A DNA stretch of 64,000 bases from Herbaspirillum huttiense (lineage in GTDB: Bacteria; Pseudomonadota; Gammaproteobacteria; Burkholderiales; Burkholderiaceae_D), in NCBI RefSeq assembly GCF_004367745.1, contig NZ_CP037993.1, positions 1,984,001-2,048,000 on the forward strand, written 5' to 3'. A model generated the notes under the pieces. It was not told where the DNA came from. It saw nothing but the letters and a program-made list of their open reading frames with translations, and searched no databases. Position numbers and translations under genes: made by a program. This document shows positions 1-64,000 of the stretch, piece by piece. Each line of letters opens with the position of its first letter. The first letter of the stretch is position 1.

Positions 1-235
1 GCACCGCCACATGCTGTACGTCGACCTGCTCGCGCTGCCATAGCGCCAGCAGGTCCTGGCCGAAGTGGTCGTCCCCCACGGCGCTGACATAGCCCGACGC
101 GGCACCCTGGCGGGCTGCCGCGATGGCGAAGTTGGAGGTGTCGCCGCCAAAACCCTGCAGGTACTGGCGCGGCGTGTCGATACGCTGGTTGAATTCGACC
201 ATGGCTTCGCCGTAGGCGAGGATGGGTTTGTTCAT
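1..235 (-). CDS. PfkB-family sugar kinase, 2-keto-3-deoxygluconate kinase-like (3' part outside window)
   Basis: Only the first 78 codons lie in the window. The protein opens with MNKPILAYGEAMVEFNQR and then has GFGGDTSNFAIAAARQGA (about residues 29-46), the N-terminal sugar-binding pattern of the ribokinase/PfkB family, closest in style to 2-dehydro-3-deoxygluconate kinases. These phosphorylate a sugar or sugar acid with ATP in the cytoplasm. The ATG at 235 is preceded by a purine-rich stretch (GAAAGAAC). The gene lies 35 bp downstream of the D-amino-acid enzyme on the same strand, so the two are probably co-transcribed. The catalytic aspartate and C-terminus are outside the window, so substrate choice is an inference. 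Confidence 0.8.
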   Translation of the reverse strand, partial: MNKPILAYGEAMVEFNQRIDTPRQYLQGFGGDTSNFAIAAARQGAASGYVSAVGDDHFGQDLLALWQREQVDVQHVAV

Positions 236-270
236 GTGCTGTTCTTTCGCTCTTCTTTCCCGGGCATCGA

Positions 271-1563
271 TCAGAAGAAGGTCTGCACGATGTCGGTCAC
301 ATCGAAACGCTGGTCCACGACGACCAGGTGACGCCACTTGTCGAAGGTCAGGCAGGGGTGGGAGATGTCGAAGGCGATCATGTCGCCGACCTGGATATCG
401 TCGCCCTCGGCAATCTTCAGGTAGGCGTGCTGGTCCATCATGCCGGTCACTTCCCAGTGCGCCGGGGTGGCTTGCGGCTGGGTATCCTGGCCCGGGCGGA
501 AGCGCGTGACCGGGGCCGGCAGGCCGGCATCGAAAGCGGCATCGCGCTTGCCCAGGGCGATGATGGCCTTGTCGGCCTCGGGGATGGATTGCACGTAGGC
601 CCACAGCTGCAGCGCCGGCTGCAGCTGGCTGCGCATGCTGTGCGCCACCGGATTGCGGACCTGGATCTGCGATTGCGCGGCACGATAGATGCCCACGTCA
701 TGGGTGAGATAGCAGCCCGGACGCAGCACCACGTCCAGCGCGGCACCGATGTCGGCCTGGCCGAATTCCTCGGCGACCACGTCGTACCAGGCCGAACCAG
801 CCCCGGTCAGGATCGCCGGGCCCTGCGCCAGGCGGCGTGCCAGTTGGCCTTGCGCGGAAAGATCCTTCAGGCAGGCTACCGCACGCTGCAGGAAGCGGCG
901 GATGTCGGCCTCTTCTTTGAGCACACCTTCATAGACCTCCACACCCGCCAGAGCCAGACTGTCCCAGCGCGCAATGGCCGCCAGCACCTCTTGCTGCTGC
1001 GCGTCGTCACGCACGCCGGTGCGGCCGCCTGCGGGGCCCAGTTCCAGCAGGACGTTCAGGGTCTGCTTGCGCTCGGCGAAGAAGCGGCCCAGCTGATCGG
1101 CCAGCGCAGCCGAATCGACCAGGCAGAAGAATTCAAAAGAGGGATCGGCCAGCAACTCCGAAATGATGGCCATGTTGCGCTTGCCCACCAGCTGGTTGGC
1201 CATGATGACGCGGCGCACGCCGTGGTGATAGGCGGCCAGGGTCTGGTGGGCGGTGGCCAGGGTGATGCCCCAGGCGCCGGTATCGAGCTGGCGTGCGAAG
1301 AGCTTGGGGGCCATGGTGGTCTTGCCGTGCGGGGCCAGCTTGACCTGGTATTGGCCGACGAAGTCCTGCATCCACTTCAGGTTGTGGGCGATCTTTTCTT
1401 CATACAACACCGCAGCCGGCAGGCTGATGTCTTCATTGAGCAGGTTCCAGCGCACCTTGCCCGCCTGTTGCGGGGCGAGGGGTTGCGCCAGCGTACCCAG
1501 GCCCTTGTTGAGCGGGTCGATCATGCCGGCCTGAAACTGGCTTTGGTAGTTTGTATCACTCAT
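271..1563 (-). CDS. PLP-dependent D-amino-acid dehydratase/deaminase (D-serine dehydratase / D-threonine aldolase-like)
   Basis: This 430-residue protein has the alanine-racemase-type N-terminal barrel with the PLP-lysine motif PHGKTTMAP (Lys81). Its C-terminal domain carries His379 and the HPC motif (His402, Cys404), the metal-binding signature of eukaryotic-type D-serine dehydratases and D-threonine aldolases (DSD1 family). The family splits or deaminates hydroxylated D-amino acids in the cytoplasm. The exact substrate cannot be read from sequence. It diverges from the RpiR regulator and D-aminoacylase genes, which fits a role in using D-amino acids released by the aminoacylase. AGGAATT lies upstream of the ATG at 1563. 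Family call is firm, substrate tentative. Confidence 0.88.
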   Translation of the reverse strand: MSDTNYQSQFQAGMIDPLNKGLGTLAQPLAPQQAGKVRWNLLNEDISLPAAVLYEEKIAHNLKWMQDFVGQYQVKLAPHGKTTMAPKLFARQLDTGAWGITLATAHQTLAAYHHGVRRVIMANQLVGKRNMAIISELLADPSFEFFCLVDSAALADQLGRFFAERKQTLNVLLELGPAGGRTGVRDDAQQQEVLAAIARWDSLALAGVEVYEGVLKEEADIRRFLQRAVACLKDLSAQGQLARRLAQGPAILTGAGSAWYDVVAEEFGQADIGAALDVVLRPGCYLTHDVGIYRAAQSQIQVRNPVAHSMRSQLQPALQLWAYVQSIPEADKAIIALGKRDAAFDAGLPAPVTRFRPGQDTQPQATPAHWEVTGMMDQHAYLKIAEGDDIQVGDMIAFDISHPCLTFDKWRHLVVVDQRFDVTDIVQTFF

Positions 1564-1610
1564 CGCTTTAATTCCTGTGAAATTAGGATTGACGTAATAA
1601 TAGCCTTGAA

Positions 1611-1638
1611 TTTACTATGTTTACGCCGTGTTAGTAAA
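1611..1638. promoter_or_regulatory. Inverted repeat in the divergent promoter region, candidate RpiR operator
   Basis: TTTACTA (1611-1617) and TAGTAAA (1632-1638) form a perfect inverted repeat with a 14-bp spacer in the 158-bp AT-rich gap between two divergent genes. A second short inverted repeat, TAATT...AATTA (1569-1585), covers the ribosome-binding site of the leftward gene. Placement suggests binding by the adjacent RpiR-family protein. That is inference; no operator consensus was compared. Confidence 0.45.
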
Positions 1639-1721
1639 TAACATAAATTGTTTCCGCGGCACTCTTCCGGGGTCGCTGGTTTGATCGCCCGCCCATTCCC
1701 GCAGACTGAATTTTCCTTCCC

Positions 1722-2606
1722 ATGGCGCAGACATTGGACATCATTTCCCGCATCACCGAGCGCAGCAGTACCTTGCGCCTGGCCGAACAGAAGGTGGCTG
1801 AAGCGATCCTGGGCGATCTCGCCGCTGCTGCCAGCGCCAGCATCGGCGAGCTGGCCGGGAAGGCCGGCGTCTCGGTGGCCAGCGTGACCCGCTTTGCCAA
1901 GGCCATGGGCTGCCGCGATGTGCGCGAATTCAAGTTCCTGCTGGCCCAGGCGGTGGCGGTGGGTCAGCGCTTCTTCGATGGTGCCAAGACGGTGCCCTCC
2001 GAACAGCCGCCGGAACTGGCCGACGTGGTCTACCGCGACATCCACGCGGTGCTGGAACTGAACCGCGCCATGCTCAACCCCGACATGCTGATGCAAGCCG
2101 CGCACCTGCTGCTGGGCGCGCGCATGATCTACTGCTTCGGCATGGGCGGCGGCTCCACCATGATGTCCGACGAGGCGCGCTATCGCCTGGTGCGCCTGGG
2201 CCGTCCGGTGGCGACCTATCACGATGCGGTGCTGCAGAAGATGGTGGCGGCCACCCTCGACAAGGACGACGTGCTGCTGGTCTTCTCGACCACCGGCAGC
2301 GTGCCCGAGCTGCTGGCCAGCTGTGAAGTGGCCCGCGAATACGGTGTCAAGCTGATCGCCATCACCGCCCTCGGATCGCCGCTGGCGAAGATGGCCGATG
2401 TGCTGCTGCCCATCAAGACGCTGGAAACCGACCTGATTTTCAAACCGTCCTCGTCGCGCTACGCCATGATGGCGACGCTGGACATGCTGGTGCTGGAGCT
2501 GGCCTTGCTGCACAAGGAAAGCAGCCAGGAACGCCTGCGCCGCCTCAAGTACGTGCTCGATGCCCATCGTGGCGGCGGCGACTTGCACCAGCCACTGGGA
2601 GACTGA
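1722..2606 (+). CDS. MurR/RpiR family transcriptional regulator
   Basis: This 294-residue protein has an N-terminal RpiR-type helix-turn-helix (about residues 5-80, with ASIGELAGKAGVSVASVTRF as the HTH core) and a SIS sugar-phosphate isomerase-like domain (about 120-265; CFGMGGGS and the VFSTTGSVPE loop). RpiR proteins sense phosphorylated sugars or related metabolites through the SIS domain and control neighbouring catabolic genes. The stop is one base before the start of the D-aminoacylase gene, so it heads that operon and probably regulates both it and the divergent D-amino-acid enzyme. An upstream reading in another frame is poorer; this ATG gives the full family N-terminus. Confidence 0.92.
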   Translation: MAQTLDIISRITERSSTLRLAEQKVAEAILGDLAAAASASIGELAGKAGVSVASVTRFAKAMGCRDVREFKFLLAQAVAVGQRFFDGAKTVPSEQPPELADVVYRDIHAVLELNRAMLNPDMLMQAAHLLLGARMIYCFGMGGGSTMMSDEARYRLVRLGRPVATYHDAVLQKMVAATLDKDDVLLVFSTTGSVPELLASCEVAREYGVKLIAITALGSPLAKMADVLLPIKTLETDLIFKPSSSRYAMMATLDMLVLELALLHKESSQERLRRLKYVLDAHRGGGDLHQPLGD

Positions 2607-2607
2607 C

Positions 2608-4098
2608 ATGACATCCACGCAGCAATCGTCGGGCAGCCCCCGGCACTGCGACATTCTGATCCGCCACGCTCTTGTCATCGATGGCAGCGGGGCCGAGCCG
2701 GTACCAGCCGACGTAGCGGTGCGCAATGGCCGCATCGTCGCCGTCGGCCAGCTTGCGGGCTGGCAGGCCGAGCAGGAAATCGACGGCACCGCGCGCGTGC
2801 TCTCGCCCGGCTTCATCGATGCGCACACGCATGACGATACCAACGTCATCCGCACGCCGGAGATGTTCCCCAAGCTGTCGCAGGGCGTGACTACGGTGGT
2901 GGTCGGCAACTGCGGCATCAGTGCCGCACCGGTCACGCTCAAGGGGGATCCGCCGGACCCGATGAACCTGCTGGGCAAGTCCGAGGCGTTCCACTATCCG
3001 AGCTTTGCCAGCTATGTCGAGGCCGTCAATGCTGCACAGCCGGCCATCAACGTGGCTGCACTGGTTGGTCACACGGCCTTGCGCAACAACCACATGGACC
3101 GTCTCGACCGGGCGGCCAGCGATGCGGAAATCGACGGCATGCGCGCGCAATTGCGCGAGGCGCTGGAGCATGGTGCGCTGGGTCTTTCCACGGGACTGGC
3201 CTACGGCAATGCCATCAACGCCCCCACGGAAGAAGTGCTGGCCCTGGCCGCGCCGCTGGCCGAGTTCGGCGGGCTCTATGCGACACACCTGCGCAGCGAA
3301 TTCGCCGACATCCTCAATGCGATGGAGGAAGCCTTCCGTATCGGCAAGCATGCACGGGTACCGGTGGTGATCTCGCACCTGAAGTGCGCGGGCGTGGAGA
3401 ACTGGGGCCGCAGCAGTGAAGTGCTGCAGGCACTGGAAGCCGCCTCGCGCCACCAGCATGTGGGCTGCGACTGCTATCCCTACACCGCCAGCTCTTCCAC
3501 GCTGGACCTGAAGCAGGTCACCGCCGATTACGACATCCAGGTCACCTGGTCGGAGCCGCATCCGGAGCAGGGCGGCAAGATGTTGAAGCAGATCGCCGCC
3601 GACTGGGGCGTGGACCTGCACGCCGCGGCCGCGCGCCTGATGCCGGCCGGGGCCGTGTATCACTGCATGTCGGATGACGACGTCAATCGCATCCTCTCGC
3701 ATCCGGCCACGGTGGTCGGTTCCGATGGCCTGCCCAACGATCCCTTGCCGCATCCGCGCCTGTGGGGTGCTTTCCCGCGTGTGCTGGGCTATTACAGCCG
3801 CGAGCAGAAACTGTTTTCGCTGGCCACCGCCGTGCACAAGATGACGGGTTTGTCGGCCCAGCGCTTCGGCCTGGAACAGCGCGGTTTCGTGCGCGAGGGT
3901 TATCACGCCGACCTGGTGCTGTTCGATCCCGAGACCATTCGTGATGCCGCCAGCTTTACTGATCCCATGCAGCCGGCGCATGGCATCGAGGCGGTGTGGG
4001 TCAACGGGCAGCTGGCCTATCGCGGCCAGGACAAGCAGTCCACCAGCGCGCGCGCCGGACGCTTCCTGGCACGCACGGTGCAGAAAACGTCAGCCTGA
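2608..4098 (+). CDS. N-acyl-D-amino-acid deacylase (D-aminoacylase)
   Basis: This 496-residue amidohydrolase-superfamily enzyme hydrolyses N-acyl-D-amino acids to a free D-amino acid and a carboxylate, using zinc. Visible signatures are the HxH pair in GFIDAHTHDD (His73, His75), the metal cysteine in VVGNCGIS (Cys102), and the later THLRSE, ISHLKC and VGSDGLPND motifs supplying the other ligands and the catalytic aspartate. The start at 2608 is chosen over an in-frame ATG at 2560 because GGGAG precedes it and the earlier one would overlap the regulator. It is followed by RidA and a permease, a classic D-aminoacylase arrangement. Length is normal for the family (about 480-500). Confidence 0.93.
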   Translation: MTSTQQSSGSPRHCDILIRHALVIDGSGAEPVPADVAVRNGRIVAVGQLAGWQAEQEIDGTARVLSPGFIDAHTHDDTNVIRTPEMFPKLSQGVTTVVVGNCGISAAPVTLKGDPPDPMNLLGKSEAFHYPSFASYVEAVNAAQPAINVAALVGHTALRNNHMDRLDRAASDAEIDGMRAQLREALEHGALGLSTGLAYGNAINAPTEEVLALAAPLAEFGGLYATHLRSEFADILNAMEEAFRIGKHARVPVVISHLKCAGVENWGRSSEVLQALEAASRHQHVGCDCYPYTASSSTLDLKQVTADYDIQVTWSEPHPEQGGKMLKQIAADWGVDLHAAAARLMPAGAVYHCMSDDDVNRILSHPATVVGSDGLPNDPLPHPRLWGAFPRVLGYYSREQKLFSLATAVHKMTGLSAQRFGLEQRGFVREGYHADLVLFDPETIRDAASFTDPMQPAHGIEAVWVNGQLAYRGQDKQSTSARAGRFLARTVQKTSA

Positions 4099-4116
4099 GT
4101 TGCAGAAAACGTCAGC
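4079..4116 (+). repeat. 16-bp direct repeat spanning the D-aminoacylase stop codon
   Basis: TGCAGAAAACGTCAGC occurs at 4079-4094 (last codons of the gene) and again at 4101-4116 (after the TGA), a 22-nt period. It looks like a small tandem duplication of the gene end. No function is apparent. Confidence 0.7.
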
Positions 4117-4209
4117 GGGCGATTATCAACTTCAAGTTGCAAATCGCTTATCAGATTCATTTTTCAGATTCGTATCCGAGTTCAATCCAAGTTCAGTAAA
4201 GGAGCAGCA

Positions 4210-4593
4210 ATGAGCATTCAACGATTTGGTGTGGAAGGTGGCAGCGGCACCGGTGGCCAGCATCTGCCGTTCGCACGCGCAGTGGCCGCCGATGGCTGGC
4301 TGTACGTGTCGGGCCAGGTGCCCATGGAAAACGGCGAGGTGATCGACGGCGGCATCGTGGCGCAGTCGCACAAGGCCATCCAGAACGTGCTGGCCATCCT
4401 GAAGGAAGCCGGCTACGGCCCCGAGCACGTGGTGCGCTGTGGCGTGTGGCTCGATGATGCACGCGACTTCCCCTCCTTCAACAAGGTCTTCAAGGAATAC
4501 TTCGGTGCCAACCCGCCGGCCCGTGCCTGCGTGGTCTCCAGCATGGTGGTGGACTGCAAGGTCGAGGTCGATTGCGTCGCCTTCAAGCGCTGA
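4210..4593 (+). CDS. RidA family protein (reactive enamine/imine deaminase)
   Basis: The 127-residue protein has the YjgF/YER057c/UK114 fold signature: LYVSGQVPM near residue 35, a central AILKEAGYGPEHVVR segment, and the C-terminal PPARACVVSSMVV containing the conserved Arg that binds the carboxylate of imine/enamine intermediates. RidA proteins hydrolyse reactive 2-aminoacrylate-type intermediates made by PLP-dependent amino-acid dehydratases. This fits the D-serine dehydratase-like enzyme encoded 2.6 kb away. AAAGGAGCAGCA precedes the ATG. It sits between D-aminoacylase and the GntP permease on the same strand and is most likely in the same operon. Confidence 0.93.
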   Translation: MSIQRFGVEGGSGTGGQHLPFARAVAADGWLYVSGQVPMENGEVIDGGIVAQSHKAIQNVLAILKEAGYGPEHVVRCGVWLDDARDFPSFNKVFKEYFGANPPARACVVSSMVVDCKVEVDCVAFKR

Positions 4594-4601
4594 TGCAGCA
4601 G

Positions 4602-4636
4602 GGGCAGGGCAGTTCTGGAACTGCCTTGTCCTGCCC
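4602..4636 (+). other. Long stem-loop between the ridA-like gene and the GntP permease gene
   Basis: GGGCAGG (4602-4608) pairs with CCTGCCC (4630-4636), enclosing a second stem GCAGTTC/GAACTGC (4609-4615 with 4618-4624). No T-run follows, so it is more likely an mRNA-stability or processing element than a terminator. The rest of the 188-bp gap is AT-rich with no other recognised feature. Confidence 0.45.
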
Positions 4637-4781
4637 GTTGCCGGGCAAGACGGAACAAGAAGAACAAAAAGAATAAACGATATAAAAGATTTAAAAGATT
4701 TTCAGATTTCGCAGTACCAATTTGCCGGCAGGGGTGTCGTATCGCCGGCGGTGTCTTTTACCTTCTGAAGAGGAGCAACAG

Positions 4782-6134
4782 ATGGAGGCTGTACAAGGAA
4801 GTGCGCTACTGGTCTATGCACTGGTAGCGGTGATCGCATTGATCGTGCTGATCGCCAAATTCAAGATGAACCCGTTCATCGTGCTGATCGTGGTGTCGCT
4901 GGTGCTGGGCCTGGCCGTGGGCATGCCCATGGGCAATATCGTCAAGGCCTTCGAGACTGGCGTCGGCAATGCGCTGGGCCACATCGCACTGGTGGTGGGC
5001 CTGGGGACGATGCTGGGCAAGATGATGGCCGAGTCGGGCGGCGCCGAGCGCATCGCCAACACCATGATCAAGGCCTTCGGTGAAAAGAACGTGCACTGGG
5101 CCATGATGACGGTGGCTTTCATCGTCGGTTTGCCGGTGTTCTTCGAAGTCGGTTTCGTGCTGCTGGTGCCGATCGCCTTCAACGTCGCCAAGCGCACCGG
5201 GACCAATATGGTGCTGGTGGGCATTCCCATGGTGGCCGGTCTGTCGGTGGTGCACGGCCTGATCCCGCCGCACCCGGCCGCGCTGCTGGCGGTGACCGCC
5301 TACAGCGCCGATATCGGCCGCACCATCCTGTATGCGCTGATCGTCGGTATTCCTACGGCCATCATCGCCGGTCCGATCTTCGGCAAGCTGATCTCCAAGG
5401 TGGTGATCCCCAATCCGGACAATCCGCTGATTTCGCAATTCGTCGATGAGAGCAAGAAGGACCGTGAATTGCCGGGCTTTGGCATCACGCTCTTCACCAT
5501 CCTGTTGCCGGTGGCGCTGATGTTGATCGGCAGCTGGGCGGACCTGTTCTTCGCCCCCAAGACCTTCGCCAATGATTTCCTGCGCCTGATCGGCAACTCC
5601 GTGATCGCGCTGTTGATCGCCACGCTGGTGAGCTTCTGGACCTTCGGCCGCGCCCGTGGTTTCGGTGCCGACCAGATCCTGAAATTCACCAACGAGTGCC
5701 TGGCGCCCATCGCCGGTATCACGCTGGTGGTCGGTGCGGGTGCGGGCTTTGGCCGCATCCTGATGGATGGCGGCGTCTCCAAGGCCATCGTCGGCATCGC
5801 CACCGATGCGCATCTGTCGCCGCTGATCCTGGGCTGGTTCGTGGCCGCGCTGATCCGCGTGGCGACCGGTTCGGCGACGGTGGCCATGACCACCGCCTGC
5901 GGTATCGTGGCGCCCATCGTCTCCACCGTCGGTGGCGTGCGTCCCGAGCTGATGGTGCTGGCCACCGGTGCCGGTTCGCTGATCCTGTCGCACGTCAATG
6001 ACGGCGGTTTCTGGCTGGTCAAGGAATACTTCAACATGACCGTGCCGCAAACCTTCAAGACCTGGACCGTGATGGAAACGCTGGTCTCGGTGCTGGCCCT
6101 GCTGTTCACGCTGGCGCTGGCGACAGTGGTGTAA
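4782..6134 (+). CDS. GntP family permease (gluconate / D-serine type)
   Basis: This is a 450-residue inner-membrane protein with about 12-14 hydrophobic segments and the GntP hallmarks GLPVFFEVGFVLLVPIAF (about residues 116-133) and the HGLIPPHPA motif. Family members import gluconate, other aldonates or D-serine by proton symport. Here the D-aminoacylase and RidA context favours uptake of a D-amino acid or N-acyl derivative, but the adjacent sugar-acid-type kinase leaves an aldonate possible. The start at 4782 is preceded by AAGAGGAGCA; an in-frame upstream ATG at 4722 would add 20 polar residues. The gene ends just before a strong terminator. Confidence 0.9.
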   Translation: MEAVQGSALLVYALVAVIALIVLIAKFKMNPFIVLIVVSLVLGLAVGMPMGNIVKAFETGVGNALGHIALVVGLGTMLGKMMAESGGAERIANTMIKAFGEKNVHWAMMTVAFIVGLPVFFEVGFVLLVPIAFNVAKRTGTNMVLVGIPMVAGLSVVHGLIPPHPAALLAVTAYSADIGRTILYALIVGIPTAIIAGPIFGKLISKVVIPNPDNPLISQFVDESKKDRELPGFGITLFTILLPVALMLIGSWADLFFAPKTFANDFLRLIGNSVIALLIATLVSFWTFGRARGFGADQILKFTNECLAPIAGITLVVGAGAGFGRILMDGGVSKAIVGIATDAHLSPLILGWFVAALIRVATGSATVAMTTACGIVAPIVSTVGGVRPELMVLATGAGSLILSHVNDGGFWLVKEYFNMTVPQTFKTWTVMETLVSVLALLFTLALATVV

Positions 6135-6156
6135 GTACGCTGCAGTGCTTGCGCTG

Positions 6157-6200
6157 AAAAAGAAGGCTGCCCGGAGCGATCCGGGCAGCCTTTCTTCTTT
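6157..6200. terminator. Bidirectional rho-independent terminator
   Basis: GGCTGCCCGG (6165-6174) pairs perfectly with CCGGGCAGCC (6181-6190), followed by TTTCTTCTTT on the plus strand and preceded by AAAAAGAA, so it can serve both the permease gene and the converging lipoprotein gene. Confidence 0.85.
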
Positions 6201-6237
6201 CTTCATCGTGCAGGTGTGAGGCAGGGGATGCGCGTGC

Positions 6238-6762
6238 TCAGTTGCGGAAACGCGAATCATCGAAACGCGGATCAGGACCGTTCTCGATCTTCTCCACGAT
6301 GCCCTGGTCGTTGAAATACACGGTCATCTGCGAATTCCAGACGCCGCTTTCCTTGAAGCCGTAGTTCCACGCTTCGAAGGGGATGCGGGCATAGCGCGTC
6401 ACTTCGGTGGGACGGCCCACGCGGCGCAGCACATCCAGCTTGGTGTCCTGCTTGGCGCGGATGGCGTGGAAATTCTGCAGCGTCCACACTTGCTCGTAGG
6501 AAATCAAACGATGATCGGGACCGATGCGGGCCATGTACTGGTATTGGCCGAAGGCACCGGCAGCGTATTCAAAGACGCGGCCGTTGCCATCCGGATACAC
6601 ATTGGTGGGCGCGCCCAAGCGGGCCACGACCTGCTCTTCGGGCTCGCCCGGCTGCACCGGCGGTTGCAGCAGCGAGGCACAGCCGGACAGGGCGGCAGCG
6701 GCCAGCAGGGCGGCAGCCAGCCTGGGGCGGGCGCGTTGCATGAGGGAAACGGGGGAAGGCAT
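6238..6762 (-). CDS. Outer-membrane lipoprotein of unknown function, SmpA/BamE-like
   Basis: The 174-residue product has a lipoprotein signal peptide: basic MPSPVSLMQRARPR, a hydrophobic core, then the lipobox LSGCAS, so the mature protein starts at a lipidated cysteine. The rest (EEQVVARLGAPTNVYP... and a second RRVGRPTEV repeat) resembles the BamE/SmpA fold, in which a G-x-P turn follows a helix, and the pattern occurs twice. Precise function is unknown. The start at 6762 is chosen because AGGAG lies 6 nt upstream; an ATG at 6786 would place that site inside the gene. The gene is transcribed towards the GntP gene and shares its terminator. Confidence 0.8.
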   Translation of the reverse strand: MPSPVSLMQRARPRLAAALLAAAALSGCASLLQPPVQPGEPEEQVVARLGAPTNVYPDGNGRVFEYAAGAFGQYQYMARIGPDHRLISYEQVWTLQNFHAIRAKQDTKLDVLRRVGRPTEVTRYARIPFEAWNYGFKESGVWNSQMTVYFNDQGIVEKIENGPDPRFDDSRFRN

Positions 6763-6850
6763 GTCGACTCCTGAGTAAGTTGTCATTCCGTCCGGCTGTG
6801 GCAGGGACGCAGCGTCATCGGCAGAAACAGTGCGGCTGTGCTTGCCGATG

Positions 6851-6879
6851 TTGGTCGGAATGGTTTTTTGCTATATAAT
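6851..6879 (+). promoter_or_regulatory. Sigma-70 promoter for rpsO
   Basis: TTGGTC (6851-6856), 17-bp spacer, then a perfect TATAAT (6874-6879), about 100 bp upstream of the rpsO start. The leader between is pyrimidine-rich. Confidence 0.75.
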
Positions 6880-6981
6880 TTTGCGTCCGGTCGGTTTGAC
6901 CGGATTCTCATTTTTTGTTCACGGTATGCAGGGCAGGCCAGTTTTCGACGCTCCGCACACCGCTTGTGAAAGGTAAAAGCA

Positions 6982-7251
6982 ATGTCCATCGAAAAAGCAG
7001 CCAAGGCTGCCATTATCTCCGAAAACGCTCGCGGCACGAACGACACCGGTTCTCCGGAAGTGCAAGTCGCGCTGCTGACCGCACGCATCAACGACCTGAA
7101 CGGCCACTTCAAGGCCCACGTCAAGGATCACCACTCCCGTCGTGGCCTGATCAAGATGGTCAACCGTCGCAAGAGCCTGCTGTCCTACCTGAAGAACAAG
7201 GACGCTGATCGTTACCGCGCCCTGATCGAGAAACTCGGTCTGCGCAAGTAA
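6982..7251 (+). CDS. rpsO: 30S ribosomal protein S15
   Basis: The 89-residue sequence matches S15 throughout, with [17 protein letters not shown], the H[10 protein letters not shown] segment that contacts 16S rRNA helices 20-22, and [20 protein letters not shown] at the end. S15 is a primary binder of the central domain of 16S rRNA in the small subunit. AAAGGTAAAAGC precedes the ATG. It is followed by tandem hairpins and then pnp, the conserved proteobacterial rpsO-pnp order. Confidence 0.99.
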
Positions 7252-7267
7252 TTTGACTCCGCGTCTG

Positions 7268-7340
7268 GGTCCCGGGGTTTGCGCCCCGGACCACCACGAA
7301 ATGCCTGCGTCACTCGTTGACGCGGGCATTTTGTTTTTTG
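7268..7340 (+). terminator. Tandem stem-loops after rpsO, the second a rho-independent terminator
   Basis: The first hairpin pairs GGTCC(C)GGGG (7268-7277) with CCCCGGACC (7284-7292), one base bulged. The second pairs ATGCCTGCGTCA (7301-7312) with TGACGCGGGCAT (7318-7329) around a 5-nt loop and is followed by TTTTGTTTTTT. In E. coli the equivalent region is an RNase E/PNPase processing site; the same role here is inference. Confidence 0.85.
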
Positions 7341-7587
7341 CGATTCCGCAAGCTCAGGCATAAGCCGGGGCAAGCATCCTCGCAAAACGCCCTCCCTCGG
7401 GGCAGGAATGCATCATCGTTTCATCGCGGCAGGCTGTTTGTGTGATCAATGCCGCGTTCGTCGTGAGTGACCGGTTTCGCCGGCCACTGTGGTGAGGTGA
7501 ACGACAGCGCCTGAAAATCTGTCGGCAAAAGGAAGCCGTGCACCGCGGACACAGTCGGGGCCGGCTCCATAAAAGAAAGGAAATACC
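7341..7587 (+). promoter_or_regulatory. pnp leader region with stem-loop
   Basis: The 247-bp gap before pnp contains a hairpin, GTGACCGG (7467-7474) with CCGGCCAC (7480-7487), one A.C mismatch and a TTTCG loop. E. coli pnp is autoregulated through an RNase III-cut leader hairpin; a similar role here is possible but not shown. No clear -35/-10 pair was found. Confidence 0.4.
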
Positions 7588-9723
7588 GTGTTCAATAAAG
7601 TAACCAAGACCTTCCAGTACGGTCAGCATCAAGTGACCCTGGAAACCGGCGAAATCGCTCGCCAGGCTTCTGGCGCCGTGGTGGTGTCGGTGGAAGACAC
7701 CGTCATCCTGGCCACCGTGGTGGCCCGCAAGGAAGCCAAGCCCGGCCAGGACTTCTTCCCCCTGACGGTCGACTACATCGAGAAGACCTATGCAGCCGGC
7801 CGCATCCCCGGCGGTTTCTTCAAGCGTGAAGGCAAGCCTTCCGAAAAGGAAACCCTGACCTCGCGCCTGATCGATCGTCCGATCCGCCCGCTGTTCCCGG
7901 AAGGCTACCTCAACGAAGTGCAGGTGATCATCCACGTGCTGTCCGTGAATCCTGAAATCGATCCGGACATCCCCGCCATGATCGGTGCCTCGGCAGCCCT
8001 GTCGCTGGCCGGCATCCCCTTCAATGGCCCGGTGGGCGCCGCCCGCGTGGGTTACATCGACGGCCAGTACGTCCTCAACCCGACTACCTCGCAGCTGAAG
8101 TCCTCGCAGCTGGACCTGGTGGTGGCCGGTACCGAAACCGCCGTGCTGATGGTGGAATCGGAAGCCGATCAACTGTCCGAAGAAGTCATGCTGGGCGCTG
8201 TCGTGTTCGGTCACGACCAGTCCAAGGCTGTCATCGAAGCCATCCACGCCCTGGTGCGTGACGGCGGCAAGCCGGAAGTCCAGTGGACCGCCCCGGCCAA
8301 GAACGAAGCCCTGATCGCGCGCGTGTCGCAACTGGCCGAAGGCCCGCTGCGCGAAGCCTACCAGACCAAGGACAAGCAAGCCCGTACCGAAAAGCTCAAG
8401 GCCGTCACCGCCCAGGTCAACGAAGCCCTGGTCGCTGAAGCCGCTGCCAACAACGGCGTGGCTGCGGATGCTGCCGAAGTCGGTTCCATCCTGTTCGACC
8501 TGGAAGCCAAGATCGTGCGTTCGCAGATCCTGGAAGGCGAACCCCGCATCGACGGCCGCGACACCCGCACCGTGCGTCCGATCTCGATCCGTACCGGCGT
8601 GCTGCCGCGTACCCACGGTTCGGCCCTGTTCACCCGTGGCGAAACGCAAGCCCTGGTCATCGCGACCCTGGGTACCGCACGCGACGAACAGAAGATCGAC
8701 GGTCTCTTGGGTGAATACTCCGACCGCTTCATGCTCCACTACAACATGCCTCCGTTCGCCACCGGCGAAACCGGTCGCGTGGGCACTCCGAAGCGCCGCG
8801 AAATCGGCCACGGCCGCCTGGCCAAGCGCGCGCTGATCGCCGCGCTGCCGGCTGCTGACGAGTTCAGCTACTCGGTGCGCCTGGTCTCGGAAATCACCGA
8901 GTCCAACGGTTCCTCCTCGATGGCATCGGTGTGCGGCGGCTGCCTGGCACTGATGGACGCCGGTGTGCCGATGAAGGCCCACGTGGCCGGCATCGCCATG
9001 GGCCTGATCAAGGAAGGCAACAAGTTTGCCGTGCTGACCGACATCCTGGGCGATGAAGATCACCTGGGCGACATGGACTTCAAGGTGGCCGGTACTGCCA
9101 ACGGCATTACCGCCCTGCAGATGGACATCAAGATCCAGGGCATCACCAAGGAAATCATGCAGGTCGCGCTGGAGCAGGCCAAGGAAGGCCGCCACCACAT
9201 CCTGGGCAAGATGCAGGAAGCCGTCCCGGCTGGCCGTGCCGAGCTGTCCGACTTCGCCCCGCGCCTGATCACCATCAAGATCAATCCGGAAAAGATCCGT
9301 GACGTGATCGGCAAGGGCGGCGCCGTCATTCGCGCGCTGACCGAAGAAACCGGCACCCAGATCGACATCAGCGACGAAGGCGTGGTCACCATCGCCTCCG
9401 TGGATGCGTCGGCTGGCCAGGAAGCCAAGCGCCGCATCGAAGAGCTGACCGCTTCCGTGGAAGTGGGCAAGATCTACGAAGGCACCGTCTTGAAGCTGCT
9501 GGACTTCGGCGCCATCGTCCAGGTCCTGCCGGGCAAGGATGGCCTGCTGCACATCAGCCAGATCGCCAACGAGCGCGTCAACGCCGTGGCCGACTACCTG
9601 AAGGAAGGCCAGCAAGTGCGCGTCAAGGTTCTGGAAACCGATGACCGCGGCCGCCTGAAGCTGTCGATGAAGGCTGCCCAGGCTGAAGAGGGCGACGCTG
9701 CCGCTCCGCAAGAAGCGCAGTAA
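7588..9723 (+). CDS. pnp: Polynucleotide phosphorylase (PNPase)
   Basis: This 711-residue exoribonuclease degrades RNA 3'-5' by phosphorolysis and is a component of the RNA degradosome. It has two RNase PH-like domains (about 1-220 and 310-540, the second with the [11 protein letters not shown] catalytic segment). A KH domain follows ([17 protein letters not shown], about 570-590), then an S1 domain ([20 protein letters not shown], about 625 onward). The start codon is GTG, supported by AGAAAGGAAA 5 nt upstream and by the usual [14 protein letters not shown]-terminus. Length is normal. It is followed by its own terminator. Confidence 0.99.
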
Positions 9724-9750
9724 TCCCTTCTGCCTGAACAGGCAACAAGA

Positions 9751-9785
9751 AAATCCCCCGTGCCGCAAGGCCGGGGGATTTTTTT
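9751..9785 (+). terminator. Rho-independent terminator of pnp
   Basis: AATCCCCCG (9752-9760) pairs with CGGGGGATT (9772-9780), followed by a run of T (9779-9785). Confidence 0.9.
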
Positions 9786-10030
9786 ATGCGTGCAAGTTGA
9801 TGCGGACAATCTGCCCAAGTGATTTCGAACCAAAAGTATGCGATTCTGTCCGTCTGCTTTGAGGGACATCAAGGTTCCGGTGTGCCGCGCTCATCAGGGG
9901 AGGGCGTGGTACTGCCAACAGGCAGATCCGCAGATCCGAATAGAGAGTAGGGGACAGCCGTGCGGCCAGGTCAGATTCATTTGACCGGCCTGCGCGGACA
10001 GAACAACACGTTACTTTTGAAAGGAAGGCA
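9786..10030 (+). other. Non-coding stretch upstream of the NADH dehydrogenase gene
   Basis: No gene is seen. It contains an inverted repeat, GGCC-A-GGTCA (9964-9973) with TGACCGGCC (9982-9990), 40 bp before the start codon, which could be an operator or leader hairpin. GAAAGGAAGG (10019-10028) is the ribosome-binding site. No confident promoter pair was found. Confidence 0.4.
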
Positions 10031-11323
10031 ATGCCCCACGTCATCATCATCGGTTGCGGCTTCGGCGGTCTGGCCGCTGCGCGTGAACTGGCCCACGCCG
10101 ATGTGCGCATCACCATGATCGATCGCAGCAACCACCACCTGTTCCAGCCCTTGCTGTACCAGGTGGCCACGGCCGGGCTGTCGGCCCCGGCCATCAGCGC
10201 GCCGATCCGCGCCATCCTGGCGCAGCAGCGCAACCTCACCACGCTGATGGCGGCGGTGACCGGGATCGATACCGCCGGCAAGTCCGTCACGCTGGAAGAC
10301 GGCAGCGAACTGTCCTATGACTACCTCATCGTCGCCGCAGGCTCCACGCACAGCTACTTCGGCCGCGATGAATGGAGCGCGCTGGCGCCGGGCCTGAAGA
10401 CGCTGGAGGATGCCTTCGAGATCCGCAAGCGCATCCTGATGGCCTTTGAACATGCCGAGCGCGAGACCGATGCGCGCCGTCGCCAGGAATGGCTGACCTT
10501 CACCGTCATCGGCGGCGGGGCCACGGGCGTGGAGATGGCCGGTACGCTGGTGGAAATTGCGCGCCATACGCTGTCGGGCGAATTCCGCAATATCGATCCG
10601 CATTCGGCACGCGTGGTGCTGGTGGAAGGCTCGGAGCGCGTACTGGGGGCCTATCCTGAGGACCTCTCCGAGAAAGCCCGTGAACAATTGCAGAAGCTGG
10701 GTGTGGACGTGCGCACCGGCTGCCGCGTGGTGCACATCGACGAGACCTGCGTGCGCTATGCCAATTTCGATGGCGAGCAGAGTCTGGCCACGCGCACCGT
10801 GATCTGGTCGGCAGGTGTAGCGGCCTCGCCGCTGGGCAAGAAGCTGGGTGTACCGGTGGACCGTGCTGGTCGTGTACCGGTCACGCCGCAGCTCTGTATT
10901 GGTGGCCATGACGAAGTGTTTGTGATCGGTGACCTGGCCGCCGCACAGTCGGACGGCAAGCCGGTGCCGGGCGTGTCACCGGCGGCCAAGCAGATGGGCC
11001 GCGTGGCCGCGCGCAACATCAAGCATCACATCGCCGGACAGCCGGCCGAGAGCTTCGTCTACAAGGACTACGGATCGCTGGCCACCATCGGTCGCCGCGC
11101 TGCCATTGCCATGGTCGGCAAGCTCAAGTTCTCGGGGTATCCGGCCTGGCTGTTCTGGCTGTTCGTGCACGTGTATTTCCTGATCGGCTTCCGCAACCGC
11201 ATCATGGTGATGGCTGATTGGGCCTGGGCGTATTTCACCTTCAAGCGCAGTGCACGAGTGATCTCGGCGACCATGCCGACGCACACCGAGCAGACGCCCT
11301 TGCGCAAGGAAGTGGCTGAGTAG
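10031..11323 (+). CDS. ndh: Type II NADH:quinone dehydrogenase (NDH-2)
   Basis: This 430-residue FAD enzyme of the pyridine-nucleotide disulphide oxidoreductase fold passes electrons from NADH to quinone without pumping protons. Two dinucleotide-binding motifs are visible: VIIIGCGFGGLAAARELA (residues 4-21, FAD) and FTVIGGGATGVEMAG (about 157-171, NADH). FVIGDLAA and the GVSPAAKQMGRVAARNI segment close the FAD site. The C-terminus (WLFWLFVHVYFLIGF) is hydrophobic and probably anchors it to the inner membrane. The organism therefore has both NDH-2 and complex I in this window. The gene is monocistronic, bounded by terminators. Confidence 0.93.
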   Translation: MPHVIIIGCGFGGLAAARELAHADVRITMIDRSNHHLFQPLLYQVATAGLSAPAISAPIRAILAQQRNLTTLMAAVTGIDTAGKSVTLEDGSELSYDYLIVAAGSTHSYFGRDEWSALAPGLKTLEDAFEIRKRILMAFEHAERETDARRRQEWLTFTVIGGGATGVEMAGTLVEIARHTLSGEFRNIDPHSARVVLVEGSERVLGAYPEDLSEKAREQLQKLGVDVRTGCRVVHIDETCVRYANFDGEQSLATRTVIWSAGVAASPLGKKLGVPVDRAGRVPVTPQLCIGGHDEVFVIGDLAAAQSDGKPVPGVSPAAKQMGRVAARNIKHHIAGQPAESFVYKDYGSLATIGRRAAIAMVGKLKFSGYPAWLFWLFVHVYFLIGFRNRIMVMADWAWAYFTFKRSARVISATMPTHTEQTPLRKEVAE

Positions 11324-11344
11324 ATTCGGTCTGCATTCCAGCAA

Positions 11345-11385
11345 AAAGCCCTCGCTTCCGTGATCGGGAGCGAGGGCTTTGTTTT
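11345..11385. terminator. Strong rho-independent terminator after ndh
   Basis: AAAGCCCTCGCT (11345-11356) pairs with AGCGAGGGCTTT (11369-11380), extended by CCG/CGG to a TGAT tetraloop, followed by TTTGTTTT. A-rich sequence on the left side lets it also work for the converging DUF2891 gene. Confidence 0.9.
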
Positions 11386-11405
11386 GCGGGAGGACGGCGT
11401 GTGGA

Positions 11406-12410
11406 TCAGTCTTCCAGCGCCAGCATGGCAAAGCTGGCCAGCCAGTGGCCACCGCTGTAGTGGCTGCCGACCACCTGGTCGATGGAGGCCGCGATGTGGC
11501 GCTGGATCGCCGCTTCGATCGCACTGTGTGCCGCGTGATGGGCGGGCAGGTGACGCAGCACGTTCTTCATGCACCAGGCGCGCGAGAGGTTCAGGCCATC
11601 CAGATGCGCAACCTTCGGATCGGTCGGGTCGGAGACGTAGGCGGGATGCGTGATCTGGGTGACTTCGGCAATGCGGGGCAGATACAGATCGAACCATCCG
11701 GTGAATGCATCGGATGACAGCACCTTGCTCATCAACAAGGCCTCGGTCAGCGCACCAGAGATGAATTCGTCACCACCCGGTTCATAGTGAGCCGGATAGT
11801 CGGTGTCCTTGCCGTAGTGTTGATTCGACCAGTCGACAATCAGCGCTTCCAGTTCGGTATCAGTGACGTGACGCGCGTAATCCAACGCCAGGGCAAGTGA
11901 AAACGCTGTGTTGAAGTGCGTGCCGACGCGAATCGGATAGCTCAGCTTCGACAGATAGTCGAACAGGCGACGCCTGATCTCGGTGGTCAGCGGTTTCATC
12001 GCAGCATGCCATTCGGCCGCACGGGGATGGGCCGACATCAACAGTTCCTGGTCCAGTGCCAGCAACCAGCCGAAGCCGTAGGGGCGTTCGAAGGGGGCGC
12101 GATTGGGCCCACGGAAATAGTCCGTTTCGCGCTCCATGAGCTCAGGGGTGAAATGCTCGTCAAAGATCGCCGTGATCTCGTCAGTGACCGCCATCGACGG
12201 ATACTGGCGCAGGCAGCGCAACAGCAGCCAGTAGCCATGCACCGCCGAGTGCCAGTCATAGCAGCCGTAGAAGACCGGATGCATCGCGCGCGGGGAGAGC
12301 ACATCGCCCTCATCGTTGAGCAGATGCATGATGTGGTTGGGATATTCCTGGCGCAGGTAGGCCAGCGGCATGCGGGCAAATTGTTCGGCCCGGTCTAGAG
12401 TGAGTTGCAT
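11406..12410 (-). CDS. DUF2891 family protein
   Basis: The 334-residue protein is a DUF2891 member: YPNHIMHLL near the start, HPVFYGCYDWHSAVHGYW (about residues 44-61), PYGFGWLLALDQEL, and a C-terminal SGGHWLASFA. It is rich in Trp, His and Tyr and is probably an alpha/alpha-barrel glycosidase-like fold. No signal peptide is seen and no function is established. It is the last gene of the 5-oxoproline cluster, 73 bp after DUF979. The start at 12410 has AGGAGTCCCC before it; the longer reading from 12497 adds a low-quality N-terminus. A role in processing a pyroglutamyl or related substrate is only an inference from context. Confidence 0.85.
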   Translation of the reverse strand: MQLTLDRAEQFARMPLAYLRQEYPNHIMHLLNDEGDVLSPRAMHPVFYGCYDWHSAVHGYWLLLRCLRQYPSMAVTDEITAIFDEHFTPELMERETDYFRGPNRAPFERPYGFGWLLALDQELLMSAHPRAAEWHAAMKPLTTEIRRRLFDYLSKLSYPIRVGTHFNTAFSLALALDYARHVTDTELEALIVDWSNQHYGKDTDYPAHYEPGGDEFISGALTEALLMSKVLSSDAFTGWFDLYLPRIAEVTQITHPAYVSDPTDPKVAHLDGLNLSRAWCMKNVLRHLPAHHAAHSAIEAAIQRHIAASIDQVVGSHYSGGHWLASFAMLALED

Positions 12411-12483
12411 GGGGACTCCTTGAAGCAAGTGGGGCGACCGGGCCGCAACAGCGCATGCGGCCAGGTCAGGCCTTCCGTTCAGA

Positions 12484-13470
12484 TCAGCGGAAGGCAAGGA
12501 AGTACATCAGGAACACGTTCACGGTCAGCAGCGTCAGTGCAGTCGGGATCTGCACCTTGATGACCTGGTACTTGTTCTTCAGTTCCAGCAGCGCGGCCGG
12601 CACGATGTTGTAGTTCGCGGCCATGGGCGTCATGAGCGTACCGCAATAGCCGGAGTACATGCCGATGGCCACCAGCGGTGCCGGATCGGCGTGATGCCCC
12701 AGGATCAGGAAGGGCAGCGCGATGCCCGCGCTCATCACCGGGAAGGCGGCGAAGGCATTGCCCATCACCATCGTGAACAACGCCATGCCCACGCAGTAGA
12801 TCACCACCACCAGGAAGCGATTGTCCGGATTGACGAACAGGCTCACCACCTGCTGCACCGAGGTGCCGGTCTTGGCGGCGACGAAAACGCCACCGAGCAT
12901 GGCCAGCATCAGCGGCAGGATCGCGGCCCAACCGATGGAGTCCACCAGGCGGCGCGACTGGCGTACCGCTTGCAGCGGCGTGCCACGGGTGAGCACGCAA
13001 CCGGCGATGAGCGCACACACGCAAGCCACGCACAGGGCGGCCAGGGTCAGCTGCTTCTGGTCCAGCAGCATCAGGCCACCGACCGAGACGCCCTTGAGCA
13101 GGACGGTACAGGCCACCGTGATGACCGGGATCAGCACCGCCGGGAAGAACAGCCAGTTGCCCAGCCGTTTGGCCGACGCCACGCGATCCTCATGCGTGGA
13201 GGTCGCATAGCTGCCCATGGAGAGCATGCCGGTTCCGGCGATGAGCGAGATGATGATGACGGTGCCGCCGATGATGCGGTGAGCCATGGACTTGCCCAGG
13301 CTTTCCACCAGCAGGTCGCCGAACAGGAATACGGCGCCGAACAGGAACCAGAACAGGGCCGTGGTGAAGCGCTTGGGGTTGCCCTTGTCACGCAGGGTCA
13401 TCACGGTCAGCATCATGACGATGATGCCGATGAGGTAGTAGATGCGGTTGATCGAGATGAGCGTATTCAT
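12484..13470 (-). CDS. DUF979 family membrane protein, putative 5-oxoproline permease subunit
   Basis: The 328-residue protein has about 9-10 predicted membrane helices and matches DUF979 (NRIYYLIG near the start; GNAFAAFPVMSAGI and GYCGTLMTPMAANYN near the end). DUF979 proteins almost always pair with DUF969 and often lie next to pyrrolidone-carboxylate peptidase or 5-oxoprolinase genes. Its start overlaps the DUF969 stop by 4 nt (ATGA), implying translational coupling and a two-part membrane complex. Transport of 5-oxoproline is inferred from context. The start is set at 13470 because the longer reading overlaps DUF969 extensively. Confidence 0.88.
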   Translation of the reverse strand: MNTLISINRIYYLIGIIVMMLTVMTLRDKGNPKRFTTALFWFLFGAVFLFGDLLVESLGKSMAHRIIGGTVIIISLIAGTGMLSMGSYATSTHEDRVASAKRLGNWLFFPAVLIPVITVACTVLLKGVSVGGLMLLDQKQLTLAALCVACVCALIAGCVLTRGTPLQAVRQSRRLVDSIGWAAILPLMLAMLGGVFVAAKTGTSVQQVVSLFVNPDNRFLVVVIYCVGMALFTMVMGNAFAAFPVMSAGIALPFLILGHHADPAPLVAIGMYSGYCGTLMTPMAANYNIVPAALLELKNKYQVIKVQIPTALTLLTVNVFLMYFLAFR

Positions 13471-14192
13471 GCGGATACCTTGGCAGCGGATTGGGTAGCT
13501 TTCCACGCATCGACGTCGCGGCGGATGGAAGCGTCGAGACGGGTCAGGCGGAACATGTGGATCACCAGTGCCGACAGGGCAGTGGGGATGGCCCACAGGC
13601 CGATGTGCAGCGGCTCGATGTTGGTGATGCCGTTTTCCTTCAGGAAGGCATCCATCAGCAGCACCGCGCCGAAGGCGATGAAGATGTCCTCGCCGAAGAA
13701 CACCGCGATGTTGTCGCAGGCGGCGGCATGGGCCTTGATCTTGTCGCGGATGTGTTGCGGCAGGTCTTCGCCATAGGCGTTGACCGCTGCGCCTTCGGCC
13801 ATCGGTGCCAGCAGCGGACGTACCGTCTGCGCCTGGCCGCCGAGATAGATCAGGCCCAGTGCGGCCGTGCCTTCACGCAGGATGAAGTAGAGCATCAGGA
13901 TGCGCGCCGAGGTGGCGCTGGCGATGCTGGAGATCCACGCCTGGGCGCGTTCCTTCAGACCGTAATGTTCCAGCAGGCCGATGATCGGCAGGATCAGCAG
14001 GAAGGTCGCCAGCGAACGGCTGTTGACGAACTTCTCGCCGAAGGTTTCCAGCAGCATGCCGAAGTCCATGCCGACCGACAGGCCGGTGGTGAGACCCGCG
14101 ACCGTGACCACCAGCAGCGGGTTGAAACGCAAGGCAAAACCGGCCACGACGATCGGTATCCCGATCAGTGGCAACAGTGTCGTACTCTCCAT
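13467..14192 (-). CDS. DUF969 family membrane protein, putative 5-oxoproline permease subunit
   Basis: This 241-residue integral membrane protein (about 5-6 helices) matches DUF969: LLPLIGIPIVVAGFALRFNP at the N-terminus, FVNSRSLATFLLILPIIGLL, and GGQAQTVRPLLAPMAEGAA. It is the first half of the DUF969-DUF979 pair. The start at 14192 has GGGAG upstream and gives a hydrophobic N-terminus; a longer reading from 14300 adds 36 residues with no family similarity. It lies 260 bp downstream of pxpA on the same strand, so it may be in the pxp operon or have its own promoter. Confidence 0.88.
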   Translation of the reverse strand: MESTTLLPLIGIPIVVAGFALRFNPLLVVTVAGLTTGLSVGMDFGMLLETFGEKFVNSRSLATFLLILPIIGLLEHYGLKERAQAWISSIASATSARILMLYFILREGTAALGLIYLGGQAQTVRPLLAPMAEGAAVNAYGEDLPQHIRDKIKAHAAACDNIAVFFGEDIFIAFGAVLLMDAFLKENGITNIEPLHIGLWAIPTALSALVIHMFRLTRLDASIRRDVDAWKATQSAAKVSA

Positions 14193-14452
14193 GAAAAACT
14201 CCCTATGTGAATGAGGAAAAATCCTGCCGCCATGGTGCAAGGTCCGTGCCAGCGATGTCGCGGAAAGCCGCGCCCGTACTGGCTTTGCGGGAATCTGCAA
14301 AGAGTAGGGTCGTGACTTTTCCTGCGACCTCGCGGGCCTCAGGCTGACGGCTTTTCTTGTTGTTTTCGGAACGGAACTACAGCTTGCAGCACCCCGTGTT
14401 CAACTGCGGGTGCCTACTTTCCTGCGTCTTGCGACGACGCCGGAAAAATCCT

Positions 14453-15193
14453 TCATATCGCCGCGCGCACGGCAATCTGCTCGGCGTGCAGGCGTGCCCG
14501 AATCTGGCGCGCGAAATCCAGAGCGTGCGCGCCATCTCCGTGCAGGCATACGGTTTGTGCATTGACCTCGACCAGGCTGCCGTCGATGGCCTTGACCTTC
14601 TTCTGCTTGACCAGCATCAGCGTTTGGGCGATGGCGTCGGCATCGTTGTCGATCATGGCGCCGGGCTTGCTGCGCGCGACCAGGCTGCCATCGGCTTCAT
14701 AGGCACGATCGGCAAACACTTCTTCCACCGCATTGAGGTCGGCATGGCGGGCGGCGGCGATCAGTTCGCTGCCGGCCAGGCCATACAGGCTCAGTTCCGG
14801 ATTGAAGGTGCGGATGGCGGCGCAGATGGCATTGGCCAGCACGGCATCCTTGGCGGCCTGGTTGTAGAGCGCGCCGTGCGGCTTGACGTGGGTCATGCGG
14901 CCGCCTTCGGCGCGCACGATGGCATCGAGCGCACCGAGTTGATAGAGCATGCCGCTGACGATCTCTTCAGGCGGCAATTGCATGGCGCTGCGGCCGAAGT
15001 TTTCACGGTCGGGGAAACTGGGGTGGGCGCCGATGGCCACGTGGTTCTGGATCGCCCAGCGCACGCTGCGGCGCATGGTGCTGGCGTCGCCGGCATGCCA
15101 GCCGCAGGCGATGTTGGCGGAGCTGACCAGGGTCAGCAGTTGTTCATCGGTGTCGCAGCCTTCGCCGAGGTCGGCATTCAGATCGATATGCAT
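14453..15193 (-). CDS. pxpA: 5-oxoprolinase subunit A (LamB/YcsF family)
   Basis: The 246-residue protein has the LamB/YcsF signature: DLNADLGEG (residues 4-12), [25 protein letters not shown] and [10 protein letters not shown]. With PxpB and PxpC it forms the ATP-dependent prokaryotic 5-oxoprolinase that opens the pyroglutamate ring to glutamate, a clean-up reaction for a spontaneous damage product. It starts 9 nt after the pxpC stop with AAGGGAAC upstream. The gene order here is pxpB-pxpC-pxpA. The 260 bp that follow before DUF969 show no gene. Confidence 0.96.
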
Positions 15194-15202
15194 GGCGTTC
15201 CC

Positions 15203-16237
15203 TTATTTCTTGTAGAGCGTGGCGCGCGACCAGTCCAGAGCAGCGACCGTGGCGCGGATGGAATCGAGATAGCGCTGCTGTTCTTCGGCGGCGGCCAGGG
15301 CATCGGCCAGCGCGCAGGGTTCCAGCCGCAGGGTGGCGTTCAGCGGGGCCTGTGCCAGCTTCCACAGGTCGGCACCAATGATCACGCCGATCTTGGGATA
15401 GCCGCCGGTGGTCTGCGCATCGCCCATCAGGATGATGGGCTGGCCCGACGGTGGCACCTGGATCACGCCCGGCACGACGCCATGCGAGAGCATGTCGCGG
15501 CCTTGCTTGCGCTTGAGTTCAGGACCTTCGAGTCGATAGCCCATGCGGTTGCTGTTGGGCGTGACGCGCCAGGTATCGGACCACAGCGCTTCACGCGAAG
15601 TCTTGCTGAACTGATCGAATTCGGGGCCGGGCAGCACGCGCAAGGTGACGTGCTGGCTGTGTTCGTCTGCACGCAGGGCCAGGCCGCTCCAGCGAGGAGA
15701 ACGCACGCCGAAGGCGGGGCCGTGGACCGCTGCAGAGGCCGCGCTGGCGTCGCCGATGGGGAGCTTGTCGCCACGCTTGAGGGCGCGTCCCTGATGGCCG
15801 CCGAAACCGGCCTTCAGGTCCGTGCTGCGCGAGCCCAGCACCACAGGGACATCGATGCCACCCGCTACAGCGAGATAAGTCCGCATGCTGTGGCGCGGGG
15901 CCTGCTCGGGGGAATCGGCGGCCGCCAGGCTCAGCTTGAGCACGCTGCCGGCGCGCACCGGAATGCTCCAGCAGGCGGCGACGGGTTTGCCATCGAGGGT
16001 GGCGCCGATGTCGTCGCCACCGAGGGCGATGCGGGTGTCGCGGGTGAAGCGCAGCTCGGCCACGCCCATGGTGATTTCAAGTCCGGCCGCGTCGACCGGA
16101 TTGCCCACCAGCAGGTTGGCGCTGGCCAGGGCCAGCGTATTGAGGGCGCCGCCGGGATGGATGCCGAGGCTGCGATGGCCGGTGCGGCCCATGTCCTGCA
16201 CCGAGGCCAGCATGCCGGGTTGGATGATGTCGATCAT
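15203..16237 (-). CDS. pxpC: 5-oxoprolinase subunit C (biotin-dependent carboxylase-like)
   Basis: The 344-residue protein matches the KipA/allophanate-hydrolase subunit 2 family: IIQPGMLASVQDMGRTGHRS at the N-terminus (residues 3-22), GGALNTLALASANLLVGNP, and IGVIIGADLW at the C-terminal end. It works with PxpB and PxpA in ATP-dependent 5-oxoproline hydrolysis. Its start overlaps the pxpB stop by 4 nt (ATGA), so the two are translationally coupled, as in many proteobacteria. The length is slightly above the E. coli homologue. Confidence 0.95.
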   Translation of the reverse strand: MIDIIQPGMLASVQDMGRTGHRSLGIHPGGALNTLALASANLLVGNPVDAAGLEITMGVAELRFTRDTRIALGGDDIGATLDGKPVAACWSIPVRAGSVLKLSLAAADSPEQAPRHSMRTYLAVAGGIDVPVVLGSRSTDLKAGFGGHQGRALKRGDKLPIGDASAASAAVHGPAFGVRSPRWSGLALRADEHSQHVTLRVLPGPEFDQFSKTSREALWSDTWRVTPNSNRMGYRLEGPELKRKQGRDMLSHGVVPGVIQVPPSGQPIILMGDAQTTGGYPKIGVIIGADLWKLAQAPLNATLRLEPCALADALAAAEEQQRYLDSIRATVAALDWSRATLYKK

Positions 16238-16887
16238 GAGGCCACGCGCTCCACGGTAAAGCGTACACGGTCGCCGGGACGCAGCAGCGTCGGCGGTTGC
16301 TGGGAAGGATCGAACAGTTGCAGGGCGGTGCGGCCGATGAGTTGCCAGCCGCCGGGGGAGGCCATCGGATAGATGCCGGTCTGCTCGCCGCCGATGCCTA
16401 CCGACCCGGCCGGGATGCTCACCCGAGGCGTGGTGTGGCGCGGCGTGGCCAGGCTGGCATCGAGCCCGCCCATATAGGCGAAGCCGGGCAGGAAGCCGAG
16501 GAAATACACCACGTATTCGGCGCTGCTGTGGCGTTCGATCACTTCCCTGGTCGACAGGCCGGTGTGACGGGCCACGTTGTCCAGGTCAGGACCGGCGCTG
16601 CCGCCGTAGACCACCGGGATCTCGACCGTGCGGCCTTCGCTGGCTGTTGTGCCGAGTTTGGGCCAGCTCTTCAGGACGCGTTGCGTCAGGGTGTCGAGGT
16701 CGGCCACGGGGCGCTTGGTGATCAGGGTCAGGTTGTTCATGCCGGGCACGACTTCGCTGACTTCTTCCCATTCACTGGCCAGCGTGGCCAGTGCCCAGAT
16801 GCGTTGCTGCTGGGGCAGGGTGGCAGGGGCCGGCAAACTGCAGAGCAGTGCGCGGTCGCCCAAAGGGTGGAGCTGGGGTGGCTGCAT
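16234..16887 (-). CDS. pxpB: 5-oxoprolinase subunit B (KipI family)
   Basis: The 217-residue protein has KipI/allophanate-hydrolase subunit 1 motifs: PLGDRALLC near residue 8, VYFLGFLPGFAYMGGLD (about 128-144), the ATPRHTTPRVSIPAGSVGIG segment, and QTGIYPMASPGGWQLIGRT. It is the first gene of the minus-strand 5-oxoproline operon. The promoter should lie in the 196-bp AT-rich gap shared with the divergent MarR-like gene, but I cannot assign a convincing -35/-10 pair. Confidence 0.95.
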   Translation of the reverse strand: MQPPQLHPLGDRALLCSLPAPATLPQQQRIWALATLASEWEEVSEVVPGMNNLTLITKRPVADLDTLTQRVLKSWPKLGTTASEGRTVEIPVVYGGSAGPDLDNVARHTGLSTREVIERHSSAEYVVYFLGFLPGFAYMGGLDASLATPRHTTPRVSIPAGSVGIGGEQTGIYPMASPGGWQLIGRTALQLFDPSQQPPTLLRPGDRVRFTVERVAS

Positions 16888-17083
16888 GTGTCTCTCGCCT
16901 CGGCTGAGATTTTTGTTGAGAACCCGGCCGTGCCGCTGCCGGGGTCAAGGTGCGTCTGGTGATGCCCTGCTTTTTTGCGGATATTACATTTCAAAGAAAA
17001 TATAAACAATATGTCGATAAATTATTTATTTAACCTTTGCGCTATAGTGTTGCCATTCTGTCGTCCTGAGCCCCACGCTTCCC

Positions 17084-17656
17084 ATGAGCCAAGAGAACAA
17101 CGAGACGTCCAAGCCCGTCCAGACTGAATTGCCCGAGGCCGTTGCGGCACCGCGTCCGACCAAGATCGTGTCGTCGCAGCATCTGGTGTCCGAACGGAGT
17201 GCCGAGCTTTCCGAGCTGGAATACGCCCTCATCATGGCCAGCAATGCCTTCAACCGCTGGATGGTGCGCTGCATGGCCGCCGCCGGTGCCAAGGACATGA
17301 CGGCCATCGAGGTTTCGCTGCTGCATCACGTCAATCACCGGGACCGCAAGAAAAAGCTGGCCGATATCTGCTTCGTATTGAACGTCGAGGACACCCACGT
17401 GGTCACCTATGCCTTGAAGAAGCTGGTGAAGGCCGGCTACGTCAAGAGCGAGAAGGCGGGCAAGGAACTGCTGTTTTCGACGACTCCAGCCGGGCAGGCG
17501 CTGTGCATGAAGTACCGCGAGGTGCGCGAGCGCTGCCTGATCGAGGTGCAGGTCGAGAGCGGCATTCCCAACCAGGCCATCGGCGAGGCAGCCCAGCTGC
17601 TGCGCAATGCTTCCGGGCTGTACGACACGGCAGCGCGGGCGGCGGCTTCGCTCTGA
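17084..17656 (+). CDS. MarR-like winged-helix DNA-binding protein
   Basis: The 190-residue protein has a disordered N-terminal 45 residues, then a MarR-type winged helix: LSELEYALIMASNAFNRWMV (dimerisation helix), ADICFVLNVEDTHVVTYALK (recognition region, about 105-124), and the wing LVKAGYVKSEKAGKELLFSTT. Related proteins are annotated as predicted MarR-family regulators in Oxalobacteraceae. It diverges from pxpB and lies 36 bp before the quinone oxidoreductase gene, so it could regulate either. The ligand is unknown. An atypical feature is the long Pro/Ala/Glu-rich N-terminal tail. Confidence 0.8.
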   Translation: MSQENNETSKPVQTELPEAVAAPRPTKIVSSQHLVSERSAELSELEYALIMASNAFNRWMVRCMAAAGAKDMTAIEVSLLHHVNHRDRKKKLADICFVLNVEDTHVVTYALKKLVKAGYVKSEKAGKELLFSTTPAGQALCMKYREVRERCLIEVQVESGIPNQAIGEAAQLLRNASGLYDTAARAAASL

Positions 17657-17692
17657 GCCCATCACCCCCCATTGAATTGAAGGATAGGACAC

Positions 17693-18670
17693 ATGCGCGC
17701 AATCGAGATCAAACAATTTGGCGGCCCCGAGGTATTGCAGGCCTGTGAGCGGCCCGTGCCGGAGTTGAAGGCAGGTGAAGTGCTCATCAAGGTCCATGCG
17801 GCGGGCGTGAACCGCCCGGACGTATTCCAGCGCACCGGCAACTATCCGGTACCGCCGGGTGCTTCGGACCTGCCGGGCTTGGAAGTGGCCGGGGAGATCG
17901 TGGCCGGCGACCTGGGCGACAGCGGTTTCAAGCTGGGCGACCTGGTCTGTGCGCTGGTACAGGGCGGCGGCTATGCCGAGTTCTGCGCGGCGCCGCTGGC
18001 CCAGTGCCTGCCGGTGCCCAAGGGATTGAGCGCGCTGGAGGCAGCGGCCCTGCCGGAAAATTACTTCACCGTGTGGAGCAACGTCTTCGACCGTGGCCAG
18101 CTGTCAGGTGAAGAAACCTTGCTGGTGCAGGGTGGTTCTTCCGGCATCGGCGTGACGGCCATCCAGATCGCCCGTGCGCTGGGACATCGCGTGTTTGCCA
18201 CGGCCGGCAGCGCTGACAAGTGCCGTGCATGTGAAGAATTGGGCGCAGAACGCGCCATCAATTACAAAACCGAGGATTTCGAGGCCGTGGTCAAGGAATT
18301 GACTGGCGGCAAGGGTGTGGACGTGATTCTGGACATGGTCGGCGGCGACTACCTGCCGCGCGAGATCAAGTCCCTGGCCGATGATGGCCGCCTGGTGTTC
18401 ATCGCCCAGCTGGGCGGCAGCAAGGGCGAGCTGGACATGGGGCAGGTCATGCGCCGCCGCTTGACCATCACCGGCTCGACTCTGCGTCCGCGCCCGATCG
18501 CCTTCAAGGCCGCCATTGCAGCGAACTTGCGCCAGCACGTGTGGCCGCTGATCGAGGCCGGCAAGATCAAGCCGGTGATCCATCATCGCTTCCCGCTGGA
18601 GCAGGCGGCACAGGCGCACGCCATGATGGAATCGAGCGCCCACATCGGCAAGATCATGCTGGAACTGTGA
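17693..18670 (+). CDS. NAD(P)H:quinone oxidoreductase, PIG3/Qor-type zinc-independent MDR
   Basis: This 325-residue medium-chain dehydrogenase/reductase has a GroES-like N-terminal half (VLIKVHAAGVNRPDVFQRTG, residues 31-50) and the nucleotide-binding motif QGGSSGIGVTAIQIARALG (about 145-163). No catalytic zinc cysteines are present, as expected for quinone reductases of the TP53I3/PIG3 branch. It reduces quinones or alpha,beta-unsaturated carbonyls with NADPH in the cytoplasm. AAGGATAGGACAC precedes the ATG. It lies between the MarR-like gene and tpiA, and the MarR-like protein may control it. Confidence 0.92.
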   Translation: MRAIEIKQFGGPEVLQACERPVPELKAGEVLIKVHAAGVNRPDVFQRTGNYPVPPGASDLPGLEVAGEIVAGDLGDSGFKLGDLVCALVQGGGYAEFCAAPLAQCLPVPKGLSALEAAALPENYFTVWSNVFDRGQLSGEETLLVQGGSSGIGVTAIQIARALGHRVFATAGSADKCRACEELGAERAINYKTEDFEAVVKELTGGKGVDVILDMVGGDYLPREIKSLADDGRLVFIAQLGGSKGELDMGQVMRRRLTITGSTLRPRPIAFKAAIAANLRQHVWPLIEAGKIKPVIHHRFPLEQAAQAHAMMESSAHIGKIMLEL

Positions 18671-18709
18671 CCGGATGAGCGCAGGGCGCACGGCCGAGAC
18701 AGTCCGGCT

Positions 18710-18738
18710 TTGCGCCAAGCGCCTGTACCGGCTACAAT
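18710..18738 (+). promoter_or_regulatory. Sigma-70 promoter for tpiA-secG
   Basis: TTGCGC (18710-18715), 17-bp spacer, TACAAT (18733-18738), about 43 bp upstream of the tpiA start. Confidence 0.65.
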
Positions 18739-18781
18739 GCGAGGTTATCCAAATTGACACCCATCTCGTAGAAATCAGCCT

Positions 18782-19531
18782 ATGCGTCGCAAACTCGTAG
18801 CCGGTAACTGGAAAATGAACGGCAGCCTGGCTGCCAATGCAGCCCTGGTGGCTGGTATCAAGGAAGGCCTGCCGGCTGACGCATGTGATGTGGCTGTCTG
18901 TGTGCCGGCGCCTTATCTGGCGCAAGTGCAGGGCGCGGTGGCCGGTTCGGCCGTGGCGCTGGGTGCGCAGGACATGTCCGCGCATGCTTCCGGTGCCTTC
19001 ACCGGCGAGGTGTCTGCGGCGATGCTGCAGGAATTTGGTGTGCAATATGTCATTCTGGGTCACTCCGAGCGTCGCGCCTATCATGGTGAGACCGACGCAG
19101 CGGTGGCGGCCAAGACGGTAGCAGCATTGAAGGCTGGCCTGGTGCCGGTGGTCTGCGTGGGCGAAACGCTGGAACAGCGCGAAGCCGGCCAGACCAACGA
19201 AATCGTGGGTGGCCAGCTCGACGTCGTACTCGCGGCGCTGAGCGTGGAAGAAGCGGCCCGCATCGTGGTGGCCTACGAGCCGGTCTGGGCGATTGGCACC
19301 GGCAAGACCGCCACGCCGGAAATGGCCCAGGAAGTGCATGCGATGCTGCGTGCGCGTCTCGGCGCCAAGAGTGCGGAAGCGGCGGCCAAGGTGCGCGTCC
19401 TGTACGGCGGCAGCATGAAGCCGGACAACGCCGAGCAATTGCTGGCCATGGCCGACATCGATGGCGGCCTGATTGGCGGCGCGGCATTGAAGGCGGCAGA
19501 TTTTCTGGTCATCATCAAGGCGGCGGCCTGA
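18782..19531 (+). CDS. tpiA: Triosephosphate isomerase
   Basis: The 249-residue TIM barrel interconverts dihydroxyacetone phosphate and glyceraldehyde 3-phosphate. All catalytic elements are present: NWKMN (Lys near residue 12), the GHSERR histidine, the [12 protein letters not shown] glutamate and phosphate loop, and [11 protein letters not shown]. The start is the ATG at 18782. The gene heads the tpiA-secG unit, which in Burkholderiales and Oxalobacteraceae precedes tRNA-Leu and nuo. Confidence 0.99.
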
Positions 19532-19619
19532 AGTGAAGTAAGGGGTTTGTCAGTTGCGGAAGCGATACTTTGACGCAGATGCAGCAGGCGATTGAAACAT
19601 CAAGAGTGGACTTGTTTAA

Positions 19620-19994
19620 ATGAATACTTTGTTTTTGGTAGTGGTTGTAGTTCAAGTGCTGGCAGCGCTGGCGATCATCGGTCTGGTGTTGCTGCAGCAC
19701 GGCAAGGGCGCTGACATGGGTGCGGCCTTTGGCTCCGGCGCGTCGGGCAGTCTTTTCGGTGCGACCGGCTCATCGAACTTCCTGTCGAAGTCGACCGCGG
19801 TGGCTGCCGGCATCTTCTTCGTGGCAACCCTGGGTTTGACCTTCATCGGCAATCATCACACTGCACAAAGCGGCAGCGTGATGGATAATCTGCAGGCGCC
19901 GGCCGTTCCTGCACAGCAAGCTGCACCGGCTGCACCTGCTGCGCCGACCGAAGCTGCGAAGCCGGGCGACCAGTCGAACCAGATTCCGAAATAA
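19620..19994 (+). CDS. secG: Preprotein translocase subunit SecG
   Basis: The 124-residue protein has the SecG pattern: a first membrane helix (residues 3-22), the loop LLQHGKGADMGAAFGSGASG, the SLFGATGSSNFLSK segment, and a second helix (about 57-75). It ends with a Pro/Ala/Gln-rich cytoplasmic tail common in betaproteobacteria. SecG joins SecYE in the inner-membrane translocon. The gap from tpiA is 88 bp. Confidence 0.97.
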   Translation: MNTLFLVVVVVQVLAALAIIGLVLLQHGKGADMGAAFGSGASGSLFGATGSSNFLSKSTAVAAGIFFVATLGLTFIGNHHTAQSGSVMDNLQAPAVPAQQAAPAAPAAPTEAAKPGDQSNQIPK

Positions 19995-20062
19995 GCCTTT
20001 GCGGATACTGAAATAATCGAAGAATAAAGTAGGAAGAATCTTTCTTTTTCGCTGATTGTGCA

Positions 20063-20092
20063 TTGAACAAGAGTAACAAATGAAGGTACAAT
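20063..20092 (+). promoter_or_regulatory. Sigma-70 promoter for tRNA-Leu
   Basis: TTGAAC (20063-20068), 18-bp spacer, TACAAT (20087-20092), with the mature tRNA 5' end 12 bp downstream. Confidence 0.65.
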
Positions 20093-20103
20093 AGCTGCTT
20101 CAA

Positions 20104-20188
20104 GCCGACGTGGTGAAATTGGTAGACACGCTATCTTGAGGGGGTAGTGGCGAAAGCTGTACGAGTTCGAGTCTCGTCGTCGGCACCA
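20104..20188 (+). tRNA. tRNA-Leu (GAG anticodon)
   Basis: An 85-nt class II tRNA with long variable arm. The acceptor stem pairs GCCGACG (20104-20110) with CGTCGGC (20178-20184), then discriminator A and an encoded CCA. The anticodon loop reads CTTGAGG with GAG in the centre, decoding CUC/CUU. The T arm contains GTTCGAGTC. It sits between secG and nuoA, the usual betaproteobacterial position. Confidence 0.97.
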
Positions 20189-20201
20189 TAGAAATGAAAT
20201 G

Positions 20202-20240
20202 AAAAGCCAGCGAAGGTCCTAGTGCCTGAGCTGGCTTTTT
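20202..20240 (+). terminator. Rho-independent terminator after tRNA-Leu
   Basis: AAAAGCCAGC (20202-20211) pairs perfectly with GCTGGCTTTT (20230-20239), ending in five T. It separates the tRNA transcript from the nuo operon. Confidence 0.88.
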
Positions 20241-20307
20241 GTCGAGGAAGTTTCTGATTGATATTGAGAATCATTCCCATCGATAAACCAACGCATAGCG
20301 GCCAATC

Positions 20308-20667
20308 GTGAACCTCGAAAATTACTTCCCAGTCCTCCTGTTTATTCTTGTCGGCATCGGTGTCGGTGTCGCTCCCCAGCTCCTCGGTCGTCTTCTTGGT
20401 CCGCACAAGCCGGACGCTCAAAAAACTTCTCCTTACGAATGCGGTTTCGAGGCATTCGAAGATGCGCGCATGAAGTTCGATGTGCGCTACTACCTGATCG
20501 CCATCCTGTTCATCCTGTTTGATCTGGAAACCGCCTTCTTCTTCCCTTGGGGCGTGTCCATGCGTGAGCTGGGCTGGCAAGGTTTCGTCACGATGATGGT
20601 CTTCATCGCTGAATTTGTTGTCGGATTTTGGTACATCTGGAAAAAGGGTGCCCTGGATTGGGAGTAA
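20308..20667 (+). CDS. nuoA: NADH-quinone oxidoreductase subunit A
   Basis: The 119-residue membrane subunit of complex I has three helices and the conserved loop [20 protein letters not shown] (about residues 46-65), followed by [12 protein letters not shown]. It begins with GTG at 20308, which gives the standard [13 protein letters not shown]-terminus; no strong Shine-Dalgarno is visible. It is the first gene of the 14-gene nuo operon, 3 bp before nuoB. Confidence 0.97.
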
Positions 20668-20670
20668 GCC

Positions 20671-21147
20671 ATGTCTATTGAAGGCGTATTGAATGAGGGG
20701 TTTGTTACCACCTCGCTGGATAAGGTAATCAACTGGACCCGTACCGGATCCCTGTGGCCCATGACCTTCGGTCTGGCGTGCTGCGCAGTTGAAATGATGC
20801 ACGTCGGTGCGTCGCGTTACGACCTGGACCGCTTCGGTGCGGTGTTCCGTCCGTCGCCGCGCCAGTCCGACCTGATGATCGTGGCCGGCACCCTGTGCAA
20901 CAAGATGGCGCCGGCGCTGCGCAAGGTCTATGACCAGATGCCGGAACCGCGCTGGGTGATCTCCATGGGCTCCTGTGCCAATGGTGGCGGCTATTACCAC
21001 TATTCGTATTCGGTGGTGCGTGGCTGCGATCGCATCGTGCCGGTCGACGTGTATGTGCCGGGTTGCCCGCCGACGGCGGAAGCGCTGCTGTATGGCGTGA
21101 TCCAGCTGCAGAACAAGATCAAGCGCACCAACACCATCGCGCGCTAA
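20671..21147 (+). CDS. nuoB: NADH-quinone oxidoreductase subunit B
   Basis: The 158-residue hydrophilic subunit carries the terminal 4Fe-4S cluster N2 that reduces quinone. The ligands are the adjacent cysteines in [12 protein letters not shown] (about residues 37-38), the cysteine in [21 protein letters not shown], and [22 protein letters not shown] precedes the ATG. Length is typical of alpha/betaproteobacterial NuoB. Confidence 0.98.
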
Positions 21148-21156
21148 GAGGGCAGT

Positions 21157-21753
21157 ATGACGACAAAATTGGAAACTCTCGAAGCCGCCCTGCGTAATGC
21201 GCTTGGAGGGTATCTTCAGAACCTGACCGTGGCCCTCGGTGAAGTCACCGTGGTGGTCAAGGCCGCTGACTACCTGTCGGCCATGCGCGTGCTGCGCGAC
21301 CATGCCGACACCCGTTTCGAACAATTGCTGGACCTGTGCGGCGTGGATTATTCGACCTATGGCGATGGTGCCTGGGACGGTCCGCGCTTTGCCGTCGTGT
21401 CGCACCTGATGTCGATCTCGCACAACTGGCGTGTGCGTGTGCGCGTGTTCGCGCCGGATGACGATCTGCCCATCGTGGCCTCGGTCGATCCGATCTGGAA
21501 TTCGGCTGGCTGGTACGAGCGTGAAGCCTTCGACTTCTACGGCATCCTCTTCGATGGCCACCCCGACCTGCGCCGCATCCTGACCGACTATGGCTTCATT
21601 GGCCACCCGTTCCGCAAGGACTTCCCGGTGTCCGGCTATGTCGAAATGCGTTACGACGCCGAACAGAAACGCGTCATCTATCAACCCGTAACGATCGAGC
21701 CGCGCGAAATCACCCCGCGCATCATTCGTGAAGAAAACTACGGGATCAAATAA
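21157..21753 (+). CDS. nuoC: NADH-quinone oxidoreductase subunit C
   Basis: The 198-residue peripheral-arm subunit (30-kDa family) has [20 protein letters not shown] and [19 protein letters not shown], the family signature. It is separate from NuoD here, unlike the fused NuoCD of E. coli. Its stop codon overlaps the nuoD start by one base (TAATG). Confidence 0.98.
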
Positions 21754-23006
21754 TGGCAGAGATCAAAAACTATACGCTGAACTTCGGTCCCCAGCACCCG
21801 GCCGCGCACGGCGTGTTGCGTCTGGTGCTGGAGCTGGATGGTGAAGTCATTCAGCGCGCCGACCCCCACATCGGCCTGCTGCACCGTGGTACCGAAAAGC
21901 TCGCCGAACAGAAGACCTTCCTGCAATCCGTGCCTTACATGGATCGCCTGGACTACGTCTCGATGATGAGCAACGAGCACGGTTACGTGCTGGCCATCGA
22001 GCGCCTGCTGGGTCTGGAAGTGCCGCTGCGCGCGCAGTACATCCGCGTGATGTTCGACGAAATCACCCGCCTGCTGAACCACCTGATGTGGATCGGCGCA
22101 CACGCGCTGGACGTGGGCGCAATGGGCGTGCTGCTGTATGCCTTCCGCGAGCGTGAAGACCTGTTCGACTGCTACGAAGCCGTCTCCGGCGCCCGCATGC
22201 ACGCGGCCTACTACCGTCCGGGCGGCGTCTACCGCGACCTGCCGGACAGCATGCCGCAGTACAAGGCTTCCATCGTGCGCAACGAGAAGGCCATCCGCGA
22301 ACTGAACGAAAACCGTCAGGGTTCGCTGCTGGACTTCATCGAAGACTTCACCAATCGTTTCCCGACCTATGTCGACGAATACGAAACCCTGCTGACCGAC
22401 AACCGTATCTGGAAGCAGCGTCTGGTCGGCGTCGGCGTGGTCTCGCCGGAACGTGCATTGCAGATGGGCTTCACCGGTCCGATGCTGCGTGGCTCGGGCA
22501 TCGCCTGGGACCTGCGCAAGAAGCAGCCGTATGAGGTGTATGACCTGCTGGACTTCGATATCCCCATCGGCAAGAACGGTGACTGCTACGACCGTTACCT
22601 GGTGCGTGTGGCCGAAATGCGCCAGTCCAACCGCATCATCAAGCAATGTGTGGAGTGGCTGCGCAACAATCCGGGTCCGGTCATTACCGACAACCACAAG
22701 ATCGCGCCTCCCAAACGTGCGGACATGAAGTCCAACATGGAAGACCTGATCCACCACTTCAAGCTGTTCACCGAAGGCTTCCGTGTGCCTGCCGGCGAAG
22801 CGTATGCTGCCGTCGAGCATCCCAAGGGTGAATTCGGTATCTATCTGGTCTCCGACGGTGCCAACAAGCCGTACCGCCTGAAGATCCGTGCCCCGGGCTT
22901 TGCCCACCTGCAAGCCCTGAACGAAATGGCCAAGGGCCACATGATTGCCGATGCGGTCACCATCATTGGTACGCAAGACATCGTGTTCGGGGAAATCGAC
23001 CGATAA
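21753..23006 (+). CDS. nuoD: NADH-quinone oxidoreductase subunit D
   Basis: The 417-residue 49-kDa subunit forms the quinone cavity with NuoB. It has [20 protein letters not shown] at residues 10-29, including the quinone-site histidine, [14 protein letters not shown], and the C-terminal DIVFGEIDR. It starts within the nuoC stop codon. Length matches unfused NuoD proteins. Confidence 0.98.
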
Positions 23007-23026
23007 GTCGAAGTGTAAGAGTCAAG

Positions 23027-23047
23027 GCGGGCTTCTCAGGAAGCCCG
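23027..23047 (+). other. Intra-operon stem-loop between nuoD and nuoE
   Basis: CGGGCTTC (23028-23035) pairs perfectly with GAAGCCCG (23040-23047) around a TCAG tetraloop. No T-run follows, so it is not a normal terminator; transcript processing, stability or partial attenuation are possible. The nuoD-nuoE gap is 88 bp, unusually long for this operon half. Confidence 0.7.
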
Positions 23048-23094
23048 TCAGGTTTGGGGAATATCCAATAACCGCGCAGCACTGATGCGCATGG

Positions 23095-23586
23095 ATGGCC
23101 AACGATATGCTGTTAAGTCAAGAAGCCCTTAAGAAAATCGATCGCGAACTCGCGAAATACCCGGCGGACCAGCGCCAGTCTGCGGTCATGTCCGCGCTGC
23201 GCATCGCCCAGGTGGAACATGGCTGGCTGCCGGCCGAGCTGCAGCAGGAAATTGCCGACTACATCGGCATGCCCGCCGTGGCCGTGCAGGAAGTCGCGAC
23301 CTTCTACAACATGTTCAACACCAGCCCGGTGGGCAAGCACAAGATCACCGTGTGCACCAACCTGCCGTGTCTGCTGTCGGGTGGCGAGCGTGCTGCCCAT
23401 CACCTGAAGCACAAGCTGGGCATCGATTATCGCGAAACCACGGCCGACGGCCAGTTCACGCTGATGGAAGGCGAATGCATGGGCGCTTGCGGCGACGCAC
23501 CGGTCATGCTGGTCAACAACCATCAAATGTGCAGCTGGATGTCCAACGAAAAGATCGACGCGCTGCTGGAGGAACTGAAGAAATGA
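23095..23586 (+). CDS. nuoE: NADH-quinone oxidoreductase subunit E
   Basis: The 163-residue NADH-module subunit binds a 2Fe-2S cluster through Cys87, Cys92, Cys128 and Cys132 ([12 protein letters not shown] and [11 protein letters not shown]). The start at 23095 gives [19 protein letters not shown]; an ATG at 23107 is also plausible because neither site has a good Shine-Dalgarno. The stop overlaps nuoF by 4 nt (ATGA). Confidence 0.97.
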
Positions 23587-24878
23587 CCTGCCTGCACGAC
23601 CGCCACATCAAACCGCTGATCCTCGCCGACCTGAACGGCGAGAACTGGCATCTCGAGGATTACGTCAAGCGCGGCGGCTACGATTCGCTCAAGCGCATCC
23701 TCAACGAGAAGATCACTCCGGAACAAGTCATCGCCGACCTCAAGGCCTCGGGCCTGCGTGGCCGCGGTGGTGCGGGTTTCCCGACCGGCCTGAAGTGGAG
23801 CTTCATGCCGCGCCAGTTCCCGGGCCAGAAATACCTCGTCTGCAATACAGATGAAGGTGAGCCGGGCACTTTCAAGGACCGTGACATCATTCGTTACAAT
23901 CCGCACGCGCTGATCGAAGGCATGATCATCGGCGGCTACGCGATGGGCATCACGGTCGGCTACAACTACATCCACGGTGAAATCTTCGCCGAGTACGAGC
24001 GTTTCGAAGAAGCCCTGGAAGAAGCCCGTGCGGCCGGCTTCCTGGGTGACAACATCCTCGGTACCGGTTTCAGCTTCCAGCTGCACGCGCACCACGGTTA
24101 TGGCGCCTACATCTGCGGCGAAGAGACCGCACTGCTGGAGTCGCTGGAAGGCAAGAAGGGCCAGCCGCGCTTCAAGCCGCCGTTCCCGGCCAGCTTCGGC
24201 CTGTACGGCAAGCCGACCACCATCAACAACACCGAGACCTTTGCGGCGGTGCCTTTCATCTTCAAGGTGGGCCCGCAGGCCTACGCCGAGATGGGCAAGC
24301 CCAACAACGGCGGCACCAAGATCTTCTCGATCTCGGGCGACGTCGAGCGTCCGGGCAACTACGAGATCCCGCTGGGCACGCCGTTCTCCACCCTGCTGGA
24401 ACTGGCCGGTGGCATGCGCGGCGGCAAGAAGATCAAGGCCGTCATCCCGGGTGGTTCGTCCGCACCGGTGATCCGTGGCGACGTCATGATGGACACCACC
24501 ATGGACTACGATGCCATCGCCAAGGCCGGCTCGATGCTGGGTTCGGGCGCGGTGATCGTGATGGACGAGACGCGTTGCATGGTCAAGTCGCTGCTGCGCC
24601 TGTCCTACTTCTACTATGAAGAATCCTGCGGCCAGTGCACACCGTGCCGCGAAGGCACCGGCTGGATGTACCGCATGGTGGAGCGTATCGAAAACGGTCA
24701 CGGCAAGATGGAAGATTTGGACGTACTGAACTCGGTAGCCGACAACATCCAGGGCCGCACCATCTGTGCGCTCGGTGATGCAGCGGCGATGCCGGTACGC
24801 GCGTTCGTGAAGAATTTCCGCGAAGAGTTCGAATACCACATCGAGCACAAACACTGCCTGGTTCCGGCTTACATCTGA
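23583..24878 (+). CDS. nuoF: NADH-quinone oxidoreductase subunit F
   Basis: The 431-residue subunit oxidises NADH. It has the NADH/FMN-binding loop [10 protein letters not shown] (residues 60-69), the FMN motif [13 protein letters not shown], and the 4Fe-4S N3 cluster motif [12 protein letters not shown] (Cys349, Cys352, Cys355 with a later cysteine in ICALGDAA). The ATG at 23583 overlaps the nuoE stop. A longer reading starting in nuoE at 23352 is out of frame with nuoE and has no family similarity, so it was dropped. Confidence 0.98.
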
Positions 24879-24960
24879 ACAGGGCAGGGGATGCTGGCGG
24901 GATGCGATAAGCCTTCCGTCGGTATCGTTGGCAAAGAATATTTAGCTTGGGCAAACAGCC

Positions 24961-27288
24961 ATGGTTGAAATCGAAATAGACGGCAAGAAGGTTGAAGTGC
25001 AAGAAGGCAGCATGGTCATGGACGCTGCCAACAAGATCGGCACGTACATCCCTCACTTCTGCTATCACAAGAAACTGTCCATCGCGGCCAACTGCCGCAT
25101 GTGCCTGGTCGAGGTTGAAAAGGCCCCGAAGCCGCTGCCTGCCTGCGCCACGCCGGTCAACAACGGCATGATCGTGCGCACCGCCAGCGACAAGGCCGTC
25201 AAGGCCCAGAAGGGCGTGATGGAATTCCTCCTGATCAACCACCCGCTGGATTGCCCCATCTGCGACCAGGGCGGTGAGTGCCAGCTGCAGGATCTGGCCG
25301 TCGGTTACGGCGGTTCCTCCTCGCGCTACCAGGAAGAAAAGCGTGTCGTGGAGCCCAAGGACGTCGGTCCGCTGATCTCCATGAAGGAAATGAACCGCTG
25401 CATTCACTGCACCCGCTGCGTGCGCTTCGGCCAGGAAGTGGCCGGCGTGATGGAGCTGGGCATGCTGGGCCGCGGTGAACATTCCGAGATCACCACCTTC
25501 GTCGGCAAGACCGTGGACTCCGAACTGTCGGGCAACATGATCGACCTGTGCCCGGTCGGTGCGCTGACCTCCAAGCCGTTCCGCTACAGCGCCCGTACCT
25601 GGGAACTGTCGCGCCGCAAGTCGGTGAGCCCGCACGACAGCGTCGGTGCCAACCTGATCGTCCAGGTCAAGAATGGCAAGGTCATGCGCGTGCTGCCCTT
25701 CGAAAATGAAGAAGTCAACGAGTGCTGGATCTCTGACAAGGACCGTTTCGCTTACGAAGCGCTGGACAGCGATCAACGCCTGACCAAGCCGATGTTGAAG
25801 CAGGACGGCAAGTGGCAGGAAGTTGACTGGCAGACTGCGCTGGAATACGTCGCCCACGGCCTGCGCAACATCCGTCACGAACATGGTGCGGACTCGATCG
25901 CCGCGCTGGGTACCCCGTACTCCACGCTGGAAGAACTGAGCCTGCTGCAGAAGCTGGTGCGCGGTGTCGGTTCGGACAACGTCGACTTCCGCCTGCGCCA
26001 GTCCGACTTCGGCCTGGATGGCCAGATCAAGCCGTGGCTTGGCATGTCCATCGTCGAGTTCTCGCAGCTGAACCGCGTGTTCGTGATCGGTTCCTTCCTG
26101 CGCAAGGATCATCCGCTGCTGTCTGCCCGCCTGCGCCAGTCCGCCAAGAGCGGTGCCAAGGTCAGCGTGCTGCACGCTACCGACGACGATCTGCTGATGC
26201 CGATCGCCAACAAGATCATCGCCGCTCCCTCGGCATGGCTGTCTGCCCTGGCCGAAGTGGCCGTGGCCGTGGCTGAAGCCAAGGGTGTGGCTGCCCCCGC
26301 CGCCTACGCTGGCGTGGTGGCATCGGACGCTGCCAAGGCGACCGCCGCCAGCCTGCTGTCGGGCGAAGGCCGTGGCGTCTTCCTGGGCAATGCGGCCGTC
26401 CAGCATCCGCAAGCTGCGCAACTGCATGCTGCTGCACAGTGGATCGCCGAACAGACCGGTGCCAAGCTGGGCGTGCTGACCGATGGCGGCAACGCCGTGG
26501 GCGGCTACCTGGCCAACGCCGTGCCGACTCCGGGCAAGGGTGCCAACGCTGCTGCCGTGTTCGCACAGCCGCGCAAGGCTTACCTGCTGCTGAACGCCGA
26601 GCCGGAACTGGACAGCTACGACCCGCAAGCGGCCCGTGCCGCCCTGGGCCAGGCCGAGATGGTTGTGGTGATGTCGGCCTACCAGCACGGTGCTGACTAC
26701 GCCGACGTGCTGCTGCCGATCGCACCCTTCACCGAAACCGCCGGTACCTTCGTCAATGCCGAAGGCCGTGCGCAAAGCTTCAACGGTACTGTCAAGCCGG
26801 CCGGCGATGCGCGTCCGGGCTGGAAGGTCCTGCGCGTGCTGGGCAACCTGCTGGAACTGGAAAACTTCGATTACGAAACCGCCGAATCCATCCGCGACGA
26901 GCTGCTGGGCAAAGAAACCGACCTGTCGGCGCGCCTGAACAACATTGCCAGCGTACAAGCGCAGGCTGTGCAAGCCGCCGCCGGTGGTGTCGAGCGCGTG
27001 GCCGATGTGCCCATCTACTTCGCCGACGCCATCGCACGCCGTTCGCCGCCGCTCTTGGAAACCCGCGACGGCCAGGCTCCGAAGGCATGGCTGTCGGCTA
27101 CCCTGGCCGCCAAGCTGGGTGTGGCTGAAGGCGACAAGGTCAACGTCAAGCAAGGCTCGGGCAGCGCTGCGCTGACCGCCGCCATCGATAAGAAACTGCC
27201 GGAAAACGTGGTTCGCGTCGCTGCTGCGCACGCCTCCACCGCTGCACTGGGCGGCATGTTTGGCGCAATCGTCGTGGAGAAAGCGTAA
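24961..27288 (+). CDS. nuoG: NADH-quinone oxidoreductase subunit G
   Basis: The 775-residue iron-sulphur subunit starts with a 2Fe-2S ferredoxin domain (Cys34, Cys45, Cys48, Cys62). A His-Cys 4Fe-4S site follows, then a second cluster at [16 protein letters not shown] with the distant CPVGAL. The rest is a molybdopterin-oxidoreductase-like domain (about 220-690) with no metal cofactor expected. It has an Ala-rich C-terminus. The 82-bp gap before it holds no gene; the start is the ATG at 24961 ([10 protein letters not shown]). Confidence 0.97.
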
Positions 27289-27290
27289 AA

Positions 27291-28361
27291 ATGGATCATC
27301 TGATCGCCCAAATCAACAATGTGGGACCGGCGCTGCTGGGTCCGACCCTGTTCACGCTGGTGTGGACTCTGGTCAAGATCCTGGTGGTGATGGTGCCGCT
27401 GCTGGTGTGCGTGGCCTACATGACCTACTGGGAGCGCAAGCTGATCGGCTGGATGCACGTGCGTCTGGGCCCGAACCGTGTGGGTCCTGCTGGTCTGCTG
27501 CAGCCCATCGCTGACGCCGTCAAGCTGATCTTCAAGGAAATCTCGACCCCGTCCAAGGCCAACAAGGCGCTGTTCTACCTGGCGCCGGTGATGACCATCA
27601 TGCCGGCGCTGGCCGCCTGGGCGGTGGTGCCGTTCTCGCCGGAACACGTGCTGGCCAACGTCAACGCCGGCCTGCTGTATCTGATGGCCATTACCTCGAT
27701 GGAAGTCTACGGCATCATCATCGCCGGCTGGGCCTCGAACTCGAAGTACGCCTTCCTGGGTGCAATGCGCGCTTCGGCACAGATGGTGTCCTACGAAATC
27801 TCGATGGGCTTCTGCCTGGTGGTGGTGCTGATGGTCACCGGCAGCCTGAACATGACCGACATCGTGCTGGCCCAGACCAAGGGGCAGTTCGCCGGCATGG
27901 GCCTGAACTTCCTGTCCTGGAACTGGCTGCCGCTGCTGCCGATCTTCGTGATCTACTTCGTCTCCGGCGTGGCCGAGACCAACCGCCACCCGTTCGATGT
28001 GGTGGAAGGTGAATCCGAAATCGTGGCCGGTCACATGATCGAATACTCGGGCATGTCCTTCGCCATGTTCTTCCTGGCCGAATACGCCGCGATGATCCTG
28101 ATCTCGATCCTGACCGCACTGCTGTTCTTCGGCGGCTGGTCGGCTCCGGTGTCCGCGCTGGACTTCATCCCGGGCTGGATCTGGCTGGGCTTGAAGACCT
28201 TCTTCTTCCTGTCGCTGTACGTGTGGATCCGCGCATCGTTCCCGCGCTACCGCTATGACCAGATCATGCGTCTGGGCTGGAAAGTGTTCATCCCGCTGAC
28301 CCTGGTCTGGCTGGTGGTCGTGGCGATCTGGATCCAGTCGCCCTGGAATATCTGGAAATAA
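27291..28361 (+). CDS. nuoH: NADH-quinone oxidoreductase subunit H
   Basis: The 356-residue membrane subunit at the quinone-arm junction has 8-9 helices and the ND1 signatures: [20 protein letters not shown] (about residues 45-64), [14 protein letters not shown], and the acidic loop [19 protein letters not shown]. Two bases separate it from the nuoG stop. Confidence 0.98.
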
Positions 28362-28382
28362 GTTGGAAGGCTGAGGCTAAAA

Positions 28383-28871
28383 ATGGAAGCTATTAAGGAT
28401 TTTTTCGGCAGCCTGATGCTCCGCGAACTGTTCAAGGGCCTGGCCCTGACCGGTCGCTACCTGTTCAAGCGCAAGATCACCGTGCAGTTCCCCGAGGAAA
28501 AGACGCCGATGTCCCCGCGTTTCCGCGGCCTGCACGCGCTGCGCCGTTATCCCAACGGTGAAGAACGCTGCATCGCTTGCAAGCTGTGCGAAGCGGTCTG
28601 CCCGGCGATGGCCATCACCATCGAATCCGAGCAGCGTGACGACGGAACCCGTCGCACCAGCCGCTACGACATCGACCTGACCAAGTGCATCTTCTGCGGT
28701 TTCTGCGAAGAGTCCTGCCCGGTCGACTCGATCGTCGAAACGCACATCCTGGAATACCACGGTGAAAAGCGGGGCGACCTGTACTACACCAAGGAAATGC
28801 TGCTGGCAGTGGGCGACCGTTACGAAAACGAAATCGCCGCTGCACGTGCGGCTGACGCCGCCTACCGTTGA
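28383..28871 (+). CDS. nuoI: NADH-quinone oxidoreductase subunit I
   Basis: The 162-residue ferredoxin-like subunit carries two 4Fe-4S clusters (N6a, N6b): [12 protein letters not shown] (Cys63, 66, 69, 73) and [12 protein letters not shown] (Cys102, 105, 108, 112). It links NuoG to NuoB. An amphipathic N-terminal helix contacts the membrane arm. A 144-bp gap without a gene follows before nuoJ. Confidence 0.98.
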
Positions 28872-29015
28872 TCGGTGCTGCCGGGTGGCCCTGCGAAATA
28901 CGGGGCAGCCGGGCAGGGTGGTGCAGGGCTTGCGGCAAGGTGTCGGATGTATTGCGATGGGGTGGCCTGCTGTGCGGTCCCCGTGCTGATTGAATGAACC
29001 AACTTCTGGTTGATT

Positions 29016-29678
29016 ATGGAATTTAAAACTGTCTTGTTCTACGTGTTCGCGGTGCTGGTGGTAATCGCCGCCGTTCGCGTCATCACGGCCCGCAACCCGG
29101 TGCATGCGGCGCTCTTCCTGGTGCTGTCCTTCTTCTCGGCAGCGGGCCTCTGGATGCTGCTCAAGGCCGAGTTCCTGGCCATCGTGCTGGTGCTGGTCTA
29201 TGTCGGCGCGGTGATGGTGCTGTTCCTGTTCGTGGTGATGATGCTCGATATCAACATGGACAAGCTGCGCGAAGGCTTCTGGGGCTACTTCCCGCTGGCG
29301 GCCACCATCGGCGTGATCATCGTGCTGGAAATGGCAGCCGTGCTGCTCAACAGCTTCTGGGTCTACGAATCGCAGGTGCCGGCCGTCTCCGACACGCTGG
29401 GCCAGACCAAGCCGCTGGGCAAGCTGATCTTCACCGAATACGTCTACGCCTTTGAAGTGGCGGCCGTGATCCTGCTGGTGGCCATCGTCGCCGCCGTGGC
29501 ACTGACCCTGCGCAAGCGCAAGGACAGCAAGTACTTCGATCCGGCCCAGGCCGTCAAGGTCAAGGCATCGGACCGCGTGCGCCTGGTCAGCATGAAGGCC
29601 GAATCCACCCGCAATGCACCCGCAGCCGACGCTGCCGCTGCAGCGGCCGACAAGCCGGCCGCCGGTCAACAACCTTAA
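29016..29678 (+). CDS. nuoJ: NADH-quinone oxidoreductase subunit J
   Basis: The 220-residue ND6-family subunit has five helices and the conserved NPVHAALFLVLSFFSAAGLW and VLVLVYVGAVMVLFLFVVMM segments. The C-terminal 45 residues form an Ala/Asp-rich tail longer than in E. coli but common in betaproteobacteria. The ATG at 29016 is preferred to an in-frame TTG two codons upstream. Confidence 0.96.
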   Translation: MEFKTVLFYVFAVLVVIAAVRVITARNPVHAALFLVLSFFSAAGLWMLLKAEFLAIVLVLVYVGAVMVLFLFVVMMLDINMDKLREGFWGYFPLAATIGVIIVLEMAAVLLNSFWVYESQVPAVSDTLGQTKPLGKLIFTEYVYAFEVAAVILLVAIVAAVALTLRKRKDSKYFDPAQAVKVKASDRVRLVSMKAESTRNAPAADAAAAAADKPAAGQQP

Positions 29679-29696
29679 GAAGGGCGCACAAGAATC

Positions 29697-30005
29697 ATGG
29701 CAATCACGCTCTCCCACTACCTGATCATCGGCGCGATCCTGTTCGCGATCTCGATCGTCGGCATTTTCCTGAACCGCAAGAACGTCATCGTCCTGCTGAT
29801 GGCCATCGAGCTGATGCTGCTTGCGGTCAACATGAACTTCATTGCTTTCTCGCATTACCTTGGTGACGCGGGCGGACAGATCTTCGTGTTCTTCATCCTG
29901 ACCGTGGCTGCGGCTGAGTCCGCCATCGGTCTGGCGATTCTGGTGGTGCTGTTCCGTAACCTGGATACCATCAACGTGGAAGACCTCGACAGCCTCAAGG
30001 GCTGA
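29697..30005 (+). CDS. nuoK: NADH-quinone oxidoreductase subunit K
   Basis: The 102-residue ND4L-family subunit has three helices and the conserved proton-channel glutamate in [16 protein letters not shown] (about residues 32-47), followed by [19 protein letters not shown]. It belongs to the proton-pumping membrane arm. The gap to nuoL is 114 bp. Confidence 0.98.
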
Positions 30006-30119
30006 GTCGGCATCCGCAGCGTCCTGTTTTTGCGTTCTGGTTTGAATTTCATTTAAAGATGGGAGGCCCCCTTGCAGCAGCGCTGCGGGCGGGGCAGCCA
30101 ATAAGCGATAAGGTTCATC

Positions 30120-32210
30120 ATGGCTGGGCAACTTAACCCACATCTTCTTCTTGCTGTACCCCTGGCGCCGCTGGCAGGCTCGGCCATCGCCGGTCTGCTG
30201 GGTACCAAATTCTTCGGCAACGTGGTTGGCCGCAAGGTGTCGCATACCGCGACCATCCTGGGCGTGCTGATCGCCGCCATCATCTCCATCCAGACCCTGC
30301 TCGCAGTGCTGGACGGCGCGACCTACAACGGTACGCTGTACAACTGGATGACGGTGGCCGGCCTCAAGCTGGAGATCGGCTTCATGGTCGACAGCCTGAC
30401 CGCGATGATGATGTGCGTGGTGACCTTCGTGTCCCTGATGGTGCACATCTACACCATCGGCTACATGGCCGAAGATGAAGGCTACAACCGCTTCTTCTCC
30501 TACATCTCGCTGTTCACCTTCTCCATGCTCATGCTGGTTATGAGCAACAACTTCCTGCAGCTGTTCTTCGGCTGGGAAGCGGTGGGCCTGGTGTCCTACC
30601 TGCTGATCGGTTTCTGGTACACCCGCCCGACCGCCATCAAGGCCAACATGAAGGCCTTCCTGGTCAACCGCGTGGGTGACTTCGGCTTTATCCTGGGTAT
30701 CGGCCTGCTGCTGGCCTACGCCGGTTCGATGAACTACACCGAAGTCTTCGACAAGCGCGCCGAGCTGGCCCAGCTGACCCTGCCGGGTACCGACTGGATG
30801 CTGCTGACCGTGGCATGTATCTGCTTGTTCGTGGGTGCCATGGGCAAGTCGGCCCAGTTCCCGCTGCACGTCTGGCTGCCGGACTCGATGGAAGGCCCGA
30901 CCCCGATTTCCGCGCTGATCCACGCCGCCACCATGGTGACGGCCGGTATCTTCATGGTGACCCGCATGTCGCCGCTCTTCGAACTGTCCGACACCGCGCT
31001 GTCCTTCATCCTGGTGATCGGTGCCATCACGGCGCTGTTCATGGGCTTCCTGGGCACCATGCAGAACGACATCAAGCGCGTGGTGGCTTACTCCACGCTG
31101 TCGCAGCTGGGTTACATGACCGTCGCGCTGGGTGCGTCGGCCTACTCGGTGGCCGTGTTCCACCTGATGACCCACGCCTTCTTCAAGGCACTGCTGTTCC
31201 TGGGTGCCGGTTCGGTCATCATCGGCATGCACCACGACCAGGACATGCGCAACATGGGCGGCCTGCGCAAGTACATGCCCATCACCTGGATCACTTCCCT
31301 GCTGGGCTCGCTGGCGCTGATCGGCACCCCGTTCTTCTCGGGCTTCTACTCCAAGGATTCGATCATCGAAGCCGCGGCCGAGTCGCACCTGGCCGGTTCC
31401 GGCTTCGCGTATTTCGCCGTGCTGGCCAGCGTCTTCGTGACGGCCTTCTACTCCTTCCGCATGTATTTCATGGTCTTCCATGGCAAGGAACGCTTCGGCC
31501 AGGCGCACGGCCATGACGATCACCACGCTCCGGCTGCGGCCCACGGCGTGCATGACGACCATGCGCACGATGCCCACGACGATCACGGCCACGATGAGCA
31601 TCATCACGGCCTGGCCCCGGGTCAGAAGCCGCACGAGTCGCCGCTGGTGGTGACCCTGCCGCTGATCCTGCTGGCCATTCCCTCGGTCATCGTCGGTTTC
31701 TTCGCGATCTCGCCGATGCTGTATGGCGACTTCTTCAAGGGCGTGATCTTCTTCGGTGAAAATCACAAGGTCATGGAAGAACTGGCCCACGAATACCACG
31801 GCCCGGTGGCCATGGTGCTGCACGCCTTCACCAGCGCGCCGCTGTGGCTGGCCATTGCCGGTGTGGTCGTGGCGTACTACTGCTACATGATCAACCCGCG
31901 CGTGCCGGCCTGGTTCAAGGAAAAGTTCAGCATCATTTACACCATCCTGGACAACAAGTACTACATGGACAAGTTCAACGAAGTCGTCTTCGCCGGCGGT
32001 GCCCGCCTGCTGGGCAGCGGGCTGTCCACCGTGGGCGACCGTGGCATCATCGACGGCCTGTTCGTCAACGGCAGCGCCAAGGTCGTCGGCTGGTTCTCGA
32101 AATTCACGCGTCTCTGGCAGTCCGGTTACATCTATCACTATGCGTTCGTGATGATCATCGGGGTGCTGGGTTTCCTGGTGTGGTTCATGCCGTTCCCGTT
32201 CGCCAAATAA
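30120..32210 (+). CDS. nuoL: NADH-quinone oxidoreductase subunit L
   Basis: The 696-residue antiporter-like subunit at the distal end of complex I has about 16 helices and a long lateral helix near the C-terminus. It contains the family segments FFGWEAVGLVSYLLIGFWY, AQFPLHVWLPDSMEGPTPIS (key Lys/His/Glu region) and YSTLSQLGYM. An unusual insertion of about 35 residues, very rich in His and Asp (roughly 465-500), lies in a loop; such His-rich loops are seen in some betaproteobacterial NuoL and may bind metal or be neutral. Confidence 0.97.
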   Translation: MAGQLNPHLLLAVPLAPLAGSAIAGLLGTKFFGNVVGRKVSHTATILGVLIAAIISIQTLLAVLDGATYNGTLYNWMTVAGLKLEIGFMVDSLTAMMMCVVTFVSLMVHIYTIGYMAEDEGYNRFFSYISLFTFSMLMLVMSNNFLQLFFGWEAVGLVSYLLIGFWYTRPTAIKANMKAFLVNRVGDFGFILGIGLLLAYAGSMNYTEVFDKRAELAQLTLPGTDWMLLTVACICLFVGAMGKSAQFPLHVWLPDSMEGPTPISALIHAATMVTAGIFMVTRMSPLFELSDTALSFILVIGAITALFMGFLGTMQNDIKRVVAYSTLSQLGYMTVALGASAYSVAVFHLMTHAFFKALLFLGAGSVIIGMHHDQDMRNMGGLRKYMPITWITSLLGSLALIGTPFFSGFYSKDSIIEAAAESHLAGSGFAYFAVLASVFVTAFYSFRMYFMVFHGKERFGQAHGHDDHHAPAAAHGVHDDHAHDAHDDHGHDEHHHGLAPGQKPHESPLVVTLPLILLAIPSVIVGFFAISPMLYGDFFKGVIFFGENHKVMEELAHEYHGPVAMVLHAFTSAPLWLAIAGVVVAYYCYMINPRVPAWFKEKFSIIYTILDNKYYMDKFNEVVFAGGARLLGSGLSTVGDRGIIDGLFVNGSAKVVGWFSKFTRLWQSGYIYHYAFVMIIGVLGFLVWFMPFPFAK

Positions 32211-32232
32211 GCTGTCCGAGTAAATAACAACC

Positions 32233-33723
32233 ATGATGCAGTCAACATTTCCCATCTTGAGCCTCGCGATCTGGGTACCGATCGTCTTCGGCATCCTCGT
32301 CCTGGCACTGGGCCGCGACAGCAATCCGGGCCTGACCCGCTGGCTGGCGCTGTTCGGGTCGCTGGTCGGCCTGGTCGTTACTTTCCCGCTGATCCAGCAC
32401 TTCGATCCGCTGGCGCACGGTTACCAGTTCGTCGAAAAGACGCCCTGGATCGACCGCTTCAGCATCAGCTACTTCCTCGGGCTGGACGGCATCTCGCTGT
32501 GGTTCGTGCCGCTGACCGCCTTCATCACGGTCATCGTGGTGCTGGCCGGCTGGGTGGTGATCCAGAAGCGCGTGGCCCAGTACATGGGTGCCTTCCTGAT
32601 CCTCTCCGGCATCATGATCGGCGTGTTCTCCTCGCTGGATGCGATGCTGTTCTACGCCTTCTTCGAAGCGACCCTGATCCCGATGTTCATCATCGTGGGT
32701 GTCTGGGGCGGCGACAACCGCGTGTATGCAGCCTTCAAGCTGTTCCTGTACACGCTGCTGGGTTCGCTGCTGATGCTCATCGCCCTGATCTACCTGTACT
32801 ACGTGTCGGGCGGCAGCTTCGAGATCCCGACCTGGCACCAGGTGCCGCTGTCGATGATGGAACAGAAGATCCTGTTCTTCGCCTTCCTGGCCGCTTTCGC
32901 GGTGAAGGTGCCGATGTGGCCGGTGCACACCTGGCTGCCTGACGCCCACGTGCAGGCACCGACCGGTGGCTCCATCGTGCTGGCTGCGATCATGCTGAAG
33001 CTGGGTGCCTACGGTTTCCTGCGCTTCTCGCTGCCGATCCTGCCGGACGCCAGCCATGCGCTGTCGGGCTTCATGATCTTCCTGTCACTGGTGGCCGTGA
33101 TCTACATCGGTCTGGTGGCCCTGGTCCAGCAGGATATGAAGAAACTGGTTGCCTACTCGTCGATCGCCCACATGGGCTTCGTCACCCTGGGCTTCTTCAT
33201 GTTCAACGACATGGCAGTGCAGGGCGGTATCGTGCAGATGATCTCGCACGGTTTCGTCTCCGGCGCGATGTTCATGTGTATCGGCGTGCTGTATGACCAG
33301 ATGCATACCCGTGAGATTTCGCAGTACGGCGGTGTGGTCAACAAGATGCCGCGCTTCGCCTTCTTCTTCATCCTGTTCTCGCTGGCCAACTGCGGCCTGC
33401 CGGCCACTTCCGGTTTCGTCGGCGAATTCATGGTGATCCTGGGTGCAGTGAAGTTCAACTTCTGGATTGGCCTGCTGGCTGCTACCGCCCTGATTCTGGG
33501 CGCGGCATACTCGCTGTGGCTGGCCAAGCGCGTGATCTTCGGTGCCGTGACCAACCATCACGTGGCTGAACTGGTGGATGTGAATGGCCGCGAGTTCTTC
33601 ATCCTGGGCCTGCTGGCGATCGCTACCCTGGTCATGGGTATCTATCCGGGCATCATCACCGACAGCATCCAGACCTCGGTGACCGACCTGCTGAAGCACG
33701 TGGCGGTCTCCAAGATCAACTGA
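32233..33723 (+). CDS. nuoM: NADH-quinone oxidoreductase subunit M
   Basis: The 496-residue antiporter-like subunit (about 14 helices) has FYAFFEATLIPMFIIVGVWG (essential Glu about residue 144), KVPMWPVHTWLPDAHVQAPT and the YSSIAHMGFV segment. Two consecutive ATG codons (32233, 32236) can start it. It is followed by a 155-bp gap with a near-palindrome before nuoN. Confidence 0.98.
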   Translation: MMQSTFPILSLAIWVPIVFGILVLALGRDSNPGLTRWLALFGSLVGLVVTFPLIQHFDPLAHGYQFVEKTPWIDRFSISYFLGLDGISLWFVPLTAFITVIVVLAGWVVIQKRVAQYMGAFLILSGIMIGVFSSLDAMLFYAFFEATLIPMFIIVGVWGGDNRVYAAFKLFLYTLLGSLLMLIALIYLYYVSGGSFEIPTWHQVPLSMMEQKILFFAFLAAFAVKVPMWPVHTWLPDAHVQAPTGGSIVLAAIMLKLGAYGFLRFSLPILPDASHALSGFMIFLSLVAVIYIGLVALVQQDMKKLVAYSSIAHMGFVTLGFFMFNDMAVQGGIVQMISHGFVSGAMFMCIGVLYDQMHTREISQYGGVVNKMPRFAFFFILFSLANCGLPATSGFVGEFMVILGAVKFNFWIGLLAATALILGAAYSLWLAKRVIFGAVTNHHVAELVDVNGREFFILGLLAIATLVMGIYPGIITDSIQTSVTDLLKHVAVSKIN

Positions 33724-33743
33724 TCTGCGCAGAAGAAGTGAAG

Positions 33744-33765
33744 GGCGGGGCGCTAGCGTCCCGCC
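33744..33765 (+). other. 22-bp near-perfect palindrome between nuoM and nuoN
   Basis: GGCGGGG (33744-33750) and TCCCGCC (33759-33765) flank the self-complementary CGCTAGCG (33751-33758). In RNA this makes an 11-bp stem with a G.U pair if extruded, without a T-run. It could be a processing hairpin or a protein-binding site. The rest of the 155-bp gap shows no gene. Confidence 0.6.
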
Positions 33766-33878
33766 GACAACCAAGCTGGGCAACAACGAGTAACGAGACG
33801 AGCCGGTGTGGCATTGCCGGTCGGGCGGCGCGATCAAGGTCGCGACACAAGCGGGCGTACACAAGCGGTAGTAACTAA

Positions 33879-35387
33879 ATGAATAACATGAATCTGATCC
33901 CTGTCTATCCGGAAATATTTCTGCTGATCGCGACTTCCGCGATCCTGCTGATCGATATGTTCCTGCCGGAAAGCAAGCGCGTCATTACCTATCTGCTGTC
34001 CCTGGCGGCGCTGGTGGTGTGTGCGGTACTGACCTTTGCCGACCTCAACACGGGCGCTACGGTCTACACGTTCAACAACATGTTCGTGTCCGATCCGCTG
34101 GCCAACCTGTTGAAGCTGTTCACCTACCTGGGTGTGGGCGTCACGCTCATCTACTCGCGCCAGTACAACACTGCTCGCGGCATCACCGGTGGTCCGCTGG
34201 GCGGCGAATACTACGCCCTGGCGCTGTTCGCGCTGCTGGGCCAGATGGTCATGATCTCCGGCAACAGCTTCCTGTCCATCTACCTGGGCCTGGAATTGAT
34301 GTCGCTGTCGCTGTACGCCCTGGTGGCCCTGCGCCGTGACCACGCCGCTTCGACCGAAGCCGGCATGAAGTACTTCATCCTGGGCGCACTGGCCTCCGGC
34401 TTCCTGCTGTACGGCATGTCGATGCTGTACGGTGCGACCGGCGGTGCACTGGAGCTGAACGAAGTCTTCCGCGCCATCGTCTCCGGTACCGTTGACCGCA
34501 CCCCGCTGGTGTTCGGCATCGTGTTCGTGGTGGCTGGCCTGGCCTTCAAGCTGGGTGCCGTGCCCTTCCACATGTGGGTGCCTGACGTCTACCAAGGTTC
34601 GCCCACCCCGGTGACCTTGCTGCTGGGTGCCGCACCTAAGCTGGCGACCTTCGCCATCACCTTCCGTCTGCTGGTCGAAGGCATGCTGCCGCTGGCCGTG
34701 GACTGGCAGCAGATGCTGATGGTGCTGGCCGTGCTGTCCATCATCCTGGGCAACGTCACCGCCATCGCACAGACCAACATCAAGCGCATGCTGGCCTACT
34801 CGACCATCTCGCACATGGGCTTCATGCTCTTGGGCATGCTGTCGGGCGTGGTCGACGGCAACCTGTTCTCGGCCGTCAACGCCTACAGCTCTTCGCTGTT
34901 CTACGCGGTGACCTATGTGATCACTACCCTGGGTTCCTTCGGCGTCATCATCCTGCTGTCGCGCTCGGGCTTCGAAGCCGACACCCTGGACGACTTCAAG
35001 GGTCTGAACCAGCGCAGCCCGTGGTTCGCCGCCGTGATGATGATCATGATGTTCTCGCTGGCCGGTATCCCGCCGCTGGTGGGCTTCTACGCCAAGCTGT
35101 CGGTGCTGCAGGCCGCCATGGCCACTGGCCAGATCTGGCTGCCGGTGCTGGCCGTGGTCTTCTCGCTGATCGGTGCCTTCTACTACATCCGCGTGGTCAA
35201 GGTGATGTATTTCGACGAGCCCACCGACACCAGCAAGATCGTCGCCACGCCTGAAATGCGTGTCGTGCTGAGCTTGAACGGTATCGCCGCCCTCGCCATC
35301 GGCCTGTGGCCGGGTCACCTGATGGATGCCTGCACCAACGCCATCGTCAGCACCCTGGCGACCTTCCTCAGCAAGGTCGTGGCGTAA
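33879..35387 (+). CDS. nuoN: NADH-quinone oxidoreductase subunit N
   Basis: The 502-residue antiporter-like subunit has 13-14 helices and the ND2-type motifs [20 protein letters not shown] (about residues 133-152), [20 protein letters not shown] and [15 protein letters not shown]. The start at 33879 (MNNMNLIP) could also be three codons later at 33888; neither has a good Shine-Dalgarno. It completes the nuoA-N set. Confidence 0.97.
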
Positions 35388-35399
35388 GGAAACAGGGAA

Positions 35400-35714
35400 A
35401 TGAACGTTTCCCTGTTCAGCTGGATCGTCATCCTGTTGGCCGCCCTGGCGGCCAATTTGCCTTTCTTCAACCAGCAATTGTTCGGCCTGATTCCGCTGAA
35501 CAAGGACGCCGCCTGGGTCAAACCGATCTGGCTGCGGCTGCTGGAACTGGTGGTGCTGTATTTCCTGGTCGGCGTCGCTGCCCATCTGCTGGAAAGCGGC
35601 ATCGGCAACGTCTTTTCGCAGGGCTGGGAATTCTATGCCATCACCGCTTGTCTGTTCCTGGTGCTGGCCTATCCTGGCTATGTGATGCGATACCTGCGCA
35701 AGCAGCACGCCTGA
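35400..35714 (+). CDS. DUF2818 family small membrane protein
   Basis: The 104-residue protein has three predicted membrane helices (about 3-22, 42-63, 78-96) and matches DUF2818, found directly after nuoN in betaproteobacteria. It lies 12 bp after nuoN with GGAAACAGGGAA upstream and precedes the operon terminator, so it is co-transcribed with complex I. An accessory or assembly role is suggested by this constant linkage but is unproven. Confidence 0.9.
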   Translation: MNVSLFSWIVILLAALAANLPFFNQQLFGLIPLNKDAAWVKPIWLRLLELVVLYFLVGVAAHLLESGIGNVFSQGWEFYAITACLFLVLAYPGYVMRYLRKQHA

Positions 35715-35727
35715 AGCAGCCTGCAAG

Positions 35728-35758
35728 AGGCGTCGGTCACTGACTGACGCCTTTTTTC
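35728..35758 (+). terminator. Terminator of the nuo-DUF2818 operon
   Basis: AGGCGTCGGTC (35728-35738) pairs with GACTGACGCCT (35742-35752; one G.U pair), followed by six T. Confidence 0.88.
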
Positions 35759-35824
35759 TTGGTGCGTGCCGGTCGGGCGCGGCCAGTCGTTTTTCTTCTC
35801 CAACCTCATCCCCTCGCACAACTC

Positions 35825-36400
35825 ATGGACGCCCATCTCAAAGAGACGCAGAAAGACACTCGCCAGGTTTACGACGGCCATTTCCTCAAGGTCCAAAAGG
35901 ACACCATCGTGCTCCCGGACGGCAAGGAAACCAGCCGCGAATACATCAAGCACCCCGGTGCAGTCACGGTGCTGCCACTGTTCGAGGACGGGAGCGTGTT
36001 GATGGAGCGCCAGTTCCGCTATCCGCTGCACCGGGTCTTCATCGAATTCCCGGCCGGGAAGATCGATCCGGGTGAAGATACGCTGGAGTGCGCCAAGCGC
36101 GAACTGAAGGAAGAGACCGGTTATACCGCCACAGAATGGCAATACGTGTGCACCATTCACAATGCCATCGCCTATTCGGATGAACATCTGGTGCTGTATC
36201 TGGCGCGTGGCTTGAAAGAGGGCGAGCGGGAGTTGGACGAAGGTGAATTCCTCGACATCTACAAGGCCCCGCTGGCCGAGCTGCTGGAACAGGTACGCAA
36301 TGGTCAGATCACGGATGTGAAGACCGTGATCGGGGTGTTCTGGCTGGAGAAGATAGTCAATGGCAGCTGGACCCCGCCCGAACGCCCGGCCGGCATCTGA
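35825..36400 (+). CDS. NUDIX hydrolase, ADP-ribose pyrophosphatase-like
   Basis: The 191-residue protein contains a complete Nudix box GX5EX7REUXEEXGU (GKIDPGE ... RELKEETGY, about residues 79-101) preceded by FIEFPAG, the ADP-ribose pyrophosphatase subfamily pattern. It would hydrolyse ADP-ribose or a related nucleotide diphosphate with Mg2+ in the cytoplasm. The ATG at 35825 is chosen over an in-frame upstream reading from 35759 because the upstream residues overlap the terminator and lack family similarity. It follows the nuo operon in many betaproteobacteria. Confidence 0.92.
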   Translation: MDAHLKETQKDTRQVYDGHFLKVQKDTIVLPDGKETSREYIKHPGAVTVLPLFEDGSVLMERQFRYPLHRVFIEFPAGKIDPGEDTLECAKRELKEETGYTATEWQYVCTIHNAIAYSDEHLVLYLARGLKEGERELDEGEFLDIYKAPLAELLEQVRNGQITDVKTVIGVFWLEKIVNGSWTPPERPAGI

Positions 36401-36422
36401 GAACTGCGCTGACCCAACGAAA

Positions 36423-36460
36423 AAAGCCGCATCCCTGACAAGGATGCGGCTTTCGTTTTT
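36423..36460. terminator. Bidirectional terminator between the NUDIX and ETF-QO genes
   Basis: AAAGCCGCATCC (36423-36434) pairs perfectly with GGATGCGGCTTT (36442-36453), with A- and T-rich tracts on the two sides, serving both converging genes. Confidence 0.92.
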
Positions 36461-36479
36461 GCGAGACAGGGAAGGGCGC

Positions 36480-38156
36480 TTACATGCCCGAGTAGTTCGG
36501 CCCGCCGCCGCCTTCCGGGGTGACCCACACGATATTCTGTGTCGGGTCCTTGATGTCGCAGGTCTTGCAATGCACGCAGTTCTGCGCGTTGATCTGCAGG
36601 CGATCGGAATTGTCCTCGTTCTTCACGAATTCATACACCCCGGCCGGGCAGTAGCGCGATTCCGGGCCGGCGTACTTGGCCAGATTCACCTGCACCGGAA
36701 CATTCTTGTCCTTCAGCGTCAGGTGCGCGGGCTGGTCTTCACCGTGGTTGGTATTGGAGATGAAGACCGAAGACAGGCGGTCAAAGGTCAGCTTGCCATC
36801 CGGCTTGGGATAGGCGATCGGCGCGAAGTCCGAAGCCGGGCGCAGGCATTCGTGGTCGGCGTGGGTATGGCGCAGCGTCCACGGCGCCTTGCCCCCGAAG
36901 AGCACCTGGTCGATACCGACCAGCAGGGTACCGGTGATCAATCCCTTGCTCATCGACGGCTTGAAATTGCGTGCCTTGTGCAGTTCTTCCTTCAGCCAGG
37001 AAGCCTCGAAGGCTGCCGGGTAAGCCGCCAGCTCATCGGACTGGCGGTTCTCGCCCAGCGCCGCGAAGGCGGCATCTGCGGCCAGCATGCCACTCTTGAT
37101 GGCGGCATGGCTGCCCTTGATGCGCGAGGCATTGAGGAAGCCCGCATCGCAACCCAGCAGGGCGCCACCGGGGAAGACCAGCTTGGGCAGCGATTGCACG
37201 CCACCGGCCGTGATGGCACGTGCGCCGTAAGAGATGCGTTTGCCACCTTCGAAGAACTTGCGGATCTCCGGATGGGTCTTGTAGCGCTGGAATTCCTCGA
37301 AGGGCGAAAGATACGGATTCTGGTAGGCCAGTCCTACGACGTAGCCGACGGCGACCTGGTTGTTTTCCAGGTGATACAGGAAGGAGCCGCCATAGGTGTC
37401 ATTGGCCAGCGGCCAGCCGGCGGTATGAACCACCAGGCCGGGCTGGTGTACTTCGGGCTTCACTTCCCACAGTTCCTTGATGCCGATGGCATAGGTCTGC
37501 GGATCGCGGCCGGCATCGAGCTTGTACTTGGCGATCAGTTGCTTGCCCAGGTGGCCGCGCGCCCCTTCGGCGAAGAAGGTGTATTTCGCGTGCAGCTCCA
37601 TGCCCAGCTGGAAGTCTCCGGTGGGTTCGCCTTCCTTGTTGATGCCCAGGTTGCCGGTCGCCACGCCCTTGACCGAGCCATCCTCGTGATACAGCACTTC
37701 GGCCGCCGGGAAGCCGGGGAAGATCTCCACGCCCAGCGCCTCGGCCTGCTGGCCCAGCCAGCGGGTGACGTTGGACAGCGAGATCACGTAGTTGCCATGG
37801 TTCTGGAAGCAGGTCGGCAGCAGCCAGTTGGGGGTCTTGTAGGCCTTGCTCTCGGAGAGGAACAGGAAACGGTCTTCGGTCACCGGTGTATTCAGGGGCG
37901 CGCCTTGTTCCTTCCAGTCGGGGATCAGTTCGGTCAGTGCACGCGGGTCCATCACCGCGCCGGAGAGGATGTGGGCGCCGACTTCGCTGCCTTTTTCCAG
38001 CACGCAGACCGAGACTTCCCGGTTCTGTTGCGCAGCCAGCTGCTTGAGGCGAATCGCTGCCGACAAACCAGCGGGGCCGCCGCCGATGACGACGACGTCA
38101 TATTCCATCGATTCGCGAGGGCCGTATTGTGCGAGCAAGTCTTGAGAAGAAGTCAT
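36480..38156 (-). CDS. Electron transfer flavoprotein-ubiquinone oxidoreductase (ETF-QO)
   Basis: The 558-residue membrane-associated flavoprotein passes electrons from ETF (fatty-acid and amino-acid oxidation) to ubiquinone. The FAD motif VVVIGGGPAGLSAAIRLKQL is at about residues 20-39, and the central GCDAGFLNASRIKGSHAAIK belongs to the FAD domain. The C-terminal ferredoxin domain has the 4Fe-4S cysteines in CPAGVYE and CVHCKTCDIKDP, then WVTPEGGGGPNY. Full length for the family. It is transcribed alone towards the NUDIX gene. Confidence 0.97.
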   Translation of the reverse strand: MTSSQDLLAQYGPRESMEYDVVVIGGGPAGLSAAIRLKQLAAQQNREVSVCVLEKGSEVGAHILSGAVMDPRALTELIPDWKEQGAPLNTPVTEDRFLFLSESKAYKTPNWLLPTCFQNHGNYVISLSNVTRWLGQQAEALGVEIFPGFPAAEVLYHEDGSVKGVATGNLGINKEGEPTGDFQLGMELHAKYTFFAEGARGHLGKQLIAKYKLDAGRDPQTYAIGIKELWEVKPEVHQPGLVVHTAGWPLANDTYGGSFLYHLENNQVAVGYVVGLAYQNPYLSPFEEFQRYKTHPEIRKFFEGGKRISYGARAITAGGVQSLPKLVFPGGALLGCDAGFLNASRIKGSHAAIKSGMLAADAAFAALGENRQSDELAAYPAAFEASWLKEELHKARNFKPSMSKGLITGTLLVGIDQVLFGGKAPWTLRHTHADHECLRPASDFAPIAYPKPDGKLTFDRLSSVFISNTNHGEDQPAHLTLKDKNVPVQVNLAKYAGPESRYCPAGVYEFVKNEDNSDRLQINAQNCVHCKTCDIKDPTQNIVWVTPEGGGGPNYSGM

Positions 38157-38597
38157 GGGTGTCCCGTGTTATGTGAACTGCCTGTTTTTCGAACGATCGT
38201 GCTATTGTTAAGTATTTTTCGAAGGAACGCTAGAGGGAATGGCGATTTCGCAGCCTTTTTATTCAGCATCCTTCGTTCATGTCTGAAACAATGCACACAA
38301 ACTGAAGCCGGTGCCGGCGTCAATCGGTCTATCGCGCCGCGCTGGTTGGTTTCCGCAGGTGCCGTATTTTATGGGATTTTCAGGGCAGGTCTCATCCCGT
38401 ATTCGGCGGATGTCATTACCGGCCCTCATGACCCCTGCAGGTCATGAACTTGTGCGGGCGAGCAACATGAATCGGTAATGACGCTGGAAATGCTGCAGCA
38501 TGCGGGTCGCCATTGCGTCGCAAATGCGACAGCGGCCCCCTGCCGCGCATGAAAAAAATTTCAGTTATTGATGAATCAAACCAGGAAAGGACCCACG
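38157..38597. other. 441-bp intergenic region with an inverted repeat
   Basis: The gap between two divergent genes (ETF-QO and thioesterase) shows no convincing gene. TCATGACC (38426-38433) and GGTCATGA (38440-38447) form a perfect inverted repeat with a 6-bp spacer, an operator-like element. A smaller hairpin GTCGCA/TGCGAC lies at 38517-38530. AT-rich sequence near 38190-38240 may hold the ETF-QO promoter, but I cannot fix it. Confidence 0.45.
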
Positions 38598-39023
38598 ATG
38601 AGCAGTCACGAAGCCGCCGCAAGCAAGCCCCTGTACGTCTCGCAGCAACGCATCCGCTGGGGCGACATGGACGCCTTCGGCCACGTCAACAACACGCTCT
38701 ATTTCCGTTTCATGGAGCAGTGCCGCATCGAGTGGCTGGAAGAGGTGTTCGGCCCCACCATCGCAGGCGAGGAGGGCCCGGTGATCGTCAATGCGCACTG
38801 CAATTTCCGCCGCCAGATGAAGTATCCCGCCAGCATCCTGGTGCAGATGGGCGCGGGGCACCTGGGGCGCACGAGTGTGGAAACTACGTATGTCATCCGC
38901 GACGCTGCCGATGAACAGATCATTTATGCTGACGGTGCCGCAAAAATCGTCTGGGTCGATTTCAAGAAAGAGAAATCCACTGCACTGCCTGAGAAGCTGC
39001 GACAGCTCCTGACAAGCCTGTAA
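38598..39023 (+). CDS. Acyl-CoA thioesterase, 4-hydroxybenzoyl-CoA thioesterase-like hotdog fold
   Basis: The 141-residue protein has the hotdog signature IRWGDMDAFGHVNNTLYFRF (about residues 20-39) with the catalytic aspartate and the HVNN motif. Members hydrolyse short- or medium-chain acyl-CoA or aromatic acyl-CoA thioesters. AGGAAAGG 7 nt upstream supports the ATG at 38598 over an earlier ATG at 38568. Substrate is unknown. It is likely monocistronic. Confidence 0.9.
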   Translation: MSSHEAAASKPLYVSQQRIRWGDMDAFGHVNNTLYFRFMEQCRIEWLEEVFGPTIAGEEGPVIVNAHCNFRRQMKYPASILVQMGAGHLGRTSVETTYVIRDAADEQIIYADGAAKIVWVDFKKEKSTALPEKLRQLLTSL

Positions 39024-39179
39024 GTTTGGCGCAAGGAAACTGGGACAGAATCGGCCCGACACTCCCGCAAGGATTCGCCACAGAGCGAAGGGGAGCGGAG
39101 AATTCGTTCACACGGAGCGGGTTCCAAAAGCGCTACGCCCGCTCGCGTGCTAGCCAACAATTACATTCTGGAGGATGAC

Positions 39180-40331
39180 ATGAGCTACAAGACCCAAGCC
39201 TTTGTTGCCGCTGCCCTGATGAGCCTGGCGCTCACTTCGCAGGCTGCGGATCCGATCAAGATCGGCGTTTCCGGCCCTTACACCGGTGGCTCTGCCCCGA
39301 TGGGCGTGTCCATGCGTGATGGCGTCAAGCTGGCCGTGGCCGAGATCAATGCCGCTGGCGGCGTGCTGGGCCGGCAGATCCAGCTGGTCGAGCGCGACGA
39401 TGAAGCCAAGAACGAACGCGGCGTGCAGATCGCCCAGGAACTGATCAACAAGGAAAAGGTGGTCGCCACCGTCGGCTTCATCAACACCGGCGTGGCCCTG
39501 GCCTCGCAGCGCTTCTACCAGGAAGCCAAGATCCCGGTGATCAACAACGTGGCGACCGGCACCGTGATCACCAAGCAGTTCGAGAAGGAAAAGGACAACT
39601 ACATCTTCCGCACCTCGGCCGCCGACAAGATCCAGGCCAAGATGATCGCCGATGAAGCGGTCGACAAGCAGAAGTTCACCAAGGTCGCCATCCTGGCCGA
39701 CTCCACCAACTACGGCCAGCTCGGCCGTGAAGACCTGGAAAAGGTGCTGGCTGACAAGAAGGTCACCCCGGTGGCCGTCGAAAAGTACAACATCAAGGAT
39801 GTGGACATGACGGCCCAGCTGCTCAAGTCCAAGCAGGGCGGCGCACAAGCCGTGCTGACCTACGGTATCGGCCCGGAACTGGCGCAGATCGCCAACGGCA
39901 TGGAAAAGCTGAACTGGCAAGTGCCCATCATCGGCAGCTGGCCGCTGTCGATGGGCAACTTCATCGACAACTCCGGCAAGAACGGCAACGGTGCCCGCAT
40001 GCCGCAAACCTTCATCCAGGACGGCAACACGCCCAAGCGCAAGGCCTTCATCGAGGCTTACCAGAAGGCCTACAAGGTTGACCGCATGCCTTCGGCCGTC
40101 TCGGCTGCCCAGGGCTATGACTCCATCCTGCTGCTGGCCGCTGCCATCAAGCAGGCTGGCACCACTGATGGCGACAAGGTTCGCGCTGCGCTGGAAAACC
40201 TGAACACCAAGGTCGAAGGCGTGGTCACCACCTATGACAAGCCGTTCACCCATGACGATCACGAAGCCATCAAGCCTGGCATGGTCGTGATGGGCGAGGT
40301 CAAGAACGGCCGCGTCATCCTCGGCAAATAA
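39180..40331 (+). CDS. Branched-chain amino acid ABC transporter, periplasmic binding protein
   Basis: The 383-residue protein has a signal peptide (MSYKTQAFVAAALMSLAL, cleaved after TSQA/A near residue 23) and a type I periplasmic-binding fold: IKIGVSGPYTGGSAPMGVSM, EINAAGGVLGRQIQLVERDD, and repeated substrate-lobe segments. It delivers branched-chain or related amino acids to the LivHMGF complex encoded next. GGAGG at 39170 supports this ATG rather than one 33 nt upstream. A hairpin separates it from the permease genes, as expected for an abundant periplasmic component. Confidence 0.93.
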   Translation: MSYKTQAFVAAALMSLALTSQAADPIKIGVSGPYTGGSAPMGVSMRDGVKLAVAEINAAGGVLGRQIQLVERDDEAKNERGVQIAQELINKEKVVATVGFINTGVALASQRFYQEAKIPVINNVATGTVITKQFEKEKDNYIFRTSAADKIQAKMIADEAVDKQKFTKVAILADSTNYGQLGREDLEKVLADKKVTPVAVEKYNIKDVDMTAQLLKSKQGGAQAVLTYGIGPELAQIANGMEKLNWQVPIIGSWPLSMGNFIDNSGKNGNGARMPQTFIQDGNTPKRKAFIEAYQKAYKVDRMPSAVSAAQGYDSILLLAAAIKQAGTTDGDKVRAALENLNTKVEGVVTTYDKPFTHDDHEAIKPGMVVMGEVKNGRVILGK

Positions 40332-40368
40332 GAACCGACTCGCTTCACTTCACGTAACGCAGTCGAAG

Positions 40369-40403
40369 AGGCCAGTCCTTGCGATCCGGGGGCTGGCCTT
40401 TTT
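40369..40403 (+). terminator. Stem-loop/partial terminator between the binding-protein gene and livH
   Basis: AGGCCAGTCC (40369-40378) pairs with GGGCTGGCCT (40390-40399; one G.U pair), followed by five T. Partial termination here would give more binding protein than permease. Confidence 0.75.
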
Positions 40404-40507
40404 CACACGATCTGTTGACGAATTTCTAACGGCGCCGGGGGCGGTCGCCGCGGGATCGTTGCAGCTCTACGCCGCCACCCGGCGGTAGCCGCTTCTTGGG
40501 AAATACA

Positions 40508-41398
40508 ATGGACATCCTCTTACAACTGGTCTTCTCCGGGATCGCGCTCGGCATGATCTATGCCGTCATCGCCTTCGGTTACCAACTGACCTTTGCCACG
40601 TCCGGCACGCTCAACTTCGGCCAGGGTGAAGCCCTGATGCTGGGCGCGCTGGTCGGGCTCTCCGTGGTGGGCAACATCCACGGCGGGCCTTATCTCAACT
40701 ACTGGCTGATGATCCCCATCGTGCTGGTCTTCGGTGCCCTGCAGGGCATGTTCGTGGAATGGATCGGCGTGCGTCCGGCCATCAAGATCAAGTCCGAATT
40801 CGGCTGGATCATGTCCACCATCGCGCTGGCCATCATCTTCAAGAACGTCGCCGAGAACATCTGGGGCAAGGACGACCTGCCGTTCCCGTCGCCCATCTCC
40901 GGCACGCCCTTCCAGGTCTTCGGGGCCAACGTGCAGCCGATGCAGGTGCTGGTGGTGATCGGTGCCTTGCTCATCATGGCGGCGGTCGAATTGTTCAATC
41001 GCAAGTCGATCTACGGCAAGGCCGTGGTAGCTACCTCCAACGACCGCGATGCGGCGGGGTTGATGGGCATCAATACCAGCATGGTGATCACTTTTTCATA
41101 TGCCCTGTCTTCGGCCACCGCCGCCTTCGCTGGCGTGCTGGTAGCACCGCTGACGTTGACCGGTGCCACCATGGGCGCGGCACTGGGCTTGAAAGCCTTT
41201 GCCGTGGCCATCATCGGCGGCTTGACCTCGGGCATGGGCGCCATCGTCGGCGGCCTGATCCTCGGGGTGGCTGAAACCGTGACCGGTTTCTATATCTCCA
41301 CCGGCTACAAGGAAGTCCCTGGACTGGTGCTGCTGCTGCTGGTCCTGGCGGTGAAACCTGCAGGCCTGTTCGGCAAAACTGCGATCAAGAAGGTCTGA
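40508..41398 (+). CDS. livH: Branched-chain amino acid ABC transporter permease LivH
   Basis: The 296-residue inner-membrane permease has 8 helices and LivH motifs: GIALGMIYAVIAFGYQLTFA, LNFGQGEALMLGALVG (about residues 38-53), and the cytoplasmic coupling loop with ATSNDRDAAGLMGIN that contacts the ATPase. It continues to GLKAFAVAIIGGLTSGMGAI. The ATG at 40508 is used; a TTG four codons earlier is in frame. It lies 4 bp before the fused LivM-LivG gene. Confidence 0.95.
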   Translation: MDILLQLVFSGIALGMIYAVIAFGYQLTFATSGTLNFGQGEALMLGALVGLSVVGNIHGGPYLNYWLMIPIVLVFGALQGMFVEWIGVRPAIKIKSEFGWIMSTIALAIIFKNVAENIWGKDDLPFPSPISGTPFQVFGANVQPMQVLVVIGALLIMAAVELFNRKSIYGKAVVATSNDRDAAGLMGINTSMVITFSYALSSATAAFAGVLVAPLTLTGATMGAALGLKAFAVAIIGGLTSGMGAIVGGLILGVAETVTGFYISTGYKEVPGLVLLLLVLAVKPAGLFGKTAIKKV

Positions 41399-41402
41399 AG
41401 CC

Positions 41403-43370
41403 ATGAACAAGAAAATTCTGCTGCTGTCCTTGCTGGGCATCGCCGCGTTGGGCGGCATTCCCATGGTGGTGCACAACCCGTATTACCTGCACCTGATCGA
41501 AACCATCCTCATCTACGCCATCCTGCTGTTCGGGCTCGATATCGTGGTCGGCTACACCGGCCAGGTCTCGCTGGGCCATGCGGGCCTGTTTGGCATCGGC
41601 TCCTACGCGGCCGGCGTGCTGTTCTTCAAGCTGGGCCTGCCGATCTTCGTGACGATTCCGGCGGCCATTGCCGTGACTGCCGTCTTCGGTGCCATCCTGG
41701 CGCTGCCGGCGCTGCGCGTGACCGGTCCTTACCTGGCCATGGTGACGCTGGCCTTCGGGACCATCATCCAGATCCTGATCAACGAGATGACCTTCCTCAC
41801 CGAAGGCCCGCTCGGGATCAAGGTCGCCAAGCCGATGCTGGGTGGCGAGAAGATGAACGAAGTGCAGTTCTTCTACCTGGTGGCAATCCTGATGGTGATC
41901 TCGATGCTGGTGGTGCATCGCATCCTCAAGTCCAACCTGGGCCGTGCCTTCCAGGCGCTGCGCGACAGTCCGATCGCCTCGGACTGCATGGGCGTGTCGG
42001 TGTATCGCTACAAGGTCTATGCCTTCATCATCAGCGCGGCGCTGGCCGGTTTGTCGGGCGCTTTGTATGCGTATTCGGAAGAGTACATCTCGCCCAATAC
42101 CTACAACTTCGAACTGACCATCCTGTTCCTGCTGGCGGTGATCATGGGTGGCCGCAAATCGCGTATCGGCTCGCTGATCGGCGCGTTGATCGTGGTGATG
42201 CTGCCCAGCCTGCTGTCTGACATCGCGCTGTTCCGTCAGATCGCTACCGTCTTGGCCGTGATCGTGGTGATCGGCGCCGGCGTGCAGCTGGCCAAGGGGA
42301 CCAAGACCGCCCGCGGCATCGCCGTGCCGGTGGTGGCGACCATCGCCATGGCCGCCTTCTCCTACAAGCTGGAAAACATCACCGACTGGCGCCTGACCAT
42401 CTTCGGTTTGATGACGCTGTTCGTCGTGTATTACCTGCAGGACGGCATCGTCGGCTTCTGCCGCAGCCTGTTCGGCCGCATGCTGACCAAGCACGTGCCC
42501 GTGGCCCAGCAGATCGCCGGTGACAAGGAGCGCGCCGTCATCACCACCGATTCCGTCAAGGACGAGGGCGCAACGCTGCTGAAGGTGAACCAGATCCTGA
42601 TGCAGTTCGGTGGCCTGAAGGCCTTGAACCGGGTTGACCTGGATGTGCGCAAAGGCAGCGTGCACGGCCTGATCGGCCCCAACGGCTCGGGCAAGAGCAC
42701 CATGATGAACGTGTTGACCGGCATCTATCGTCCTACCGATGGCGTGGTGGAATACGACGGTCGCCCGATCTCCGGCAATACGCCTTCGACCATCGCCCTG
42801 GGCGGCGTGGCGCGCACTTTCCAGAACGTGCAGCTGTTCGGTGAAATGACGGCCACTGAAAACGTGCTGGTCGGCCTGCATCACACCTTCAACAGCAACG
42901 TGGTTGACGTGATGGTCAATACGCCGCGCTATGTGCGCGAAGAGCACGCCGCCCGTGAACGTGCAGCCGCCATCCTGGAGTTCGTGGGCCTGGCCAATCT
43001 GGCCAACGAGGAGGCGCGCAACCTGCCCTACGGCAAGCAGCGCCTGCTGGAGATCGGCCGTGCGCTGGGCCTGAACCCCAGCCTGCTGCTGCTCGATGAA
43101 CCGGCCGCTGGCCTGACGGCACCGGACATCAAGGAGCTCGTCGCCATCATCCGCAAGATCCGCGAAGCCGGCATCACCATCATCCTGATCGAACACCACA
43201 TGGATGTGGTCATGTCGATCTGCGATACCGTCACCGTGCTCGACTTCGGCCAGAAGATCGCCGAAGGCAAGCCGGCCCAGGTCCAGGCTGACCCCAAGGT
43301 CATCGAAGCCTACCTCGGCAGTGGCGCAGGCGATGCCCACGACAACCCACCCAGCCCCGCGGGAGCCTGA
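41403..43370 (+). CDS. Fused branched-chain amino acid permease-ATPase (LivM-LivG)
   Basis: The 655-residue protein joins two normally separate subunits. Residues 1 to about 330 are the LivM permease (DIVVGYTGQVSLGHAGLFGI, ALPALRVTGPYLAMVTLAFG, the RDSPIASDCMGVSVYRYK coupling loop). After an extra hydrophobic segment and linker (about 330-395), residues about 396-640 are the LivG ATPase, with Walker A GPNGSGKST (425-433), signature LPYGKQRLLEIGRAL, Walker B LLLLDEPAAGL and the switch histidine in IEHHMD. The serine of the usual LSxGxQ signature is replaced (LPYGKQR), as is common in LivG. One reading frame continues through the join with no frameshift. Confidence 0.95.
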   Translation: MNKKILLLSLLGIAALGGIPMVVHNPYYLHLIETILIYAILLFGLDIVVGYTGQVSLGHAGLFGIGSYAAGVLFFKLGLPIFVTIPAAIAVTAVFGAILALPALRVTGPYLAMVTLAFGTIIQILINEMTFLTEGPLGIKVAKPMLGGEKMNEVQFFYLVAILMVISMLVVHRILKSNLGRAFQALRDSPIASDCMGVSVYRYKVYAFIISAALAGLSGALYAYSEEYISPNTYNFELTILFLLAVIMGGRKSRIGSLIGALIVVMLPSLLSDIALFRQIATVLAVIVVIGAGVQLAKGTKTARGIAVPVVATIAMAAFSYKLENITDWRLTIFGLMTLFVVYYLQDGIVGFCRSLFGRMLTKHVPVAQQIAGDKERAVITTDSVKDEGATLLKVNQILMQFGGLKALNRVDLDVRKGSVHGLIGPNGSGKSTMMNVLTGIYRPTDGVVEYDGRPISGNTPSTIALGGVARTFQNVQLFGEMTATENVLVGLHHTFNSNVVDVMVNTPRYVREEHAARERAAAILEFVGLANLANEEARNLPYGKQRLLEIGRALGLNPSLLLLDEPAAGLTAPDIKELVAIIRKIREAGITIILIEHHMDVVMSICDTVTVLDFGQKIAEGKPAQVQADPKVIEAYLGSGAGDAHDNPPSPAGA

Positions 43371-43372
43371 AC

Positions 43373-44101
43373 ATGCTGACCATTTCCAATCTGCACGCCG
43401 CTTACGGCAAGGTCGAGGTGCTGCATGGCATTTCGATGGACGTCCCCAAGGGCAAGGTGGTGACCCTGATCGGTTCCAACGGTGCCGGCAAGACCACCAC
43501 CATGCGCGCCATTTCCGGCATGATCAAACCGAAGGGCGGGGAAGTCACGCTCGGCGGCAAGAACATCACCGGCCTGGACTCGCACCGCATCGCGCGCTAC
43601 GGCCTGGCGCACTCGCCGGAAGGCCGGCGCGTCTTCGCCACCATGAGCGTGACCGACAACCTGCTGCTGGGCGCTTTCCCGCGCTTTACCCGGGCCCGCC
43701 CCAAGGGCGATATCGCGCACGACCTGGAACGCGCTCTGGAGCTGTTCCCGCGCCTGAAGGAGCGGCAGACGCAGCTGGCCGGTACCCTGTCAGGTGGCGA
43801 GCAGCAGATGCTGGCCATGGCGCGCGCGGTGATGTTGAACCCCGAAGTGATCCTGCTGGACGAGCCATCGATGGGGCTGGCGCCGATCCTGGTGGATGAG
43901 GTCTTCCGCATCATCGTGCGGCTCAAGGAGCAGGGCGTGACCATGCTGCTGGTGGAGCAGTTCGCCGCTGCCGCGCTCAATGTTGCGGACTACGGCTATG
44001 TGTTGGAGAATGGCAAGATCTCCGTACACGGACCCGCCGACAAGCTGCAGAACGACCCGGCGGTCAAGGCCGCCTATCTGGGCGGCGGCGCGCATCACTG
44101 A
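43373..44101 (+). CDS. livF: Branched-chain amino acid ABC transporter ATP-binding protein LivF
   Basis: The 242-residue ATPase has Walker A GSNGAGKTT (about residues 36-44), the LivF-type GRRVFATMSVTDNLLLGAF segment, signature LSGGEQQMLAMARAVM and Walker B VILLDEPSMGL, with the switch region LLVEQ. It pairs with the LivG half of the preceding fusion to power import. It lies 2 bp after that gene and is the last gene before the operon terminator. Confidence 0.97.
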   Translation: MLTISNLHAAYGKVEVLHGISMDVPKGKVVTLIGSNGAGKTTTMRAISGMIKPKGGEVTLGGKNITGLDSHRIARYGLAHSPEGRRVFATMSVTDNLLLGAFPRFTRARPKGDIAHDLERALELFPRLKERQTQLAGTLSGGEQQMLAMARAVMLNPEVILLDEPSMGLAPILVDEVFRIIVRLKEQGVTMLLVEQFAAAALNVADYGYVLENGKISVHGPADKLQNDPAVKAAYLGGGAHH

Positions 44102-44223
44102 TGGACTGCAAGCAAAGCAGCATCAGCCATGCGCCTGGCGTGATACTGGGGCTCGCACGTCGCGCAAGCTGATAGCGTGTCCGGTATATTGAGGGGGAGC
44201 CATACCCCCTTGAAGGCTGATTC

Positions 44224-44250
44224 AGGCGCACCCCCCGGTGCGCCTTTTTA
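44224..44250 (+). terminator. Terminator of the liv operon
   Basis: AGGCGCACC (44224-44232) pairs perfectly with GGTGCGCCT (44237-44245) around CCCC, followed by TTTTA. Confidence 0.9.
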
Positions 44251-44339
44251 TTTGCCGCTGGCCCCTTTGGATGGCCGTGTGCAGTTAGAGGGGGCGGCGG
44301 CCGCACGCAATGCGTCAGTACCCAAGCAGAGGAGCGAGC

Positions 44340-45146
44340 ATGTCCGAACGGCAGGACGCGTATATCGAGACCGAGGGCGGAACCTTGTATGCCAGCGTGT
44401 GGGGCGGTTCGCCCGAGGCACGCACGCCGATTGTGCTGTTGCACGACTCGCTGGGATCGGTCGCCTTGTGGCGCGACTTTCCTGCCCGGTTGGCGGCGCA
44501 GACCGGACTTCCCGTCATTGCCTATGATCGGGCCGGCTTCGGACAGTCCTCGGCGAGGACGGATGGACTGGCGCTGGATTTCATCTCTGCTGAAGCGTCC
44601 ACGTCGCTGTCTGCGGTCCTGCAGCATTTCGCAGTGGACAAGGTGATCCTGTTTGGCCACAGCGTCGGCGGTGGCATGGCCGTGTCGGCGGCGGCACAGT
44701 GGCCGCAGCGAGTGCTGGCCGTCATCACCGAATCGGCGCAAGCCTTCGTGGAGGACCGGACCTTGCAGGGCATTCAGGAGGCGCGAACCCGCTTTGCCGA
44801 TCCGGCACAACTCGCGCGGCTGGCGAAGTACCACGGCAACGACTTGCAACAGGCGCGCTGGGTGCTCTCGGCGTGGATCGACACCTGGCTCTCGCCTTCC
44901 TTTGCGCACTGGTCGCTGGCCCCCATGCTGGAGCGGCTGGTCTGTCCGGTGCTGGCGCTGCATGGCGATCTGGATGAGTTTGGCAGTCTCACGCATCCGC
45001 GCATGATTGCCAGCTTGTCTGCAGCGTTCCCGGGGCAGGGCGAGTCGCGGGTGCTGGCGCAATGTGGCCATGTCCCGCACCGCGAGCAAGCGGATCAGGT
45101 GATGCGGGAAGCCAGGGAGTTCCTGCTGCGCCGCGGCCTCATCTGA
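44340..45146 (+). CDS. Alpha/beta hydrolase
   Basis: The 268-residue protein has the alpha/beta-hydrolase fold with nucleophile elbow GHSVGGG (Ser near residue 106), an acid in LHGDLDEFG, and the catalytic histidine in CGHVPHRE. The oxyanion region is VLLHDSLGS. Substrate is unknown; small esters, lactones or C-C bonds are all possible in this family. AGGAG at 44329 supports the ATG at 44340. No signal peptide, so probably cytoplasmic. It stands alone downstream of the liv terminator. Confidence 0.88.
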   Translation: MSERQDAYIETEGGTLYASVWGGSPEARTPIVLLHDSLGSVALWRDFPARLAAQTGLPVIAYDRAGFGQSSARTDGLALDFISAEASTSLSAVLQHFAVDKVILFGHSVGGGMAVSAAAQWPQRVLAVITESAQAFVEDRTLQGIQEARTRFADPAQLARLAKYHGNDLQQARWVLSAWIDTWLSPSFAHWSLAPMLERLVCPVLALHGDLDEFGSLTHPRMIASLSAAFPGQGESRVLAQCGHVPHREQADQVMREAREFLLRRGLI

Positions 45147-45203
45147 CCCGTTCGGCCGCCCCGTTCATCGTCATCCTGGTCGGGCGAATGCGTGTGCGCG
45201 ATC

Positions 45204-45398
45204 TCAGTCGACAGGATGCTGGCGGCGATACGTCTGCAGTCCCAGCAAATACATCGTGCGAATGAAAAGAGCGCGCGAGCGGTAGGTTTGTTGTGCCAAC
45301 AGGTCAGCTTCCTCGAATTCCGCCTCATTTAATCGAAAATTCACCAGACGCGTCGTTCCTTTTGCGGGCTTGCGTTCGTTTTGTTGCTTGGGTGCCAT
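45204..45398 (-). CDS. Small putative ribbon-helix-helix protein
   Basis: This 64-residue basic protein reads MAPKQQNERKPAKGTT then LVNFRLNEAEFEEADLLAQQ, a beta-strand plus helix-helix pattern like Arc/MetJ/CopG or MobC N-terminal domains. GAGGAG lies 9 nt upstream of the ATG, which supports it being real. It diverges from the XRE regulator gene 56 bp away, so the two may cross-regulate. No named family can be assigned with confidence. Confidence 0.6.
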   Translation of the reverse strand: MAPKQQNERKPAKGTTRLVNFRLNEAEFEEADLLAQQTYRSRALFIRTMYLLGLQTYRRQHPVD

Positions 45399-45454
45399 AA
45401 GATGTCTCCTCGCTGTTGAGCTGAAAGCAACATTCTAGGAGAGGTCCTTTTCAT

Positions 45455-45937
45455 ATGTCATCGAATAAGAGTGAATTTTTGACAGTACTTGGTGATCGCC
45501 TTGCGCAAGAGCGTGGCCGCTGCGGTCATACCCAGAAATCGGTAGCGGACCAGCTCGATATCACGGCACGTACCCAAATCAAGTACGAAATCGGCGAGAC
45601 CGCGCCGGACGCTTATTACCTGCACGGCCTGGGGGAGATCGGGATCGATATTACCTATGTGCTGACCGGTGTGCGCGGCAGTACGCCGACCCAGCAGGAG
45701 AGCGAGCTGATTGCCTGCTATCGCGCCGTGGATCCGGTGCTGCGCAGCTCCCTGGTCCAGCTCTTGTCGGGCTTGTCGCAGATGGCGAAGACGGGGAAGA
45801 AGAAGCGCGATCTGCCAGCCGCTTCCGAGGCCAAGCGCATCCGTCCGGGGCGGCAGCGCAAGGGCGCACCGGGATCGGCGCAGAGCGGGAGTGGTGAAGA
45901 GTCTGGCGCTACCGTTTCTGCCCAGATGAGGGAGTGA
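45455..45937 (+). CDS. XRE-family helix-turn-helix transcriptional regulator
   Basis: The 160-residue protein has an N-terminal Cro/C1-type HTH (residues about 8-66: LGDRLAQERGRCGHTQKSVA, QLDITARTQIKYEIGETAPD, then the DITYVLTGVR helix). A short helical linker follows, then a disordered, strongly basic tail (KTGKKKRDLP onward) of about 50 residues. It resembles small phage-type or orphan regulators. It diverges from the small ribbon-helix-helix gene and lies near tRNA-Lys genes, a common site for mobile element remnants. No target can be named. Confidence 0.85.
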   Translation: MSSNKSEFLTVLGDRLAQERGRCGHTQKSVADQLDITARTQIKYEIGETAPDAYYLHGLGEIGIDITYVLTGVRGSTPTQQESELIACYRAVDPVLRSSLVQLLSGLSQMAKTGKKKRDLPAASEAKRIRPGRQRKGAPGSAQSGSGEESGATVSAQMRE

Positions 45938-46092
45938 ATGGCCGATGGTAAAAAAGGCCGGTAAGGGGAGTGGTAGCGCAAGAGCAAGAGACCAGGAGAC
46001 TGAATGTGATCGCGAAGAGGTGCGATTTTTGAGGGGGTCTTGAGGGGTTGAGACAGGAAGTTCACACAAGCACACAAAGAGGCGCAGAAACG

Positions 46093-46124
46093 AAAAAAGC
46101 ACCACGATCACTCGTGGTGCTTTT
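46093..46124 (-). terminator. Terminator downstream of the tRNA-Lys pair
   Basis: AAAAGCACCACGA (46095-46107) pairs with TCGTGGTGCTTTT (46112-46124) around TCAC. On the minus strand it ends in six T, right after the second tRNA-Lys. Confidence 0.88.
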
Positions 46125-46130
46125 CGTTAG

Positions 46131-46206
46131 TGGTGGGGCGTCACAGATTCGAACTGTGGACCTACGGATTAAGAGTCCGCTGCTCTACCAGCTGAGCTAA
46201 CGCCCC
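46131..46206 (-). tRNA. tRNA-Lys (CTT anticodon), copy 2
   Basis: A 76-nt cloverleaf on the minus strand. The acceptor GGGGCGT (starting at 46206) pairs with ACGCCCC, followed by discriminator A and an encoded CCA (46131-46133). The anticodon loop CTCTTAA carries CTT, decoding AAG. The T loop has GTTCGAATC. It is identical base for base to the upstream copy. Confidence 0.97.
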
Positions 46207-46244
46207 GTGGTGTTCCTGAAGAGATCAGGCCAACCGGGAAGTGA

Positions 46245-46271
46245 AAAAGGCCTCGGGTTGAGAGGCCTTTT
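46245..46271 (-). terminator. Terminator-like hairpin between the two tRNA-Lys genes
   Basis: AAAAGGCCTC (46245-46254) pairs perfectly with GAGGCCTTTT (46262-46271) around a 7-nt loop; on the minus strand it is followed by TTTTT. It could partially terminate after the first tRNA or act in processing. Confidence 0.75.
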
Positions 46272-46278
46272 GAAATTT

Positions 46279-46354
46279 TGGTGGGGCGTCACAGATTCGA
46301 ACTGTGGACCTACGGATTAAGAGTCCGCTGCTCTACCAGCTGAGCTAACGCCCC
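46279..46354 (-). tRNA. tRNA-Lys (CTT anticodon), copy 1
   Basis: This is the same 76-nt sequence as the copy at 46131-46206, with encoded CCA at 46279-46281 and the 5' end at 46354. It is the promoter-proximal copy, with a strong promoter 45 bp upstream. Confidence 0.97.
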
Positions 46355-46398
46355 GTTGCTGCACTTCGTTGTTGCCTCAGTGCTGCAAGAGAGAGCGC

Positions 46399-46427
46399 AT
46401 TATAGGAGGGAGGTCGGGGTGGTGCAA
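46399..46427 (-). promoter_or_regulatory. Sigma-70 promoter for the tRNA-Lys pair
   Basis: On the minus strand, TTGCAC (46427-46422), 17-bp spacer, perfect TATAAT (46404-46399), then a GC-rich discriminator (GCGC) typical of stringently controlled stable-RNA promoters. Confidence 0.85.
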
Positions 46428-46508
46428 GCTTTTTTTGAGAAAAGATGAAAATATTTTATCTCTTCGGCGTCCGCGCCACGCCCGGCCTCCTTTTGCGCAC
46501 AATTTGCG

Positions 46509-47333
46509 TTACAAGCCCGATTTGATTCCATTGACCCAGGACTTGGCCGGCAGCTTGGTCTGGCTCTCGATGAGTGCCGCACGCGCATACAACTCGGGGA
46601 AATCGAACGTCACCGCGCCCTTGAAGGCCAGCGCCACCACGTTGCCGTCATGGACTTCCGGCAGCGACACCACGGTATCGAAGGCGTATTCCATCGCCCG
46701 CAGGTTCTTGGCATAGCTCGGATGATCGCCAAAGAGATTGACCGTCATCACGCCACCCGGTGCCAGACTGTCATAGCAGGCCTGGTAAAACTCGGGAGTG
46801 TCCAGCACCGGCCCGCGTGCAGTGGCGTCGTAGAGATCAACCTGCAAGGCATCGATGATGCCGTGCGTGGCAGCATGGACGATGAAATCCATGGCATCGC
46901 TTTCGATGAGCATCAGCCGTTCGTCCGGCTCGGGCAGCTTGAACATGCTGTGGCAGATGGCGATGACAGCCGGATTCAGCTCCACCGCCGTCACCTGCGC
47001 CTGCGGGAATTGCCGGTAGCTGAACTTGGTCAGCGCGCCGGTTCCGAGCCCGAGTTGCACGATATGGCGCGGCGTACGGTGGAAGAGCATCCACGCCATC
47101 ATCTGCTGGGCGTATTCCAGCTCGATCCAGTCGGGCTTGCGAATGCGCATCGCGCCCTGTACCCATTCGGTGCCGAAATGCAGATAACGTACGCCTTCCA
47201 GCTCGGAGAGCGTGACCGGGGCATATTTCGGTTTGCGTGGTTTGCTGGCGTCGGCTTCCAGCTGGTGACGGCGACGATTGGGGCCGGCCTTGGTATTGGC
47301 CTGGGCTTCGATGGATTTTCTTCGGATGAGCAT
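46509..47333 (-). CDS. Spermidine synthase-like protein (SpeE/PABMT-type methyltransferase fold)
   Basis: The 274-residue protein has the Rossmann methyltransferase/spermidine-synthase fold: IVQLGLGTGALTKFSYRQFP (motif I), TAVELNPAVI, LIESDAMDFI, and LQVDLYDA in place of the catalytic DxxD of true spermidine synthases. The first 45 residues are basic and probably disordered. It may be an aminopropyltransferase-like protein rather than a functional SpeE. The ATG at 47333 is the first plausible start, though no Shine-Dalgarno is visible; longer readings add unrelated sequence. It is isolated next to the tRNA-Lys genes. Confidence 0.8.
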   Translation of the reverse strand: MLIRRKSIEAQANTKAGPNRRRHQLEADASKPRKPKYAPVTLSELEGVRYLHFGTEWVQGAMRIRKPDWIELEYAQQMMAWMLFHRTPRHIVQLGLGTGALTKFSYRQFPQAQVTAVELNPAVIAICHSMFKLPEPDERLMLIESDAMDFIVHAATHGIIDALQVDLYDATARGPVLDTPEFYQACYDSLAPGGVMTVNLFGDHPSYAKNLRAMEYAFDTVVSLPEVHDGNVVALAFKGAVTFDFPELYARAALIESQTKLPAKSWVNGIKSGL

Positions 47334-47511
47334 GATATGAATGAAACGGCGCGGCAGCCGGGGAGGCGGCCTGCGTATGCCGAATGATACCTTGCCTTGG
47401 TAGGCTGCCAGTGGCCGCTGCACGCTTTGCGCATATCGACATGCGAATTCATTCCTTCTGCCGGGCGCGCGCGTATGTGAGGATGCGGACCTCATCATTT
47501 CCGGAGTTACC

Positions 47512-48321
47512 ATGCCATTGGCTGCAATCATCAAGCGCATCGCCGCTGCGCTGACCCTGGTCCTGGCGCCGCACGGCGCCAGCGCACAGGACAAGAACAA
47601 GATCAAGGTCGGTATCTCGGTCGGCAGTGCCGAAGCCATCTTCGACGTCGTCAAGAAAGTCGCCGCACGTGACGGCCTGGAGATCCAGACCGTGGTCTTC
47701 AGTGACTACCTCCAGCCCAATGCGGCACTGGCCTCCGGCGACCTCGATGCCAACGCCTTCCAGCATCGCCCCTACCTGGAAAGCCAGATTGCAGCACGTG
47801 GCTACAAGATCGTGCCGGTCGGCCTGACCATCACGGCCCCGCTGGGCATTTACTCGCGCAAGTTCAAGTCGGTGGACCAGCTGCCCAACGGTGCGCAGGT
47901 CGGCATCCAGAATGATCCCTCCAACGGCAACCGTGCGCTCCTGCTGCTGCAGAAAGCCGGCCTCATCAAGCTCAAGCCGGGCGTGGGCGAAAACGGCGTC
48001 AACGCCACTCCGCTGGACATCATCGACAACCCGCGCAAGCTCAAGCTGATCGAACTGGATGCGGCACAACTGCCACGCTCGCTGGACGACCTGGCGGCCG
48101 CCTCGATCAACAATGACTACGCCTACAAGGCCGGCCTGTCCCTGCAGAAGGACACCATCGCCGTGGAAGATCCGCGCGGCCGTTACGCCAACATCATCGC
48201 CACCCGCGTCGAGGACAAGGACAAGCCCTGGGCCAGGAAGCTGGTGCAGGCCTACCAGTCGGAGGAAGTGCGCAAGTTCATCGAGACCGAGTTCAAGGGA
48301 TCGCTGGTGCCGGCGTTCTGA
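47512..48321 (+). CDS. MetQ/NlpA-family substrate-binding protein
   Basis: The 269-residue protein matches the methionine-binding family: IKVGISVGSAEAIFDVVKKV near residue 32, LASGDLDANAFQHRPYLESQ, VPVGLTITAPLGIYS and QNDPSNGNRALLLLQKAGLI. The N-terminal 25 residues are a signal peptide ending in ASA/Q; there is no lipobox cysteine, so the product should be soluble in the periplasm and not a lipoprotein. No metN or metI is adjacent, so it is an orphan binding protein that may serve a transporter encoded elsewhere. Methionine as ligand is by family only. Confidence 0.9.
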   Translation: MPLAAIIKRIAAALTLVLAPHGASAQDKNKIKVGISVGSAEAIFDVVKKVAARDGLEIQTVVFSDYLQPNAALASGDLDANAFQHRPYLESQIAARGYKIVPVGLTITAPLGIYSRKFKSVDQLPNGAQVGIQNDPSNGNRALLLLQKAGLIKLKPGVGENGVNATPLDIIDNPRKLKLIELDAAQLPRSLDDLAAASINNDYAYKAGLSLQKDTIAVEDPRGRYANIIATRVEDKDKPWARKLVQAYQSEEVRKFIETEFKGSLVPAF

Positions 48322-48347
48322 ATTCCGCCCCAAGCATTGCTCTGTGC

Positions 48348-48379
48348 ACCGCCCGCCGTCTGGAAGGGCGGTTTTTTTT
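48348..48379 (+). terminator. Terminator after the MetQ-like gene
   Basis: ACCGCCC (48348-48354) pairs with GGGCGGT (48366-48372), followed by eight T in all. Confidence 0.88.
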
Positions 48380-48435
48380 GTGGGTTTCCCGTCGGGGTGG
48401 TGCGCTGGCGGCCGGTGCTCCATTACACTTGCGCC

Positions 48436-48576
48436 ATGTTCAAGAACCTCATCCTCTGCCTGAAGCTGGCCATCGTCTTCTGCGCCATCGTGTTTTTCGC
48501 GAAGGCGTTGCAGTATTTGATTTTCAATGGCGGGTTTTCGGGGGAATTTTATGACTATCTGTTCTTCAGAAAATGA
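48436..48576 (+). CDS. Hypothetical 46-residue membrane protein
   Basis: The reading frame gives one hydrophobic helix (LILCLKLAIVFCAIVFFAKA, residues 5-24) followed by a short aromatic-rich tail. It starts at the ATG at 48436; a longer in-frame reading begins in the preceding terminator and was dropped. No family is recognised. Its stop overlaps the start of the antitoxin remnant by 4 nt. Confidence 0.45.
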   Translation: MFKNLILCLKLAIVFCAIVFFAKALQYLIFNGGFSGEFYDYLFFRK

Positions 48577-48749
48577 AGCCAAGACAGCCTGGCGACGATC
48601 CCAATGGGGAGCTGGTCTCGCACGATTGCTTCAGTAGCCCGATGGAAACGGCTCATCTGTTGCGCTCGCCTGCCAACGTCGCCCATCTGGAGCGCTCGAT
48701 TGCCCAACTTCGGGCCGCCAAGATCGAGGAAAAGAAGCTGGATGAGTAA
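48573..48749 (+). pseudogene. Truncated YefM/Phd-type antitoxin remnant
   Basis: The 58-codon frame contains PMETAHLLRSPANVAHLERS followed by an IAQLRAAKIEEKKLDE end, the typical C-terminal half of a YefM-like antitoxin (usual form: S-L-E-D-F-x-S-L-x-E-T-x-x-L-L-x-S-P-x-N). The residues just before, LVSHDCFSSP, align position by position with that pattern but with key residues changed. The N-terminal DNA-binding half (about 40 residues) is missing. It is followed by a decayed YoeB-like toxin segment, so I read it as a broken toxin-antitoxin pair. Confidence 0.7.
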
Positions 48750-48784
48750 TAAGCGCTAGTCAAGGAAGCATAGTCAGGGCGCCA

Positions 48785-48854
48785 GCCTCGCACGACTACC
48801 AGTATCGGCAAACGCGGGACAAGAAAGAGGCTCAACCGCATCATTCAGCTGCTT
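48785..48854 (+). pseudogene. Decayed YoeB-type toxin fragment
   Basis: One frame reads A-S-H-D-Y-Q-Y-R-Q-T-R-D-K-K (48785-48826) and, after a one-base shift, R-L-N-R-I-I-Q-L-L (48828-48854). Together they match the YoeB start pattern A-W-x-D-Y-x-Y-W-Q-x-x-D-K-K-x-L-K-R-I-N-x-L-I. Both conserved tryptophans are lost by single-base changes (TGG to TCG and to CGG), and there is no start codon or C-terminus. It lies 36 bp after the antitoxin remnant, in the expected order. Confidence 0.6.
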
Positions 48855-48869
48855 TGCCTGTCGCTATCA

Positions 48870-49475
48870 TTACCTTTGAGGCCCGGCAGGCGGCATCGGC
48901 GGCGATGAGAAGCGCAGTGCGGCCAGCCAGCGCGCACGCTTGTCCTCATACGCCAATGCCGCATGCGCCGGACTGCTCGACGGCAACAGCACCACCCGAT
49001 AGTTTTCCGCCTTGGCCCCCAGCGCCTTGATCCCGATCTTGCCGGCGGTACCGCCATTGAAAGCGATGGTCTCCAATGCCGGAAGACCGGCGATCAGCGT
49101 CAGCAAGTCATTGCCGCTGTGATCCCTGATTTCGCTGTCGAGACTGCCGATGCGCCTGGCCTGGGCAATGACGTCCCACAGGCCGATGCGATGCTGCAGC
49201 AAGGTGGCAAGCCTGGCGGCGTAGTCCATCGTGTAAAGGTCAACCCCGATCACTTCGCCCACCAGCCGCCAGAACGCATTGCGCGGATGCCCGTAATACT
49301 GCCGGATCGCCAGCGAAGCCGTTCCCGGCAGGCTGCCCAGGATCAGGATGCGCGTATCCTGCGCCACTACCGGCGCAAAGCTGGCCAGCAAGGGATCAGT
49401 AGTGCCCGAATCGGCAGCGCGGGCAGCATCATGGGCAGGCGAAGGGGTGGCGGCAAAGGAGCGGCGAGCAGGCAT
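48870..49475 (-). CDS. Uracil-DNA-glycosylase superfamily, DNA-deoxyinosine glycosylase-like
   Basis: The 201-residue protein (from the ATG at 49475) has the UDG-superfamily signature ILILGSLPGTASLAIRQYYG and HPRNAFWRLV, then GLWDVIAQARRIGSLDSEIR and LLPSSSPAHA, the pattern of family 6 hypoxanthine-DNA glycosylases. It would excise deaminated bases (hypoxanthine, perhaps uracil) to start base-excision repair. ATG codons at 49514 and 49526 are in frame with a weak GGCGAGG site; the conserved domain starts about residue 40, so the exact start is uncertain. Confidence 0.85.
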   Translation of the reverse strand: MPARRSFAATPSPAHDAARAADSGTTDPLLASFAPVVAQDTRILILGSLPGTASLAIRQYYGHPRNAFWRLVGEVIGVDLYTMDYAARLATLLQHRIGLWDVIAQARRIGSLDSEIRDHSGNDLLTLIAGLPALETIAFNGGTAGKIGIKALGAKAENYRVVLLPSSSPAHAALAYEDKRARWLAALRFSSPPMPPAGPQR

Positions 49476-49647
49476 GTAAATGGCCGGGATGAAAAGAATT
49501 TCAGCAAGCTCCATCGGCCTCGCCATCCGGGCACAATGGCGCGGCTGCAGAAGCGTCAGGCTTGCGGCAAAATGCACAAGAATTCACATCTTAGCGTAAG
49601 CTGCCCAGGCGTCACGCGCCGGGCCATTCACACAAGGGATACAGAAC

Positions 49648-50397
49648 ATGACAGACAAGGTCATCATCGTCACCGGCGGCAGCCGTGGCATCGGCGCGGC
49701 CACCGCGTTGCTGGCGGGCCAGCGCGGCTACGCAGTGTGCGTCAACTACGTGTCCAACCGCGAGGCCGCCGAGTCGGTGGCCGGGCAGATCCGTGCCGCG
49801 GGCGGCCGCGCCATTACCGTCGCCGGCGATGTCTCCAAAGAGGAGGACGTGCTGCGCCTCTTCACCACCACCGACCAGGAGCTGGGCCGCGTCACCGCCC
49901 TGGTCAACAATGCCGGCATCCTGGATCACCAGTCGCGCCTGGACGCCATGAGCGCCGAACGCATCACCCGGGTGCTGGTCGCCAACGTCACCGGCAGCCT
50001 GCTGTGCGCGCGCGAGGCGGTCAAGCGCATGTCCACCCGCCACGGCGGGCAGGGCGGGGCCATCGTCAACCTGTCGTCGATGGCCGCCAAGCTGGGCGGC
50101 CCCGGTGAATACGTGGACTACGCCGCCTCCAAGGGTGCCATCGATGCCTTCACCATCGGCCTGGCCAAGGAAGTGGCCGCCGAGGGCATCCGCGTCAACG
50201 CCGTGCGTCCGGGTCTGATCTATACCGATATCCACGCCAGCGGCGGCGAGGCGGGCCGTGTCGACCGGCTCAAGGATGCCGTCCCCATGAAGCGCGGCGG
50301 CACCGCCGAGGAAGTGGCTCACGCCATCCTGTGGCTGCTGTCGGACGAGTCCTCGTATGCCACGGGGACTTTCATCGACGTTTCCGGTGGCCGCTGA
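49648..50397 (+). CDS. Short-chain dehydrogenase/reductase (SDR)
   Basis: The 249-residue protein has the NAD(P) motif TGGSRGIG (residues 9-16), NNAG, the catalytic serine in IVNLSSMAAK, and YAASK supplying Tyr and Lys. The C-terminal DESSYATGTFIDVSGGR is typical of classical SDRs. Substrate is unknown; the closest pattern is the YgfF/glucose-1-dehydrogenase-like group. An AAGGGATACAGAAC stretch precedes the ATG. It lies 33 bp before the DUF962 gene and may be co-transcribed. Confidence 0.92.
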   Translation: MTDKVIIVTGGSRGIGAATALLAGQRGYAVCVNYVSNREAAESVAGQIRAAGGRAITVAGDVSKEEDVLRLFTTTDQELGRVTALVNNAGILDHQSRLDAMSAERITRVLVANVTGSLLCAREAVKRMSTRHGGQGGAIVNLSSMAAKLGGPGEYVDYAASKGAIDAFTIGLAKEVAAEGIRVNAVRPGLIYTDIHASGGEAGRVDRLKDAVPMKRGGTAEEVAHAILWLLSDESSYATGTFIDVSGGR

Positions 50398-50430
50398 GCG
50401 TCTGGCCGGCCATTGATCAGGGAGCTCACC

Positions 50431-50877
50431 ATGGACAGCACCGTTTCCCCGCGCCGCATCGATGTACTGCTGGCCCGCTATGCCGAGAGCCATCGCCATC
50501 CGATGAATGAACTGATCCACTGCATCTGCGTGCCGGCCATCGTGTTTTCGCTGCTGGGGCTGTGCTGGATCGTGTCGCCAGCCGTGGCCCTGCTGGTGGC
50601 TGCCGCTACGCTGGCCTGGTATCTGCGGCTGTCGCCGCCCTTTGCGGTGGGCATGCTGGCCATGTCGGCGGTAATGCTGGTGCTGCTGGCGCGGCTGCCC
50701 TTGGGAGCGGTCCTGCCGGTATCGGCCACGGTTTTCGTGCTGGCCTGGATCGGCCAGTTCATCGGCCACCGCATTGAAGGCAAAAAGCCATCCTTCTTCG
50801 AGGACCTGCGTTTTCTGCTGGTCGGGCCCTTGTTTGTGCTGGCTTTCCTGTACCGGCGTTGGCACATCGCCTACTGA
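50431..50877 (+). CDS. Mpo1-like (DUF962) membrane protein
   Basis: The 148-residue protein has four hydrophobic helices and the family's conserved histidines: ESHRHPMNELIHCICVP (about residues 17-33) and GQFIGHRIEGKKPSFFED (about 107-124). The yeast homologue Mpo1 is an Fe2+-dependent dioxygenase that degrades 2-hydroxy fatty acids. A similar role here is possible but unproved. AGGGAG precedes the ATG at 50431; an ATG six codons upstream would cover that site. Confidence 0.88.
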   Translation: MDSTVSPRRIDVLLARYAESHRHPMNELIHCICVPAIVFSLLGLCWIVSPAVALLVAAATLAWYLRLSPPFAVGMLAMSAVMLVLLARLPLGAVLPVSATVFVLAWIGQFIGHRIEGKKPSFFEDLRFLLVGPLFVLAFLYRRWHIAY

Positions 50878-51043
50878 AAACGTCCTTGCGGGAACGATTG
50901 TCGACGCGCGGCCTCTTTGTATTAAGATGTAAAGGAATGTGTGCTTCCGCGCCGGATGCGAGATCATGTTGCGTTCGCGCGGACGCTCGAATCCCCCCGC
51001 TGCCCGGAGACGGGCCAAACAGTTCTCAGTCGGAGTTTTTAGT

Positions 51044-51496
51044 ATGAAGAAATTGATTGTGATCGCAGCCCTGGGCTCCCTGGTAGCCGGCTGCGCAGTA
51101 ACCCCCAACTCGGCCAGCGTCTACAACACCCGCCAGGCGCAGGGTGAGCAGACCGTGCGCATGGGCGTGGTCGAGTCGATCCGCAACGTCACCATCGACA
51201 AGGGTTCGAGCGGTGTCGGTACCCTCGGCGGCGCAGCATTGGGCGGCATTGCGGCCGGTTCCAACATCGGCGGCGGCAATGGTGCCCTGGCGGCCGGTAT
51301 TGTCGGCGCGCTGGCAGGTGGCGTCCTGGGCAACCAGGCTGAAGCCCACCTGAACAACCGTCCTGGCCTGGAAATCACCGTGCGCCTGGATAACGGCGAG
51401 CTGCGTGCCATCACCCAGGATGCAGATGAACCTTTCCGCATCGGTGAACGCGTGCGTCTGCTGTCCAACGGCCGTACCACCCGCGTGACGCACTGA
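51044..51496 (+). CDS. Glycine-zipper outer membrane lipoprotein, SlyB/Pcp-like
   Basis: The 150-residue product has a lipoprotein signal peptide (MKKLIVIAALGSLVAGCAV, lipid-anchored Cys near residue 17). It continues with VRMGVVESIRNVTI and a glycine-zipper 2TM segment (LGGAALGGIAAGSNIGGGNG, then IVGALAGGVLGNQAE). The C-terminal half is an RIGERVRLL beta-rich domain. SlyB-type proteins stabilise the outer membrane under stress. Start at 51044 with CGGAG upstream; a longer in-frame reading adds a non-conserved, basic N-terminus. Confidence 0.9.
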   Translation: MKKLIVIAALGSLVAGCAVTPNSASVYNTRQAQGEQTVRMGVVESIRNVTIDKGSSGVGTLGGAALGGIAAGSNIGGGNGALAAGIVGALAGGVLGNQAEAHLNNRPGLEITVRLDNGELRAITQDADEPFRIGERVRLLSNGRTTRVTH

Positions 51497-51516
51497 TTTT
51501 TGCGAAGCGTATGAAG

Positions 51517-51544
51517 AAGCAGGGCTGCGGCCCTGCTTTTTTTT
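51517..51544 (+). terminator. Terminator after the SlyB-like gene
   Basis: AAGCAGGGC (51517-51525) pairs with GCCCTGCTT (51530-51538) around TGCG, followed by a run of T reaching 51544, where the converging acetyltransferase gene ends. Confidence 0.88.
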
Positions 51545-52146
51545 CAGGCGATCAAGGGAAGATCCTCGCCGCTGCGCCAATCGCGCCACGTCCTCTGGTG
51601 GATCTGGTAGAGACGGTGCAGGCGCAACGCGTGACCTGCTGGCAAACGGGGATGGAGAAAGTCATCTTTCATTTCCGAGCTCATGCCCAGTCGCTGCATT
51701 ACCCCTAGCGAGCGCGTGTTGGCGGGTACCGTAAAAGCAACGATCCTTGGCAGCGCCAGTCTCAGAAAGCCGAAATCCAGCGCGCAGCGCGCTGCCTCCG
51801 TGACATAGCCTCGGCCCCAGAGCGCGGGAGCCAGCCGCCACCCGATTTCGATGGCTGGCGTGAAATGTGCCTCGAATCCGACATGCATCAAGCCAACGAC
51901 CCCGGCCATTTCGCTGACGCCAGGGATCTCCAGAGCCCATGGGCCAAATCCATGCTGGACGAAATGCTCTTCTATCTTGTCGGCCAAGGCATTGCTCTCT
52001 GCTCGAGTCAGGCATTTTGGGAAGTGCTGCATGGCCACCGGATCGGCGTTGATCGCCGCCAGCGCTTCGCGATCCTCCGCTCGCCATCGCCGCAGGAGTA
52101 CGCGGGGGCCCTGCAGTAAGGGCTCTTCAGGATGAGCTGGTGTCAT
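51544..52146 (-). CDS. GNAT-family N-acetyltransferase (RimJ/RimL type)
   Basis: The 200-residue protein has the GNAT fold with RVLLRRWRAEDREALAAINA at the N-terminus (residues 15-34), GWRLAPALWGRGYVTEAARC (acetyl-CoA-binding motif A, about 103-122), and FTVPANTRSLGVMQRLGM. Members acetylate amino groups of proteins or small molecules in the cytoplasm. The 5' end overlaps the FUSC-like gene by 20 bp, so the two are probably co-transcribed. Substrate unknown. Confidence 0.88.
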   Translation of the reverse strand: MTPAHPEEPLLQGPRVLLRRWRAEDREALAAINADPVAMQHFPKCLTRAESNALADKIEEHFVQHGFGPWALEIPGVSEMAGVVGLMHVGFEAHFTPAIEIGWRLAPALWGRGYVTEAARCALDFGFLRLALPRIVAFTVPANTRSLGVMQRLGMSSEMKDDFLHPRLPAGHALRLHRLYQIHQRTWRDWRSGEDLPLIA

Positions 52147-52654
52147 TGTTGGCGGATGTTTGTTTGGATTTCAGCAACCACATGTAGATCACCGTCTGCA
52201 ACAGCGCAACGGTACTGCCGATGATCACTTCCCCCACGCGCATCAAGGCCAGGTGCAGTTCCTGGCTCAGGCCGTTGCCGCTGAAGGCCGCCGACAGCAG
52301 GATCACCACGGTCGCCGGCCCCAGCCGCCAGTTGCTCGGATAGTTCTGCAGCAGCATGGCCACCACCACCGCTGCGGTCAGCGCCACCAGCATGGCCAGG
52401 AAGGTCGGCCCGAACACCACCAGCGCAATGCAGGAAACGATGCAGCCCGAAATCGTGTTGATCAGCCGCGCCCGGAAATTGGCCTTGGCCACCGTCATGT
52501 CCGGCTCGGTCACGATGATGAGCGAAATCATGGCCCAGTAGGGCTCCTCGATGCCCAGCGCGCGCAGCCCGTACCACAGGATCAGGCAGCCGGAGAGGAT
52601 CTTGACCAGATAGGCGAGGGCGTTCTTGCGGGGATTGATGAAGTGCAATTCCAT
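52127..52654 (-). CDS. FUSC/aromatic acid exporter-like membrane protein
   Basis: The 175-residue protein has about four to five membrane helices and resembles the N-terminal domain of fusaric-acid-resistance-type proteins: YWAMISLIIVTEPDMTVAKA (about residues 38-57) followed by FRARLINTISGCIVSCIALV. It lacks the cytoplasmic half of full-length FUSC proteins, as many short family members do. Transport of aromatic acids is a family-level inference. It overlaps the acetyltransferase gene at its 3' end. Confidence 0.75.
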   Translation of the reverse strand: MELHFINPRKNALAYLVKILSGCLILWYGLRALGIEEPYWAMISLIIVTEPDMTVAKANFRARLINTISGCIVSCIALVVFGPTFLAMLVALTAAVVVAMLLQNYPSNWRLGPATVVILLSAAFSGNGLSQELHLALMRVGEVIIGSTVALLQTVIYMWLLKSKQTSANNDTSSS

Positions 52655-52702
52655 AGGCCGATGTTAACCAGCCAGCATCGTGGCTGCAAGCCGATATGAA
52701 CG

Positions 52703-52736
52703 AAAACGCCGCCTGCGAGTTTCCCCGCAGGCGGCG
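52703..52736 (-). terminator. Terminator of htpG
   Basis: CGCCGCCTGCG (52707-52717) pairs perfectly with CGCAGGCGGCG (52726-52736); on the minus strand it is followed by TTTTCGTT. Confidence 0.88.
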
Positions 52737-52790
52737 CTGCTGCCATCAAGCCATGACGGCCTGACGGCACGGTCCGGCAGATGAACGAAC

Positions 52791-54701
52791 TTACTTGGCG
52801 GCCATGGCCAGCAGCATGTCGTTCAAACGCTTCACGAAGCTGGCCGGATCAGCCAGTGCACCGCCTTCAGCCAGCAGGGCCTGGTCATACAGGATGTGCG
52901 ACCAGTCGTCGAAGCGCGCCTCTTCGTACTTCAGGCGCTGCACCAGCGGGTGGTCCGGGTTGATTTCCAGCGTGGGCTTGGATTCCGGTGCTGCCTGGCC
53001 GGCTGCCTTCAACATGCGCACCAGGTTGCCCGACAGTTCGTTCTCGTCGGCCACCAGGCAAGCCGGGGAATCGGTCAGGCGGAAGGTCACGCGCACTTCC
53101 TTGGCCTTGTCGCCCAGGGCGGTCTTCATCTTCTCGACCAGCTCCTTGTACTCGGCTTGCGTCTCTTCGTGCTGCTTCTTCTCGGCTTCGTTCTCCAGCT
53201 GGCCCAGGTCCAGGCCGCCCTTGGCCACCGAGGCGAGTTCCTTGCCTTCGAACTCGGTCAGGAAGGACAGCATCCACTCGTCCACGCGGTCGGTCAGCAG
53301 CAGCACTTCCACACCCTTCTTGCGGAAGATTTCCAGGTGCGGGCTGTTCTTGGCGGCCTGGTACGTCTCGGCAGTGACGTAGTAGATCTTGTCCTGGCCT
53401 TCCTTCATGCGGGCCACATAATCGGCCAGCGAAACATTCTGCACATCGCTGTCATTGTGGGTGGACGCAAAGCGCAGCAGCTTGGCGATGCGCTCCTTGT
53501 TGGCCGCATCCTCGCCGATGCCTTCCTTCAACACCTGGCCGAACTCGGTCCAGAAGGTGGTGTACTTGTCCTTCTGCGCCTGGTCTTCGCTGTTGGCCAG
53601 CTCTTCCAGTAGGCTCAGCACGCGCTTGGCCGAACCGTCGCGGATGGCGCGCACGTCGCGCGACTCCTGCAGGATCTCGCGCGAGACGTTCAGCGGCAGG
53701 TCGGCCGAATCGATCACGCCCTTGACGAAGCGCAGGTACACCGGCATCAGCTGCTCGGCATCGTCCATGATGAACACGCGCTTGACGTACAGCTTGATGC
53801 CGCCGCGCTTGTTGCGGTCCCACAGGTCGAACGGGGCGCGCGCCGGGATGTAGAGCAGCTGGGTGTATTCGCTGCGGCCTTCCACGCGGTTGTGGGTGTA
53901 GGCCAGGGGCGCACCGAAGTCGTGCGAGACGTGCTTGTAGAACTCTTCATATTGCTCGGGCGTGACCTCCGACTTGCTGCGGGTCCACAGGGCGCTGGCC
54001 TGGTTGACCGTCTCCAGCTCGTCCTTCTGCACGGTTTCCTTCTTTTCCTCATCCCATTCTTCCTTGTTCATCAAGATGGGCAGGGAGATGTGGTCGGAAT
54101 ACTTGCGGATGATGGACTTCAGTTGCCAAGCGGAGAGGAATTCATCTTCGCCTTCACGCAGGTGAAGAATGATGTCGGTGCCACGGCCCGGCTTGGTGAT
54201 CTGCTCGATGGAGAAGTCGCCCGCGCCTTCGGATTCCCAGCGCACGCCTTCGGAAGCGGGGGTGCCGGCACGACGCGTCTCGACCGTGATGCGGTCGGCG
54301 ATGATGAAGCCCGAATAGAAGCCCACGCCGAACTGGCCGATCAGGGCGGCATCCTTCTGCTGGTCGCCCGACAGGCGCGAGAAGAATTCCTTGGTGCCCG
54401 ACTTGGCGATGGTGCCCAGGTGCGAGATGGCCTCATCCCGGTTCATGCCGATGCCGTTGTCGGAGATGGTGATGGTGCGCGCCGCCTTGTCGAAGCTGAT
54501 CTTGATCTTCAGTTCCGGATCGTCCTCGAACAGGCTGCCATTGTTGATCGCCTCGAAGCGCAGCTTGTCGGCCGCATCGGAGGCGTTGGAGACCAGCTCG
54601 CGCAGGAAGATTTCCTTGTTCGAATACAGCGAGTGGATCATCAATTGCAGCAGTTGCTTGACTTCGGCCTGGAAGCCCATGGTCTGTTTTTCGGTTGCCA
54701 T
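52791..54701 (-). CDS. htpG: Chaperone protein HtpG (bacterial Hsp90)
   Basis: The 636-residue protein has the GHKL ATPase domain: [20 protein letters not shown] (about residues 23-42), [17 protein letters not shown]. The middle domain contains [20 protein letters not shown], and the C-terminal dimerisation domain ends in [11 protein letters not shown]. It refolds or stabilises client proteins in an ATP-dependent way. Length matches other HtpG proteins. A heat-shock-type promoter lies about 65 bp upstream, and a strong terminator follows. Confidence 0.99.
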
Positions 54702-54765
54702 GTGGTTGTCCTTAATTGAAGAAATGGATGAGTGAAATAGGCAGAGGTAATCGTCTGTGGGCAGG

Positions 54766-54794
54766 ATATAGGGAGAGACTTGTGGTTTTTCAAC
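54766..54794 (-). promoter_or_regulatory. Predicted sigma-32 heat-shock promoter of htpG
   Basis: On the minus strand, GTTGAAA (54794-54788), 14-bp spacer, CCCTATAT (54773-54766), close to the sigma-32 consensus CTTGAAA - CCCCATnT, and about 65 bp from the htpG start. Confidence 0.7.
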
Positions 54795-54935
54795 CGCAAT
54801 TTTTGGTGTTTTTGTTCACTTTGTGAGCGTTCGCGTATTTCCTGATGGCATGTCTGCAACAAGCTGACCATAATTGCCGAAGTTAACTTTTATCAAGTCA
54901 ATTGAAATTAAACGATTTTTCCGGGCTATTTGTAA

Positions 54936-54963
54936 TTGAGTTGCAATCCGCCGGTGATAGAAT
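54936..54963 (+). promoter_or_regulatory. Predicted sigma-70 promoter of the type I secretion operon
   Basis: TTGAGT (54936-54941), 16-bp spacer, TAGAAT (54958-54963), in an AT-rich stretch (54780-54985). The predicted leader is about 180 nt. No other gene is seen in the 447-bp gap between htpG and the TolC-like gene. Confidence 0.5.
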
Positions 54964-54986
54964 TGTTTTAACAAAATGGTAACAAA

Positions 54987-55005
54987 TTCGATCAGGCTGA
55001 TCGAA
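54987..55005 (+). promoter_or_regulatory. 19-bp perfect palindrome downstream of the predicted promoter
   Basis: TTCGATCA (54987-54994), GGC, TGATCGAA (54998-55005). Its place about 25-40 bp after the -10 box suits a repressor operator or a 5' mRNA hairpin. Confidence 0.65.
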
Positions 55006-55120
55006 CGGATGTGCAAGCCGGCGCTCCCTCATAAAAAGAACAGGAGTCTCCCCGGCTTGATGACGGGAATCGCAGCGAGGGCTGCCGATTCTTTCCTGGG
55101 ATGCGGGTTGGGTAGGGGAG

Positions 55121-55137
55121 GCCGGTGGGATACCGGC
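55121..55137 (+). promoter_or_regulatory. Hairpin at the translation start region of the TolC-like gene
   Basis: GCCGGT (55121-55126) pairs with ACCGGC (55132-55137) around GGGAT. It directly follows the AGGGGAGG ribosome-binding sequence (55114-55121) and contains the alternative GTG start at 55125, so folding could limit translation. Confidence 0.5.
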
Positions 55138-55148
55138 TGATCGTGTTG

Positions 55149-56789
55149 ATGAGAGTTCTCAAAAGCAAGCGTTTCATACTGGGCGTTTCATTGGGCTTGG
55201 CCGCGCATTCCGCGCCCCAGGCGGCTGACAAGCCGCCAGCCGACGCCGTCATAATGCAAACCACACCGGCCGCGCCGGCCACCTTCGACAACAAACTGGA
55301 TGCTCCGCCGCAAATCCGGCTGGGTGCCGATCCTGCCGGCCCATCGGCGACGGACTACCGCCTGCCGGGTTTGCCGGCCGACACCCCGCCGCCCTCGACC
55401 CAGGATGAAATCCTGCTGTTGCTGCGCCAGTCCGATCCGAGCTTCTCGGGCAATCAGATCGTCCTGCCGCAGATCAGCATCGTCACCGAAGGCGAGACCG
55501 TCCCGGACCTGAGCCTGCGCAGCGTGCTCGACCTGGCGCTCAACAACAGTTACAGCTACGCCGCCACTTCCGCGCAAGCGGACCAGGCGCGCTATGCCTC
55601 CAAGGCCACGGCCGGCCAGCTCGGCCCGACGCTGGACCTGCGGGCGCAGAAGGGCAATGAATATTCTTCGCCGTCCTCGGTGATCGATCCCAATACCGGC
55701 CTGATCCAGCGCGCCTCGTACCACAAGCGCTGGGATGTGACGCTGATCGGCCGCCAGCCCATCTTCGCGCCCGGTTCGTATTACGACTATCGCAAGAGCA
55801 GCTCGCTGGCCGATGCCGCCGACCTGCGCCGCGACGATGCCCGCGAGACCCTGTATTACAACGCCATCAAGGCGTATTACGACGTCATGCGCGCCTACGC
55901 CACGCTGTCGTTCTCGCGCAGCTACGCCCAGCGCATGGGCGCCTTGCTGGATTACATGAGCAAGCGCCTCGAAGGCGGCGGTGCCAGCCGCATCGACTTT
56001 GAACGCGTGCGCGGCCGCTCGCTCACGGCCCAGTCCGCCGTGGCCGAGGCCGAAGGCGCGCTGGAGAGCGCCATGGTGTCGCTGAACCAGATCACCGGCC
56101 GCAAGATCGAGCAGATCGAAGTGCCGGACCACATGATGCCGACCGTGCCGGATACCTCCAAGCTGGCCCTGCAGGATGTCTACGAGACCAACCCCGGCGT
56201 GCGTGCCGCGCGGCGCGATGTGGACGCGGCCAATCAGGAACTGAAGTCGGCGCGCGCCAAGTTCTCGCCCACGCTGGCCCTGGAATGGACCCAGACCAAG
56301 ACCCGCGGTGCAGGCGGTGCCATCGACACCACCGACAACACCTTGCAGCTGACCACCGACCGCCGCCTGATGATGGTGGTGAGCATGAACCTGCTCAATG
56401 GCGGCTCGGACATGTATTACAGCAAGCAGGCCGGTGCCAAGTACGTGGAAAAGAGCAACACCGCGCTCGACCTGGAACGCAAATTGCGTGAGCAGATCGA
56501 GATCAATTACCGCACCCTGGGCGCGGTGAGAAAGCGCATGGAGATTTCGCGCCAGGCCTATCTCACCAATGCCAACGTGGCCGATGTCTTCCTGGAACAG
56601 CTCTCCACCGGCAGCAAGCAATTGCTGGACGTGCTGGACGCCTATCAGCAGGCCTACCAGGCGCGCATGGACTTTGCCAACCTGTTGTTCCAGCAGGCCG
56701 ATATCAGCTATCAGATCCTGCGCAACACCGGTCGCGCATCGGCACTGGAAACCCTGCCCACGCGGGCGGCCAACAAGACGGGGGAATGA
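55149..56789 (+). CDS. TolC-family outer membrane channel of a type I secretion system
   Basis: The 546-residue protein (from the ATG at 55149) has a signal peptide cleaved near SAPQAA/D, then about 80 Pro/Ala-rich residues absent from classic TolC. The TolC-like helical repeats follow: SLRSVLDLALNNSYSYAATS near residue 120 and VYETNPGVRAARRDVDAANQ near 345. The C-terminal half ends with VFLEQLSTGSKQLLDVLDAY. It should form the outer-membrane exit duct. An in-frame GTG at 55125 lies closer to the AGGGGAGG site and is the alternative start. It is the first gene of the operon and overlaps the next by 4 nt. Confidence 0.88.
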   Translation: MRVLKSKRFILGVSLGLAAHSAPQAADKPPADAVIMQTTPAAPATFDNKLDAPPQIRLGADPAGPSATDYRLPGLPADTPPPSTQDEILLLLRQSDPSFSGNQIVLPQISIVTEGETVPDLSLRSVLDLALNNSYSYAATSAQADQARYASKATAGQLGPTLDLRAQKGNEYSSPSSVIDPNTGLIQRASYHKRWDVTLIGRQPIFAPGSYYDYRKSSSLADAADLRRDDARETLYYNAIKAYYDVMRAYATLSFSRSYAQRMGALLDYMSKRLEGGGASRIDFERVRGRSLTAQSAVAEAEGALESAMVSLNQITGRKIEQIEVPDHMMPTVPDTSKLALQDVYETNPGVRAARRDVDAANQELKSARAKFSPTLALEWTQTKTRGAGGAIDTTDNTLQLTTDRRLMMVVSMNLLNGGSDMYYSKQAGAKYVEKSNTALDLERKLREQIEINYRTLGAVRKRMEISRQAYLTNANVADVFLEQLSTGSKQLLDVLDAYQQAYQARMDFANLLFQQADISYQILRNTGRASALETLPTRAANKTGE

Positions 56790-57562
56790 TGGAGGGCGGC
56801 AAGGAACAGAATTTCTGGCCAGGCTTCGTGGACGCGCTGTCCAACGTGGTGCTGGTGATGATCTTCGTGGTGGTGGTGTTCGTGGTGACGCTGTTCTACT
56901 ACTCGCAGAAGCTGGCGCAGATGAAGGTCAGCAAGCTGATCTCGCAGGGCCAGACGCAGGTCGTGGGTGAATCCAAGGCCAGGAAGACCGACACCATTGC
57001 CACCGCCGACAGCACCAGCATCAACAGTGCCGAAACGCCCGGCGAGCGCGAGAAGGCACAGGAAATCGAGCAGCTCAAGCGCGAGGTGGCCAGCCTCAAA
57101 GCCAAGCTGGCCGCGCCGCCCCTGCAGTCCGACAACGGCAGCCTGCGCAGCGCTGCCGCACCCTCCAGCCCCAATGCGATCCAGGTCAAGACCGAACCCA
57201 ACGACAAGGAAGTCGCGCCCGGCCTGCGCATCGATGCCAACGAAAAAGCGGTGACCCTGAACTTCGATGCCGATTCTACCCAGTTGAATGACGAGGGCAG
57301 CAAAGCGCTGGACAAGAGCATCGGCGACTGGGTGCGCCGCGCCAAGTCCAGCCAGGGCAAGATCGTCGTCACCGGCGTGATCGGCAGCGGTGCCTACAGC
57401 GAGAGCCGGCGGCGTGCCTACTATCGCACCGTTGCGGTTCGCAATTACCTGATCGATGCCGGGGTGGACAAGGAACGCGTCACCAGCCGCGTGGCCACCG
57501 ATGAAAACGGCAGCGGCAATGATGCGCGCGTGATCGTGCAATACCAGGCCTCGGCAAAATGA
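56786..57562 (+). CDS. MotB/OmpA-like inner-membrane protein of the secretion operon (SiiA-like)
   Basis: The 258-residue protein has a single N-terminal membrane helix preceded by FWPGFVDALSNVVLVMIF, in which Asp16 sits at the place of the proton-carrying aspartate of MotB, SiiA and ZorB. A coiled coil follows (about 90-115, EIEQLKREVASLKAKL). The C-terminal OmpA-like peptidoglycan-binding domain (about 150-255) has LNFDADSTQLNDEGSKALDK and SESRRRAYYRTVAVRNYL. It overlaps the TolC-like stop (ATGA) and the hlyD-like start (ATGA). With the MotA-like protein downstream it probably forms an ion-driven stator; the role in secretion is inferred from SPI-4. Confidence 0.85.
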   Translation: MMEGGKEQNFWPGFVDALSNVVLVMIFVVVVFVVTLFYYSQKLAQMKVSKLISQGQTQVVGESKARKTDTIATADSTSINSAETPGEREKAQEIEQLKREVASLKAKLAAPPLQSDNGSLRSAAAPSSPNAIQVKTEPNDKEVAPGLRIDANEKAVTLNFDADSTQLNDEGSKALDKSIGDWVRRAKSSQGKIVVTGVIGSGAYSESRRRAYYRTVAVRNYLIDAGVDKERVTSRVATDENGSGNDARVIVQYQASAK

Positions 57563-58932
57563 CGCTCTCGCTCAAGCCCGGCACCGGCCACGGAATCAGT
57601 TCCCGCGGCAAGGGCTTCATGCGCCGCCTGGCACCGCGCCTGGACCGCCGCCTGGGCGAGCTGCAGGCCATGCCGCGTCCGCGCCTGGCAGTGCTGGCCT
57701 GCACGCTGCTGCTGGCCTTGCTGGTGATCTGGTCGATGCTGGCGCCCATCGATATGGTGGTGCGCGGCAGTGGCCGCATCGTCGCCTCCGAACACAACCA
57801 GGTCATCCAGCATCTGGAAGGCGGCATCGTCTCCGCCATCCTGGTGCGCGAGGGCGCGGTGGTCAGGAAGGGCCAGACCCTGATCTCGATTGCCGACGTG
57901 CGTGCCAATGCCGATCTCGGTGAAGGCCGCGTCAAGATCCTCGGCCTGCGTGCCAAGATCGCTCGCCTCTCGGCCGAAGCGGCGGGGGCTGCGAGCCTGC
58001 AGATGCCGGCCGACCTCGACCGCGATGATCCCGCTGTCCAAAGCGAGCAGGCCGCCTTCGCCGCGCGCTCGGCCAAGCTCATGCAGGAAATGTCGGTGCT
58101 GCGTGAACAGGCCGCGCAACGCCAGGCCGAGCTGGGCGAAGCGGTCAGCCGCCAGAAGAGCCAGGCCAGCGAACTGGACCTGGCACAGCGTCAGTACAAG
58201 CTGATCCACAACATGCTCGAACGCAATGCCGCCTCGCAACTGGAAGACATCCAGGCCGCCGCCCGCGTGCAGGATGCGCAGAGCAAGCTCTCGGCCAACG
58301 ATGCCATGATCCCGCGCCTGAAAGCGGCCATCGCCGAATCGCAGGCCAAGATGGGCGAAGCTTCATCGCGCTTCCGTTCGGATGCCCGCGCCGAACTCAC
58401 TGCAGCGGAAACCGAACTGGCGCGCCTGCAGGAAGAAATCAAATCGCGCAACGACCGCGTGTCGCGCTCGGAAGTGAAAGCGCCCATGGATGGCGTGGTC
58501 AACCGCGTGATGATCAATACCGTCGGTGGCGTGGTCCGGCCCGGCGACCCCATCATCGAGATGACCCCCAGCGACGACAAGCTGGTCATTGAAGCCCGCA
58601 TCTCCCCAACTGACCGCGCCGAACTGGCCACCGGTGCCAAGGCGCGCGTGAAGGTCTCGGCCTATGACTACGGCGTGTATGGCGCCATGGAAGGCGTGGT
58701 CACCGAGATCAGCGCCGACACCGTCCCCGATGAAAACAATCCGCGCGGCGAGCGCAGCTACCGCATCAAGATCGCCGTCCAGCGCGGCGACAACGATCTG
58801 CAGCGCAAGCTGGCCCTGATGCCCGGCATGACTGCCAGCGCCGACATCATCGTCGGCCGCCGCACGGTGTGGCAGTACCTGATGTCGCCGCTGTCGCGCT
58901 TCGGCCAGGGTGCCCTGCGGGAGCCGCGATGA
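57559..58932 (+). CDS. HlyD-family periplasmic adaptor (membrane fusion protein) of the type I secretion system
   Basis: The 457-residue protein has a short cytoplasmic basic region, one membrane helix (LAVLACTLLLALLVIWSMLA, about residues 43-62), then the lipoyl half-motif QVIQHLEGGIVSAILVREGA. A long alpha-hairpin (about 125-300) and the second lipoyl/beta-barrel half (VKAPMDGVVNRVMINTVGGV) complete the HlyD/LapC architecture. It bridges the inner-membrane exporter and the TolC-like duct. Its start and stop both overlap neighbours by 4 nt. Confidence 0.93.
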   Translation: MTLSLKPGTGHGISSRGKGFMRRLAPRLDRRLGELQAMPRPRLAVLACTLLLALLVIWSMLAPIDMVVRGSGRIVASEHNQVIQHLEGGIVSAILVREGAVVRKGQTLISIADVRANADLGEGRVKILGLRAKIARLSAEAAGAASLQMPADLDRDDPAVQSEQAAFAARSAKLMQEMSVLREQAAQRQAELGEAVSRQKSQASELDLAQRQYKLIHNMLERNAASQLEDIQAAARVQDAQSKLSANDAMIPRLKAAIAESQAKMGEASSRFRSDARAELTAAETELARLQEEIKSRNDRVSRSEVKAPMDGVVNRVMINTVGGVVRPGDPIIEMTPSDDKLVIEARISPTDRAELATGAKARVKVSAYDYGVYGAMEGVVTEISADTVPDENNPRGERSYRIKIAVQRGDNDLQRKLALMPGMTASADIIVGRRTVWQYLMSPLSRFGQGALREPR

Positions 58933-59063
58933 ACCGCGCCGCACTGCCTGAAGTGCTTTATTGCTCGCCGCAAAGCCACATCCACCAAGGCTTTGCGGCG
59001 GTTGACGTTTTCTGCACCATCCACTTTCCCTGCGTTCTTTTCTCCGGAACCTCGCACGTATGA
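58929..59063 (+). CDS. Possible 44-residue ORF linking hlyD-like and motA-like genes
   Basis: The frame begins at an ATG overlapping the HlyD-like stop by 4 nt (ATGA) and ends at a TGA overlapping the ATG of the MotA-like gene by 4 nt (ATGA). It encodes MNRAALPEVLYCSPQSHIHQ and continues through 24 more residues with several Cys, His and Phe. No family is recognised and codon use is less biased than in the neighbours. The MotA-like gene has no visible Shine-Dalgarno, so translation of this frame could serve to couple the two genes. It may be a coupling leader and not a functional protein. Confidence 0.4.
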   Translation: MNRAALPEVLYCSPQSHIHQGFAAVDVFCTIHFPCVLFSGTSHV

Positions 59064-60730
59064 AAAACCTTCGCCAGTTCTACGCACTTGCCGCCATCCC
59101 GACGCTCCTGCTGCTGTTGGGCGCCTTCCTGTTCCGGGGATTCGTGGGGCATGCGATCCAGATCAATCCCTTCCTGAACCTGTTCATCATCGCGGTGGCG
59201 GTGTTCGGCATTGCGCTGATCTTCTACAACCTGTACCGCGTCAACTGGGAATACGACAAGCTGATCCAGTTCTACGACCGTACCAAGGCCGGCGAATCGA
59301 TGGAAAGCCTGGTGAAGGCGCCTGAATTCGAAGGCACCGAGATCGGCCAGGTGCTGGTGTCCGTGGCCAGCACCAAGGGCCGGCTGACTTCCCGTATCGA
59401 ACAGGAAACCATCGAAGGCTCGCTGCACGACCTGCGCGCGCACCTCGAAGCCAAGACCGAATTCCCGCAATTCCTGACCGGCTTCATGATCGCGCTGGGT
59501 CTGCTGGGTACCTTCATCGGCCTGCTGGAAACCCTGGTCAGCACCGCCGCCCTGATCGATGGCTTCGGCAAGGCCAGCACGGCCGGCGACATGGATGCCT
59601 CCTTCATGCACCTGGTGGCCGACCTGCAAAAGCCGCTGGCCTCGATGGGCACCGCCTTCTCGGCCTCGATGTTCGGCCTGATCGGTTCGCTGGCGCTGGG
59701 CCTGACCCTGACGCCGCTGCGCGCGGCCAGCAAGAAGCTGGTCACGCGCGCCCGCGAATGCATCAGCGACATGGTGCAGCACGTGGTGCATGACATGAGC
59801 GGCCCGGCGGCCACGCAGCGCCAGGGCGTCTCCGAAACCTTCCTCGCCGAATTCCTGCAGGATCTGATGGTGCTGCAGCGCGAATCCATCATGGCCGCGC
59901 GCAACAGTTCGGAGGCCTCGCTGCAGGCCGGCATCAAGCTCGAAGGCCTGAACGACCGCCTCAACAACATCGTCCAGCTCTTCAACGACAGCATGGAAGA
60001 ATCGCGCAGCCTGCGCCAGCTGGTGGCCTTCGGCCCGCGCATGCACGAGACCGCACAGCAGACGCTGGAGGAGATCCGCAACGTCGGCCAGTTGATCAAC
60101 ACCAAGATCACCTCCGCCCGCGATCTCTCCGACAGCCTGTCCTCGCTGGAAGAACGCCTCTCGGTCAATGGCGACATCGCCAACCGCACCTTCGAAGTGA
60201 TGCCGCAGATCGTTTCCACCATCCAGGCCGGCCAGCTGGCGCTGTCCACCGCACTCAGTTCGCTGCAGGCGCAGCAGGGTGAGATCTCCAACATGAACGA
60301 AAAGAATGCGCAGAACATCGCGCAGCTGCCGGCACTGCTGAACCAGATCTCGGTACGCCTGGCCGACGAGATGGGAGCGATCCAGTACCAGGGCGAACTG
60401 CAGGCCACCGTGGCCGCGCGCCTGAACGAACTGGGCAACACCATCGGCGAGAACTCCAGCAACATGGCGCGCGATGCGCTGTCCGCACGCCAGCTGCAGA
60501 TCGACCTGGCCAAGCACATGGCGATGCAGAACGATCGCGTCAAGAACTTGGGCGCCATCCCGCAATCGCTGACCTCCATCACCGAAGCCCTGATGCGCCA
60601 GAACATCAACTGGCAGACCGTCATCGACGAGATGCGTACCGGCCGCCAGACCATGGTCAAGGACCTGCGCCTGGAACTGCGCGAAGCGATCCGCGAAATC
60701 ACCGCCACCAACCGCGGCGGCCAGGCCTGA
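59060..60730 (+). CDS. MotA/TolQ/ExbB-like channel protein with long helical tail (SiiB-like)
   Basis: The 556-residue protein has two N-terminal helices (about 9-27 and 34-57), a cytoplasmic segment, and a MotA/ExbB-type pair of helices (FLTGFMIALGLLGTFIGLLE, about 138-157, and GTAFSASMFGLIGSLALGLT, about 196-215). About 340 residues of Gln/Leu/Asn-rich helix then form a long cytoplasmic coiled-coil tail. The same layout is seen in SiiB and in ZorA. Together with the MotB/OmpA-like protein it should make a proton or sodium channel. It starts within the stop of the 44-codon ORF with no Shine-Dalgarno. The ABC exporter gene follows after 29 bp. Confidence 0.87.
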   Translation: MKNLRQFYALAAIPTLLLLLGAFLFRGFVGHAIQINPFLNLFIIAVAVFGIALIFYNLYRVNWEYDKLIQFYDRTKAGESMESLVKAPEFEGTEIGQVLVSVASTKGRLTSRIEQETIEGSLHDLRAHLEAKTEFPQFLTGFMIALGLLGTFIGLLETLVSTAALIDGFGKASTAGDMDASFMHLVADLQKPLASMGTAFSASMFGLIGSLALGLTLTPLRAASKKLVTRARECISDMVQHVVHDMSGPAATQRQGVSETFLAEFLQDLMVLQRESIMAARNSSEASLQAGIKLEGLNDRLNNIVQLFNDSMEESRSLRQLVAFGPRMHETAQQTLEEIRNVGQLINTKITSARDLSDSLSSLEERLSVNGDIANRTFEVMPQIVSTIQAGQLALSTALSSLQAQQGEISNMNEKNAQNIAQLPALLNQISVRLADEMGAIQYQGELQATVAARLNELGNTIGENSSNMARDALSARQLQIDLAKHMAMQNDRVKNLGAIPQSLTSITEALMRQNINWQTVIDEMRTGRQTMVKDLRLELREAIREITATNRGGQA

Positions 60731-60759
60731 TCGCAGCCTGACGACGAACGCCACGCACC

Positions 60760-62463
60760 ATGAACGCCAGCGAACAGGTCCACATCGATCAGCCGCAAGT
60801 CCGCACGGACCTGCGCGCTGATCCCACTTACCTGACGCTGCTGCGCGCCTATGGCAGCCGCTTCGTCGAGATCATCGTGGCCGGCATCCTGGTCAATCTG
60901 CTGGGCCTGCTGATGCCGCTGTATTCGCGGCTGATCTACGACAAGGTGCTGGGCAACCATATCCCGGAAACGCTCTGGGCGCTGACGCTGGGCATGCTGC
61001 TCTTCATCGGGCTGGAGCTGGTGTTGCGCATCATCCGCGTGTATTACACCGAGCAACTGGCCGGCCGCCTGGATGGCGAGTTCGATGAAGTTTCGGCACG
61101 CCGCCTGCTGACGGCCAAGGTACAAGCACCGGTGGGCGTGGTGCTGGCGCGTTACCGTGATCTCTCGGCGGCGCGCGACCTGCTCTCGTCCAACTACATG
61201 CTGCTGCTGGTGGACCTGCCGTTCCTCGCGCTGTACCTGGTGGTGCTGGGCCTCATCGGCGGCCACATGGTGTGGGTGCTGCTGGTGGGCGGGGCGCTGC
61301 TGGTCGGCATGCAGCTGCTGCTCAAAGTCCCGGCCAATGACTATGCGCATGCGGCCATGAAGGCCGGTACCGGCAAGGTGGACAAGCTGGCCAGCATCGT
61401 CTACGGCATGGAAACGCTCAAGACCACGCCGCTGCAGGACCGCCTCATGCGCGCCTTCCTGGCCGATGCCGGTGCCAATGCCGTGGCCCAGGCCAAGAGC
61501 CGCTTCTGGATGAATACCAGCTATGCCATCTCCACCGTGGGCTACACCTTCATTGCGGTGGCCACGCTGGTGGTGGGCGTCTATCTGGTGGAAGACAACC
61601 TGCTCACCGTCGGCGCGCTGATTGCCTGCTCGCTGCTGATCAGCCGCGCCACCACGGTGCTGTCGTCGCTGGCGGCACTCCTGGGCCGCATCGAGATGTT
61701 CCGCCGCGCCCGAGCCGAATTTGACCAGCTGTTCGAAGAGCAGAAAGAGACACCGACCGCCGATGTGCTGCGCCAGGAAATGCGCGGCCTGATCCAGGTC
61801 GGCAATCTGCTGCTGCACCTGGACCAGAAGGAAAACGCCACCTTGAAAAACATCTCGCTGACCATCCAGCCCGGCGAGAAGGTGGGCCTGGTCGGGCGTT
61901 CCGGCTCGGGCAAGTCGACGCTGCTGCGTGCCCTGGCCGGCCTGCACCAGCCCGACGAAGGGCATGTCCTCATCGATGGCGTGGCCGTGACGGCCTATGC
62001 CCCCGAGGTGCGGATGCGCTGCATCGGCTTCAAGCCGCAGGAACCCTTCCTGTTCGATGGCACGGTAGCGGCCAACATCTTCGTGGGCGACCGCGTCCCG
62101 GGGCAGGTCTATGAAGCGGCGCTGGCGGTGTCCTCACTGGATGACCTGATCGCGCGCGGCGAGCTGCGCCTGGACCAGGCCATCAAGGCCCCCGGCAATC
62201 TCTCCGGCGGCCAGCGCCAGATGGTGGCACTGGCGCGCGTGATCGCCTGCACCCCGCGCATCCTGCTGCTGGACGAACCGACTACCGGCGTGGACCAGCA
62301 GACCGAGGCCCGCATCATCGAGCGACTGGCGGCGTATGCCGGCCCGCGCACGCTGGTGGTGGCCACCCACAGCCCGGCGCTGTTGCGCCACGTGGACCGC
62401 ATCATCGTCATCGACGGCGGGCGCATCGTGGCAGACGGACCGCGCGACCAGATTTTGCAGTGA
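60760..62463 (+). CDS. Type I secretion ABC exporter (permease-ATPase)
   Basis: The 567-residue protein has a five- or six-helix transmembrane domain (about 30-320: LLGLLMPLYSRLIYDKVLGN, then LLLVDLPFLALYLVVLGLIG). The ATPase domain has Walker A GRSGSGKST (379-387), signature NLSGGQRQ and Walker B ILLLDEPTTGV. It lacks the N-terminal C39-like domain of LapB/HlyB exporters, so length is short for the family. It should drive one-step export of the RTX protein encoded next. Stop at 62461-62463. Confidence 0.93.
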   Translation: MNASEQVHIDQPQVRTDLRADPTYLTLLRAYGSRFVEIIVAGILVNLLGLLMPLYSRLIYDKVLGNHIPETLWALTLGMLLFIGLELVLRIIRVYYTEQLAGRLDGEFDEVSARRLLTAKVQAPVGVVLARYRDLSAARDLLSSNYMLLLVDLPFLALYLVVLGLIGGHMVWVLLVGGALLVGMQLLLKVPANDYAHAAMKAGTGKVDKLASIVYGMETLKTTPLQDRLMRAFLADAGANAVAQAKSRFWMNTSYAISTVGYTFIAVATLVVGVYLVEDNLLTVGALIACSLLISRATTVLSSLAALLGRIEMFRRARAEFDQLFEEQKETPTADVLRQEMRGLIQVGNLLLHLDQKENATLKNISLTIQPGEKVGLVGRSGSGKSTLLRALAGLHQPDEGHVLIDGVAVTAYAPEVRMRCIGFKPQEPFLFDGTVAANIFVGDRVPGQVYEAALAVSSLDDLIARGELRLDQAIKAPGNLSGGQRQMVALARVIACTPRILLLDEPTTGVDQQTEARIIERLAAYAGPRTLVVATHSPALLRHVDRIIVIDGGRIVADGPRDQILQ

Positions 62464-62490
62464 CGCTGCCCGGCAGGGTCACCCCGAACC

Positions 62491-62562
62491 AGATTCAGAT
62501 TCAGATTCAGATTCAGATTCAGATTCAGATTCAGATTCAGATTCAGATTCAGATTCAGATTC
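62491..62562 (+). repeat. (AGATTC)12 hexanucleotide tandem repeat
   Basis: Twelve perfect AGATTC units (72 bp) fill most of the 131-bp gap between the exporter stop and the RTX start codon. No variation is seen between units. In frame with the RTX gene it would read Gln-Ile repeats, but a TAG at 62583-62585 closes that frame before the ATG, so the repeat is non-coding. A copy-number change would alter the spacing or leader RNA, not the reading frame. Confidence 0.97.
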
Positions 62563-62594
62563 GACATCCGAACGATCTTCGATAGCGAGGAAAC

Positions 62595-64000
62595 ATGGCA
62601 ACCGCAAGCTCATCACAAGCGAACTCCGCGGACAAGGTAGCAGGACCCGTGCGCGTGGTCATGCCCGACCAGGCCGGCAGCTTCCAGGTCAGCGCCAACC
62701 GCGCGGCCGTACAGCACGTGCAGGTGGTCGACGTGGACATGGTGCTGCACATGGCCGACGGCACCAAGGTGGTGCTGGCCGGCGGGGCCATGGAAGCCAT
62801 GGACGACAAGTCCAAGGTCAGGTTCGCCGACACCAGCGCCGATACCGGCAAGCTGCTCGATACCGTGGGCAAGATCTCGCTCAAGCCGAACGACCAGTCG
62901 CGCGTGCTCAATTCCGATCCGGTCGCCTCTGCGCCCAACGTGGCCCCGGCCCAGCAGGTCACGGTGGACCGCAACTCGGCCAGCGTCGGCAGTGAAGGCG
63001 CGACCCAGTTCGCCCAGATCATCAGTGACAATGCCGCCTCGCTGACCAGCAGCAGCGGCACCGGCAAGACCGCCAATTCCACCGGCCCGCTGACGGCCGG
63101 CGACACCAGCCATTCAACCGTGACCAGCACGGCGGCCGCCGCAGCGGCCTCGCAGTCGCAGCCGACCACGCAACCGGTCCAGCCGCAATCGGTGATTGCG
63201 CAGACCGCCAATCCCAACGCCAACGAAGCGCCGGTCAAGCCGGTGGAGCCGCAGTTGCCCCCGGAACGTCCGGGCAGCAAGCCATCCACCATCGTGGTCG
63301 ATCCCTCGCAACCGTCGATGGCGATCAAGCTGGTCAACCTGGCCACTACCACGCAGACCGGCGACACGCTCTTGGGCAGCGGCGGCATTCCGGTCTCGGC
63401 CACCGACGCCGGCCTGCCGCTGCAGTTCAGCACCCAGGTCATCAATGCGCCCGACAGCGTGCATACAATTTACGCAGCGGGCAACAATGCCGGCACCTTC
63501 ATCAAGGTGTTCGACGTCACCATCACCGGCAATGGCACTGTGCTGTCGGTGACGGTCTCGGGCGTGCCGGCGGGGATGTCCATCGTCAACGGTACCGACC
63601 TTGGGGGCGGACGCTTCCAGATGACGGTGGCGGCCGGCCAGACCGACTTCCCGTTACAGTTCCAGTACAGTACGGTGGAAGCCAATTCAGCCTCACCGGT
63701 ACACCAGGCCTTCGATCTGAGCTTCAGTACCGTGGTGGCCACCTCCAATGGCCAGCTCACCCTCAACGACACGCGCCACGTGGCCATCAAGGATGCCACC
63801 GGCTATGGCGACCTGAGCTATCTTGATCCGGCCACCGGCGACCCGGTGCTGGTGCTGCCGGCCCAGGGCCTGCCGCACGAAATCCATGCCGGCAACGGCG
63901 GTGTGACGGTCTATGGCAGCAATGCCAATGACCTGCTCTACGGCGGCAGCGGCAACGACGTGCTCATCGGCGGGACCGGCAATACCTTCTTCCAGGGCGG
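62595..64000 (+). CDS. Large RTX-type secreted protein, probable adhesin (N-terminal part only)
   Basis: The frame is open from the ATG at 62595 (GCGAGG 4-9 nt upstream) to the window end, 468 codons with no stop. Residues 1-130 form an N-terminal module (VRVVMPDQAGSFQVSANRAA and a VDMVLHMADGTKVVLAGGAM strand-rich part). A Ser/Thr/Ala/Gln/Pro-rich linker follows (about 130-240), then beta-sandwich-like repeats (about 245-430). RTX nonapeptides appear near residues 436-468 (SNANDLLYGGSGNDVLIGG), which bind calcium after export. It is the substrate of the preceding exporter by position. No classic LapG site (TAAG) is seen, only STAAAAAA. The C-terminal secretion signal lies outside the window. 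Confidence 0.88.
   Translation, partial: MATASSSQANSADKVAGPVRVVMPDQAGSFQVSANRAAVQHVQVVDVDMVLHMADGTKVVLAGGAMEAMDDKSKVRFADTSADTGKLLDTVGKISLKPNDQSRVLNSDPVASAPNVAPAQQVTVDRNSASVGSEGATQFAQIISDNAASLTSSSGTGKTANSTGPLTAGDTSHSTVTSTAAAAAASQSQPTTQPVQPQSVIAQTANPNANEAPVKPVEPQLPPERPGSKPSTIVVDPSQPSMAIKLVNLATTTQTGDTLLGSGGIPVSATDAGLPLQFSTQVINAPDSVHTIYAAGNNAGTFIKVFDVTITGNGTVLSVTVSGVPAGMSIVNGTDLGGGRFQMTVAAGQTDFPLQFQYSTVEANSASPVHQAFDLSFSTVVATSNGQLTLNDTRHVAIKDATGYGDLSYLDPATGDPVLVLPAQGLPHEIHAGNGGVTVYGSNANDLLYGGSGNDVLIGGTGNTFFQG

Follow-up and report, generated by a model that had tools for sequence, protein, structure and literature searches.

Herbaspirillum huttiense carries a six-gene type I secretion system (T1SS) operon that encodes a MotA/MotB-like pair together with an RTX-repeat adhesin. 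We consider it probable (roughly 0.6) that this pair forms a proton-motive-force-driven 5:2 motor, which would determine, via the N-terminal domain (N-domain) of the adhesin and without proteolysis, whether the adhesin is retained or released; assembly of the motor, ion flow and the effect on retention are what we infer from synteny and family. The recurrence of the operon in distant bacteria with a common adhesin N-domain suggests that a motor, and not a protease, controls adhesin holding and release.

Organization of the operon

The window analyzed was a stretch of 64,000 nucleotides of contig NZ_CP037993.1 (positions 1,984,001 to 2,048,000). The sequence-only reading had described a six-gene operon near its end. 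The operon was confirmed, and the interpretation given with it was supported in part. The gene order is TolC, MotB-like, HlyD, MotA-like, ABC and RTX-repeat adhesin:

55125..56789, + strand: TolC-like outer-membrane duct, 554 aa (OEP PF02321, E=1.3e-38)
56786..57562, + strand: MotB/SiiA-like subunit, 258 aa (a single TM helix, linker, periplasmic domain)
57559..58932, + strand: HlyD-type periplasmic adaptor, 457 aa (TIGR01843, E=8.1e-107)
59060..60730, + strand: MotA/TolQ-like pore subunit, 556 aa (predicted helical tail after four TM helices)
60760..62463, + strand: T1SS ABC exporter, 567 aa (ABC_tran, E=6.9e-33)
62490..62562, no strand: perfect hexanucleotide tract (CAGATT)12.2, separating the ABC stop from the adhesin start
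62595..64000 (part in the window), + strand: RTX-repeat adhesin (HemolysinCabind, E=2.1e-21)
62658..62909, + strand: adhesin N-domain, common to adhesins of other motor-bearing T1SS operons

The HlyD-type adaptor exceeded the TIGR01843 cut-off (357.8 bits; cut-off 208.65). The TolC-like duct matched TIGR01844 below the cut-off of that model (E=2.4e-43), as did the ABC exporter with TIGR03375 (E=5.9e-140), where the alignment started at model position 140. This exporter (567 aa) had no N-terminal domain, and the ABC proteins of some related operons were longer (658-726 aa). The adhesin gene ended at window-equivalent position 70628, 6.6 kb beyond the window, and encoded 2,677 aa.

Phylogeny of the MotA-like subunit

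The MotA-like subunit displayed the MotA/TolQ pore fold of the 5:2 rotary motor superfamily (MotAB/ExbBD/TolQR), with the conserved polar residues Thr151, Ser201 and Ser203 in the TM3/TM4 region. The cytoplasmic tail of ~300 aa was predicted as helical with low confidence (pLDDT about 50), and Foldseek with the MotA-like model returned no match below E=0.001. Both the poor tail model and the Foldseek result were counted against a motor.

Phylogenetic analysis placed the MotA-like proteins of T1SS operons in one clade of the 107-tip trees, and all of its 42 members were T1SS- or adhesin-linked. The hosts belonged to α-, β- and γ-Proteobacteria and Desulfobulbaceae. The tail was longer in clade members than in relatives without T1SS, and it was co-conserved. 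The pair was conserved as part of a T1SS/adhesin operon, which supports the comparison with SiiAB made earlier.

The relatives outside the clade were MotA-MotB pairs without T1SS. Broad occurrence of the pair away from T1SS genes had been put forward beforehand as an observation that would speak against the operon link. The outcome was mixed. Such relatives were indeed common: a class sample of 369 genomes gave 24 with a match, and in 23 of these the 3-20 kb examined contained no T1SS. All of these pairs fell outside the T1SS clade of 42, therefore refutation on this ground was rejected. The sister branch formed by L156 and L159 in the 107-tip tree had no MotB frame within 10-11 kb of sequence. 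The viral contigs scanned contained no relative, and a plasmid scan gave only two matches (Sinorhizobium, 34% identity).

The 107-tip tree omitted ten aligned rows that were short, duplicate or weak (L038, L101, L103, L106, L118, L134, L158, L180, L182 and L183), and L027 was never part of the MotA alignment. The omitted rows except L103 and L106 were restored in a 115-tip rerun. Under LG, the 45 T1SS-linked rows grouped together with a support of 0.969, with the weak fragments L182 and L183 inside their clade, and the original 42 rows contained no non-T1SS member (support 0.866). Under WAG, the 45 T1SS-linked rows were exclusive with a support of 0.117, and the 42 had a support of 0.811. This drop of clade support on restoring short rows was also weighed against the motor interpretation. 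The profile behind the alignment derived from T1SS members. This gives them an advantage in score but does not of itself make them group together.

The MotB-like subunit

An Asp16 in the TM helix had been stressed from the window sequence, and this residue was invariant (33/33). The motif [FY]WPG[FY]VD was present in 37 of the 38 operon loci, the sole exception (L102) being cut by a contig end. Residues 146-256 were predicted to form an OmpA/SiiA-PD-like periplasmic domain. The suggested relationship with SiiAB gained independent support at the level of this model, since SiiA-PD was the top VIA-align match of the predicted domain among 978 aligned PDB chains; by Foldseek, SiiA-PD ranked second by E-value. 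The sequence match to SiiA was weak (6qvp, E=0.29, profile A7), and PDB searches with profiles A2, A5, A8, A9 and A11 did not report 6qvp. The weak sequence link was another point counted against a motor. The window MotB also matched the NCBI PRK09039 peptidoglycan-binding models, below cut-off (E=1.2e-10).

Arg209, Arg214 and Arg219 of the periplasmic domain were invariant and spaced by five residues. Peptidoglycan binding by SiiA is described as requiring two Arg five residues apart, R162 and R167 (PMC12607715). The triplet resembles these in spacing, and its residues are candidate equivalents.

The adhesin N-domain and LapG-type proteolysis

The N-domain (~75 residues) was common to the adhesins of pair-bearing operons and tracked the MotA/MotB-like pair. 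In a blind test it was detected in five of seven operon genomes and in none of 22 genomes with the pair located away from T1SS. It was also detected in two orphan proteins of the Herbaspirillum genome with no T1SS genes in the 10-12 kb of sequence examined, which was counted against control by a motor. Comparison of the N-domain with the PDB gave no match at E up to 10.

The Herbaspirillum genome gave no match to the LapG family (Peptidase_C93). Among the 35 operon genomes tested, a search that left out five further ones (L090, L097, L102, L122 and L125), the family was absent from 25 and present in 10, therefore proteolysis may act in some of them. The argument from absence of LapG is thus weaker than hoped. 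No [TAP]AAG cleavage site was found in the first 300 aa of the window adhesin, and 4 of 31 adhesins carried one.

Proposed mechanism and alternatives

The T1SS would possess its own ion-driven 5:2-type motor, composed of the MotA/TolQ-like pore and a SiiA-like, peptidoglycan-anchored MotB. The ABC/HlyD/TolC conduit would export the adhesin C-terminus first, therefore the N-domain would exit last and could remain in that section of the conduit which spans the periplasm. At this site its fate may be set by the motor, which would be attached to the cell wall and powered by the proton motive force. The adhesin would be displayed when the N-domain is held and released when it is let through. The MotA tail probably touches the exporter on the cytoplasmic side. 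The motor would in this way take the place of LapG-type proteolysis as retention switch. More tentatively, these operons could represent an undescribed and widespread T1SS branch, in which a proton-driven 5:2 motor acting directly on a dedicated N-domain serves as a protease-free reversible latch, the long MotA tail senses what state the ABC exporter is in and SiiAB is an outlying case.

The pair might instead aid export itself, with proton flow helping to unfold very large substrates or to pull them along the conduit, and have no role in retention. The embedding of its genes among exporter genes fits such a role, as does the size of the substrates, the largest being an open frame of 9,542 aa close to one of these T1SS. 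However, two further T1SS of the Herbaspirillum genome have RTX-containing substrates (at least 2,381 aa and 1,240 aa) without a MotA/MotB-like pair, and SiiE secretion is stated to persist in Salmonella after loss of SiiAB (PMC12607715), thus we regard an export aid as unlikely. The peptidoglycan-binding fold predicted for the MotB-like periplasmic domain and the invariant Arg triplet, set beside the two spaced Arg by which SiiA binds peptidoglycan (PMC12607715), would suit a pair whose main role is to tether the T1SS to the cell wall, or to sense the proton motive force as a gate or reporter, without mechanical work on the adhesin. A mere anchor, however, would require no pore subunit in which Thr151 and Ser203 are conserved, no invariant Asp and no long tail, which makes this explanation quite improbable.

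That the pair belongs to an unrelated system, such as a Zorya-like defence or a general stator, and lies in the operon by chance is very improbable. Weak ZorA/ZorB similarity and the common relatives without T1SS speak for it, but the MotA-like proteins of the operons form their own clade, the genes of the pair are interleaved with T1SS genes across many taxa and the adhesin N-domain tracks the pair. A chance neighbour of T1SS genes was rejected on synteny and tree.

Control of the adhesin by the motor would bear on the open question of how T1SS adhesins are held and released without LapG. According to a 2026 paper (PMC13090378), functional analogues of LapDG have yet to be identified, and SiiE is given as an example. 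The SiiAB mechanism is called unclear in a passage of a review (PMC12607715), and the accessible portion of a T1SS review (PMC8277102) contains no mention of SiiA, SiiB, MotA, a proton channel or a retention module. For tests of this question, the operon family offers organisms other than Salmonella, together with a defined clade of motor proteins and an adhesin domain inherited along with them. According to part of a 2025 survey (PMC12505986), some non-flagellar MotA/TolQ relatives are of unknown function, which may or may not include the T1SS clade; a motor role would hint at what one group of them does. The latch, if true, would add a third route for control of adhesin display to the two known from proteolysis by LapD/LapG and from two-partner anchoring.

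Comparison with known systems

Assignment to flagellar MotAB by Pfam was rejected (MotA_ExbB 14.2 bits vs 22.9). In Zorya, ZorA has a long C-terminal tail and a MotB-like partner. The parallel drawn earlier with Zorya stood as far as the MotA-type pore fold common to both, but membership was rejected, as the Herbaspirillum pair scored far below the cut-offs (ZorA 20.8 vs 500 bits, ZorB1 14.2 vs 400 bits). The pair also differs in being embedded in a T1SS operon. Outside the clade, the MotA pore domain had its closest sequence relatives in the T1SS-free MotA-MotB pairs from Acidocella, Devosia, Acidiphilium and others. These share WPG[FY]VDAL in 32 of the 36 loci with a MotB frame. They differ in having no T1SS in the flanking DNA examined, a shorter MotA tail and no N-domain in any of the 22 genomes tested.

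The N-domain was weakly similar to the BapA prefix-like domain (NF033677 and PF22783; 13/25 and 5/25 members, E up to 0.1), with best member E-values of 2e-4 and 8e-4. The window N-domain scored 20.7 bits vs the NCBIfam cut-off of 35 and had no Pfam match. LapA-type systems with LapD/LapG also use a large T1SS adhesin with an N-terminal domain by which it could be held in the conduit, whereas the Herbaspirillum genome lacks a LapG-family protein and its adhesin an early [TAP]AAG site.

SPI-4 of Salmonella (gene assignments from PMC6272769 and PMC12607715) differs in the order siiA-siiB-siiC-siiD-siiE-siiF, compared with TolC-MotB-HlyD-MotA-ABC-adhesin in Herbaspirillum. SiiF has an N-terminal C39-like domain, in contrast to the Herbaspirillum ABC exporter, and SiiE carries BIg repeats in place of RTX. 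The likeness lies in the absence of a LapG match in the Herbaspirillum genome, in the predicted SiiA-like fold of the MotB-like periplasmic domain and in gene content, as SiiA and SiiB with SiiC-F likewise place a MotB-like and MotA-like pair inside a T1SS/giant-adhesin operon.

The operon and its adhesin

The window (G000:C1:1984001-2048000) belongs to a genome of one contig (5.69 Mb). The sequence-only reading had described a type I secretion system (T1SS) operon with a MotA/MotB-like pair upstream of an RTX adhesin, and this description was confirmed. The nearest named relatives of the MotA-like protein were from Herbaspirillum, with 98% identity over 250 aa in H. aquaticum among the matches listed. 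The adhesin was located on L002, the locus spanning it:

L002:596-8629, running past the window end: RTX adhesin gene, 2,677 aa

The adhesin comprises an N-terminal part followed by about 31 repeats, mostly of 61-68 aa, and has 14 GGxGxD motifs, a HemolysinCabind match (E=2.1e-21) and a pI of about 4.05. A perfect (CAGATT)12.2 tract (window 62490-62562) lies inside the 131-bp gap that precedes the adhesin gene. In H. aquaticum (locus L086) the gap is 101 bp and the tract shorter, and the corresponding tract is absent from the H. frisingense locus (L080). The tract may provide length-variable control of adhesin expression.

The motor pair

The MotB-like protein has a single hydrophobic helix (core 21-39), which is opened by the motif FWPGFVDALSN holding Asp16. 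In an alignment of 33 MotBs from operons, one from the window and 32 from other loci, W11, P12, G13, V15, D16, N20, F27, R214 and R219 were invariant, and R209, R214 and R219 were invariant among 29 aligned periplasmic domains. There are four hydrophobic regions in the MotA-like protein, whose invariant positions among 33 sequences include P14, G147-F152, G154, P192, M196, A199-S201, S203, G206 and S210. By comparison with ExbB/TolQ sequences, Thr151 and Ser203 presumably occupy the conserved proton-path sites of TM3 and TM4, respectively.

The stretch between the beginning of the TM3 motif and the C-terminal end measured 277-593 residues (median 408, n=38) in T1SS-linked MotAs and 185-255 (median 238.5, n=36) in the other MotAs. 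For the latter group, L094, L101, L112, L134, L158 and L159 had been excluded beforehand from the 42 loci lacking HlyD. The 41 T1SS-linked MotAs and that of L112 formed one exclusive clade with a support of 0.997 (FastTree, 107 tips) and, in IQ-TREE, a UFB of 93, and reruns with short rows restored were less favourable to this clade.

Distribution and gene order

Screening of 84,980 species genomes yielded at least 420 proteins related to the MotA pore domain, and the neighbourhoods of the best 80 loci were analyzed. The order MotB-HlyD-MotA with an HlyD-type adaptor was found in 38 of these, including loci from seven Herbaspirillum genomes, Limnohabitans, Methylobacillus, Methylovorus, Paucibacter, Ideonella, Aquabacterium, Magnetospirillum, other Rhodospirillales, Pseudomonas sp. 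IPO3778 and a Desulfobulbaceae MAG. TolC was upstream of MotB in 34 of the 38. The RTX and ABC genes, where found, were downstream of MotA or, in Maritimibacter and in the group of loci around Paucibacter, Ideonella and Aquabacterium, ahead of TolC; in L109 the ABC gene came before and the RTX gene after. Among the remaining 42 loci, four (L094, L101, L112 and L134) adjoin an adhesin with the N-domain described below. L112, from Achromobacter pulmonis, was arranged as TolC-ABC-HlyD-BIg adhesin-MotB-MotA, and no HlyD was found at L094. The other 38 had no detectable T1SS within the 6-21 kb examined around each, and in two of them (L156 and L159) MotB was not found either.

MotA matches (E up to 1e-3) were obtained in 21 of the 300 order-sample genomes; all 21 neighbourhoods were examined, and the pair accompanied a T1SS only in G000 (the window's own genome), G025, G072 and G180. 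In the class sample, 24 of 369 genomes matched (E up to 1e-8); a T1SS was present only in G000 and was not found within the 3-20 kb examined in the 23 others. These counts indicate that the operon is patchy and that the pair without a T1SS is the commoner form. In Burkholderiales another pair recurs (L039-L052), likewise without a T1SS, in which a large MotA-like frame of about 675-1,120 aa is accompanied by a MotB-like one of about 215 aa.

An N-terminal domain shared by the adhesins

A long RTX frame was present in 36 of 39 operon loci inspected, six of them clipped by the locus edge. The remaining 30 and the window adhesin all (31/31) have in common a domain roughly 75 residues long with the core pattern VxDVDLVL...DG...L..GA..A. 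Twenty-five of these N-domains, some from close kin, went into the profile A10, and in leave-one-out searches 24 of the 25 were recovered at E-values of about 3e-14 or better and L094 at 6e-4. Searched with this profile, the 17,941 open frames of 127 loci gave 38 matches, 37 of them within operon loci (37 of 46 loci, counting two duplicates and one locus twice), and none in the other loci, including the two other T1SS of G000, apart from a decayed copy in the same genome:

L038:7792-10491 (G000:C1:3485791-3488490), (-): decayed motor-T1SS copy, 899-aa frame

This frame runs from an HlyD N-terminus into MotA-like and adhesin-like sequence, with an N-domain fragment alongside.

The N-domain occurred in five of the 300 order-sample genomes, that is 4/4 with a motor T1SS versus 1/296 (Fisher p=1.5e-8), and in one of 369 class-sample genomes, G000. 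The fifth order-sample genome, G178 of the same genus, has a relict MotB beside the N-domain and gave no MotA match in the order-sample search. Remnants at its locus (L213) are MotB, an N-domain fragment and TolC. In a blind test with adhesins outside the profile, the N-domain was detected in five of seven operon genomes (open frames of 1,343 to 6,748 aa; the two negative genomes are the MAGs of L122 and L141) and in none of 22 whose pair relative sits away from a T1SS, these controls being supplied by 22 of the 38 T1SS-less loci. In G180 (L036, L214-L215, G180:C16), a 9,542-aa open frame opening with the N-domain lies upstream of the motor T1SS, separated by one 665-aa gene, and that T1SS has two MotB-like genes.

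Two orphan N-domain proteins are encoded in G000, at L211:4402-5304 (-; about 300 aa) and L212:5465-7888 (+; 807 aa). Both have a hydrophobic and Gly-rich stretch after the N-domain, and no T1SS genes were found in the 10-12 kb around them. They might be extra substrates of the motor T1SS.

Proposed role of the pair and comparison with SiiAB

Two more T1SS loci of G000 have large GGxGxD-containing frames next to ABC proteins of 710 and 738 aa. The motor pair is absent at both, therefore the pair is dispensable for RTX export as such. Peptidase_C93, the family of LapG, the protease of LapA-type adhesins, had no match in G000. It was present in 10 of 35 operon genomes searched and not found in 25, including G000 and all seven other Herbaspirillum, and among 14 control genomes it was detected in Caulobacter only. 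The best explanation is that the motor would control adhesin retention through the N-domain.

Salmonella SiiAB is described as a proton channel controlling retention of SiiE (PMC6272769, PMC12607715) and is counted among the 5:2 motors (PMC12204202). Judged by titles and the starts of abstracts, no description of the wider motor-T1SS family was found among the open-access papers listed, and as far as those searches reach the family is new. The analogy to SiiAB proved firmer than the sequence alone could have told, by way of the fold of the SiiA periplasmic domain (SiiA-PD). Compared with SiiAB, however, the window operon represents a separate, broader variant, distinguished by its gene order, a long MotA tail and the adhesin N-domain.
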